From the NCBI GenBank assembly GCA_003697085.1, contig RFFU01000013.1, positions 1-38,146 of the forward strand: a DNA stretch of 38,146 nt. The letters are read 5' to 3'. Below the pieces are notes generated by a model, which saw nothing but the letters and a program-made list of their open reading frames with translations, ran no database searches and had not been told where the DNA came from. Of this stretch, positions 1 to 38,146 are shown piece after piece (within the stretch, counting starts at the first letter, position 1; each line of letters opens with the position of its first letter). Source of the DNA: Candidatus Hydrogenedentota bacterium. Lineage in GTDB: Bacteria > UBA8481 > J006. Made by a program: the position numbers and the translations under genes.

Positions 1-60
1 AAGGGCAAGCACAACGGCAAAAAGGAGAAGGATCAAGCACGGGGGCGAAGGCAGGAGTAG
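1..60 (+). CDS. Possible 3' end of an upstream gene (partial)
   Basis: The first frame is open from the window edge to a TAG at 58-60 and would encode about 19 residues rich in Lys, Arg, Gly and Gln, as in the basic tail of a longer protein. Another frame on the same strand is also open here, and the piece is too short for codon bias to decide. I recognise no family. The following 240 bases are repeat-like, which fits a gene ending near here. Confidence 0.2.
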   Translation, partial: KGKHNGKKEKDQARGRRQE

Positions 61-302
61 GGGCGGAAAAAGACGCTACCGCGCTTGTTCTCGTCCGTGT
101 TCGTCCCGTCGAGGACGCCGGGGCCTCCATCGGTGGACCAGCAATGGAGGGGCGGATGCCCTCGTCCGCCCTACCCCGCCGAGGCAACGCCTAAACGTCC
201 ATCCCTGGACGTCTCCAACGGCCCGCGAAGCCTTTCCAAGGCGATTGCGCCTGTCCAGCCCTACCTACAAAACAAATCCTCATCCGCCGCCTTTTTTCAA
301 AT
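61..302. repeat. Intergenic stretch with four or five short hairpins
   Basis: No convincing gene is seen between 61 and 496. Perfect or nearly perfect inverted repeats follow one another: 124-150 (CCTCCAT / ATGGAGG, 13-nt loop), 151-170 (GGCGGATG / CGTCCGCC, loop CCCT, one G-T pair), 182-192 (AGGC / GCCT), 195-212 (ACGTCCA / TGGACGT, loop TCCC) and 239-252 (AGGCG / CGCCT, loop ATTG). None has a T-run, so they are not obvious intrinsic terminators. The 7-8 bp stem with a 4-nt C-rich loop recurs 34 kb away at 34462-34515, suggesting a dispersed palindromic element. Confidence 0.55.
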
Positions 303-331
303 TTGACCCCGAGAGAGGGGCTCGTTATAAT
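303..331 (+). promoter_or_regulatory. Near-consensus sigma-70 promoter
   Basis: TTGACC (303-308) and TATAAT (326-331) are separated by exactly 17 bp, one mismatch from the textbook housekeeping consensus. Transcription would start near 338 and give an untranslated leader of about 160 nt before the aminotransferase start at 497. The spacer contains an inverted repeat, CCCC (307-310) and GGGG (317-320), whose left arm overlaps the -35 box; a repressor could bind there. With operon-style spacing downstream, this is the best candidate promoter for the aminotransferase and complex I genes. Confidence 0.7.
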
Positions 332-426
332 GACGGCTCATTTTGTGCGTCGTTTCACAAATTGGAGATGTTTGAATTTTGAAGTCTTGGACGCGTTCCG
401 GAATCTGGCTTTCCGGTTCCCGGCGG

Positions 427-455
427 CTTCTCCGGTGATCGGCGAAACGGAGAAG
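427..455 (+). other. Leader hairpin before the aminotransferase gene
   Basis: CTTCTCCG (427-434) and CGGAGAAG (448-455) form a perfect 8-bp stem with a 13-nt loop inside the predicted leader. It lies about 40 nt upstream of the start codon and 20 nt upstream of the purine-rich ribosome-binding region (about 471-486). It lacks a T-run, so it is more likely an mRNA-stability or translation element than a terminator, if it is functional at all. Confidence 0.4.
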
Positions 456-496
456 GGTGAAATCGGAAAAAGGAAGAGGAGGAGGGTGCGAGAAGG

Positions 497-1684
497 ATGG
501 CGTTACGGATAGCGAAACGAGTGGGTGCGGTCGGAGCCTCGCCGACCCTGGCCATTACGGCGAAGGCGAAGGCTCTGAAGGCCGCGGGGAAGGATGTGAT
601 CGGTTTCGGGGCGGGGGAGCCGGATTTCGACACGCCGGAGCCGGTCAAGGAAGCGGCGATCGAGGCTCTGAGGGCAGGGTTTACGAAATACACGCCGGCG
701 GGCGGCATTCCGGAACTGAAGGAAGAGATCGTCAAGAAACTTTCTCGAGAGAACGATTTAGAGTATTCCGCCGACGAGGTGGTCGTGACGACGGGAGCCA
801 AACATGCTCTCTACGTCGCCACGATGGCGCTGGTGGATGACGGCGACGAGGTGATCATTCCGGCTCCGTATTGGGTCACGTATCCGGAGCAGGCGCGGCT
901 GGCGGGTGGAGTTCCCGTGATCGTTCGGACGCGCGAAGAGGACGGGTTTCGGCTTCGCGTGGAGGATGTCGAGGCGGTTTTGACGGAGCGGTCTCGGATG
1001 TTGGTGTTGAATTCGCCGGCGAATCCTACCGGTGCCGTACTCGAGCGCGGCGATCTGGAGGCATTGGCGGAGTTGGCGTGTCGGAAAGACTTGATCGTGC
1101 TTTCGGACGAGATCTACGAACCGATGATCTACGATGGCCGGAAACATATTTCGATTGCGACCTTTCCCGGGATGCGCGAGCGGACGATCGTGGTCAACGG
1201 AGCCTCGAAGGGATTTTCGATGACGGGATGGCGGATCGGATGGGCGGCGGGACCGAAGGAAGTAATCAAGGCGATGAGTGCGCAATTGAGTCATTCGACA
1301 TCGAACGCGACCTCGTTTTCGCAGAAAGGAGCGGTGGCGGCGTATCGCTTACCGAAGGACGTTGTGGCGGGAATGGTGGCGGAGTTCGAGAAGCGGCGGC
1401 GGGAGATCGTGCGCCTCCTGAATGAGATTCCCGGCGTTTCGTGTCTGATGCCCGGAGGAGCGTTTTACGTCTTTCCGAATGTGGCCGGGACTTATGGTGA
1501 GCACCGCGGGCGGAGGATCGATTCCTCGCTGGCCCTGACCGAATATCTTTTGGAAGAGGTCAATGTTGCTGTTGTTCACGGTGAGGCCTTCGGGACGCCG
1601 GGCTACGTTCGCCTCTCTTACGCGACCTCGATGGAGAAGATCCAGGAGGGGGTGAAGCGGATCAGCGAGGCGTTGGCGGGCTAG
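497..1684 (+). CDS. aspC: Class I/II PLP aminotransferase (aspartate aminotransferase type)
   Basis: The 395-residue product fits the usual length of subgroup I-gamma aspartate aminotransferases, which move the amino group of aspartate to 2-oxoglutarate; some members also accept prephenate. Visible active-site residues are Trp126, Asn176 in NPTG, Asp204 and Tyr207 in DEIYEP, the PLP lysine Lys238 in GASKGFSMTGWRIGW, and a C-terminal Arg in GYVRLSY that would bind the substrate carboxylate. The ATG at 497 follows a GAGGAGG-rich stretch. It ends 6 nt before nuoA and is probably the first gene of that operon. Family assignment is firm; exact substrate is inferred, since this subgroup is promiscuous. 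Confidence 0.93.
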   Translation: MALRIAKRVGAVGASPTLAITAKAKALKAAGKDVIGFGAGEPDFDTPEPVKEAAIEALRAGFTKYTPAGGIPELKEEIVKKLSRENDLEYSADEVVVTTGAKHALYVATMALVDDGDEVIIPAPYWVTYPEQARLAGGVPVIVRTREEDGFRLRVEDVEAVLTERSRMLVLNSPANPTGAVLERGDLEALAELACRKDLIVLSDEIYEPMIYDGRKHISIATFPGMRERTIVVNGASKGFSMTGWRIGWAAGPKEVIKAMSAQLSHSTSNATSFSQKGAVAAYRLPKDVVAGMVAEFEKRRREIVRLLNEIPGVSCLMPGGAFYVFPNVAGTYGEHRGRRIDSSLALTEYLLEEVNVAVVHGEAFGTPGYVRLSYATSMEKIQEGVKRISEALAG

Positions 1685-1690
1685 TTTATC

Positions 1691-2068
1691 GTGAGCCGCC
1701 TTCTTCTCTCGAACGTTTCTCCCTACTGGGGCCCCTTGTTGATGCTTCTGGGCGCCGTTTGTGTGGGTCTGGGCGCGGTGGTCATCGGGCGGTTTTTTCG
1801 GTCGAGCCGGCCGACCCGCGAAAAACTCGAGCCGTACGAATGCGGCAATCCCGCCATCGGAGACACCCGGGGTCGCTTCTCGGTGAAGTTTTATTCCGTC
1901 GCGATGCTTTTTCTTCTTTTCGACGCGGAGGCGTTGTTCCTCTGGCCCTGGGCGGCGCAATATCACGCCGAGGGGCTTTTCTTTCTCTTCGAAGCCTTGC
2001 TCTTCATCGTCATCGTGGGTATCGGCTATCTCTATGCGTGGCGCAAAGGAGCCTTCGAGTGGCGGTGA
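1691..2068 (+). CDS. nuoA: NADH-quinone oxidoreductase subunit A
   Basis: NuoA is a small membrane subunit of complex I that packs near the quinone channel. The 125-residue protein shows three hydrophobic segments (about 13-35, 68-90 and 95-115) and family hallmarks: YECGNP after the first helix, then RGRFSVKFYSVAMLFLLFD with the conserved Asp/Glu pair (FDAEALF). Translation starts at GTG 1691, just after aspC. The TGA stop overlaps the GTG start of nuoC by two bases. In most genomes nuoB would follow here; instead nuoC begins at once. Confidence 0.96.
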   Translation: MSRLLLSNVSPYWGPLLMLLGAVCVGLGAVVIGRFFRSSRPTREKLEPYECGNPAIGDTRGRFSVKFYSVAMLFLLFDAEALFLWPWAAQYHAEGLFFLFEALLFIVIVGIGYLYAWRKGAFEWR

Positions 2069-2601
2069 GAAGATGGCCTGTTCCGAATTGGGAGGAAGCC
2101 GTACCGCCGAAGATCGTCGTTCCGAGGGGCTTGACGATCGACGAAGCGGTCGCTTCGGCACTTGCGGAGGCCTTTTCGGGGAGGATCTACGAGCGTGGAG
2201 TCGTTGTACCGCCGGCGAAATGGAGCGATGCGGCCGCCGCACTCCGCGATGATTACGGGTACCGTTTCTTGAGGGACCTGACGGCGACGGACTGGTTGGA
2301 ACGGCCCCACAGGGGCGAATGGCGTTTCGAACTGATCGGACAATTCGCCGCTGTTCCCGGCAAGACGACGATTTCGCTCAAGACGCATCTCGAGGAGGAG
2401 GAAGCCGCGCCGAGCCTCGTGTCGCTCTTTCCCGCGGCGGAGTTTCTCGAACGCGAAGTTTTCGATTTAATGGGGATCCGGTTCTCGGGCCATCCCAGTC
2501 TCGAACGGATTCTTCTTTCGGAGGACTGGGAGGGACACCCACTGCGGAAGGACTATCCCGTCACGGGGTATGAGAACTGGAATTGGGAAGGGCATCGATG
2601 A
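2065..2601 (+). CDS. nuoC: NADH-quinone oxidoreductase subunit C (30 kDa)
   Basis: NuoC is a peripheral-arm subunit that forms a scaffold with NuoD. The 178-residue product carries the family signature EREVFDLMGIRFSGHP followed by LERILLSEDWEGHPLRKDYP near the C terminus. The frame is open well upstream in an overlap with nuoA, but homology begins at about the GTG at 2065, which overlaps the nuoA stop (GTGA). It is not fused to NuoD: nuoD starts at an ATGA overlap. There is no cysteine pair or other trace of NuoB at its N terminus. Confidence 0.95.
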   Translation: MRRWPVPNWEEAVPPKIVVPRGLTIDEAVASALAEAFSGRIYERGVVVPPAKWSDAAAALRDDYGYRFLRDLTATDWLERPHRGEWRFELIGQFAAVPGKTTISLKTHLEEEEAAPSLVSLFPAAEFLEREVFDLMGIRFSGHPSLERILLSEDWEGHPLRKDYPVTGYENWNWEGHR

Positions 2602-3896
2602 ACCAAGCCGCGGTGGAAAAGAACACGGTGCGCCGGCATTCGGGAGAGCCTTCGGAGGGCCGTTCGGGAGGAGCGTTTCCCGCGGAGCGTATCGAGATCG
2701 TATCGGAGGAAGGGGCGGGGGGACGAAAGACGATGTATCTCCAGATGGGGCCCCAACATCCTTCGACGCACGGTGTGCTCAAACTGGAACTGGAATTGGA
2801 CGGCGAGACGATCGAGCGGGTGGTTCCCCGTGTCGGGTATCTGCATCGTTGCGCGGAGAAATTAGGGGAACGGGATCGATACGTCCAGGCGATTCCCCAC
2901 ACGGATCGGATGGATTATGTCGCTTCGATGACGCAGAACCTGGCGTTGTGTGAGGCTGTCGAGGCGTTGTTGGGCTTGGAGATTCCGCTTCGCGCGCGCC
3001 TTCTGCGCGTTCTCTTGTGTGAGTTACAGCGGATCGCTTCGCATATGGTTTGGCTGGGCACGCACGCCCTCGATCTCGGAGCGATGTCACCGATCCTCTA
3101 TTGTTTTCGGGATCGCGAGGAGATACAGGATCTTTTCGAGGAGGCCTGCGGTGCGAGGTTGACCTACTCCTACATCCGTATCGGCGGCTTTTACACTCCG
3201 CCTTCCCCGCGGTTCTTCTCGTGGTGCCGGGAGGTGTTGAACCGGTTACCGGAGAAGATCGATTCCTACGAAGCGCTCCTGACGGAGAATCCGATCTTCA
3301 TCCGGCGATTGAAGGGGGTGGGATACATTTCGGCGGAGGATGCGATCGCGTACGGTCTTTCGGGGCCGGTCTTGCGGGGGTCGGGAGTGGCGCGGGACAT
3401 TCGTGTGGACGAGCCGTACGCCGCCTACGATCAGATTCGACCGCGGGTGATTACACGGGACGAGGGAGACTGTTACGCGCGGTTCCTCGTTCGGATGGAG
3501 GAGATGCGGGAGTCCGTGCGCCTCTGCCGAGAGGCCTTGGAGGCATTGGAAGCGGCGGAGCCGGGACCGTACCTGGCTGAGAACGATCTTGTCGTTCCTC
3601 CCCCGAAGGAAGACATCTATCAAGATATGGCGGCGATGATCCGCCACTGGATTATTGCGATTCATGGATTCAAGGTCCCAGAGGGCGAAGTTTACCGGGC
3701 GGTGGAGACCCCGCGGGGAGAATTGGGGGTCTTCGTCTCTTCCGACGGCAGCGGAAGACCGTTTCGGCTCCATTATCGCAGTCCCTGTTTCGTGAGTCTG
3801 GGGGCGTTGGAGAGGATGGCGAAAGGCGGAATGTTGTCGGACCTGGTTGCGATCATCGGTTCGATCGACGTGGTATTGGGCGAGGTGGATCGATGA
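2598..3896 (+). CDS. nuoD: NADH-quinone oxidoreductase subunit D (49 kDa)
   Basis: NuoD forms the quinone-binding pocket of complex I together with NuoB. The 432-residue protein has the pocket motif MGPQHPSTHG with the conserved histidines at about residues 53-62, then RVGYLHRCAEK, and ends with the typical GSIDVVLGEVDR. These match the family throughout, including the region that derives from a [NiFe]-hydrogenase large subunit but without metal-ligand cysteine pairs. A TTG 15 nt upstream is in frame, but ATG 2598 overlaps the nuoC stop and is preferred. The first roughly 45 residues are a poorly conserved leader. Confidence 0.96.
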   Translation: MNQAAVEKNTVRRHSGEPSEGRSGGAFPAERIEIVSEEGAGGRKTMYLQMGPQHPSTHGVLKLELELDGETIERVVPRVGYLHRCAEKLGERDRYVQAIPHTDRMDYVASMTQNLALCEAVEALLGLEIPLRARLLRVLLCELQRIASHMVWLGTHALDLGAMSPILYCFRDREEIQDLFEEACGARLTYSYIRIGGFYTPPSPRFFSWCREVLNRLPEKIDSYEALLTENPIFIRRLKGVGYISAEDAIAYGLSGPVLRGSGVARDIRVDEPYAAYDQIRPRVITRDEGDCYARFLVRMEEMRESVRLCREALEALEAAEPGPYLAENDLVVPPPKEDIYQDMAAMIRHWIIAIHGFKVPEGEVYRAVETPRGELGVFVSSDGSGRPFRLHYRSPCFVSLGALERMAKGGMLSDLVAIIGSIDVVLGEVDR

Positions 3897-4444
3897 GCGC
3901 GGGGGAGAGAATGTCGCGGGAAGGGAAGGGAATGAGGACACCGGCGCGGGAGGAGGTTCGAGAGTTTCTTCGGGAAATACGGCCGGAGATAGAGGAACTG
4001 TGTTCGCGTTACGAGACGCGGCGCGCGGCGCTGATCCCTTTGCTTCACCGGTTGCGCCGGCGTTTCGGCTTTCTTCCCCCGGTCGTTCAGCGCGAGGCGG
4101 CGTTCGTTCTGGGGATCGCCCCCGGGGACGTCTCCCGCGTCGTGGGGTTTTACAGCCTCTTTCGCGAGAAGCCTTGCGGCCGCCAGGTGATTATGGTCTG
4201 CGGTACGTTGTCGTGTGCGTTGCGAGGCGCGAACAAAGTGATCGAAACCTTCAAGGAGGTTCTCGGTGTCGATCTGAGAGAACCGACTCCGGACGGAGAG
4301 TTTTCCATCGAGCGCGTGGAGTGTTTGGGGTGGTGCGACAAGGCCCCCGTCGTGCAGGTTAACGATTCGGATTACTACGACAACGTGAAACCCGAGGATG
4401 TCGCCGGTTTGGTGGAGCGTTGGAGGAAGGAGCCGCACGAATGA
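3893..4444 (+). CDS. nuoE: NADH-quinone oxidoreductase subunit E (24 kDa, 2Fe-2S)
   Basis: NuoE belongs to the NADH-dehydrogenase module and carries the off-path N1a [2Fe-2S] cluster. Its 183 residues contain the four thioredoxin-like-ferredoxin ligands Cys103 and Cys108 (CGTLSC) and Cys144 and Cys148 (CLGWC). It starts at ATG 3893, overlapping the nuoD stop. ATGs at codons 7 and 14 are alternatives, and the first 20 residues look non-conserved, so the true start could be slightly later. It overlaps nuoF by ATGA. Confidence 0.95.
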   Translation: MSAGERMSREGKGMRTPAREEVREFLREIRPEIEELCSRYETRRAALIPLLHRLRRRFGFLPPVVQREAAFVLGIAPGDVSRVVGFYSLFREKPCGRQVIMVCGTLSCALRGANKVIETFKEVLGVDLREPTPDGEFSIERVECLGWCDKAPVVQVNDSDYYDNVKPEDVAGLVERWRKEPHE

Positions 4445-5670
4445 AGACGACGGTGTACCTTTCAGAACGCTTCGAATTGGGCCGAACGGCGAGACTGGCG
4501 GATTACGGGGAATACAGAGGTTTGAAGCGAGCGCGGGAGATGGCGCCGGCCGAAGTTGTTGCGTTGGTGAAGACGGCGGTGGTGGAGGGGCGCGGCGGAG
4601 CGGGCTTTCCGGCGGGAATGAAATGGGAGTTTGCGACGAAGGCGCCGCGGCCGCGGTATCTGGTCTGCAACGCGGACGAGTCGGAGCCGGGGACCTTCAA
4701 GGACGTGCAGATTATGGAGCGGGATCCGCACCGATTGATCGAGGGAATGGCGATCGCCGCGCACGCGCTCGAAGCGGAACGTGCATACATTTACATCCGC
4801 GGCGAGTTCGTGAGGGCGTGGAGGATTCTGGAAGAGGCCATTGCGGAGGCGAAGGAACTCATCGCTCCGCTGGAGATCTTCGTTCATCCGGGGGCGGGGG
4901 CCTACATCTGCGGCGAGGAGACGGCCTTGCTGGAATCGCTCGAGGGCAAGATCGGCCAACCGCGGTTGAAGCCTCCCTTCCCCGTTACGCACGGCGTCTT
5001 CGGTCGGCCGACCGTGGTGAACAATGTCGAGACACTCTCTTGTATTTCATTGATTTTGGAGCGCGGTGTGGAATGGTGGCATTCCCTGGGGACGGAGAAC
5101 GCCCACGGAACGAAACTCTTCTGTGTTTCGGGGGATGTCGTGAACCCGGGCGTCGTCGAAGCGCCGATGGGAGTCACCTTGCGTGAGATCATCGAGGAGT
5201 TCGCCGGAGGATGCCGGCCGGGACGTTCTCTCCAAGCCGTCTTTCCCGGGGGGTCCTCGGCTCCGCCGCTTGCTCCGGACGAGATCGATGTTCCGATGGA
5301 TTTCAAGTCGGTCGCGAAGCTCGACAGTATGTTCGGGTCCGCCGGGATCATCGTGGTTGACGATTCCCGGTGTATGGTGGACGTGGCCGAGAACGTCATC
5401 CATTTTTACGCGCACGAATCCTGCGGGAAGTGCACGCCGTGCCGAGACGGTACGACCACGGTTGAGGAGGCACTGAAGGCGATTCTCGACGGGAGAGGGT
5501 CGGAGGAAGACTTGAGATATTTCGAGGAAATGCCGAAGCGGATCTTCGCGGATTGTTTCTGTCCCTTGGCGAAGGGGTCTATGTGGTCCTTCGGCGCGAT
5601 CTTCCGGAAATGGCGCGATGATTTCGAGGCGCACGTGCGGGGGGGCGGCTGCGGACGGGAGCGGATGTGA
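4441..5670 (+). CDS. nuoF: NADH-quinone oxidoreductase subunit F (51 kDa, FMN/NADH site)
   Basis: NuoF oxidises NADH at FMN and passes electrons to cluster N3. The 409-residue protein shows the glycine-rich nucleotide/FMN motifs GRGGAGFPAGMKW (about 50-62) and GAGAYICGEETALLESLEGK (about 151-170), and the 4Fe-4S ligands ESCGKCTPCRDGT (about 325-337) with the fourth Cys in DCFCPLAKGS (about 370-379). ATG 4441 overlaps the nuoE stop; an in-frame upstream start would intrude into nuoE. It is slightly shorter than the common 420-440 residues but has all key parts. Confidence 0.97.
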   Translation: MKTTVYLSERFELGRTARLADYGEYRGLKRAREMAPAEVVALVKTAVVEGRGGAGFPAGMKWEFATKAPRPRYLVCNADESEPGTFKDVQIMERDPHRLIEGMAIAAHALEAERAYIYIRGEFVRAWRILEEAIAEAKELIAPLEIFVHPGAGAYICGEETALLESLEGKIGQPRLKPPFPVTHGVFGRPTVVNNVETLSCISLILERGVEWWHSLGTENAHGTKLFCVSGDVVNPGVVEAPMGVTLREIIEEFAGGCRPGRSLQAVFPGGSSAPPLAPDEIDVPMDFKSVAKLDSMFGSAGIIVVDDSRCMVDVAENVIHFYAHESCGKCTPCRDGTTTVEEALKAILDGRGSEEDLRYFEEMPKRIFADCFCPLAKGSMWSFGAIFRKWRDDFEAHVRGGGCGRERM

Positions 5671-7691
5671 TGGGGGAATCAGAGAAGGTGTCCGCCCCGG
5701 AGACGGTGAAACTCAGGATCGATGACCGCTTCGTCGCGGTTCCGGCCGGGACGGTCGTTCTGGAGGCGGCGCGGGCGGCGGGGATTACGATTCCGCGTTT
5801 CTGTTACCATCCCCGTTTGAAACCGGTCGCCGCTTGCCGATTGTGTCTTGTTGAGATCGAGGGGATGCGGGGACTTCAGCCGTCTTGCGCGACTCCGGTG
5901 AAGGAAGGGATGATCGTGCGGACGCAAGGAGACGCGGCGCTCGAGTCACATAAAGAGGTTCTCGACCACGTTTTGCGCTTCCATCCTCTGGATTGTCCGA
6001 AGTGCGAGGCGACGGGTCATTGCGAATTGGAGGATTTTACGTACGAGTTCGGGCCGCACCGAGTCTCCTATTACGAGCCCCCCGGTCTTTCCGGTGTCGA
6101 CTACAACGAGAAACCGTGGAGTCCGTTAATTCGTTTCGACCGGTACAAGTGCGTGCAGTGCACGCGTTGTGTGCGGGTCTGCGCCGAGATTCACGACTGC
6201 TACGCATTGACGACGGATTATCGCGGTCACGAAACGGTCATCTCCACGTTCGCCGACGGGCCGTTGCATTGCGACCACTGTGGCTCCTGCGTCGATCTCT
6301 GTCCCACCGGGGCCATCACGCAGGAGCCGTCCCGATATTGGAAGAAGGATTGGGAATATGAGCACCGGGCGACGATTTGTGCTCATTGCGGCCATGGGTG
6401 CACGATCGTGGCGAGGACGTCCCGGAACCGGATCGCAAAGATCGAATCGGATCACGAGATCGGGAACAACGGAGGTCGGCTCTGTTCCCTCGGCCGTTTT
6501 GGTTTCGATATTCATGTCGGCGAAGAAAGAATCGAGAAACCGCGGGTGCGCCGGGAAGGAAGATTGGTCGAAGTTCCGTGGCGGGAGGCGTTGGAGGAAG
6601 CGGAAACGATGCTTCGCGGGGCAAAGAACTCGAAGATGGTCGCGCTCGCCTCCGGATTCCTTTCGGTCCAAGATCTCTTTGCTTTCGAACGGCTTGCGAA
6701 GCGGATCGGTGCGGCGAAGGCGGCGGAGAGCCGCGAGGGCGACGTCTTGGAGAGATTATCCCGAGAATGCGGGATTTCGGGGAGTACGGTCGAGTTTGAC
6801 GAGGTCACACGCGCTTCGGGCGTGGCGCTCATCGGAGCGGGAGCGTGGGAGCGCGATTATGTCCTCACGATTCTTCTGGCGGAGGCCCGAAAGGAACGGG
6901 GGCTTGCTCTGCGCGCCTTCGGCCGCCCGCCGTATCGCATCGCGCGGCACTGTGTCGAGGTTCGGGAATTGGAACCGGACGCGATCCGCGCGCTTCCCGT
7001 GGGCACCGTCTTGATTCCGGATGTCGAGGCGTTGTCGGAGGAAACGCTGAGTGCGGTGATGGAGATGGTTCGCGGGGGTGATTACCCGCTTCTTTTGCCC
7101 TCGGCTCAGGCGAACTCCCGGGGGTTGGGGCTTTTTGGATTCCGGAGGAGTGTATTGGATGAAAAATTATCGGAGGCGGAGATACTCTTGGCCGCCGGGC
7201 CGCTTCATTTGAACGCACGCCCCGGCGGATGCCAAGCGTTGATTGTCTCGAGTGCGCATCGAACGGCGCTTTCGGAAGAGGCGGAGATCGTGTTTCCGGC
7301 GGCGCTGCCTTACGAGAAGCCCGGCGCCTATCTCAACGCCGCACACCAGCTTCAGGAAGCCGAAGCGGTTTCACGCGTCGTGGGAGAGAATTGGCCGGAT
7401 GCAGCGATCTGGGGAACGCTTGCGAATCTGCTCGGCGATTCGCTTCCGCTTACTCCGGAAGCGCTTCTCGAAGCTGCGCGGGAGGACTTTCCCGCGCTGA
7501 GTGATCCTCGTGTCAGAGTCGGAGGAGGGGGAGAGGAAGGCGGCCGGTTGCCGGGGGCCGGATTGCCCGGCTCCCGCGAGCACGAAGGATTATTGGCATC
7601 CCGCTCGGATTATCTGCGTCAACTGCGCGAACATCTCGAGCGGTCCCGTGACTTCTCGCCCTTTCCTCCGGAGGAGGCCTTCTCATGTTGA
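5670..7691 (+). CDS. nuoG: NADH-quinone oxidoreductase subunit G (75 kDa)
   Basis: NuoG carries the iron-sulfur chain between NuoF and NuoI. In order: a [2Fe-2S] ferredoxin domain (Cys45, Cys56, Cys59, Cys73), a His-Cys3 site (FHPLDCPKCEATGHCELED, about 104-122), two further cysteine groups (CVQCTRCVRVC and CDHCGSCVDLC, about 160-215), and a 4Fe-4S oxidoreductase motif (CAHCGHGC, about 237) that in many complexes I is retained as N7. The rest is a molybdopterin-oxidoreductase-like domain that is short and divergent: 673 residues in all, against roughly 780-900 in Thermus and E. coli. ATG 5670 shares its A with the nuoF stop; GTG 5667 is an alternative. Its end overlaps nuoH by 7 bp. Confidence 0.95.
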   Translation: MGESEKVSAPETVKLRIDDRFVAVPAGTVVLEAARAAGITIPRFCYHPRLKPVAACRLCLVEIEGMRGLQPSCATPVKEGMIVRTQGDAALESHKEVLDHVLRFHPLDCPKCEATGHCELEDFTYEFGPHRVSYYEPPGLSGVDYNEKPWSPLIRFDRYKCVQCTRCVRVCAEIHDCYALTTDYRGHETVISTFADGPLHCDHCGSCVDLCPTGAITQEPSRYWKKDWEYEHRATICAHCGHGCTIVARTSRNRIAKIESDHEIGNNGGRLCSLGRFGFDIHVGEERIEKPRVRREGRLVEVPWREALEEAETMLRGAKNSKMVALASGFLSVQDLFAFERLAKRIGAAKAAESREGDVLERLSRECGISGSTVEFDEVTRASGVALIGAGAWERDYVLTILLAEARKERGLALRAFGRPPYRIARHCVEVRELEPDAIRALPVGTVLIPDVEALSEETLSAVMEMVRGGDYPLLLPSAQANSRGLGLFGFRRSVLDEKLSEAEILLAAGPLHLNARPGGCQALIVSSAHRTALSEEAEIVFPAALPYEKPGAYLNAAHQLQEAEAVSRVVGENWPDAAIWGTLANLLGDSLPLTPEALLEAAREDFPALSDPRVRVGGGGEEGGRLPGAGLPGSREHEGLLASRSDYLRQLREHLERSRDFSPFPPEEAFSC

Positions 7692-8782
7692 TCCTGTTTC
7701 TCAAGACGGCGCTCCTTTTCGGAGTGCTTCTCACCGCGATTGCGTATGTGGTCTGGGTGGAGCGGAGGGTTTTGGGCGTGATGCAGGCGCGTCTTGGACC
7801 GAACCGCGTCGGATTCGGAATCCTGGCTACGCTTCCCGTCGTCGGGCGGCTTTTCCGTTTCACGAAGGAGACGCGGCTTTTCGGCTTGGGGCAGCCGATC
7901 GCCGACGGTCTGAAACTGTTCACGAAGGAGGGGATCGAGCCGGCGGGAGTGGATCCGTGGACCTATCGATTGGCTCCGATCCTGGGACTTCTTCCCGTCT
8001 TCCTGGGTTTTGCCGTGGTTCCGATCGGGCCGGACGTGCCGGTCTTGGGGCGCATCGTAACAACTCAGATCGCGGACCTGCCGGTCGGCGTGATTTATCT
8101 CCTCGCGGTCGGCTCGCTCGGGTCGTACAGCGTCGTGTTGGCGGGCTGGTCCTCGAACTCAAAGTTCAGTTTTCTGGGAGGATTGCGCGCGGCGGCTCAG
8201 ATGATCTCCTACGAACTTCCGATGGGGATCGCGATTCTCACCGTCGTCATGCTTACGGGCACGTTGTCCCTTCGCGAGATCGTCGCGGCCCAAGGGGATA
8301 TCTGGAACCTCTTTCGGTTTCCGCCGTTCTTGATTCTCGCGTTTGTGATTTCGACGATCTGTGCGGTGGCGGAAGCGAACCGGGCTCCGTTCGATCTTCC
8401 CGAGGCGGAATCGGAACTCGTGGGCGGATTCCACACGGAGTATTCGGGGATGAAATTCGCGCTCTTCTTCCTGGCGGAGTACGCGCATATCTTTCTCGGA
8501 GGATCGATCCTGGCCGTTCTCTTTCTCGGCGGATGGAACATTCCTTTTATCGGAACCCTAGCGAAGGTCCTGCCGGTTCTTCTGAATCCCTGGGTGTATT
8601 GGATTCTCGGAGTCCTTTCCTTCGCCCTGAAGGTTTTCGCCTATGTCTTCTTTTGCATCTGGCTGCGAGCGACGCTTCCCCGTTTTCGTTACGACCAGTT
8701 GATGAATTTCACCTGGAAGGTTCTGACGCCTCTGGCCGCGTTCAATCTTCTCGCCGTGGCCGTGTTGGGGAAACTGTTGTGA
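7685..8782 (+). CDS. nuoH: NADH-quinone oxidoreductase subunit H
   Basis: NuoH is the membrane subunit that closes the quinone chamber and links it to the proton channels. The 365-residue protein begins with a single transmembrane helix and WVERRVLGVMQARLGPNR, and contains the diagnostic loop EANRAPFDLPEAESELVGG followed by FHTEYSGMKFALFFLAEY. About eight hydrophobic segments are visible. ATG 7685 lies inside the end of nuoG. The stop overlaps the GTG start of nuoI. Confidence 0.97.
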   Translation: MLILFLKTALLFGVLLTAIAYVVWVERRVLGVMQARLGPNRVGFGILATLPVVGRLFRFTKETRLFGLGQPIADGLKLFTKEGIEPAGVDPWTYRLAPILGLLPVFLGFAVVPIGPDVPVLGRIVTTQIADLPVGVIYLLAVGSLGSYSVVLAGWSSNSKFSFLGGLRAAAQMISYELPMGIAILTVVMLTGTLSLREIVAAQGDIWNLFRFPPFLILAFVISTICAVAEANRAPFDLPEAESELVGGFHTEYSGMKFALFFLAEYAHIFLGGSILAVLFLGGWNIPFIGTLAKVLPVLLNPWVYWILGVLSFALKVFAYVFFCIWLRATLPRFRYDQLMNFTWKVLTPLAAFNLLAVAVLGKLL

Positions 8783-9429
8783 TCGCGGCGGTGTTCCGCG
8801 GCCTCGCCGCGATCCTCGAGGGGCTCGGTGTCACCCTGCGCCACCTCGGGAAGAAACCGGTGACGGTGGAGTATCCTGATCGAAAACCGTTCACCGGAAT
8901 CCGCTGGCGGGGGGTCCATGGACTCTTCTTCACGGACGACAAGGAAACCGAGCTTTGTGTCTCCTGCCATCTCTGCGCGCGCGTCTGCCCCGCCGCCTGC
9001 ATCTCGATGGAGGGACACGTGGAAGAGGACCGAACGAAGAAACTTCACATCTTCGACGTCGATCTCGGCCGATGCATCTATTGCGGGTACTGCGAGGAGG
9101 TGTGTCCCGTCGATGCCATTCGCCTCACGACGTCGACCGATTACACCGTTCGGAACCGCGCCGACTTCGTTTTGCACAAGGAAGATCTTCTGGCGGTGGG
9201 ACGGGCCGCGATGGAGCGCGGGGAGAAGGGAGCGCTGGGGGTCCGGCGGGGGCCGGACGAGGAGACGCTTTCGACGAAGGAGGGGATCGGTACGAAGGAG
9301 TTTGCTGCGCGGTTGACTTCGGAGATCCGCCGGCGGCCGTGGCCGGGGGCCGGATTTTTTGAGAAGAAGCCTGCGGGCCGAAGCGAAGAGGAACCCGGAG
9401 AGCGGAAGAAGGAGGAGAACGCGGTATGA
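8779..9429 (+). CDS. nuoI: NADH-quinone oxidoreductase subunit I (two 4Fe-4S)
   Basis: NuoI holds clusters N6a and N6b, which hand electrons to N2 in NuoB. Two ferredoxin motifs are present, CVSCHLCARVCP and CIYCGYCEEVCP, each followed by the usual Pro and spaced as in the family. The frame is open for more than 1 kb upstream inside nuoH, but homology starts just after GTG 8779, which overlaps the nuoH stop (GTGA), giving 216 residues. The last 60 or so residues form a charged Lys/Glu/Arg-rich tail longer than in most homologues. Its partner NuoB is not encoded in the window. Confidence 0.95.
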   Translation: MIAAVFRGLAAILEGLGVTLRHLGKKPVTVEYPDRKPFTGIRWRGVHGLFFTDDKETELCVSCHLCARVCPAACISMEGHVEEDRTKKLHIFDVDLGRCIYCGYCEEVCPVDAIRLTTSTDYTVRNRADFVLHKEDLLAVGRAAMERGEKGALGVRRGPDEETLSTKEGIGTKEFAARLTSEIRRRPWPGAGFFEKKPAGRSEEEPGERKKEENAV

Positions 9430-9959
9430 GAGAGGCGGCGTTTCTTCTTTTCGGCGGCGCGATGATCATCTCCGCTTTGCTGGCGGTGACCCGGCGGAAT
9501 CCCGTCCACGCGGCGCTCTGGCTTGTTTTGACGATGCTCTCTCTGGCGGGAGTTTACCTAGCTTTGGGCGCCGTCTTTCTCGCGATGGCGCAGATCTTCG
9601 TTTACGCCGGCGCGATTATGGTGCTCTTCCTCTTTGTCGTAATGTTGGTCGGAGCGCCGGTGGAGGAACTGAAGACTCCGTTTCGGAAGGGGAGTCTCTG
9701 GGGGGTCGTGGCGGCCGGTGCGGTCTTTGTGGCCTTCTTGACGCGCATGCCCGCGTTGGAGCGGGTTCGGGTTGTCGTCTTCGAAGTGACGGCGCGGGCG
9801 CTGGCTTCTCCTCTGATCGGCTCCGGGGGGAATTGGGGCCGCCACGCCCTCGCCTTCGAACTCGGCTCCGTCCTTGTCGTCGCGGCGATTCTCGGTGCGA
9901 TCCTGATGGTGCGAACGGGACGCGAGGAGATTTCGGAGGAGGCGGACGATGATCGTTAA
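9426..9959 (+). CDS. nuoJ: NADH-quinone oxidoreductase subunit J
   Basis: NuoJ is a membrane subunit of the E-channel region. The 177-residue protein has five hydrophobic segments; the third, FVYAGAIMVLFLFVVML, is the conserved helix that undergoes a pi-bulge in structures of complex I. RRNPVHAALWLVL before helix two is also typical. ATG 9426 overlaps the nuoI stop, and the gene overlaps nuoK by 11 bp. Confidence 0.95.
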   Translation: MREAAFLLFGGAMIISALLAVTRRNPVHAALWLVLTMLSLAGVYLALGAVFLAMAQIFVYAGAIMVLFLFVVMLVGAPVEELKTPFRKGSLWGVVAAGAVFVAFLTRMPALERVRVVVFEVTARALASPLIGSGGNWGRHALAFELGSVLVVAAILGAILMVRTGREEISEEADDDR

Positions 9960-10263
9960 TGCCTATTCCGTCGAGGCGCTTGCCGCGGCGCTCTTCTGCA
10001 TCGGGCTGGCGGGAGTTCTCATCCGCCGCAATCTCATCGTCGTCTTCGTCTCGGTGGAACTGATGCTCAACGCCGTCAACCTCAACCTCGTTGCGCTGAC
10101 GCGCCGCGCCGATCTGCTTGTGCCTGTCGAGGGCGATGCGGTGGCGCTCTTCGTGATCCTTCTGGCGGCCTGCGAGGTGGCGGTCGGCCTGGGGATCCTT
10201 GTGGCCTTGTATCGCCGCTTCGGTTCGGTGGCGATCGAGGATGTCGGGAGGTTGAAGGAATGA
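9949..10263 (+). CDS. nuoK: NADH-quinone oxidoreductase subunit K
   Basis: NuoK is a three-helix membrane subunit related to MrpC. At 104 residues it has the normal length. Both conserved membrane glutamates of the proton path are present, one in SVELMLNAVNLN and one in ACEVAVGLGI. ATG 9949 lies inside the end of nuoJ, and the stop overlaps the ATG of nuoL. Confidence 0.96.
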   Translation: MIVNAYSVEALAAALFCIGLAGVLIRRNLIVVFVSVELMLNAVNLNLVALTRRADLLVPVEGDAVALFVILLAACEVAVGLGILVALYRRFGSVAIEDVGRLKE

Positions 10264-12110
10264 ACGCCTCTTCCGCGATGCTTCTCGTTTTGGCGTTTCC
10301 GATCGCCGGAGCGCTTCTCAACGCCTTTTTCGGCCGGAGATTCGCGGCGGGAAGCGGTTGGTTGGCGACGGGGTGCGCGGCCGCGGCTCTGGCGACCGGG
10401 GCTCCTGCGGCGTTGCACGCCTTGCGCGGAACCGAACTGTCCGTCAAGGCCTGGACCTTCTTTGCAACGGAGGGGCTTTCCGTCGATGTCGCCTTCCGGC
10501 TCGACCGGTTGTCGGCGGTTATGTTCTTCGTCGTGCTCGGCGTGGGAACACTGATCCATCTCTATTCGATCGAGTATATGGCCGAGGACAGGAGCCGGCC
10601 GCGGTTCTTCGCGTATCTCAATATGTTCATCGCTTTTATGCTGGTTCTCGTTCTGGCGGACAACCTCTTTATGCTCTTCGTCGGTTGGGAGGGGGTCGGA
10701 TTGGCCTCATACTGTCTCATCGGATTCTGGTATGAACGCCCGGAACCGCGAAAAGCCGCCGTGAAGGCCTTCATCACGAACCGGATCGGCGACGCCGCGT
10801 TTTTGCTCGGCCTCCTCTTCCTTGCACTTTTGACCGGCACCGCGTCCTTTCCCGACATCGGCCGCTTCTTCGCCCAGAGCGATCCGGATTTTCTGAGAGC
10901 GCCGGTCTCCTTCTTCGGGAGAGACCTTGTCTCGATGCCAAACCTCATAGCCCTTCTGCTTTTCCTGGGGGCCTGCGGGAAGTCGGCGCAGTTTCCGCTG
11001 CATGTCTGGCTTCCGGATGCGATGGAAGGCCCGACGCCTGTGTCCGCCTTGATTCACGCCGCGACGATGGTCACGGCGGGTGTCTATATGGTGGCGCGGT
11101 TGGATCCAGTCTTTGTTCGCGCGGAGGCGACGCGCGAACTGATGCTCGGAATCGCCGTCCTGACGGCCTGCGGCGCGGCCGTGGCGGCGTGGGCGCAGGT
11201 CGATCTCAAGAGGATCCTTGCGTATTCGACGATCAGCCAACTCGGGTATATGATGGCGGCGGTGGCGGTGGGAAGCCGCGGAACCGCGATTTTTCATCTT
11301 GCAACCCACGCCGTCTTCAAGGCGCTTTTGTTTCTCGGGGCCGGTTCCGTAATGCACGCGTTGCATGGAGAACTCGATATCCGTCGGATGGGACGTCTTG
11401 CAAAACGAATCCCGGGCACGACGGCGACGTTTATCATCGGCGCCGCGGGTCTCTCCGGCGTGGCCTTCACCGCCGGGTTCTATTCCAAGGACGCGATTCT
11501 CGTTTCCGTCGGAGATCATCATCCTTTCGCCGCCGCGCTGCTCTTTCTCGGCGCCCTCGTGACGGCGATCTACTCGACGAGAATGGTCGTGGTTGCCTTC
11601 TTCGGCGCGTCCGATCGGCTTGATCACCACACGGCGGAGAGGTGTCACGAATCGGGGGCGATCATTCTCATGCCGCTGATCCTCTTGGCGATCGGGACGC
11701 TGGTCGTAGGTCATCTTCCGATTCCGGGACTTCTGGGAGAGGAGATGAAGGAGCACGGGGGATGGATTGTTGCGGCCTCGACCTTCGGGCCGATCCTTGC
11801 GATTATCGCGGCCGCCTTCTTCTACTGGAAGCGGGTGCCCGAGGATTCCGCCGTGGCTCTCTTTGTTCGGTCCGGTTTCGGCCTCGATGCCCTCTACGAA
11901 CGCCTCGTTTTGGAACCGGTGAGGGCTCTGGCGCGGTGGACGACCGTGATTCTCGATCGGACCGGCATCGATTCCGTGGCGCACGGTCTGGCCGCTGCGA
12001 CGGCGGCTCTGGGAGACAGTATGCGCGTTTTTCAGACCGGTAATCTCGGGCATTACCTCGGCTACCTTGTGCTCGGAGTTGTCGTCTTGATTTGGGCGGT
12101 GCTCAAATGA
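10260..12110 (+). CDS. nuoL: NADH-quinone oxidoreductase subunit L (antiporter-like)
   Basis: NuoL is the most distal antiporter-like proton-pumping subunit and supplies the long lateral helix. The 616-residue length suits a NuoL with 14 core helices plus a C-terminal extension. Motifs include VGWEGVGLASYCLIGFW with the conserved Glu, HVWLPDAMEGPTPVSALIHA, and YSTISQLGYMMAAV; the lysine in HAVFKALLFLGAGSVMHAL belongs to the proton path. ATG 10260 overlaps the nuoK stop and the end overlaps nuoM (ATGA). Confidence 0.97.
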   Translation: MNASSAMLLVLAFPIAGALLNAFFGRRFAAGSGWLATGCAAAALATGAPAALHALRGTELSVKAWTFFATEGLSVDVAFRLDRLSAVMFFVVLGVGTLIHLYSIEYMAEDRSRPRFFAYLNMFIAFMLVLVLADNLFMLFVGWEGVGLASYCLIGFWYERPEPRKAAVKAFITNRIGDAAFLLGLLFLALLTGTASFPDIGRFFAQSDPDFLRAPVSFFGRDLVSMPNLIALLLFLGACGKSAQFPLHVWLPDAMEGPTPVSALIHAATMVTAGVYMVARLDPVFVRAEATRELMLGIAVLTACGAAVAAWAQVDLKRILAYSTISQLGYMMAAVAVGSRGTAIFHLATHAVFKALLFLGAGSVMHALHGELDIRRMGRLAKRIPGTTATFIIGAAGLSGVAFTAGFYSKDAILVSVGDHHPFAAALLFLGALVTAIYSTRMVVVAFFGASDRLDHHTAERCHESGAIILMPLILLAIGTLVVGHLPIPGLLGEEMKEHGGWIVAASTFGPILAIIAAAFFYWKRVPEDSAVALFVRSGFGLDALYERLVLEPVRALARWTTVILDRTGIDSVAHGLAAATAALGDSMRVFQTGNLGHYLGYLVLGVVVLIWAVLK

Positions 12111-13627
12111 CGGTGACTCTGGCGCGTCTGGCCTTTCTTCTCCCCGCCGTCACTCTTCTCCTGTTGGGCTTTTTCCACCGGCGCGGCGAGGCTGCAAAGA
12201 GAGTCTCCGTCGTCTCGGCGGCACTCTCGCTGATCGCCGTCACCGCGTTGGGTCTTCACGTTCCGCAAAACGGAATGACGGTTCTCATCGATGCAAATTG
12301 GATTCCGGCGTTGGGAGCGCGGTGGAAGATGGTCTTGACGGCGCCCGGGTACCTGATGCTTTGGGTTACGGCCTTCTCGACACTTTTGGCCGTTGCGGCC
12401 TCCGTGCGGGAGATATCAGCCGAAAAAGGGCCCGCGTGCGCGCTCCACTTCGCGGCGCTCTTTCTCATCCAAACCGCGCTTTACGGCGTCTTCACCGCCC
12501 GCGATCTCCTTCTCTTCTTCCTCTCCTACGAGACGGTTCTGATTCCGATGTATCTGCTCATCCTCATCTGGGGGGGGAGAAAGAGGCGCTATGCCGCGCT
12601 GAAGTTTCTCCTCTTCACGATCTTCGGGTCGCTGCCGCTCTTCGTCTCCATCATGATACTCGGAGTCGTCTCCGCCCGCGTTTACGGAAATATGGTCTTC
12701 GATCTCGATATTCTCATCAAACTTCGACCGGACCTCCTTGCCACGACCTTGAAGATCTTCTCCCTTCCCGTCACGCTCAAGGGACTTCTCTTCGCCGGTT
12801 TTCTTTTGGCGTTTCTCGTGAAGATTCCGCTCTGGCCGCTGCACACGTGGCTGCCCGACGCGCACACGGAGGCCCCGACGGCGGGCTCGATCGTTCTCGC
12901 CGGCGTGCTCTTGAAGATGGGAACCTACGGGTTGGCGGTGATCGCCTTGCCGCTCTTTCCGTCATTGGCGCGGGAGTGGGCGCCGTTCTTCTCGGTGCTG
13001 GCCGTCTGCGGAATTCTCTTCGGAGCGCTGGCGTCCTATGCGCAGGACGACGCCAAGCGGCTCGTCGCGTATTCGTCCGTGAGCCATATGGGATTTGTCG
13101 TGTTGGGACTCTTCTCCTTCACGGTCGAAGGGTACCTCGGCGCGTTTCTCCAGATGGCCGCCCATGGCGTGGCGACCGGTGTTCTCTTTTATTTCGTCGG
13201 AGCGCTCTATCGGAGGCGGCATGAACGGAAACTGACCAGTTTCGGAGATCTTGCCACGATCGAACCGGCGCTTACGGGGTGGGCCGGCGTGGCCGCCTTC
13301 GCCTCGGCCGCGCTTCCCGGAACCGCCGGGTTCGCCGCCGAGATTTTGATCTTCTTCGGCGTCTTTTCGACACGGCCGCTTCTTGCGTTCCTCGTCGCCC
13401 CCGCCGTCATCCTCTCCGCTTCCTATATGCTCAAGTTCTTCCGCTTTGTCGCATTCGAGGAAGCGGATCCCGAGTTTCGGAGACGCTGGGACGGAATCCT
13501 TCCGGAAGAGTTGTTCTTCGTCGCTCTCTGCGCGATTCTTCTCGTGGTCGTAGGCGTCGCACCGCACGGAACCGTTTATTCCTGGATTCGCCCGGCGATC
13601 GAAGGGCTTCTCGGAGGGTTGCGGTGA
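12107..13627 (+). CDS. nuoM: NADH-quinone oxidoreductase subunit M (antiporter-like)
   Basis: NuoM is the middle antiporter-like proton-pumping subunit. The 506-residue product has about 14 hydrophobic segments, the glutamate of SYETVLIPMYLLI, and HTWLPDAHTEAPTAGSIVLA followed by the channel lysine in GVLLKMGTYG. YSSVSHMGFVVLG is the broken-helix signature. A TTG five codons earlier is in frame, but ATG 12107 overlaps the nuoL stop and is preferred. It ends in a GTGA overlap with nuoN. Confidence 0.96.
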   Translation: MTVTLARLAFLLPAVTLLLLGFFHRRGEAAKRVSVVSAALSLIAVTALGLHVPQNGMTVLIDANWIPALGARWKMVLTAPGYLMLWVTAFSTLLAVAASVREISAEKGPACALHFAALFLIQTALYGVFTARDLLLFFLSYETVLIPMYLLILIWGGRKRRYAALKFLLFTIFGSLPLFVSIMILGVVSARVYGNMVFDLDILIKLRPDLLATTLKIFSLPVTLKGLLFAGFLLAFLVKIPLWPLHTWLPDAHTEAPTAGSIVLAGVLLKMGTYGLAVIALPLFPSLAREWAPFFSVLAVCGILFGALASYAQDDAKRLVAYSSVSHMGFVVLGLFSFTVEGYLGAFLQMAAHGVATGVLFYFVGALYRRRHERKLTSFGDLATIEPALTGWAGVAAFASAALPGTAGFAAEILIFFGVFSTRPLLAFLVAPAVILSASYMLKFFRFVAFEEADPEFRRRWDGILPEELFFVALCAILLVVVGVAPHGTVYSWIRPAIEGLLGGLR

Positions 13628-15213
13628 ACGGCGCGGTCGGATCCGGAATGGGTTGGCTTTCGAGCGTGGGGGTTCTCCCGGAGATCGTTTTGATTGGAAC
13701 AGCGCTCTTTGTGATGAGCACCGAGATGTTGTTGGGACGGCGGCAGGCATCGCGGCTTCCGATGTTGGGGGCCTTGGGGGCGATCTTGGCCCTGCTTGCC
13801 GCCGGGCATACCTATCGAGCCGGGCCGTACTCGGTCTTTCTCGGGGCGATCGCCGTGGACGGCTGGACCGCCGTGATGCGCGGGATCGTTATCGGCGCGG
13901 GGGTTTTGGCCTTGATCTCCGGCCATCACTCGCATCCGCTGGCGGCGTGGGCCAGCCGTGCGACGAAGGGAGAAGAGGAGAAGGAATGCGAGCCGGAACG
14001 AGACGGAGGTTCGGGACGGGAGGAGGAATCGTTTCTCCCTCCGGAGGGAACGGCTCCCGGAGAATTCACCGGCCTGATTCTCTTGAGTCTGGCGGGGTTG
14101 ACGTTTCTCGCCGCGTCGCGCGATCTTCTCATTACGGTGATCGCGCTCGAACTGGCCTCGCTGCCCCTCTATCCGCTCGTGGTCCGCGCTCGAACGCGTG
14201 CCGGCGTCGAGGCGGGCGTGAAGTATTTCCTTATGGGAGCGACCGCGTCCGCGGTGATGCTCTTCGGATTGTCATTGATCGTGGGAGTCAGCGGGACGAC
14301 ACGTTACGCCGCGGTGCGTTTCTCCAATACGGATGAGTTGCTTGGAATCCTGCTTTTTCTTTCAGGTCTCTTCTTCAAGATCGCGGCCGTGCCGTTCCAC
14401 GCGTGGATGCCGGATGCCTACGAGGCGGCGCCGGCTCCGGTAGGAGCCTTTATGGCGGCGGCGGTGAAAGCGGGCGCCTTCGGAGCCCTCGGGCGAATCG
14501 TCATCTCAGGCGGGGCGGCTCCGCAGGTCCTGACGTTGGCCGTCATAGGACTTGCCGCTCCGACGCTCTTTTTGGGAAACGGCGCTGCGCTCTTTCAGCA
14601 ACGCCTCGGTCGCCTCTGGGGGTATTCCTCCATTTCGCACACCGGTTTTCTTTTGATGGGAATTGCGGCTTCCTTGCAACTCTCGGCGACGGGGGGGCTG
14701 GTCGCCACGGCGGTTTATCTCGCGGCCTATGTGCCGGCGGTGATCGGAGGGTTCTGCATTCTGGGAATCATCGAGAATTCTTCCCCGGAGGACCCGCTGG
14801 CGGCGGGGAAGCGGTCCGTCGATCGGCTCAAGGGGTTCTTCACGAGGTCGCCGTTTTTGGCCGTGGCCTTCACGATTACGCTGGCCTCGATGGCCGGATT
14901 GCCGCCCACGGCGGGCTTCTGGGCGAAACTTTCGGTCTTCAAGGCGGCCTACGAGGCCGGACACATCGGACTCTTGCTCGTCGCCCTCTTCAATTCGTTG
15001 ATGGCGGCGTATTATTATGTCAGAATGATTCGGATGACGTTTTCCGATCCAGAAACGGCGGGCGGGGAAGAAAAAGAGGCGGGTTGGAGGAAGCCGCCGA
15101 TGCTGTATGGCATCGTCGCCGGTTTCTCGGCGATCGTCCTTTTGGCTCTTGGAATCTTTCCCGCGGCTCTTTTCGATCCGATCGTAACGGCGATGAAAAG
15201 GATCGTGCTATGA
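13624..15213 (+). CDS. nuoN: NADH-quinone oxidoreductase subunit N (antiporter-like)
   Basis: NuoN is the antiporter-like subunit nearest the peripheral arm. The 529-residue protein has LELASLPLYPLVV, FHAWMPDAYEAAPAPVGAFM followed by the channel lysine in AAAVKAGAFG, and GYSSISHTGFLLMG. GTG 13624 overlaps the nuoM stop. Unusually, about 40 mostly charged residues (13940-14065; Glu, Lys, Arg, Gly) are inserted between the third and fourth hydrophobic segments, where homologues have a short loop. The stop overlaps the ATG of the prenyl synthase gene. Confidence 0.95.
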   Translation: MNGAVGSGMGWLSSVGVLPEIVLIGTALFVMSTEMLLGRRQASRLPMLGALGAILALLAAGHTYRAGPYSVFLGAIAVDGWTAVMRGIVIGAGVLALISGHHSHPLAAWASRATKGEEEKECEPERDGGSGREEESFLPPEGTAPGEFTGLILLSLAGLTFLAASRDLLITVIALELASLPLYPLVVRARTRAGVEAGVKYFLMGATASAVMLFGLSLIVGVSGTTRYAAVRFSNTDELLGILLFLSGLFFKIAAVPFHAWMPDAYEAAPAPVGAFMAAAVKAGAFGALGRIVISGGAAPQVLTLAVIGLAAPTLFLGNGAALFQQRLGRLWGYSSISHTGFLLMGIAASLQLSATGGLVATAVYLAAYVPAVIGGFCILGIIENSSPEDPLAAGKRSVDRLKGFFTRSPFLAVAFTITLASMAGLPPTAGFWAKLSVFKAAYEAGHIGLLLVALFNSLMAAYYYVRMIRMTFSDPETAGGEEKEAGWRKPPMLYGIVAGFSAIVLLALGIFPAALFDPIVTAMKRIVL

Positions 15214-16292
15214 ATGCTCCGCCGACTTCGCTGACGGGAGGAGCCCTCCGCGAGGTCACGGAAGAGGAAGTCCGAGAGGTGCTTCAACGCCTGCTTTCCC
15301 CGATAGCGGAACGCCTGCGGCGACTCGAGTCCGAGGTGGAACATCTGGTATGCAGCGAACTCGGTGAGTTCTTTCCCGACGCCGCGCGACTTATCGACGG
15401 GGGGAAGAGGCTGCGGGGAGCGATCTGCATCGGAGCCGCCGTGATGGCGGCGGGATCCTCCGGCGCGTCGGCGGAGGACGAGCGTATCTCAAAAGCGGTG
15501 CGCGTCGGAGCCTGCGTCGAGGGAATTCACTTCGCGTCGCTCCTTCACGACGATGTCATCGACGAGGCGCTCGAGCGACGCGGAGTGGCGACGCTTCACA
15601 GGTCCTATGGTTCGACCGGAGCGATCTTGGCGGGGGATCTGCTCTACGTTCGTATCATTAACCGCCTTCTGGAGATGAAGGATCCCGAACTTCTGCGAAT
15701 CGTAACGACCGGGACGGCGTCGATGGTGGAGGGGGAGGCGTGGCAGACGCTGGGGGCCTTGAAGGGGGAGGAGGTCGATGCGCGGCGTTATGAGGAGATG
15801 ATCACGAGGAAGACCGCGGCCTTCTTTTCCGCGTGCGCGCGGGCAGGGGCGCACATCGGGGCGGACGGGGAGAAGGGAAACGGCGGGAGGGAGCGGTATC
15901 GCGCTTTGCAACGGATTATGGATCGATTCGGGAGAGCCTTCGGCATTGCGTTTCAGATGATCGACGACATTCTGGATTGGTCCGGCGAGGAGGAACTCGT
16001 CGGAAAGGATCTTCTTCTGGACATTCGGGGCGGGAAACTGACGTTGCCGGTGATTCTTTTCCGAGAGGCGGAGCCGAAGAAGGCGAAAGGATTGTTGCGA
16101 CGGGCCGAGGAAGGCGAGGTGCTTCCGCTGGTGGATGCGATCCGTCAAGGGGGATATGTCGAGAAGGCGCGGTTGCGGGCGCGTGAATTTGCGGAGGAAG
16201 CGCTCGAGGCTCTGGAGGAAGTGGAGGAGTACGCGTGTGATCCCGCGCTCTTCCGCAATCTGGTCAACTTCGCCGTGTACCGCGTCTTCTGA
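15210..16292 (+). CDS. Long-chain all-trans polyprenyl diphosphate synthase
   Basis: This enzyme condenses isopentenyl diphosphate units onto an allylic primer; long-chain members supply the tail of menaquinone or ubiquinone. The 360-residue protein has GGKRLRG (64-70), the first Asp-rich motif DDVID (114-118) within HFASLLHDDVIDEALERRG, and the second, DDILD, near residue 250. The residue five before the first Asp motif is Ala109, a small residue that in this family goes with long products (inference). ATG 15210 overlaps the nuoN stop, so it is the last gene of the complex I operon. It resembles IspB/HepT-type enzymes; product chain length is not readable. Confidence 0.92.
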   Translation: MNAPPTSLTGGALREVTEEEVREVLQRLLSPIAERLRRLESEVEHLVCSELGEFFPDAARLIDGGKRLRGAICIGAAVMAAGSSGASAEDERISKAVRVGACVEGIHFASLLHDDVIDEALERRGVATLHRSYGSTGAILAGDLLYVRIINRLLEMKDPELLRIVTTGTASMVEGEAWQTLGALKGEEVDARRYEEMITRKTAAFFSACARAGAHIGADGEKGNGGRERYRALQRIMDRFGRAFGIAFQMIDDILDWSGEEELVGKDLLLDIRGGKLTLPVILFREAEPKKAKGLLRRAEEGEVLPLVDAIRQGGYVEKARLRAREFAEEALEALEEVEEYACDPALFRNLVNFAVYRVF

Positions 16293-16539
16293 AAGCGCCT
16301 GTCCCTAGATCCGTACTTCTTCAGTACCCGCGTGTCATTTCAAGGCGCATCAGTGTCGCGGAATCTCCCTTGGCCCCGTATTCCGCCTCCGGTTCTGATC
16401 AGTCTTTTTCGGTTCAACTTCCGGAGCTGTCGCTCAGGAAAACGTGGCTTGATTTGCCACAAGATGTTCATTTTTCGCCCAGCGCCCTTCGGAAACCGTA
16501 ACGTTTACTTAAGTCGAATTCCCGTGGAGAATCTCTTTT
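16293..16539. other. Intergenic region between prenyl synthase and dtd
   Basis: There is no gene here. Two small inverted repeats are visible: GTACT / AGTAC near 16310-16325 and GTGGC / GCCAC near 16445-16461. Neither is followed by a T-run long enough to call an intrinsic terminator, and no -35/-10 pair with good spacing stands out for dtd. Confidence 0.3.
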
Positions 16540-17022
16540 ATGCGATGTGTGATTCAAAGGGTCTCAAGCGCTTCCGTTTCGGTTCGCGGCGAGGTCATCG
16601 CGGAGATCGGAAGAGGGATTCTTCTGCTTGCGGGATGCGCGCGTTCGGATACGGAGGAAGTCTTTCGTTGGATGGCGAGGAAGGTCGCTAATCTTCGTAT
16701 TTTTCCACCGGCTCCCGGTGAGCCCGGCGGGCATTTCGAGAAGAGCGTAATGGAGATCGGGGGCGAGATTCTTGTTGTAAGCCAGTTCACGCTCTTCGGC
16801 GATGCGCGAAAAGGACGGAGGCCTTCTTTTTCGGAGGCGATGCCGGTGGAAGAGGCGAGAGAGGCGTTTCCGCGATTCGTCAAGATTCTTCGGGAGGAGT
16901 CGGGAGTGCGGGTGGTAACCGGACGGTTTCAAGAAATGATGGATGTCAAACTTACGAACGAGGGGCCGGTGACGATTATCTTGGACCGCCCGGAAAAGAC
17001 TATGGAAGGTGCGAAGAGGTAG
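16540..17022 (+). CDS. dtd: D-aminoacyl-tRNA deacylase
   Basis: DTD removes D-amino acids (and glycine mischarged on tRNA-Ala) from tRNA in the cytoplasm. The 160-residue protein starts MRCVIQRVSSASV, the classic N terminus, and has both catalytic motifs: SQFTLFGDARKGRRPSF, and NEGPVT as the Gly-Pro motif, here with Glu where Asp is common. The last ten or so residues extend slightly beyond most family members. The ATG at 16540 is preceded by GGAG about 10 nt upstream. It stands alone, 247 bp after the complex I operon, with no clear promoter. Confidence 0.95.
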   Translation: MRCVIQRVSSASVSVRGEVIAEIGRGILLLAGCARSDTEEVFRWMARKVANLRIFPPAPGEPGGHFEKSVMEIGGEILVVSQFTLFGDARKGRRPSFSEAMPVEEAREAFPRFVKILREESGVRVVTGRFQEMMDVKLTNEGPVTIILDRPEKTMEGAKR

Positions 17023-17095
17023 GAACCACGGATTGCACGGAAGACATAGAGCGCCGGAGAACCGTGGAATACACGGAATGGCACGGAAAAAAGGC
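17023..17095 (+). repeat. CACGGA-type repeat tract
   Basis: Just past the dtd stop, two degenerate copies of one unit occur: GAACCACGGATTGCACGG from 17023 and GAACCGTGGAATACACGG from about 17059, followed by GGCACGGAAAA. The CACGGA core appears four times in 73 bp. From general knowledge, such 'accacgga...cacggaa' sequences are scattered between genes of many environmental bacterial genomes. A small open frame running through it (to 17279) is explained by the repeat and is not called as a gene. Confidence 0.6.
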
Positions 17096-17176
17096 AAAAA
17101 TCAAAAGGCAAAAGAAAAAAGGGAACAGGAAAAAGAAAAGTATGTTCGTTCAATGTTTGACGTTCGAAAATTTGGG

Positions 17177-17196
17177 AACGGTTTTAATGTACCGTT
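17177..17196 (-). terminator. Weak candidate terminator at the end of the minus-strand operon
   Basis: AACGGT (17177-17182) and ACCGTT (17191-17196) form a 6-bp stem with an 8-nt loop that overlaps the stop codon of the minus-strand gene. On that strand it is followed by CCCAAATTTT, a weak and late T-run. It could assist termination or be chance. Confidence 0.25.
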
Positions 17197-18403
17197 ACGG
17201 CCTCGGAATTCCCGCAATATCAAGGGGGGACCTTATGAAAACGCTGAAACATCCGTCTTGGAAAGAATGTGTTGGATGACCGTCCGGTTCGAGGATCGTT
17301 ACGGCGGTTGTCATTCCCAGGGCGCGGATCGCCGGAATTCGGCCGCCTGCTCCGTCAGAGCGTTGCACTGGAGCGACATGCCACGTGAATTGATCAAGGT
17401 TCAATCCCCGTCGGGCGAGGTATCTCTTCAAATCGCGGCGGTTTTTCAGCCAGGACATTTGTTTCCCGATCGTCGTGACCGAGGGGCGCCCACCGTCAGG
17501 ATAGAGAACGATCCATTCCACGGGAATTTCGTATTCCAGAGAAAACGGAAATGACAGAGGAGCGAATCCGCGGCGTTTCAGGGCCTTTCGCCATTCGAGC
17601 CTTCTTCCGAAGAGTCGTTGAAATTTTCTCGCCAAGCGGATCTCTCCCGGATAATAGCCGGAGGGATAGAACACGGTCCACGGAGTTGCATTGACACGGT
17701 AGAGGGATCGGGAACCGGAACTTTCGGGAAGATACAGTTCATAACCTTTCGGGAGAACGAGGCGAAGCGATTTCTGTGTGATAGGAAAGAGTTTCTTGAG
17801 CGCGGTTCGTAAGCCGCGGATTCTTCCGGCACCGCAGCCGCGGATCTCGATCACGGCGCCTTTCAAGAAGAGTTCTTCTTCCGCGGGGCGAATTCTACGT
17901 TGCTCGAGCGCTCGTTGCAGTGTCTCCGGCGTCAGGCGTTCCCGAGCCTTAACGACGGGACACCGTAGCCCCGACCAAGGATTTCCGTGCGCGACGATGA
18001 TGAGCCGTCCCACACACGTCCCGTGTTGCCGGTATTCGGAACGAAGGAGCGCGAGGATTTCGCTCAAGGATTGCGCCCGGCGAACGACTCGGAGATTCGC
18101 CCCTCCGAGATCCGCCCGGTGAGCGCGATAATAACGCTCGGCCCGATCGAGATAGGGATTTTTCAATGTCTGATCATCTCCCACGATGAAGACGAAGACA
18201 GCCGTATCGGCCGGTGCGAGTGCCGTGGAAATCTCTGTTTTCCAATTGGTTTTCTGGAGATTCATTTGTGGAGTCCCGGAACCCCATCGAGCCGCGTTCC
18301 CGGCGCCGGCAAGTGCGGAGAAGATGAGGCCGAAGAGTGTTGCTCCGTAGAGAAGGATTCCGCCGAATAGCACGCTGCGAATCGTTTGGGTACGGTATTT
18401 CAC
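17195..18403 (-). CDS. Exported protein with caspase-like His/Cys pair (unknown function)
   Basis: I do not recognise a named family. The 402-residue protein begins with a hydrophobic segment (about 10-34) that reads as a signal peptide or anchor. Residues 132-140 (GRLIIVAHG) and 183-194 (AVIEIRGCGAGR) look like two buried beta strands ending in His139-Gly and Cys190-Gly. That order and spacing is what caspase-fold (clan CD) peptidases use for the catalytic dyad. Downstream is a basic, aromatic-rich region (about 200-330) with no known motif. GTG 18403 overlaps the stop of the VIT/VWA gene (GTGA), so the pair is translationally coupled; a TTG at 18466 is an alternative start. Protein-coding status is clear; peptidase activity is inference. 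Confidence 0.7.
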   Translation of the reverse strand: MKYRTQTIRSVLFGGILLYGATLFGLIFSALAGAGNAARWGSGTPQMNLQKTNWKTEISTALAPADTAVFVFIVGDDQTLKNPYLDRAERYYRAHRADLGGANLRVVRRAQSLSEILALLRSEYRQHGTCVGRLIIVAHGNPWSGLRCPVVKARERLTPETLQRALEQRRIRPAEEELFLKGAVIEIRGCGAGRIRGLRTALKKLFPITQKSLRLVLPKGYELYLPESSGSRSLYRVNATPWTVFYPSGYYPGEIRLARKFQRLFGRRLEWRKALKRRGFAPLSFPFSLEYEIPVEWIVLYPDGGRPSVTTIGKQMSWLKNRRDLKRYLARRGLNLDQFTWHVAPVQRSDGAGGRIPAIRALGMTTAVTILEPDGHPTHSFQDGCFSVFIRSPLDIAGIPRP

Positions 18404-20643
18404 GGGGCGTTCGGGAATCGACCGCCCCCGGTGGGTTTCCCCTTCCCCACCGGTGATCGCCCGCAATAGAAGAGGGCGAGGGTGATAAAGAGGAAGGGAA
18501 AGAGAATAGAGAGGAAAACCGTTGAAGGAGGGAAACTTTCCGAACCGGTCGTTACGATTCCCGCCAGGCCCTCGGCATCAAGGCCGACGGCGAGCGTGCT
18601 GACACCAGAGGGAAGAGGGAGAGGTTGGCGGACCACCTTCCTTCGGCCGCCGGAGTTGACAGCGATCTCATCGATGGCGACGAAGGAGGTGGCTCGGGTG
18701 AGTAGGGAATAGCGAATGCCGAGGTCGGCGATGCGTTCCAGCGTGGTCTGATCGGAGTTCAGGGCATATTCGTCCTCCAATTCGGCGATCCGCGAGCGTG
18801 CCCAGAGAGTCCTTAAAGCGCGGTGCTTTCGGGAACGTTTTCCTTCGGCGATAGGGAAGGTCTTCTCGAAGAGGCGGCTTCCGATTCGTCCCCGAAGGTG
18901 GAGCGCACCGGCGAGGCTCCCGTTCCATTTTCCGAAGACCTCGATCGGTCTTCCCTGAAAGAGATCGGGAATGCGCCTGGGGGAAAACGCGCTGAGTCCT
19001 GCTCCGTCCACTGTGAGCGAAAGGTCCGTGGCGACCGGGTGAGAGACGAGATCGACGAAATCCGCCACCGCCCGGGCGGCAAAGCGGGGATGCGTTACGA
19101 CGAAGGGCTTTCCGCCTCCCGCCCGCGACAGCCCCTCGATCAACGCCCGATTGACGGCGGAGCCGACGCCGAAAGCGAAGAAGTTGCTTCGGTCGAGGTT
19201 TTCGCGTACGAGGCGGAAGGCTTTGTCCTCGACGTTCACGTAGCCGTCCGTGAGAAGAAGGATTGTCCGGGAGAGCCCGGAGTGACGAGGGAGCGCGAAG
19301 GCGTATTCGAGCGCGGAGAGGAGTTCTGTACCTCCGCCTCCGGTTTGGTTTTCGACGAGCGCCAAGGCGCGCCGGAGATTCTCTGGAGTGGCGGGAATCG
19401 GGGAATCAGCGAGTGTCGACGAGGAACCTGCGAAGAGGAGAATGTTGAAGGAGTCGGTGGGCTTGAGCCGGAGAAGAAGGTTGCGAACGACCGCCTTTGA
19501 GATTTCGAGAGGGAATCCATGCATCGAGCCGGAGACGTCAAGAATGAAGAGGAGTTCACGCGGTGGAAGCGTTTTCGTTTCGATTCGCTGCGGGGGTTCA
19601 AGCAAGAGGAGGAAGTATCCGGAGGTATCGGTCGTCGTGTCGATTTCCGTTTGAACGTCCGGGGGGAGAAGGAGGAGGCCGGCCTGCGGTTCCTTGCCGC
19701 GGAGCGAGTATTTCAGGATGAAATCACGGTCGGCCGGATATCCGTTTTTCGGCTTCAAAGTGACTTCACAGGTTGTCGGCTCGGGATAGAGTGTTTCGAT
19801 TTCGTGGGTCGGGGATACAAGCTTCGTTATGGGAATCGGAGAGGAGAGGGTGAGGTGAAAGAGAAATTGAGGGAGGCGGGAATCGGAGGAGTTTTTCAGT
19901 GTCGGATTTGATGTGAAGGCGGAAGGAGTTGCGGAGGAATGTTCCTCGGCCGAGACGTACCGCGGACCGACGACGGTGGGGAAGACGAAGGTGTATTCCT
20001 TGCGGACAAGCGGCACGATTTTATCGTATTGAAGTTCAACCGAGACGTGATCTCCGGGCATAATATTTCCGACGTTGGTCGAGAAGACGTTGGAACGGTG
20101 TTGTTCGAGCAGAGCGGTACGACGCCCCTGCTCTTTCGCGGTTTCGTAGAGGAGTCGCGCGGTTTTCCGCCGTCTCACCTCGGCTCGGATCGTTCGGTTT
20201 CCGATCTTCATCACCATTCCCGTTACGGAGGCGCGGGTCGAGGCGGGAAAGACATACACGGCCTCGATCGGTTCCGTTCCTCGATTTCGATAATCCTGGC
20301 GAACAGTGACGTGTGCGATGACGCCGGCGATTTCGACGCGAACCTCCGTACGCTCGAGCGGGAAGGATTCGATCGAAGAGGAATCGGAGACGAGGAAATA
20401 GGGGCCGACCGGGGTTGTTTCGGCGGCTGAGAGGGGAGAGCCGAAGGAGGGAAAGAGGAGAGTGAGGCAAAAGATAATTGCGAAAGGAGAACGGAATTTT
20501 TTCCCGCCTTCCAAAACGCTGCGCGAGGGAAAGGAGTTTGGTTTCGGCCCGAGTTTCGATCTGTTTGATGAGAAAACGGGGTTTGCGTGCGGGGGGTCTG
20601 ATTGAGCCCCTCCGAGTCGATTTCGATTGGAAAGATCGGGCAT
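18400..20643 (-). CDS. VIT and VWA domain protein, membrane-anchored
   Basis: The 747-residue protein has a VIT domain (about 80-230; SFPLERTEVRVEIAGVIAHV then PIEAVYVFP) followed by a von Willebrand factor A domain with a complete MIDAS: Asp369-x-Ser371-x-Ser373 in ILDVSGSMHG, a Thr at 439, and Asp466 in LLTDGYVN. A hydrophobic segment at 52-73 ending in SAAE looks like a signal peptide, and another near the C terminus (about 702-724) would anchor it. Bacterial VIT/VWA proteins are usually cell-surface or periplasmic, and some are sortase substrates; no LPxTG-like signal or sortase is seen here. ATG 20643 has a perfect AAGGAGG 6 nt upstream, which leaves an odd 50-residue hydrophilic stretch before the signal segment. 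Confidence 0.85.
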   Translation of the reverse strand: MPDLSNRNRLGGAQSDPPHANPVFSSNRSKLGPKPNSFPSRSVLEGGKKFRSPFAIIFCLTLLFPSFGSPLSAAETTPVGPYFLVSDSSSIESFPLERTEVRVEIAGVIAHVTVRQDYRNRGTEPIEAVYVFPASTRASVTGMVMKIGNRTIRAEVRRRKTARLLYETAKEQGRRTALLEQHRSNVFSTNVGNIMPGDHVSVELQYDKIVPLVRKEYTFVFPTVVGPRYVSAEEHSSATPSAFTSNPTLKNSSDSRLPQFLFHLTLSSPIPITKLVSPTHEIETLYPEPTTCEVTLKPKNGYPADRDFILKYSLRGKEPQAGLLLLPPDVQTEIDTTTDTSGYFLLLLEPPQRIETKTLPPRELLFILDVSGSMHGFPLEISKAVVRNLLLRLKPTDSFNILLFAGSSSTLADSPIPATPENLRRALALVENQTGGGGTELLSALEYAFALPRHSGLSRTILLLTDGYVNVEDKAFRLVRENLDRSNFFAFGVGSAVNRALIEGLSRAGGGKPFVVTHPRFAARAVADFVDLVSHPVATDLSLTVDGAGLSAFSPRRIPDLFQGRPIEVFGKWNGSLAGALHLRGRIGSRLFEKTFPIAEGKRSRKHRALRTLWARSRIAELEDEYALNSDQTTLERIADLGIRYSLLTRATSFVAIDEIAVNSGGRRKVVRQPLPLPSGVSTLAVGLDAEGLAGIVTTGSESFPPSTVFLSILFPFLFITLALFYCGRSPVGKGKPTGGGRFPNAP

Positions 20644-20831
20644 TGGATTTCCTCCTTGAGAAAAGAGTTTTCTGGGTGTGAAAGAGGGGAGGCAAGGGAC
20701 GTGCCCGCCGGAAGGAGGGGTGGGGCGCGGAGAAGCCTTTGAAACGGGAAGAGTTACAGAGAAAGAGGCCTCCGCTGCGCCGTGACAGGTGTCAACAGGT
20801 GTTGAGAAAAGGCGACAGGTTGAAGGAGAAG
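20644..20831. promoter_or_regulatory. Divergent intergenic region with phased ACAGGT repeats
   Basis: This region separates the minus-strand VIT/VWA operon from the plus-strand zapB/zapA genes. ACAGGT occurs at 20785-20790, 20795-20800 and 20815-20820, so the copies are 10 and 20 bp apart, on the same face of the helix. The first two sit in longer matching units (ACAGGTGT). This layout is typical of a cooperative transcription-factor site, but no strong -35/-10 pair was found on either strand. Confidence 0.4.
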
Positions 20832-20927
20832 ATGAATTTCACAGTTCGGTTATTTTTTCGTTCCGTTCTTGGATATGCAGCGTGTTGTTGCTCGTTGGAC
20901 GCGATCTGGATAGGATCCCACGGATGA
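20832..20927 (+). CDS. Possible small leader peptide upstream of the zapB-like gene
   Basis: ATG 20832, with AAGGAG 3 nt upstream, opens a 31-codon frame. It encodes a basic/hydrophobic peptide with a run of three cysteines and ends in a TGA that overlaps the ATG of the next gene (ATGA). The overlap suggests translational coupling, but the spacing of the ribosome-binding site is short and a chance origin is quite possible. No family is recognised. Confidence 0.22.
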   Translation: MNFTVRLFFRSVLGYAACCCSLDAIWIGSHG

Positions 20928-21175
20928 AACGAAGTACCCCAGGAACCGGAGAGGATCCCATCGAGTGTATCGAGGACGCCGTGGAGGCGCTGCTTCGCCG
21001 GTATGAGGAATTGCTCCGTGAGAATGAAGAACTACGCGTGCGCGTAGGGGAATTGGAAGCGCGTTTAAGAAAACCCGATCCGGAGTGGGAAGCCTGGCGG
21101 AAAAAGGCGGAGCGGTTGGAGCGAAATGCGGAACTGGCCGAGGCGAAGGTGAAAGAGATATTGGCGAAGTTATGA
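20924..21175 (+). CDS. Small coiled-coil protein, ZapB-like
   Basis: The 83-residue protein is almost entirely a predicted coiled coil from about residue 15 onward, with heptad-like Leu spacing (VEALLRRYEELLRENEELRV, then GELEARLR) and many Glu, Arg and Lys. Its size, composition and position 70 bp upstream of zapA suggest a ZapB-type cell-division factor, which in known systems links ZapA-decorated FtsZ to the nucleoid. Sequence alone cannot prove this, as short coiled coils look alike. ATG 20924 is chosen because the coil begins just after it. Earlier in-frame ATGs lack similar support. Confidence 0.6.
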   Translation: MKRSTPGTGEDPIECIEDAVEALLRRYEELLRENEELRVRVGELEARLRKPDPEWEAWRKKAERLERNAELAEAKVKEILAKL

Positions 21176-21245
21176 GCGCGGTCCCAGAAGAGGCGGTCTC
21201 GGAAAAAAGGGAACGGGGGTTCGACGGAGCAATGAGGAGGAATTC

Positions 21246-21545
21246 GTGACGGCGTCGAGGCATACCGTTGAGGTACTGGGAGTGCCGCTGACGGTTCGGC
21301 TGGAGGGGGACGAGCCGGAATACATCGAAGAGTTGGCGGCCTACGTTACGGCGCGGGGTCGTGAGATCGCCGGACGGGCGAGATCGATTTCGCGCGAACG
21401 CCTCGCTTTAATGGTGTCCCTGGCGCTGGCGGACGAACTTTTCCGGAAAGGAGAGGCACTTCCGGGAGGGCGGCGTACGGAACGGAGGCTGAAACGGTTG
21501 GTTGAAAGGATCGAGGCCGTGCTGCAGGATGTAGAGAGGGGGTAA
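21246..21545 (+). CDS. zapA: Cell division protein ZapA
   Basis: ZapA bundles FtsZ protofilaments at the division ring. The 99-residue protein follows the family plan: a beta-rich head (HTVEVLGVPLTVRLEGDEPE), YIEELAAYVTARGREIAG, then an alpha helix with SRERLALMVSLALADELFR and a C-terminal coiled coil. It starts at GTG 21246 with GAGGAGG 7 nt upstream. The ZapB-like gene 70 bp upstream supports the assignment. Confidence 0.85.
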   Translation: MTASRHTVEVLGVPLTVRLEGDEPEYIEELAAYVTARGREIAGRARSISRERLALMVSLALADELFRKGEALPGGRRTERRLKRLVERIEAVLQDVERG

Positions 21546-21597
21546 GAAACGTGGTAAGATCTCTTATTGAATTATTTCTTGAGAACTGGGGAAACCT

Positions 21598-23385
21598 TCA
21601 GGGATTACGATATTCTTTCCAAAAAAAAGTTTCTTTGACAAGACGATAACGGCGGCGGATATGATCCGCGACCTTCGAGCGTGTCGGCAACCAGAATCGG
21701 GGGCCGTAGGCGAGGCGAGGGGAGGAGAGTTTCTGGACGAGAAGAGCGGTTCCGGGAGGAAGCGCGTCGATTTCGGTGAGGACACGGTCGAGATTTTCGC
21801 GGCGTTGCAGTTCCGGATCGATACACCAGTCGCAGGAGAGGGGATTCGGCTGGTTGCTTGTAACCCAGAACTGGGCCGCCTCGGGAACGACGACATAGCG
21901 ATCGCCGTGCTTCCGAATTTCCTCGACCAGTTCCTTGAGTTCCTTGAGATGATGGTAGGTATAGAAATTCGTTCGGATTCCTTGTCCGCCGGGGAGAACG
22001 TCGCCGACGTCATAACGTAACCGAGAAATATCGAGATCACAGTAGACATTTCGTGTGCGGCCGTAGTGAAAGGAAAGGATAGTGAGAAGAAGAATTCCTA
22101 CGGTTACTGCGATGTGGACTCTTCGGGCAAGATATTTTTCGTTGAAGAGGAGATGAAAGACAGGAACAAAGAGCGCGGGGGACGCGAGGGCGGCGGAAAA
22201 ATAACCGGCCGAAAATGAAATACACCACCCCGTCAAGAGAACCAAACCGAGGAGCAGGCGGGAAGACCTTTTTCGATACGGAAGACTTGCCGTTCCGGAG
22301 AAAAGCCCTATTACCATTCCGAAAGCGATCCAACCATGAATTCGCCCCATATAGGAGTGCGAGATACTGAAAATTGCATAGAGAATCATCCCCCATAGGA
22401 CGGCCGACGCACCCAATATGAGTGAGGGTGTGTAAGAAGTCAGGAAACCCGTTGTTTTCGAGTGAATGAAGAACAGGTTTTTCGGCTGAAGGGATGTTTT
22501 TATTGTGCTATCGTCTTGGAAAATATTGTGTTCCGTGTTTGAATCGTGTCGGGCTCTTCTCAATGAGAAAACAAGAAATGCGGTTGGAAGGGCGGCAAGG
22601 CATACTAGCGCGAAATTCCGAGGGATAAAGAGAAAAGGAATAGCAAATCTCCATCGAAACTCGTGCCCTGTCATTTGGATCAGGGCGTCACGGAGGCCGC
22701 CGTGAAGGATGACGTCGAGTGCGTAGAGGAGGGAGGGAAGAGAGAAAAGGAAGAGCAGGCGAATGGCTGAGAGGGGTGATTTCGGACGGCAGGCGAGAAG
22801 AAGAATAAGCGGGCTGAAGATAAGAAAATTTTGACGACAGAGCGGGGTAAGCCCGAGAAAGAAGACTCCGGCCCAGCGAAGCCTCGGAGTCCGAAGAAGA
22901 GTGTAGAGGCCGCAGGAGATGAAAAAGAATCCATCGATACTGTTCCACACCATAACGGGGAAGGTATGCGCGGAAGCGCAAAAGGCGACGACGGCGGCGG
23001 TGAGACGAGATGAGGTCGTCGGGAAAGACCCCCAGAAATATTCAACGATGCGAATCCAAAGCCAAGCCGATACGGCGAGTTGGAACCACGCGACACCGCG
23101 GGAAAGAAGCATAAGATGGTCGGTGGTCACAAGGAGCCAGAGGGAGTGCCAGATATGGGTGCCGACGGGGCGGAGAGAAATATAATCGCGGTGGGGAATC
23201 GCTCCTTCGAGGAGCCGACGGCTTCCGGAGAGCATATACCCTTCATCAGAGGGATTGAACCCGAGAGGGGAATAAAGAATTTGGCAAAGGGATGTCGCGA
23301 TAAGAACGAAGAGAAATCCTTGGAGGGTTTCGAAAACGGAAGATCGCGGGGATGGGGACGGGGTCCTCCGGAAGAGGGGCGGCAT
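21598..23385 (-). CDS. Polytopic membrane protein, probable GT-C-type glycosyltransferase
   Basis: The 595-residue protein has about ten or more hydrophobic segments. An acidic first loop (FNPSDEGYMLSGSRRLLEG, then PHRDYISLRP) is placed as in GT-C enzymes of the ArnT/PMT/GT39 type, whose first periplasmic loop carries a catalytic Asp/Glu. About 170 residues after the last helix form a soluble C-terminal domain. GT-C enzymes transfer sugars from lipid-phosphate donors outside the cytoplasmic membrane. As last gene of the heptose operon (ATGA overlap with hddA) it may act on the glycan made there. The family match is by pattern, not by a clear signature, so the substrate is unknown. Confidence 0.65.
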   Translation of the reverse strand: MPPLFRRTPSPSPRSSVFETLQGFLFVLIATSLCQILYSPLGFNPSDEGYMLSGSRRLLEGAIPHRDYISLRPVGTHIWHSLWLLVTTDHLMLLSRGVAWFQLAVSAWLWIRIVEYFWGSFPTTSSRLTAAVVAFCASAHTFPVMVWNSIDGFFFISCGLYTLLRTPRLRWAGVFFLGLTPLCRQNFLIFSPLILLLACRPKSPLSAIRLLFLFSLPSLLYALDVILHGGLRDALIQMTGHEFRWRFAIPFLFIPRNFALVCLAALPTAFLVFSLRRARHDSNTEHNIFQDDSTIKTSLQPKNLFFIHSKTTGFLTSYTPSLILGASAVLWGMILYAIFSISHSYMGRIHGWIAFGMVIGLFSGTASLPYRKRSSRLLLGLVLLTGWCISFSAGYFSAALASPALFVPVFHLLFNEKYLARRVHIAVTVGILLLTILSFHYGRTRNVYCDLDISRLRYDVGDVLPGGQGIRTNFYTYHHLKELKELVEEIRKHGDRYVVVPEAAQFWVTSNQPNPLSCDWCIDPELQRRENLDRVLTEIDALPPGTALLVQKLSSPRLAYGPRFWLPTRSKVADHIRRRYRLVKETFFWKEYRNP

Positions 23386-24371
23386 CAGAAGATATCGCGG
23401 ACGATGATCTGGCTCCCGAAGTATTCGAAACGAAACGGGATTTTTTGAAGGCCTTCCAAAGCGCGGCGGATGGCCGGTTGGTCTCCCGGACGGGCGAAGA
23501 AAAGGATAAATCCGCCTCCGCCGGCTCCCAGAAGTTTTCCGCCGATCGCCCCCGCCCTGCGCGCGGTTTCATAGATGGAATCGATGGTTGGGTTCGAAAT
23601 CCCTTCAGCCAAACTACGCTTCAATCTCCAGGCTTCATCGAGTAATTTTCCGAAGTGATCGAGGGATTCATCACCGCCGAGGATTTCGGCCCCCTCCTCG
23701 ACCATCTCCGCCATACGTTCGAGGATCGATTTTTTTCTCTTGATCTGCCGGACCTGCCGCGCAGCGTATTCCGGTGCCGCGCGCAGGAGTCCCGTGAAAT
23801 AAAGCATCAGATGACTCTCCAATTCCGCGATTCGTTCAGGCGCTATGTTCAACGGGTTGACCTCGATTTCATCATCTCCACGAAACCGGATGATGTTGAG
23901 GCCGCCGAAGGCGGAAGCCGTCTGATCCTGACTGCCCACCGTTTCTCCTATCCGGTCTCGTTCGACCGTGATGGCGTTCTTGGCGAGACGCAGTTTACCG
24001 GGGGTTGTCCCCTTGAAAATGTAAAGGGTATGAAGAAGTCCGACGAGGAAGGAGGAAGAAGCGCCGAGGCCGGCGCGCGCGGGAAGATCGCCCGCATGGG
24101 TGATCTCAAGCACTGGATCCAATCCCATAAATCGTAAACCTTCCCGAACGGCCGGGTGTTGAATGTCATCGAGGCTCTTGACCAGTTCCGTTTTCGTATA
24201 GACGATCCTCCCCGTGTAATCGAAGAAGCGGGGAAGTCGGCGGCAGGTCAGGTAGCAGTACTTGTCGATCGTGGTGGAGAGAACCTGCCCGCCGTGTTCT
24301 CGATACCATTGCGGGTAATCAGTCCCCCCTCCGAAGAAGGAGATACGGAACGGCGTGCGGCTGATGATCAT
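23385..24371 (-). CDS. hddA: D-glycero-D-manno-heptose 7-phosphate kinase-like (GHMP kinase)
   Basis: HddA phosphorylates D-glycero-alpha-D-manno-heptose 7-phosphate at C1 on the way to GDP-heptose. The 328-residue protein begins MIISRTPFRISFFGGGTDYP, carries the GHMP ATP motif LPARAGLGASSSF (97-109), and ends with GKLLGAGGGGFILFF (278-292), all characteristic of the heptose kinase branch rather than galactokinase or mevalonate kinase. ATG 24371 overlaps the stop of hddC; the frame is open about 290 bases further upstream but lies inside hddC there and shows no homology. Confidence 0.88.
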   Translation of the reverse strand: MIISRTPFRISFFGGGTDYPQWYREHGGQVLSTTIDKYCYLTCRRLPRFFDYTGRIVYTKTELVKSLDDIQHPAVREGLRFMGLDPVLEITHAGDLPARAGLGASSSFLVGLLHTLYIFKGTTPGKLRLAKNAITVERDRIGETVGSQDQTASAFGGLNIIRFRGDDEIEVNPLNIAPERIAELESHLMLYFTGLLRAAPEYAARQVRQIKRKKSILERMAEMVEEGAEILGGDESLDHFGKLLDEAWRLKRSLAEGISNPTIDSIYETARRAGAIGGKLLGAGGGGFILFFARPGDQPAIRRALEGLQKIPFRFEYFGSQIIVRDIF

Positions 24372-25114
24372 CGGCTGCGCAGAAAGGCTTGCGCCTTCGA
24401 AAAAGATCCCGGTGTGCCGATATCCAGAAAACGAAAACGGCCGCGCCATGCGTGAAGGGCGCGTCCGATCAATCTTGGGAAAACGTCCGTCTCGAGCGAG
24501 AGCGGTGCGAGTTTCGGAAGAGCCTGCAGGACGCGACGGTTTGCGAGATACCATCCCGCATTGATATGGCCGCTCTTTTTCGCACCCTTTTCTTCGAACC
24601 GAAGGATTCGACCGGAGCGATCGCATTCGACACGCCCGAACCGTGTCGTGTGTTTTTTCCAACGGACAGCGATCGTGAGTTCGGAATTCACCCCTGTATG
24701 ATAGTCGAAAAAAGAGGCGAGGGGAATCTCCGCCCAGGTATCTCCGTTGACGATCAAGACCGGATCGGAACGGGTTTTGGTAAGCGCTTTTCGGACCGCG
24801 CCGGCCGTCCCCAACGGTTTCTTTTCAACGACCACGATGACCGGAAGGGGAGGAGGATAAGAAACCAAAGCCGCGCGGATTTCCACCGAGCGGAATCCCG
24901 CGGCAACGACGACCCTTCGAACCCCTTGATCGGCAAGATGGCGGAGGATATGAAGAAAGAACGGTTTATCCCCGATGGGAGCGGCCACTTTCTGATGTTT
25001 GCCGAGAAGGGAGCGGAGTCGCTCTCCTTTTCCCCCGGCCAAGAGAATGGCATCGATGGGGAAGGGCCCGCGGCGGGACGGCTTTCCCGTCGCCGCTCCC
25101 GACTTCTTCCTCAT
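24368..25114 (-). CDS. hddC: Sugar nucleotidyltransferase, HddC type
   Basis: The 248-residue protein has the nucleotidyltransferase signature LAGGKGERLRSLLGKHQKV (25-43), the metal-binding IVNGDTW, and GHINAGWYLANR further on. HddC transfers GMP to D-glycero-alpha-D-manno-heptose 1-phosphate, giving GDP-heptose. The assignment rests on the close similarity of the motifs to that family and on the coupled hddA gene. A different sugar 1-phosphate or nucleotide (for example a mannose or glucose enzyme) cannot be excluded. The first 18 or so residues are basic and non-conserved. The gene is 82 bp downstream of the preceding SDR gene, the only sizeable gap in the operon. Confidence 0.8.
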   Translation of the reverse strand: MRKKSGAATGKPSRRGPFPIDAILLAGGKGERLRSLLGKHQKVAAPIGDKPFFLHILRHLADQGVRRVVVAAGFRSVEIRAALVSYPPPLPVIVVVEKKPLGTAGAVRKALTKTRSDPVLIVNGDTWAEIPLASFFDYHTGVNSELTIAVRWKKHTTRFGRVECDRSGRILRFEEKGAKKSGHINAGWYLANRRVLQALPKLAPLSLETDVFPRLIGRALHAWRGRFRFLDIGTPGSFSKAQAFLRSR

Positions 25115-25196
25115 ATTCGGCTTCTCTCTCGGGATTGTTCGACCGATCGATTTTGACCGATTTCGAACCGTAAAGAACTCCTCGTGCCCACGGCCG

Positions 25197-26141
25197 TCAG
25201 ACGTTGCTGTGAAACGGGCCGAAGAGTATGTGGTAGCCGTTCACCAATTGCCGAATCCCCCGTTCGAGCGACCATTCCGGACGAAAGCCCGTCGAGAGGA
25301 GTCTTTGGTTCGAGACGATGTAGTCCCGTTTGTCCGGGTCCTCGCCGATCGGCGCTTCGAGATAGACGAAGTCGGGCAAGACCTTTCGGATCACCTCGCA
25401 AAGTTCTCGCTTGGTCAAGTTGGCGTCTTCGAGACCGACGTTGTAGGGTCGTCCTCGCATCGAATCGAAGTGCGAGATCGCGTGCAAAAAGACCCGCGCG
25501 ACATCCTCGATATGAATGTAATTCCGTCGGAAGTCCGCCTCAAAGAGAACAACGGTGCGGTCCCGCAAGGCTCGCCAGACGAAATCGTTGACGAGAAGGT
25601 CAAGTCGCATTCGCGGCGAGATGCCGAAGACTGTCGCGAGGCGGAAACTGAGAGAATTCTTGTGCTCCAAAACCGCCGCCTCCGCCTCGACCTTAGTCCG
25701 CCCATAGAGGCTGATCGGGTTCAGAGGTGTGTCCTCGGTGCAGTAGGCTTCCTTCTCACCGATGCCGTAACCGCTGTTCGTGGTGGGGAAGAGAACGCAT
25801 TGGTTCGGGGAAAGCAGGCGGAGAAGCGTCCTGACGGCGTCGCGATTGACCGCGATCGCAGTGAGCGGGTCGCGGTCGCAGAGAGGAGCTCCGACGAGCG
25901 CCGCCAGGGGGATAACGATATCGGCATCCTTGACGTGATCGCGTAGAAGGCGTTCATCGCGGCAGTCGCCGCGTACCACGGTGAAATCTTCAAAAACACA
26001 ACAATCCAAAAGAGAGGATTGATTGAAGAGGAAATTATCGAGAACGGTGACGGCGTATCCCGCTTCGAGCAAGCGGCGGGTCAGGATGGAACCGAGGTAA
26101 CCCGCACCGCCCGTAATGAGCACTTTCTCTTTTCGGCTCAT
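25197..26141 (-). CDS. NAD-dependent epimerase/reductase (extended SDR)
   Basis: This 314-residue extended short-chain dehydrogenase has the NAD-binding motif GGAGYLGS (11-18), a Ser/Thr-rich active-site segment PTTNSGYG (119-126), and Tyr146-x3-Lys150 in LYGRTK. Sugar 4,6-dehydratases carry an Asp or Glu next to the catalytic Thr; here Asn-Ser stands in its place, so a dehydratase role is unlikely and an epimerase or ketoreductase role on a nucleotide sugar is more probable. ATG 26141, with GGAGG upstream, overlaps the stop of the preceding gene; upstream in-frame codons lie inside that gene. Confidence 0.8.
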   Translation of the reverse strand: MSRKEKVLITGGAGYLGSILTRRLLEAGYAVTVLDNFLFNQSSLLDCCVFEDFTVVRGDCRDERLLRDHVKDADIVIPLAALVGAPLCDRDPLTAIAVNRDAVRTLLRLLSPNQCVLFPTTNSGYGIGEKEAYCTEDTPLNPISLYGRTKVEAEAAVLEHKNSLSFRLATVFGISPRMRLDLLVNDFVWRALRDRTVVLFEADFRRNYIHIEDVARVFLHAISHFDSMRGRPYNVGLEDANLTKRELCEVIRKVLPDFVYLEAPIGEDPDKRDYIVSNQRLLSTGFRPEWSLERGIRQLVNGYHILFGPFHSNV

Positions 26142-27061
26142 TCCTCCGCTCTCCTTCTTTGCTCGTTTCGGTACCAGTTTATCGTGATGCGAAGGGCTTC
26201 GTCCAACGGAGTGAAAGGGAAATCCGGGAAGGCCTGTCGCCATCGTTCTCCCGACAAGACCTTTCGAGCCGCCCCCTCCGGCGCTTGCGGATCGAAGAGT
26301 ATCTCCATTTCGGGCCGGACGAGGTCGGCGATCTTACGAGCCAACTCGGCGATGGTGATTCCTTGGTCCGCGGCGAGGATGAACGTATCGTTTCGTGGGG
26401 CATGGAGAAGCCGCGCGATTGCGCGGGCGGCGTCCTCGGCAAAGAGAAACTGCCGGACGGCCTTCCCGGTTCCCCAGACGCGCAACGGCGCACCGGTCCG
26501 CTTCGCGTCCAAGGCGCGGTGGATCAACGCGCCGACGACGTGTCCGCGTTCCGAATCGAATTCATCGTACGGTCCAAAAAGGGTGACGGGGACCAAACAA
26601 TCGACAACGCACCCCTCGTTTCGGAGGAGCCTTGCGTGAATATCGAGAGTTCGTTTAGAGAAAGCGTACCCGAGGTTGCCTTGATAAGGAAGACCGTCGT
26701 GAAGCGAGGATTCGGTCTTGGTAGCACCGTCTTCGAGGTCCCATACGCATCCGGAGAGAACGAGGATGAAACGCCGAACACCGGCGTTGCGGGCGGCACG
26801 CAGTGTGTTCGTGTTGATCAAAAGGTTCTCCTCGAGAAGATCGAGGTTAAACCGGGCATTTTCGAGAACGCCTCCCCCGCGAGCCGCCAGGTGTACGAGA
26901 ATCTTCGGTTGATGTTGTGCAATAAGACGTTCCGCCGCCGCAGGGTCTTGCAGATCGGCATCGCGTGACGAAACGAAAACAGCGCCGGGAAGAAACGGTT
27001 GGAGGGTACGGCCCAAAAGACCGGAACCGCCCGTAACTAGGATCGTATTTACCGCCTCCAT
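26138..27061 (-). CDS. GDP-L-fucose synthase / ColC-like epimerase-reductase
   Basis: The 307-residue extended SDR has GGSGLLGR (11-18) and the complete residue set used by GDP-fucose synthase for epimerisation and reduction: Ser103 and Cys105 (LSGCVW), Tyr132-x3-Lys136 (GYAFSKR) and His174 (ERGHVVGALI). GDP-fucose synthase epimerises C3 and C5 and reduces C4 of GDP-4-keto-6-deoxymannose; ColC does a related C5 epimerisation and C4 reduction in colitose synthesis. The upstream neighbour is ColD-like, which favours the ColC comparison. ATG 27061 starts 22 bp past that gene's stop; ATG 27100 would overlap it by 17 bp and is possible. Confidence 0.82.
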   Translation of the reverse strand: MEAVNTILVTGGSGLLGRTLQPFLPGAVFVSSRDADLQDPAAAERLIAQHQPKILVHLAARGGGVLENARFNLDLLEENLLINTNTLRAARNAGVRRFILVLSGCVWDLEDGATKTESSLHDGLPYQGNLGYAFSKRTLDIHARLLRNEGCVVDCLVPVTLFGPYDEFDSERGHVVGALIHRALDAKRTGAPLRVWGTGKAVRQFLFAEDAARAIARLLHAPRNDTFILAADQGITIAELARKIADLVRPEMEILFDPQAPEGAARKVLSGERWRQAFPDFPFTPLDEALRITINWYRNEQRRRAEE

Positions 27062-27083
27062 GGTTCTTTCGGGATTTTCGATA

Positions 27084-28298
27084 TCAGTGGCTGTTTCCAT
27101 CGTGTCTCGCGCCTGTATCCTTCGCTGGATTTTTGAGAGAGTCCTGAATGATTTCCGCAATTTCGTCGATCGTTTCCCCGGTGAGATAGGGGTGATTCGG
27201 AAGAAAGAAACCGGCTTCGTAGAGAAGATCGGGCAGGGGAGAGGAGAAGGGAGGATAACGGTCGGTCCAAAAGGGATGGCGGCAGAGATTTCCGGCCGTG
27301 TACATTCGGGTTTCAATTCCGGCGTTCCGGAGCGCCGCCACGATTTGTTTTCGCTCGGCGGAGTTCCTTGCGACGGCGGCGGTATGGATGCTTGAAACCA
27401 CCGATTCATCGGAGAATTTCTGGAAGCGCAGGACCTCTCCAAGCCGGCGAAGGTAGCGCCGATGATTCTCATCACGCTTTCGGGCGATCCACGAAAGTTT
27501 TGGAATCTGGCGCAAGCCGAGGAAAGCGTTGAGATCGCTCGAACGAAGGTTGAATCCGGGCTGATAGAAGACGAAGGGTTCGTTGAAGTCATCGATGCCG
27601 AATTCGCGCACAAGCTTCGCGTGGGTCGCCCGCGAGACGTCCTTACTCCATCCGTGGCTCCGCAGCATCAATAGCAATTCGTGGAGTTCGAGATCGTCCG
27701 TCGAGACGATGCCTCCCTCGATCGTCGAGCATTGATGCCCGAAATAGAGGGAGAAGGTCGAAAGATCCCCGTAGGTGCCCACACGCCGGTGTCCATCGTG
27801 CGAGCCGATGGCGGCACAGGCGTCCTCGATGAGGAGGAATCCGTAGCGTTCCTTCAGATCGAGAATCGGTTCCATGGATGCGGGGACGCCCAGTACTTGT
27901 ACGAGTACCACGAGCGCGGGTTCGTATCGGGCACAGAGGTCGGCCAGGTGATCGGAGTCGAGTGCGAAGGTATCGGGAGCCGCCGAGCAGGGGATCGGCT
28001 CCAGGCCGAACTGAATCGCGGGCGCGATCGTTGTCACCCAGCCTGTTACCGGGATGATGACCCGCCGATTTCGAAGGCGGTTCGAGAGGAGCAATGTGTA
28101 GTAGGCGAGAAGATTCGCCGAAGATCCGGAATTACAAAAGACGGAATGGCGCCGGCCGAGCCATCGACTCCACTCTTTCTCGAATTCGAGCGTGAGAGGT
28201 CCCTTGGTGAGGCGTGGCTTTGTCTTCAGCCATTCCGCTAGGGCTTCGAGATCGGTTTCATCGATCGTATCCTCGGCAAGCTTGACCCGCAGTTCCAT
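27084..28298 (-). CDS. ColD-like PLP-dependent sugar 3-dehydratase (DegT family, His for Lys)
   Basis: The 404-residue protein belongs to the DegT/DnrJ/EryC1/StrS fold: NSGSSANLL (56-64), TGWVTT (85-90), IEDACAAIG (157-165). In ordinary sugar aminotransferases the PLP lysine lies six residues before the Glu of GEGG; here that position is His188 (FGHQCSTIEGG). His at this site is the mark of the 3-dehydratases ColD and E1, which cannot hold PLP covalently and remove the C3 hydroxyl of a 4-keto sugar. The following TDDLELHELLLMLRSHGWS also resembles ColD relatives. ATG 28298 has AAAGGAG upstream; it is first in the operon. Dehydratase function is inferred from the His and the ColC-like neighbour. 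Confidence 0.85.
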   Translation of the reverse strand: MELRVKLAEDTIDETDLEALAEWLKTKPRLTKGPLTLEFEKEWSRWLGRRHSVFCNSGSSANLLAYYTLLLSNRLRNRRVIIPVTGWVTTIAPAIQFGLEPIPCSAAPDTFALDSDHLADLCARYEPALVVLVQVLGVPASMEPILDLKERYGFLLIEDACAAIGSHDGHRRVGTYGDLSTFSLYFGHQCSTIEGGIVSTDDLELHELLLMLRSHGWSKDVSRATHAKLVREFGIDDFNEPFVFYQPGFNLRSSDLNAFLGLRQIPKLSWIARKRDENHRRYLRRLGEVLRFQKFSDESVVSSIHTAAVARNSAERKQIVAALRNAGIETRMYTAGNLCRHPFWTDRYPPFSSPLPDLLYEAGFFLPNHPYLTGETIDEIAEIIQDSLKNPAKDTGARHDGNSH

Positions 28299-28705
28299 AG
28301 TGGCTCCTTTGGACGAAGAATGTTGCGGTTAAGATTCGGATCCGCTCCATCCATCGATTTCTTGTCGTCGCGTCTCGGGGGTGAAATGCCACCGTAGGTG
28401 GATAGCACGCACCCCTTAAGCCCGCTTGTCTTTCTTCCGCCGCCGAACGCTGATTCTCTCGCCGTGTTTCCGGAGGAGGACTGGCGTCCGGCAGCAAAGT
28501 TCAGTCTAACACGGGCATACTATGCGGCGAAAGGAAGCGGGGGAACAGGAGAGAAAAAAATGAAGGTCTTCTCACGAACCCTTGAGTGATATAAAGTCAC
28601 CGGGGTGCCGTTGCAAATCGGTTCTGTGCTTCGACAGGGAAGGGGCGATGTTGTTGAGGAGCTCAGCGCCGGGAGGTCGGTGGGAGGTTGGTGAGAAAAC
28701 GAGGA
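28299..28705. other. Divergent intergenic region with REP-like nested hairpin
   Basis: No gene is seen in these 407 bases between the minus-strand glycan operon and the plus-strand PilZ-like gene. At 28378-28415 an outer stem GGGGTG / CACCCC encloses an inner perfect stem CCACC / GGTGG with loop GTA. A second long-range pair, CCGTGTT / AACACGG, spans about 28463-28516. Near the right end, GTGA (28586-28589) and TCAC (28597-28600) flank a TATAAA (28590-28595) that could be the -10 of a promoter for the PilZ-like gene, though no good -35 is present. No clear promoter was found for the glycan operon. Confidence 0.4.
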
Positions 28706-29068
28706 ATGGCGAAGGACGAGAAGAAAGGGAAAAATCGGCGCGTTTTGGAGCGGCGAGGCGGAATCTCGCGCGCCTGGGCCATCCTTGCCCTCGAGGATCA
28801 GACCCAGCTCCACTGCTGGGTGCTCGACGAGTCCGCGGGCGGGGTCGGTCTGGAGACGCGTGAACAACGGTTTCCCTGTCCGGTCGAGGTCGGCGCGACA
28901 TACTGGATGCACCTCAAACCCAGCTCCGCCAAAAGCGCTTCCTGGGTCGCGGGTACGGTCAGGCATATTCGGGAACGCGGCGTCGGAACCGGGATTTACA
29001 AGATCGGAATAAAGATCATTTCCACTCCACCGCGGGCTTTGGGGAAGGCTCCAGGTCTGGAGGTATGA
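28706..29068 (+). CDS. PilZ-like domain protein
   Basis: The 120-residue protein has the arrangement of a small PilZ domain: RxxxR within NRRVLERR, then a beta strand, then DESAGGVGLE as the (D/N)xSxxG motif, and a beta-rich remainder ending in GIYKIGIKI. PilZ domains bind cyclic di-GMP through these two motifs and act on motility, adhesion or exopolysaccharide. The start is uncertain: ATG 28706 lacks a spacer after GAGGA, while GTG 28691 and TTG 28688 in the same frame sit close behind GGGAGG. The family call is by motif only, and the second motif is not textbook. Confidence 0.5.
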   Translation: MAKDEKKGKNRRVLERRGGISRAWAILALEDQTQLHCWVLDESAGGVGLETREQRFPCPVEVGATYWMHLKPSSAKSASWVAGTVRHIRERGVGTGIYKIGIKIISTPPRALGKAPGLEV

Positions 29069-29315
29069 AGAGAGGGGTCCTTTTTCTTCTTCTTTCCTTC
29101 TGAGAACCGTGATTCTACCGATATGCCGCAGGTGAGGCCGATCAATGGATTCCGGCGGAGAGTCCGTCTCAAGACGAATCGGTCCTTTGTGTGCTCCAAC
29201 CCTGGGCTCTTTCTTGGGTGATCTTTCAAGGTGTGTTCCGTGGGATTCCGCGCCTGGCGGATACCGAGAATGAAATCTCTTGAAGTGCGCGGGGTCCGCC
29301 GCTAACGTTCCGCGG
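29069..29315. other. Intergenic region, nothing recognised
   Basis: The stretch begins with a pyrimidine-rich run (CCTTTTTCTTCTTCTTTCC near 29080) just after the PilZ-like gene, without a convincing stem in front of it. I see no promoter or gene in the rest. Confidence 0.25.
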
Positions 29316-29762
29316 ATGGCAGAGACGAGAAAAGAAGAAGGCGGCGAGACGAATACGAGCGTCGGAACCGGAGTCAACCGCTGGCATCGAACGGGCATTC
29401 TTTTGAGCCTCATCGGGCTGATTGCGATCATTATGGCTTTGGTCGTCGTCACCCGGTACAGCGATCCGCTCTGGTACGTTACGACCCGCCATTCCGACCG
29501 TCCTCAGCAGGTTCTCGAGGCCTTGGATGAGCTGGACAAACAGATAACGAAATTGGAAGAGAAACGTGCATTTCTCCTGGAGGAGGTTCGCAAGACGCGA
29601 AAGCGGGCGGAGTGGAAGGCGGGGCAGTCGGCGAAAGGGATCGGCGAACCCGGGGAGACGATCGATGAGAAGAAGCGGCGGGAGCTGAAGGAGGTGTTGG
29701 CGCCGCAATGGAGGAAGGTGGCGGAACACGCGGGCGAGATTGCCGCTCGGCACTCCAAATAA
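29316..29762 (+). CDS. Small single-pass membrane protein with coiled coil
   Basis: I do not recognise this family. The 148-residue protein has a hydrophilic N terminus, one strong transmembrane segment (about 26-46, ILLSLIGLIAIIMALVVV), and then a charged, helical region with heptad-like spacing (66-100) and many Lys, Arg and Glu. The positive-inside rule puts the short N-terminal side (NRWHR) in the cytoplasm and the coil outside, but this is weak. An in-frame ATG at 29280 is possible; ATG 29316 is chosen because the preceding 12 residues look random. It lies 51 bp before folD. Confidence 0.6.
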   Translation: MAETRKEEGGETNTSVGTGVNRWHRTGILLSLIGLIAIIMALVVVTRYSDPLWYVTTRHSDRPQQVLEALDELDKQITKLEEKRAFLLEEVRKTRKRAEWKAGQSAKGIGEPGETIDEKKRRELKEVLAPQWRKVAEHAGEIAARHSK

Positions 29763-29813
29763 CGGGACCAGTGGTCCTGCGGCTAAAGAATCGAGGATGT
29801 CAAGGGAATAGAG

Positions 29814-30755
29814 ATGATGAAGATAGGGCCGGTTGAAGAGAAGAACGAGGAGAGGAGCGAGGAACCCCGCGGGGTAGCATCGGGGCTCAAACTCGATGGA
29901 AACGCCGTAGCGAAAAGAATCAAGGCCGAGGTGGCGCGCGCGGTTTCGGAGTTGAAAGGAAACGGCACCACTCCGGGGCTCACCGTCCTCCGCGTTGGAA
30001 ACGATCCCGCTTCTGAACTTTATGTTGCGCGAAAGGCGCGCGCTTGCGAAGACGTGGGGATCCGATCGAAGACGAAGGTCCTTTCGGAGAATGTGCCCAT
30101 CGAACGACTCTTGGAGGAGATTGATCGAGAAAATGCCGATCCGAGGACCTCGGGGATTCTCGTGCAGTTGCCGTTGCCCGGCGGCTTCGATACACAACGT
30201 GTTCTTGAACGGATCGATCCGCGCAAGGATGTGGACGGTTTTCATCCCTTCAACGTAGGACGGGTTGCCACGGGGGTCGGGGGGTTTATGCCCTGCACGC
30301 CCAAGGGAATCCTTCGGCTTCTGGAGGAGTACGACATCGAATGTCGGGGAAGAGACGTGGTCGTTGTCGGGGCTTCGCGGATCGTCGGCCGGCCGATGGT
30401 GGGAATTCTGATGGAGCGCGAGGCGACGGTGACCGTTTGCCAAAAGGCGACGCGCGATTTGGGATTCTGGACGCGGCAAGCCGAGATTCTGATCGTGGCG
30501 GTCGGGTACGCGAATCTCGTGAAGCCGGAGATGGTGCGGGACGGCGTTATCGTGGTGGACGTCGGGATCAACCGCGTGCCGGATCAACGGAGTCGACGCG
30601 GTTTTCGCGTGGTCGGTGATGTCCACCCCGGGGTTCGGGAGAAGGCGCGGGCATGGACCCCGGTCCCCGGAGGAATCGGCCCGATGACTGTTGCGATGCT
30701 TCTCGAGAATACCGTGCTGGCGGCTCGAGCCCAGGCCGAGGGAGTCACGGTGTGA
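29814..30755 (+). CDS. folD: Methylenetetrahydrofolate dehydrogenase/cyclohydrolase
   Basis: FolD interconverts 5,10-methylene- and 10-formyl-tetrahydrofolate in the cytoplasm. The 313-residue protein has the active-site Tyr-x3-Lys (ELYVARKARACEDVGI), ILVQLPLPGG, DVDGFHPFNVG, PCTPKGI, the dinucleotide site VVGASRIVGRPM (commonly SNIVGKP) and the closing PVPGGIGPMTVAMLLENT. About 25 residues before LKLDGNAVAKRI are an extra acidic/basic leader not found in most FolD proteins, and no closer ATG exists. A small hairpin (GGACCA/TGGTCC, 29765-29777) lies upstream. The stop overlaps the GTG of moeA. Confidence 0.95.
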   Translation: MMKIGPVEEKNEERSEEPRGVASGLKLDGNAVAKRIKAEVARAVSELKGNGTTPGLTVLRVGNDPASELYVARKARACEDVGIRSKTKVLSENVPIERLLEEIDRENADPRTSGILVQLPLPGGFDTQRVLERIDPRKDVDGFHPFNVGRVATGVGGFMPCTPKGILRLLEEYDIECRGRDVVVVGASRIVGRPMVGILMEREATVTVCQKATRDLGFWTRQAEILIVAVGYANLVKPEMVRDGVIVVDVGINRVPDQRSRRGFRVVGDVHPGVREKARAWTPVPGGIGPMTVAMLLENTVLAARAQAEGVTV

Positions 30756-32005
30756 AACCCCTTCCGCTCAAGGAGGCTGTCTCGACGGTCGTCGATTCCG
30801 TCGCTCCGCTCGCTGCGGTCTCGGTTCCGAGGGATGAGGCGTTGGGGATGGTGCTGGCCGAGGACATTATCGCGCCGGAGAACGTTCCCATATCGGAAAA
30901 TTCGGCAATGGACGGATTTGCCGTAAGGAGTTCGGATCTGCGGAATGCGTCCGTCGATTCGCCGCGCGAACTCGATCTCTTGCCGGAGATGATTGCCGCG
31001 GGCCCGGCGCCGAATTTGGCGATCGGTGCTGGAACGACGCGGCGGATCATGACGGGGGCGGTGATTCCTTCGGGATGCGATGCCGTCGTGCCTGTGGAGA
31101 AGGCGGAGGTTTTGGGGGATACGGTTCGGTTTACCGCGCCGGCGGCTCCGGGAGAACACATTCGACCGGCGGGAGGAGATATCGAGGAAGGAAGCGTGGC
31201 GTTGGAAAAGGGGACGCTTCTCGATCCCGCTTCGATCGGCGTGGCCGTCCTTTGCAAGAGAACGCGTCTTTCCGTAGTGCGCCGGCCTCGGGTAGCCGTC
31301 TTGACGACAGGGGACGAGGTGATCGGAGCCGAGGAGCCGATGGAGGCGGGGCTCGTTAGAAACTCCAACTCTCCCGCTTTGATCGCGCGCCTTCGCGAGG
31401 AAGGGTATGAAACCGTCGATCTTGGCGTCGCAAGGGACGAAACGCGTGATCTTCTCGAGAAGATCACGCGCGGAATGGAATCCGACGTTCTGATCACGAC
31501 GGGCGGAGTCTCGAAGGGGGAACGGGATTATTTGAGGGAAGTCTTCGAATCGGCCGGCATAAAATTGAAGTTCGCTGGAGTTCGAGTCAAACCGGGAAAA
31601 CCGATCGTCTTCGGGCTTTTCTCGGAAGGCGTCGTCTTCGGACTTCCCGGAAATCCCGTCTCCGCTCTGACAGGATATGAACTCTTCGTTCGGCCCGCCC
31701 TGAGAAAGATTTCGGGACACAGATGTCTCTTCCCGCGGCAGATTGTTGTCCGCTCCGGGTTCGATTTCCCGCGAAAAACAGGACGAAGCGAATTCCTCCG
31801 GGTGCGTCTGAGAGGGAGTGAGGAAGACGGAAGTTGGGTGGCGGAATTGACGAGTCCGCGCCAGGGATCGCAGGTTCTGAGCTCCTTCGTTGGAGCAGAG
31901 GCTCTTTTGTATATTGAGCCGGACAAGAAGGAGATTCGAGCGGGGGAAGAGGTTCTGTGTTTGCTGATTCGGGATCCCGGAGCAACCGACTTTTCACTCT
32001 CGTGA
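30752..32005 (+). CDS. moeA: Molybdopterin molybdenumtransferase
   Basis: MoeA inserts molybdate into adenylylated molybdopterin. The 417-residue protein has the N-terminal ENSAMDGFAVRS, TGAVIPSGCDAVVPVE, the MPT-binding core VAVLTTGDEV and LITTGGVSKGERDYL, and GLPGNPVSALTGYELFVRP. GTG 30752 overlaps the folD stop, so the two are probably co-translated even though their pathways differ. Its presence shows that the organism makes molybdenum cofactor; no Mo enzyme or other cofactor gene is visible here. Confidence 0.94.
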   Translation: MKPLPLKEAVSTVVDSVAPLAAVSVPRDEALGMVLAEDIIAPENVPISENSAMDGFAVRSSDLRNASVDSPRELDLLPEMIAAGPAPNLAIGAGTTRRIMTGAVIPSGCDAVVPVEKAEVLGDTVRFTAPAAPGEHIRPAGGDIEEGSVALEKGTLLDPASIGVAVLCKRTRLSVVRRPRVAVLTTGDEVIGAEEPMEAGLVRNSNSPALIARLREEGYETVDLGVARDETRDLLEKITRGMESDVLITTGGVSKGERDYLREVFESAGIKLKFAGVRVKPGKPIVFGLFSEGVVFGLPGNPVSALTGYELFVRPALRKISGHRCLFPRQIVVRSGFDFPRKTGRSEFLRVRLRGSEEDGSWVAELTSPRQGSQVLSSFVGAEALLYIEPDKKEIRAGEEVLCLLIRDPGATDFSLS

Positions 32006-32030
32006 CCGAGGACGGAACGAAGGGCCAAAG

Positions 32031-33389
32031 ATGATCTTTTCCGAGCAGCAGCGCCGCAGGCTTCGAGAGATCGATACGAGAACGGTCTGGCATCCGTTTA
32101 CCCAGATGCAAGCCTACCGGGAGGAAAAGGCGCCAATCATCGCCTCCGGCAAAGGCGTGATGCTGACGGATATCGACGGAAGAACCTATCTCGACGGGGT
32201 GTCTTCACTGTGGTGCAACGTTCACGGCCATCGCCATCCCAAGATTGATGAGGCGATCCGGCGTCAGTTGGACCAGGTGGCCCATTCGACCTTGTTGGGA
32301 TTGGGATCGGTCCCGTCGATTGACCTGGCCGAGAGACTCGCGGAACGGACCGGGCTTTCGCATATCTTTTACGCCGATTCAGGAGCGGCCGCCGTCGAGA
32401 TCGCGCTCAAGATTTTGTACCAGTACCATCGCCTTACGTCGGCGAAGGTCTCCAAGCCGCGCCGGAAATATCTTGCGTTTCACAACGCCTATCACGGCGA
32501 TACGATCGGCGCCGTCTCGGTCGGCGGCATCGAGATATTTCATGAACAGTTTCGGCCGCTACTCTTCGAAACGCGCTTCTTGCCGAGTCCCTATCCGTTT
32601 CGTTGGGAAGGTGAAGATTGCCTCGGGGAATGCCTCGCGGCTCTGGAGCGGGCGCTCGAGGAGGAAGGCGATGAACTCGTCGCCGTCATCCTCGAACCAC
32701 TCGTGCAAGGAGCCGCGGGGATGATTGTGCACCCGGAGGGCTTTCTCGCCGGAGTTCGGGATTTGACACGGCGGTACGGGATTCCGCTGATTTGTGACGA
32801 GGTGGCGACCGGATTCGGACGGACGGGAACGCTCTTTGCCATCGAGCAGGAGGATGTTTCACCGGATGTTTTGGTTTTGGGAAAGGGGATCACCGGCGGA
32901 TATCTTCCGCTCTCGGCTGCGCTTTTTACGACGGAAATCTACGAGGCTTTCCTCGGGGAATATGCAGAGTTCCGCCATTTCTTGCACGGGCACACCTATA
33001 CAGGAAATGCTTTGGCGTGTGCGGCGGCGCTGGCGAGTTTGGATATTTTCGAGGAGGAAAAGGTTCTGGAGAAACTTCCGGGAAAGATCGCGCGGGTTAG
33101 GGAAGAACTGGCTCCGCTCGAAGACAACCCGATCGTTGGGGAGGTGCGGGGACGGGGACTGATGATGGGAATCGAGTTGGTGAGGGAAAAACGAACTCGG
33201 GAGCCGTTCCCGCCGGAGTATCGAGCGGGACATCGGGTCACGCTGGAGGCGAGAAAACGTGGTCTGATTATTCGGCCCTTGGGAAACGTCGTGGTATTGA
33301 TGCCGCCGTTGTCCTCAACGGAGGAGGAATTGGCGCGGATGTGCGGGATCATTCGGGAAAGTATCGAGGTGGTGGCGAACGAACCCTGA
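32031..33389 (+). CDS. bioA: Adenosylmethionine-8-amino-7-oxononanoate aminotransferase
   Basis: BioA makes 7,8-diaminopelargonate in biotin synthesis, with S-adenosylmethionine as usual amino donor. The 452-residue class III aminotransferase starts with the BioA-specific VWHPFTQMQAY and has SSLWCNVHGHRHP, YADSGAAAVEIALK, AYHGDTIGAVSVGG, the CDEVATGFGRTG Asp that holds PLP, and the PLP lysine in VLGKGITGGYLPLSA. The length is typical. No bioB, bioD or bioF is next to it; its neighbours are moeA (25 bp upstream) and a nucleotidyltransferase gene. Confidence 0.94.
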   Translation: MIFSEQQRRRLREIDTRTVWHPFTQMQAYREEKAPIIASGKGVMLTDIDGRTYLDGVSSLWCNVHGHRHPKIDEAIRRQLDQVAHSTLLGLGSVPSIDLAERLAERTGLSHIFYADSGAAAVEIALKILYQYHRLTSAKVSKPRRKYLAFHNAYHGDTIGAVSVGGIEIFHEQFRPLLFETRFLPSPYPFRWEGEDCLGECLAALERALEEEGDELVAVILEPLVQGAAGMIVHPEGFLAGVRDLTRRYGIPLICDEVATGFGRTGTLFAIEQEDVSPDVLVLGKGITGGYLPLSAALFTTEIYEAFLGEYAEFRHFLHGHTYTGNALACAAALASLDIFEEEKVLEKLPGKIARVREELAPLEDNPIVGEVRGRGLMMGIELVREKRTREPFPPEYRAGHRVTLEARKRGLIIRPLGNVVVLMPPLSSTEEELARMCGIIRESIEVVANEP

Positions 33390-33593
33390 TTCGCGGGGAA
33401 GTGGCGGGCCGGAGCGTAGCCTCTCCGATCCTATGCGGGACTTTGCCCAGGAGTCGACGGACACGATCCGGCAAAAGGCGGCCATTTTTCTCCAGTCATC
33501 CTTCGCCGGGCGGGAGAAAATGACGAGCGCTTTTCGAGGGAAGGGTTTAGGATAACGGGTGACGGTTCAGCAGGTTTGGGAAGGAGATGCGTT
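33390..33593. other. Intergenic region containing the left copy of a 61-bp direct repeat
   Basis: The region between bioA and the nucleotidyltransferase gene holds 33427-33487, which matches 34838-34898 (see the repeat entries). An ATG-started 40-codon frame (from 33433) runs through the copy but the differences between the copies are not concentrated at third codon positions, so I do not call it a gene. Confidence 0.4.
33427..33487. repeat. 61-bp direct repeat, copy 1
   Basis: This copy matches 34838-34898 in the same orientation with about 8 differences in 61 positions and no gap; the central CCCAGGAGTCGACGGACACG is identical. Most differences are transitions. The copies flank the nucleotidyltransferase gene and part of the repeat-rich region after it. 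Confidence 0.75.
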
Positions 33594-34319
33594 GTGCGGA
33601 GGATGTCCGGCGGGATTATTGCAGCGGGGGAGGGGAGCCGCCTGCGCGCGGCCGGCTTCGATTGCCTCAAGCCGCTTCTTCCCGTCTCCGGCCGTCCTCT
33701 TATCGCTTACACCATCGGGAATCTTTTGTCGTGTGATTTGGAACCGGTCAGTCTGATCTTCAGCGAAGCGGCTGCGGGGTGCGAGGCGAAGATCCGTTCT
33801 CTTTTTCCGGAGGCCGATTTTCGGGTTACGATTCGGACGACGCCTTCGTCGCTGGAGAGTTTTCGGGAGGTTTTGCGGCTTTCGCCCGAAGGTCCGGTTG
33901 TGGTGACGACGGTCGATTGCTTCTGTCCGCCGAAGGTGTTTCGGAAGTTTATCGATTTTGCGCGGGAGAGAATGGAGCATTGCGATGAGCCGCCGGTTGT
34001 ATTGGGCGTGACACGGACGTTTGATGACGAGAAGCCGCTCTGGGTAAGAAGAGTCCGTGGAGATGCAGCGGGGCGGATTGCGGAGATTTCCGACGAAGCC
34101 GGTGATGCCGTGACCGCGGGGCTTTACGTGATTCCGGAGGCCGTGAAGAGGTATGCTCCTCCGGCGGGAACATCACGCCTTCGGAACTATCTCAAATGGC
34201 TCGTCAAGGAAGGAACACCGATGTGCAGCGTCGAACTCGAGGAGGTCATCGATGTCGATCGCGCCGAGGATGTTGCCGCGGCGGAGGCGTTGGCTTTGCG
34301 CAGTAAGACTGTTTGCTGA
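33594..34319 (+). CDS. Nucleotidyltransferase-like protein (sugar-phosphate type)
   Basis: The 241-residue protein starts a Rossmann-like nucleotidyltransferase fold with GGIIAAGEGSRLRAAGF (about 5-21) and KPLLPVSGRPLIAYTI, the pattern of sugar 1-phosphate nucleotidyltransferases rather than MobA (which has a Ser/Arg-Met-Gly-x-Asp-Lys motif). The usual metal-binding Gly-Asp is replaced by TTVDCFCP. GTG 33594 has AAGGAG 7 nt upstream; ATG 33603 lacks a spacer. It could make an NDP-sugar for the glycan operon or for another pathway; the substrate cannot be read. Confidence 0.7.
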   Translation: MRRMSGGIIAAGEGSRLRAAGFDCLKPLLPVSGRPLIAYTIGNLLSCDLEPVSLIFSEAAAGCEAKIRSLFPEADFRVTIRTTPSSLESFREVLRLSPEGPVVVTTVDCFCPPKVFRKFIDFARERMEHCDEPPVVLGVTRTFDDEKPLWVRRVRGDAAGRIAEISDEAGDAVTAGLYVIPEAVKRYAPPAGTSRLRNYLKWLVKEGTPMCSVELEEVIDVDRAEDVAAAEALALRSKTVC

Positions 34320-34461
34320 CGTTCAAGATATTTCTCCGCCGCGCATCGAAGGCCGAGGAGTGTCTGTGTAACACTTCTCTCTTAACTCGTGCCTTCGCTT
34401 TCGCCTCGGCTCGTCTTCCCGTTAAGGAGGCCCTGCGCCCCATTTTCGCCGCGTTATGGAG

Positions 34462-34515
34462 CGCAGACTCTCCAGTCTGCGGTTCGCGGATGGTGCGCGG
34501 ATTCACCAGTCCGCG
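34462..34515. repeat. Pair of 8-bp-stem, 4-nt-loop hairpins
   Basis: First hairpin: CGCAGACT / AGTCTGCG with loop CTCC (34462-34481). Second: CGCGGATT / AGTCCGCG with loop CACC (34496-34515), 34 bp further on. The A-to-G change in one arm is matched by T-to-C in the other, so pairing is kept. The same plan appears at 151-170 and 195-212. Confidence 0.65.
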
Positions 34516-34734
34516 GCGAAGCGACGGCGGGATGCCTGCAAAACGAACTCGTGCGGGCGGGATGGCTGCCCGTAGCCGCGGTGACGGCACGATGACTGTA
34601 CCGTGAGAAACGGGGGCATTTTTCATCAGGGGCGGGTCGGCGCTCGTGGGGGATTCTTCGTCGGCGTCGCTTTGCTCCGCTCTCCTCGGAATGACATTGG
34701 GGGGGGGCGATCCGCTGCGGCGAAACCTGGAAGC

Positions 34735-34802
34735 GCAGGCATCTTGCCTGCAGGAAGACCTGCAAGGAGCGCAATCCCTGGGAACGCGGGCATCCTGCCT
34801 GC
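34735..34802. repeat. GCAGGCA / TGCCTGC hairpin pair
   Basis: GCAGGCA-TCT-TGCCTGC (34735-34751) and GCGGGCA-TCC-TGCCTGC (34786-34802) are two copies of one 7-bp hairpin (the second has a G-T pair) 51 bp apart. The first overlaps an alternative stem TGCAGG / CCTGCA (34749-34764). From general knowledge, 'gcaggcatcttgcctgc' sequences occur between genes in several environmental bacterial phyla. Confidence 0.65.
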
Positions 34803-34837
34803 AAAGACAGGTTCGTAGAGGTTCCCCGTTCGGCCGC

Positions 34838-34898
34838 GACCCTATGCGGAACTTCGCCCAGGAGTCGACGGACACGACCCGGCGAAAGGTGCGCATTT
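34838..34898. repeat. 61-bp direct repeat, copy 2
   Basis: This is the partner of 33427-33487 at a distance of 1411 bp. It has the same orientation and identical central block, and diverges fully on both sides. Confidence 0.75.
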
Positions 34899-35013
34899 CC
34901 GGCCATGCCCCCTCCTGTCGGCATCCTTTTTGCTTCACGTGAAAGTTGGGGTAAGATGGGGCGATTACAGTTTTCCGCTTGGGGGAGAGACGAAGGACGG
35001 AGGTTAAAGTGGC

Positions 35014-35874
35014 GTGAATGGAAAGACGAAGGCGAGAGAGCGGATTTCCGCAATCGGGCGTGGGGTTGCATTCCTTCTCTTCGGAACACTTCTTCTGACG
35101 GTGGAGATTCCGGAAGTTCGCGGGCAAACGACTGTTTCGAAGGAAGGGGAGGTGGATAAGGCTGGGGGCGGGGACACGTTGGTGTATCCGGTACGGACGA
35201 ACACGGCGTGGCGGGCGGGTGAAGAACTGACGTATGAACTCCGCTTCCTTTTCTTCAAGGCGGGCACGGGAGTCTTTCGAGTCGAGGATGGACCGGAAAG
35301 GAACGGGCGGCCAACCTATCGGATCGTATCGACGCTCAAATCGCGCCCCGGATTTATGTATGGCGTAGACGACCGCAATGTTTCGATCGTCGATCGGGAG
35401 GGACTCTTTACTTATGAGTACAGAAAGCGGCAGAGGGAGGGGCGATACCGAAACAACGAGGTGACGACGTTCGATCACTATAAAGAACTGGCGTATCGCG
35501 TGGACGACGGCGTGAAACATAAACCGATGCATTTCGACCGCTTTTCCGCGGATGTCCTTTCGGTGATCTATCTTATTCGTACATTGCCGATCGAGAATGT
35601 GGGAAGGACGGTTTTTCCCGTTCACGATGGCCGGAGGGATTATTCGATGACGCTTCGCGTGAAACGTCACGAGACGGTGCGGACACCGTACGGGAAATTT
35701 CGTTGTCTGGTCGTGAAACCCTATATGGTGAACAAAGAACGCGGCCCGCTGAAAAAGGGAAGTATGGAGTTGTGGTTAACGGACGATGCGCGGCGGATTC
35801 CCGTGAAGATCAAGATCTCCGTCGGTTTTGGTTCTATCGAGGGGCGGTTGGTGAAAATGACGGGGGTGAGTTAG
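35014..35874 (+). CDS. DUF3108-type exported protein
   Basis: The 286-residue protein has an N-terminal signal segment (about 14-37, GVAFLLFGTLLLTV ending near VRGQ) and a beta-rich body that follows the DUF3108 pattern: WRAGEELTYELRFLFFKAGT, YRIVSTLKSRPGF, DVLSVIYLIRTLP, and a closing ELWLTDDARRIPVKIKISVGFGSIEGRL. DUF3108 proteins are periplasmic or outer-membrane-facing and of unknown function. GTG 35014 is chosen because GGAGG (34999-35003) precedes it by 10 nt. A long open frame on the opposite strand through this gene is a shadow. Confidence 0.82.
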   Translation: MNGKTKARERISAIGRGVAFLLFGTLLLTVEIPEVRGQTTVSKEGEVDKAGGGDTLVYPVRTNTAWRAGEELTYELRFLFFKAGTGVFRVEDGPERNGRPTYRIVSTLKSRPGFMYGVDDRNVSIVDREGLFTYEYRKRQREGRYRNNEVTTFDHYKELAYRVDDGVKHKPMHFDRFSADVLSVIYLIRTLPIENVGRTVFPVHDGRRDYSMTLRVKRHETVRTPYGKFRCLVVKPYMVNKERGPLKKGSMELWLTDDARRIPVKIKISVGFGSIEGRLVKMTGVS

Positions 35875-35897
35875 GTGACACGGCTCCGTTGTTTTCT

Positions 35898-35916
35898 GCG
35901 GGGCGTTCCCGCTTTT
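35898..35916 (+). terminator. Candidate intrinsic terminator
   Basis: GCGGG (35898-35902) and CCCGC (35908-35912) form a G+C-only stem with a 5-nt loop and are followed directly by TTTT (35913-35916). It lies 24 bp past the stop of the DUF3108 gene. The stem and T-run are short, so strength is uncertain. Confidence 0.45.
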
Positions 35917-36051
35917 CGAGGGCTTTCGAGTGACGTCCGGCTTCTTTCCGATCCCGCGGTCGGCGGAGAAAAAGTCAACGAACAACGGAGGAATGGTGGA
36001 ATTGCAATAAGGGAGAGGGGAGGTTGGAAAAATAATAAGTCCCGCGTATGC

Positions 36052-36200
36052 CGTGGAACGCGAGTTTTTGTGGACCCTGTCTAACCAGGTGGGCGCCTCG
36101 GGCCGGTTCGGCTTACCCCGGCCGAGCGGGGCGTCACGTTCCCGGCCTATATGGCTCCCTGTCCAACAAAAGTGTTGGGCCCAAAAATCAACGATCCACG
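36052..36200 (+). ncRNA. Candidate structured RNA with 6S-like architecture
   Basis: In the 464-base gap between the DUF3108 and cyclophilin genes, one long irregular closing stem can be drawn: CGTGGA..CG (36052-36060) with CG..TCCACG (36192-36200), TTTTT (36065-36069) with AAAAA (36183-36187), and G-GG-CCC (36070-36077, two single-base bulges) with GGGCCC (36177-36182). Inside is a 13-bp hairpin: 36094-36100 with 36127-36133 and 36101-36106 with 36118-36123, 3-nt bulge, 11-nt loop. A small stem CCAACA/TGTTGG (36163-36178) competes with the closing stem. A long closing stem, open middle and G+C-rich terminal arm is the layout of 6S RNA, but I see no decisive conserved bases. It could instead be a 5' leader element or a large palindrome. 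Strand is assumed. Confidence 0.4.
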
Positions 36201-36338
36201 CACATCGCAGGACAGTGACGATTATATTCGGTCTGAGGTTCTTTACAAGTTCGAATTTTTGGGAAATAAAAAGCAATTCTTGGAAGCGAGCCGTGCGTCT
36301 CGATGAGAAACGGGGGAATTTTCAGGAGGTGATCGGAA

Positions 36339-37067
36339 ATGATGCGGAGGCAGGAGCAATTCTGGAGGATTCCGATGGCGGTCGGTCTGGTGATCTTGGT
36401 ATTCGGTCTTTCCCGGGTTCAGGCCGGTGAGGCGAAGGCGATTCGGAAAAATCCGGAAGTGCCGGTCCATTACATAAGGGACACGAGTGTGCTTCTGCCG
36501 CGCTTCCGGAACGTCTTGGCGCCGGGAACCGAATACAGGGCGGAGATCGAGATCGAGGGGAAAGGGACCTTCACGATACTCTTTTTTCCGGAGACGGCTC
36601 CGAACCACGTCGCGAATTTCATTTCTCTGGCGCGTGCCGGCTTTTATGACAGCGTGACTTTTCACCGTGTGATACCGAATTTCGTGGCGCAGGGAGGGGA
36701 CCCGACGGGAACCGGTCGAGGCGGCCCCGGTTACACCATTCCCGCGGAATTCTCGAATTTGCCGCACGAGAGGGGAACGGTCTCGATGGCGCGGGCCTTC
36801 GATCCGAACTCCGCGGGATCCCAATTTTTCATCTGTTTCCGCCGCCTCCCGTTCCTCGACGGGAAGTACACCGTTTTCGGAAAGGTCATCGAGGGAATGG
36901 ATGTTGTCGATCGGATACGAAAACGGGATCCGCAGAGGAGACCCGATTACCCGGGGGACCGGATCCGCTCGATACGGATTCTGGAGCGCACTCCCCCTCC
37001 TCCGCCCGATCCGGCCGAACGTTATCCGGGGATCGAGAAGAACGTTTCAAGGGAAGAAGAGGGATGA
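36339..37067 (+). CDS. Secreted cyclophilin-type peptidyl-prolyl isomerase
   Basis: The 242-residue protein has a signal peptide (residues 1-29, cleavage probably after VQA) and then a cyclophilin domain: FHRVIPNFVAQGGDPTGTG with the catalytic Arg and Gln, IPAEFSNLPHERGTVSMARA, GSQFFICF, and LDGKYTVFGKVIEGMDVVD. The cyclosporin-contact Trp of eukaryotic cyclophilins is replaced, as in most bacterial ones. It would catalyse proline isomerisation in periplasmic proteins. ATG 36339 follows AGGAGGTGAT, an excellent ribosome-binding site. After the domain there is a Pro-rich C-terminal tail of about 20 residues. Confidence 0.93.
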   Translation: MMRRQEQFWRIPMAVGLVILVFGLSRVQAGEAKAIRKNPEVPVHYIRDTSVLLPRFRNVLAPGTEYRAEIEIEGKGTFTILFFPETAPNHVANFISLARAGFYDSVTFHRVIPNFVAQGGDPTGTGRGGPGYTIPAEFSNLPHERGTVSMARAFDPNSAGSQFFICFRRLPFLDGKYTVFGKVIEGMDVVDRIRKRDPQRRPDYPGDRIRSIRILERTPPPPPDPAERYPGIEKNVSREEEG

Positions 37068-37138
37068 TTTTGTGAAGGAAGGGGAATGAAAACGGGGCGG
37101 GGGGGAGTAAACCATTTCGGAAGGGGTTCGTCCAAGGG

Positions 37139-37666
37139 ATGACAGAGGAGGTTGAAGCGACGGAGGTCGTTGAAGCGGCGGCGCGGGAATTCGAGGCACG
37201 GTATCGGGAGTTGAAGCCGCGACTCTTCGCCACCGCCTTGAAGATGACACGGTCTTCGGATCAAGCGGAGGAGGTGGTTGCGGAGGCCTTCTACCGCGCC
37301 TGGCGCTCCTTCGACCGTTTTCGCGGCGAGGCGGCCTTCGGGACCTGGATCCACCGGATCCTGATGAACGTGGTCTTCGATACTGCGAAGCGGAAGCGGG
37401 AGGAGGAGTGGGAGGAACGGAGCGAGAAGGCGGAGCACCATTGGGAACCGGAGGTGCATTTCGAGGCGGCCGAGATCCGGATCCGCATCGACTCCGCGCT
37501 CGGAGTGCTCACTCCTCTGCAGAGGCAGGTCTTTTTGATGAAGGAGTTTGAAGGAATGAAACACAGGGAGATCGCGGAGAAACTGGGAATTGCGGAGGGA
37601 ACCGCGAAGGTGCACTATTTCCACGCCCTCGCGCGGCTCCGGGAGGAACTCGATGATCTGCGATGA
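37139..37666 (+). CDS. ECF-type RNA polymerase sigma factor
   Basis: The 175-residue protein has sigma region 2 (ARYRELKPRLFATALKMT, then QAEEVVAEAFYRAWRSFDRF and FGTWIHRILMNVVFD) and region 4 (LTPLQRQVFLMKEFEGMKHREIAEKLGIAEGTAKVHYFHAL), with an acidic linker between and no region 3. ECF sigmas redirect RNA polymerase to stress or envelope genes. The overlapping downstream gene encodes a zinc-finger anti-sigma factor. ATG 37139 is 71 bp past the cyclophilin gene; no clear ECF-type (AAC..CGTC) autoregulatory promoter was found in front. Confidence 0.93.
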   Translation: MTEEVEATEVVEAAAREFEARYRELKPRLFATALKMTRSSDQAEEVVAEAFYRAWRSFDRFRGEAAFGTWIHRILMNVVFDTAKRKREEEWEERSEKAEHHWEPEVHFEAAEIRIRIDSALGVLTPLQRQVFLMKEFEGMKHREIAEKLGIAEGTAKVHYFHALARLREELDDLR

Positions 37667-38146
37667 CGAACGGTTGCTCGCGGCCAAGGGAGCCGTTTTG
37701 AGCGGAGAGGCGTCGGAGGAAGAACGCTGCCTCCTGGAGGAGCACATCGCGACTTGTGAGCGATGTCGGGTCGAGATGGAGGAATTGGGATCATTTCGAC
37801 GCCGGCTTCTCGAGGTTTATCCGCCGGAAGGGATCGGGTCCGAAGGAGGTATTTCTCGGGAAGAGGTTGTCGGTTCCGCGAAGGTGATTTCGATCGAGAA
37901 ATCGCGGCGGAGGCGGTGGCGCTGGCGTCGAGGAGTTTACTACACGGCGGGGGCCCTGGCCGCGTCGTTGCTTGCGGCGGTTTTCTTCGCGCGGGCTCCG
38001 CGTATGACCGTGCCGGAGGTGAGAGAAAACGGTCCGAAAATTGCGCTCGTGGGCGGGCGCGATACGGTTCCGATGTCTCGGGGGAATGCGGGGGAAGCGC
38101 GGGGAAGCGGGGAGGGGGCTGCATCCGTGAAGGCTGCCGGTCCGTC
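37653..38146 (+). CDS. Zinc-finger anti-sigma factor (partial, runs off window)
   Basis: The frame from ATG 37653 is open to the window end (164 codons, no stop). GGGAGG lies 7 nt before the start, and the first 14 bases overlap the sigma gene. Residues 31-38 (HIATCERC) form the His-x3-Cys-x2-Cys motif of anti-sigma zinc fingers, with Cys20 or an earlier Cys as possible fourth ligand. After a basic stretch (RRRRWRWRRG) comes one transmembrane segment (YYTAGALAASLLAAVFFA), then an exported tail. The protein should hold the sigma factor at the membrane until a signal releases it. Confidence 0.85.
   Translation, partial: MICDDERLLAAKGAVLSGEASEEERCLLEEHIATCERCRVEMEELGSFRRRLLEVYPPEGIGSEGGISREEVVGSAKVISIEKSRRRRWRWRRGVYYTAGALAASLLAAVFFARAPRMTVPEVRENGPKIALVGGRDTVPMSRGNAGEARGSGEGAASVKAAGP

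Follow-up and report, generated by a model that had tools for sequence, protein, structure and literature searches.

In a 38,146-nucleotide contig of a Candidatus Hydrogenedentota bacterium (the whole analysed stretch, here called the window), a gene for an exported VIT/VWA protein is directly followed by one for an exported, caspase-like protein of 402 residues. The two genes are paired across phyla and co-occur among genomes, one His and one Cys of the caspase-like protein are conserved or lost jointly, the two proteins have been fused repeatedly, and sortases are absent from the genomes checked. We consider that the pair may be a dedicated enzyme-and-partner module of the envelope in which a His-Cys peptidase processes its VIT/VWA partner, and we put the probability of this reading at about one half. 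The features on which the analysis rests are collected in Table 1.

Table 1. Features of the VIT/VWA and caspase-like gene pair, in positions of the window.
Feature	Positions	Strand	Basis
Gene for caspase-like exported protein (402 aa)	17195-18403	-	ORF and homologues
Conserved C-terminal domain of caspase-like protein (IPVEW ... FTW ... G.TT)	17279-17536	-	conserved columns, alignment A2
Core alpha/beta domain with His139 and Cys190	17570-18211	-	alignment A3 and its model
Cys190 codon (RGCGAG), candidate catalytic residue	17834-17836	-	conserved in the same 59/64 homologues as His139
His139 codon (VAHG), candidate catalytic residue	17987-17989	-	conserved in 59/64 homologues
N-terminal signal anchor or signal peptide of caspase-like protein	18305-18373	-	sequence; predicted helix 6-36
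GTGA, GTG start of caspase-like gene overlapping TGA stop of VIT/VWA gene	18400-18403	-	sequence
Gene for VIT/VWA protein (747 aa, exported)	18400-20643	-	ORF
C-terminal transmembrane segment of VIT/VWA protein, residues 704-722	18478-18534	-	hydropathy scan
VWA domain with complete MIDAS	19111-19557	-	PF13768; DVSGS, GGGGT, TDG
VIT domain	20026-20358	-	PF08487
Shine-Dalgarno AAGGAGG, shortly 5' of VIT/VWA ATG	20651-20657	-	sequence

The earlier note on this DNA had described two genes that overlap by four bases and stand apart from neighbouring operons, and both points were confirmed. The overlap is the GTGA of Table 1, the D-Tyr-tRNA deacylase gene lies in the opposite orientation, and the next gene on the same strand ends approximately 950 bases upstream; the flanking genes tested were those for polyprenyl synthetase, DTD and GHMP kinase and the sugar-nucleotide genes. 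Since no clear ribosome site was found 5' of the caspase-like GTG, this gene is probably coupled translationally to the VIT/VWA gene. Translation might instead begin at a TTG at 18466, giving a product of 423 residues. Chance coding of the 402-residue frame was ruled out by its 63 homologues, and a Flavobacteriaceae homologue covers residues 17-382 with an E value of 9e-28. The product scored above no cut-off in Pfam or NCBIfam, and its family is without a name in either.

Searches with Pfam also recovered the VIT domain (E 1.9e-33, 115 bits) and the VWA domain (VWA_3, E 5e-17, 63 bits) that had been noticed earlier in the partner protein, and the metal-binding VWA site proved complete. The MIDAS comprises DVSGS at Asp369, GGGGT with Thr439 and TDG with Asp466, and its motif residues are invariant in an alignment of 12 homologues. 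The hydropathy scan gave a single hydrophobic segment near the C-terminus, followed by a basic tail that lacks LPXTG; compare the LPQTA or LPQTG plus transmembrane segment of L077-L079. The tails vary among homologues, with a transmembrane helix in some and a domain of about 95 residues in most, and since they differ in this way no common cleavage motif was found in them. We considered the conserved QPLPLP..V...AVG as a cleavage motif and rejected it; because a counterpart, PLNLPAGWDFDKVFG, occurs in sortase-type proteins, it is probably part of the core.

Within the caspase-like protein, His139 and Cys190 each follow a predicted strand (residues 130-138 and 184-188, from a low-confidence model and the sequence), as had been claimed for VAHG and RGCGAG. 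These are strands 3 and 4 of the core, and the L003 core has the same arrangement, again by low-confidence models and sequence. AlphaFold returned low-confidence models both for the full-length protein from a single sequence (pLDDT 42) and for the core with two sequences (pLDDT 55). When the core model was compared by VIA-align, the best rows were caspase-3 and caspase-7 at Z 6.6, tied with unrelated receiver domains; the superposition on caspase-3 (rmsd 4.2, 114 residues aligned) thus stands at a level common by chance. For the full-length model, dehydroquinase, binding proteins and receiver domains outranked the caspases. A Foldseek search of the PDB yielded nothing at E 0.001, and caspases were missing from its first 50 rows; a profile search of PDB sequences with alignment A2 gave no match, and no Pfam peptidase family of clan CD matched any of the 22 family members tested. 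The strand order and the placement of His and Cys in the models fit a caspase-like fold, and we infer such a fold for the protein.

The family set consisted of 64 sequences: the window's protein, which comes from a very small phylum, and 63 further members, almost all of which belong to two families of Bacteroidota. Both dyad residues are kept in 59 of them and both are lost in five; no sequence has lost only one. The expectation that homologues would keep these residues therefore held for the 59 and failed for the five, in all of which the VIT/VWA partner is unlinked as well. Conserved pairing with VIT/VWA genes, which had been named beforehand as a test, was borne out across phyla: 51/59 dyad-bearing copies have a VIT/VWA gene upstream on the same strand, five of these as fusions in one open frame. 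Eight dyad-bearing copies lack such a linked gene, three of them lying less than 1.5 kb from the end of their contig, and VIT/VWA is absent nearby despite the dyad at L028, L120, L124, L127 and L131. No VIT domain was found in the three genomes that hold only dyad-less copies. L003 and L026 share flanking genes, and L026 has neither VIT/VWA nor either dyad residue. Dyad loss occurred in at least two events, and the rest of the caspase-like protein stays conserved where His and Cys are lost together. Among 199 genomes of one family, co-occurrence of the two genes gave counts of 45/6/4/144 (Fisher 3e-33). The fusions have at least two origins and run in the order VIT, VWA, transmembrane segment, basic loop, transmembrane segment or lipobox, caspase-like domain. 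Fusion fits a stable two-subunit enzyme and an enzyme joined to its substrate equally well. No homologue of the 402-residue protein was found in the plasmids, phages and viral contigs searched, and a domain-wide sample of 386 genomes yielded only the window's own genome and one weak partial match.

Many Bacteroidota loci carry further genes. Downstream of the module there is often a sensor kinase together with a LytTR regulator, and extra secreted genes are confined to part of the Flavobacteriaceae. Because the five dyad-less copies stay next to the kinase and regulator, the protein fills some role even without catalysis.

Taken together, these features suggest how the module might work. The VIT/VWA protein would be exported, in the window held by its C-terminal membrane helix, with the VIT domain and the MIDAS-bearing VWA domain facing the periplasm. 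The caspase-like protein, a putative His-Cys cysteine peptidase, would be anchored on the same side by its N-terminal helix; its Bacteroidota homologues carry signal peptides, which often include a lipobox Cys. The pair had been proposed as a surface system, a placement that we do not favour: the fusions and the C-terminal transmembrane segments point instead to the outer face of the inner membrane or, in many Bacteroidota, to lipoproteins. The peptidase would then act on the VIT/VWA protein, most likely in the segment that separates the VWA domain from the C-terminal tail or membrane helix, and the partner would thereby be released, activated or attached elsewhere, a task like the one presumed for the class GN sortase with proteobacterial VIT/VWA relatives. 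In Bacteroidota the sensor kinase and LytTR regulator probably control the module or read its state.

The same observations can be read in other ways. The VIT/VWA protein might be a recognition or regulatory subunit that presents a ligand or envelope protein to the peptidase through its VWA metal site, in a fixed complex. At least two independent single-chain fusions would suit such a stoichiometric complex, and the invariant MIDAS and the two-component genes downstream in many loci would suit a sensing device. We nevertheless regard this as somewhat unlikely, given that the nearest annotated systems name VIT/VWA relatives as the target, with a C-terminal sorting signal, and that no other candidate substrate gene conserved across all loci was found. 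It is less probable still that the caspase-like protein has no proteolytic activity and serves the kinase and LytTR regulator as a sensor or scaffold, with structural, metal-binding or redox roles for His and Cys. That the kinase and regulator stay linked to dyad-less copies lacking VIT/VWA speaks for it, as does the lack of any peptidase family match. However, exactly His and Cys are kept or lost jointly in the 64 sequences, in step with the presence of the partner, their positions after strands 3 and 4 match those in clan CD peptidases, and neither kinase nor regulator is found among the window's tested flanking genes or at many other loci.

VWA and caspase effectors also occur together in bacterial conflict systems, among them the MoxR-vWA ternary system, which holds VWA and caspase-type domains within one system (PMC8195603), and the pair could by analogy serve in conflict or cell death, with VWA in control of a caspase effector. 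We consider this very improbable. The window pair differs from that system in being exported or membrane-bound, in having a VIT domain and in the absence of a MoxR AAA+ ATPase among the flanking genes tested, and PADLOC gave only one weak match in one family member.

If the preferred reading of a peptidase and its VIT/VWA partner is true, a caspase-type enzyme joins the set of proteases acting on envelope proteins, and a family unnamed in Pfam and NCBIfam gains an annotation. We know of no established function for bacterial VIT/VWA proteins, nor of any obvious processing enzyme in sortase-free bacteria that have them. This His-Cys family, with natural dyad-bearing and dyad-less copies, offers a testable enzyme together with a probable substrate.

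Several known systems resemble parts of the module. Clan CD peptidases (caspases, orthocaspases/metacaspases, gingipains and PorU) likewise place His (HG/HS) after a hydrophobic strand and Cys (GC/SC) after the next, with a similar predicted alpha/beta order; the window family differs in its extra conserved C-terminal domain, its export and its tie to VIT/VWA. DUF4347 (PF14252) matched 14 of 22 members weakly (best E 5e-4; 17.0 bits for L036 against a gathering cut-off of 24.6) with His and Cys in register (LHIIAHGCPG ... ALYGCQVA), and it did not match the window's protein. Alignment by hhalign to two DUF4347 sequences also put His and Cys in register, at a non-significant probability of 2.6%. 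The DUF4347 domains identified in this analysis, in contrast, sit in open frames of 1000-3482 residues and not beside VIT/VWA. We found no description of the pair in the open-licence literature searched, where no paper joins VIT/VWA with a caspase-like enzyme or DUF4347 with caspase; VWA, vault and von Willebrand are absent from the text of a survey of prokaryotic caspase homologues (PMC3501461).

The closest comparison is with the TIGR03788 and class GN sortase systems, and the pairing of VIT/VWA proteins with sortases raised in the earlier note proved apt. Class GN sortase is thought to process VIT/VWA relatives in proteobacteria. TIGR03788, the model for the marine proteobacterial sortase target protein, scored 378.5 bits on the window's VIT/VWA protein, under its curated cut-off of 551.65; the VIT and VWA domains, transmembrane helix and basic tail that mark its members are present, and LPXTG is absent. 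No sortase match was obtained for the caspase-like protein in Pfam or NCBIfam, none for PF04203 in the window's genome (94.6% complete), and none in any of the 23 genomes checked. The VIT/VWA proteins of the two systems are homologous (30% identity to Phyllobacterium), and in both the enzyme gene lies directly downstream, with a four-base overlap in two of three sortase examples (Novosphingobium and Rhizobium). The caspase-like gene thus occupies the place of the sortase gene in proteobacterial VIT/VWA loci, whereas its product is unrelated to sortases. That a caspase-fold enzyme has replaced class GN sortase as the C-terminal processing enzyme or transpeptidase is a tentative and rather doubtful extension; if true, VIT/VWA clients are served by a further, unrelated type of enzyme that is sometimes fused to its client in one chain.

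Both genes lie on the minus strand of the window as an isolated pair, and the four-base overlap reported for them in an earlier note on this DNA was seen as a start/stop overlap. The caspase-like protein begins with a hydrophobic segment, followed by predicted alternating strands and helices, and its two candidate catalytic residues, His139 (LIIVAHG) and Cys190 (IEIRGCG), each stand at the end of a predicted strand. This protein has no significant relative in Pfam, NCBIfam or PDB.

Features of the VIT/VWA and caspase-like genes
Feature	Position	Strand	Description or source
VIT/VWA gene	18400-20643	-	747 aa; VIT domain 115 bits, VWA domain 63 bits (Pfam)
Ribosome site AAGGAGG, good	before ATG of VIT/VWA gene	-	sequence
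C-terminal hydrophobic segment, then basic tail	residues 704-722 of VIT/VWA protein		hydropathy scan
Caspase-like gene	17195-18403	-	402 aa; GTG start overlaps VIT/VWA stop codon as GTGA

A single scan of GTDB genome contigs returned one homologue of the caspase-like protein, L003, from a Flavobacteriaceae MAG (24% identity, residues 17-382, E 9e-28), and here too a VIT/VWA gene directly precedes the caspase-like gene. The sole other genome of the window's phylum in the collection lacks a homologue, a 386-genome domain-wide sample held no further full match, and no homologue was found in the plasmids, phages and viral contigs searched. With L003 as the anchor for further searches, homologues were found in 19 of 397 Flavobacteriaceae genomes, in 51 of the 199 from a second Bacteroidota family and, twice more, in a Bacteroidota-wide sample. 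Sixty-three homologues were read with their flanks, giving 64 loci with the window's own.

Whether the pair is conserved, as the earlier note asked, could be answered from these loci: a same-strand VIT/VWA gene lies upstream in 51 of the 59 copies bearing the His/Cys dyad. Three of the other eight are too near a contig end to tell, and one of the remaining five (L028) has a VIT/VWA gene elsewhere in its genome. Mostly, the two genes are no more than 100-200 bases apart in the second family and up to 2.2 kb apart in Flavobacteriaceae, often with one or two small genes for secreted proteins in between (L036:8084-9562 and equivalents in L027-L045, many Flavobacteriaceae); their products are of ~187 aa without any family match and of ~298 aa with an SH3_3 domain. 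When VIT/VWA relatives of at least 500 bits were counted in the same 199 genomes, 45 held both genes, 6 only the caspase-like gene (one at a locus cut by a contig end), 4 only the VIT/VWA gene (as lower-scoring variants) and 144 neither. This co-occurrence (Fisher 3e-33) is strong but not independent evidence, since it comes from related genomes, many of them incomplete. Second VIT/VWA copies, in open frames of ~680-806 aa, occur on other contigs of module-bearing genomes (G1350:C104, G1171:C38, G1303:C22, G1224:C218, G1275:C209 and G1256:C58) and are possible further clients of the module.

The earlier note had counted homologues lacking either residue against its proposal, and here the outcome was divided: 5 of the 64 aligned homologues have lost both His and Cys, but 59 keep both and none has lost just one. 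The positions are occupied by Glu/Pro in L026, Lys/Ser in L037, L039 and L040, and Asn/Ala in L043. On a tree from which the columns of both motifs had been left out, the state of the dyad changes at least twice, on starred branches, which supports two events rather than five. None of the five dyad-less loci has VIT/VWA nearby. In two cases the genome has a further copy that bears the dyad and is linked to VIT/VWA. In genomes G229, G211 and G408, by contrast, no caspase-like copy other than the dyad-less one was found; a genome-wide search found no VIT domain in these three, and by the same test a VIT domain is present wherever a genome has a dyad-bearing copy. L003 and L026 have flanking genes on both sides in common, and L026 lacks the VIT/VWA gene together with both residues. 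Counted by locus, with loci that are not independent, dyad and VIT/VWA linkage are associated at Fisher p 1.7e-4 (4e-5 minus loci cut by contig ends). Because the dyad-less copies remain conserved beside a Reg_prop histidine kinase and a LytTR regulator, they suggest a second, non-catalytic and possibly signalling role for the caspase-like protein.

The best available model, built from two sequences (the L003 and window cores; mean pLDDT 55), has the order strand-helix-strand-helix-strand(His)-helix-helix-strand(Cys)-helix. VIA-align placed caspase-3 and -7 on top (Z 6.6, rmsd 4.2, 114 aligned) with receiver domains tied at Z 6.3, and values below 8 can come from a common arrangement. The single-sequence full-length model did not single out caspases. 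DUF4347 was matched weakly by 14 of 22 members, its His and Cys in register with those of the caspase-like protein. A caspase-like fold is likely. A domain that matches the caspase-like profile and has His and Cys also occurs inside a 1130-aa protein whose N-terminus carries a HELTH metallopeptidase-like motif (L055:6258-9650, G968; VLIAHGN, VIIRGCRIG), and the same His/Cys domain occurs as a stand-alone 255-aa protein with neither an adjoining VIT/VWA nor an apparent export signal (L056:6806-7573, G043; HIMSHG, LIFSSCEVG).

In five genomes (L121, L134, L136, L142 and L149) both parts share one open frame of 1031-1072 aa, ordered as signal peptide, VIT, VWA, TM helix, short basic loop, second TM or lipobox-like segment and caspase-like domain. 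The positive-inside rule would set the functional domains of both parts on the outer side of the inner membrane. The window pair divides this plan over two genes, a TM helix and basic tail ending the VIT/VWA protein and a basic N-terminus and TM helix beginning its partner; at least two changes between the fused and separate states are needed on the tree. On the Pontibacter sp. G13 plasmid NZ_CP134698.1 (L076:5989-10683), a VIT/VWA domain of the same family (41% identity) is fused N-terminally to a SusC/RagA TonB-linked outer-membrane receptor, with the QPLPLP..V...AVG motif just ahead of the receptor part, which suggests a periplasmic location for VIT/VWA. The best-supported reading makes the caspase-like protein a putative envelope His-Cys peptidase that is dedicated to the VIT/VWA protein and would act on it beyond the VWA domain, towards the C-terminus. 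In the main rival, VIT/VWA is a fixed recognition subunit; the fusion fits either reading.

The caspase-like family has no name in Pfam, NCBIfam or PADLOC, and a search of the open literature found no description of the module. Among annotated systems, the closest are proteobacterial gene pairs for a "marine proteobacterial sortase target protein" and a class GN sortase. The examples from Novosphingobium, Rhizobium and Phyllobacterium have the same gene order, with a four-base overlap in the first two and a short gap in the third. NCBI models also cover VIT proteins associated with exosortase XrtN in Bacteroidota and, for the class GN systems, a dedicated kinase/regulator pair. In most Flavobacteriaceae loci the present module is followed by the Reg_prop histidine kinase and LytTR regulator. 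The same holds for part of the second family, two fused cases among them; the tested genes that flank the window's pair include neither. The VIT/VWA proteins of the three proteobacterial examples have LPQTA or LPQTG, then a TM helix and a basic tail, at the C-terminus; unlike them, those of the present module lack LPXTG, and no sortase was found in any of 23 genomes searched. The caspase-like gene occupies the position of the class GN sortase.
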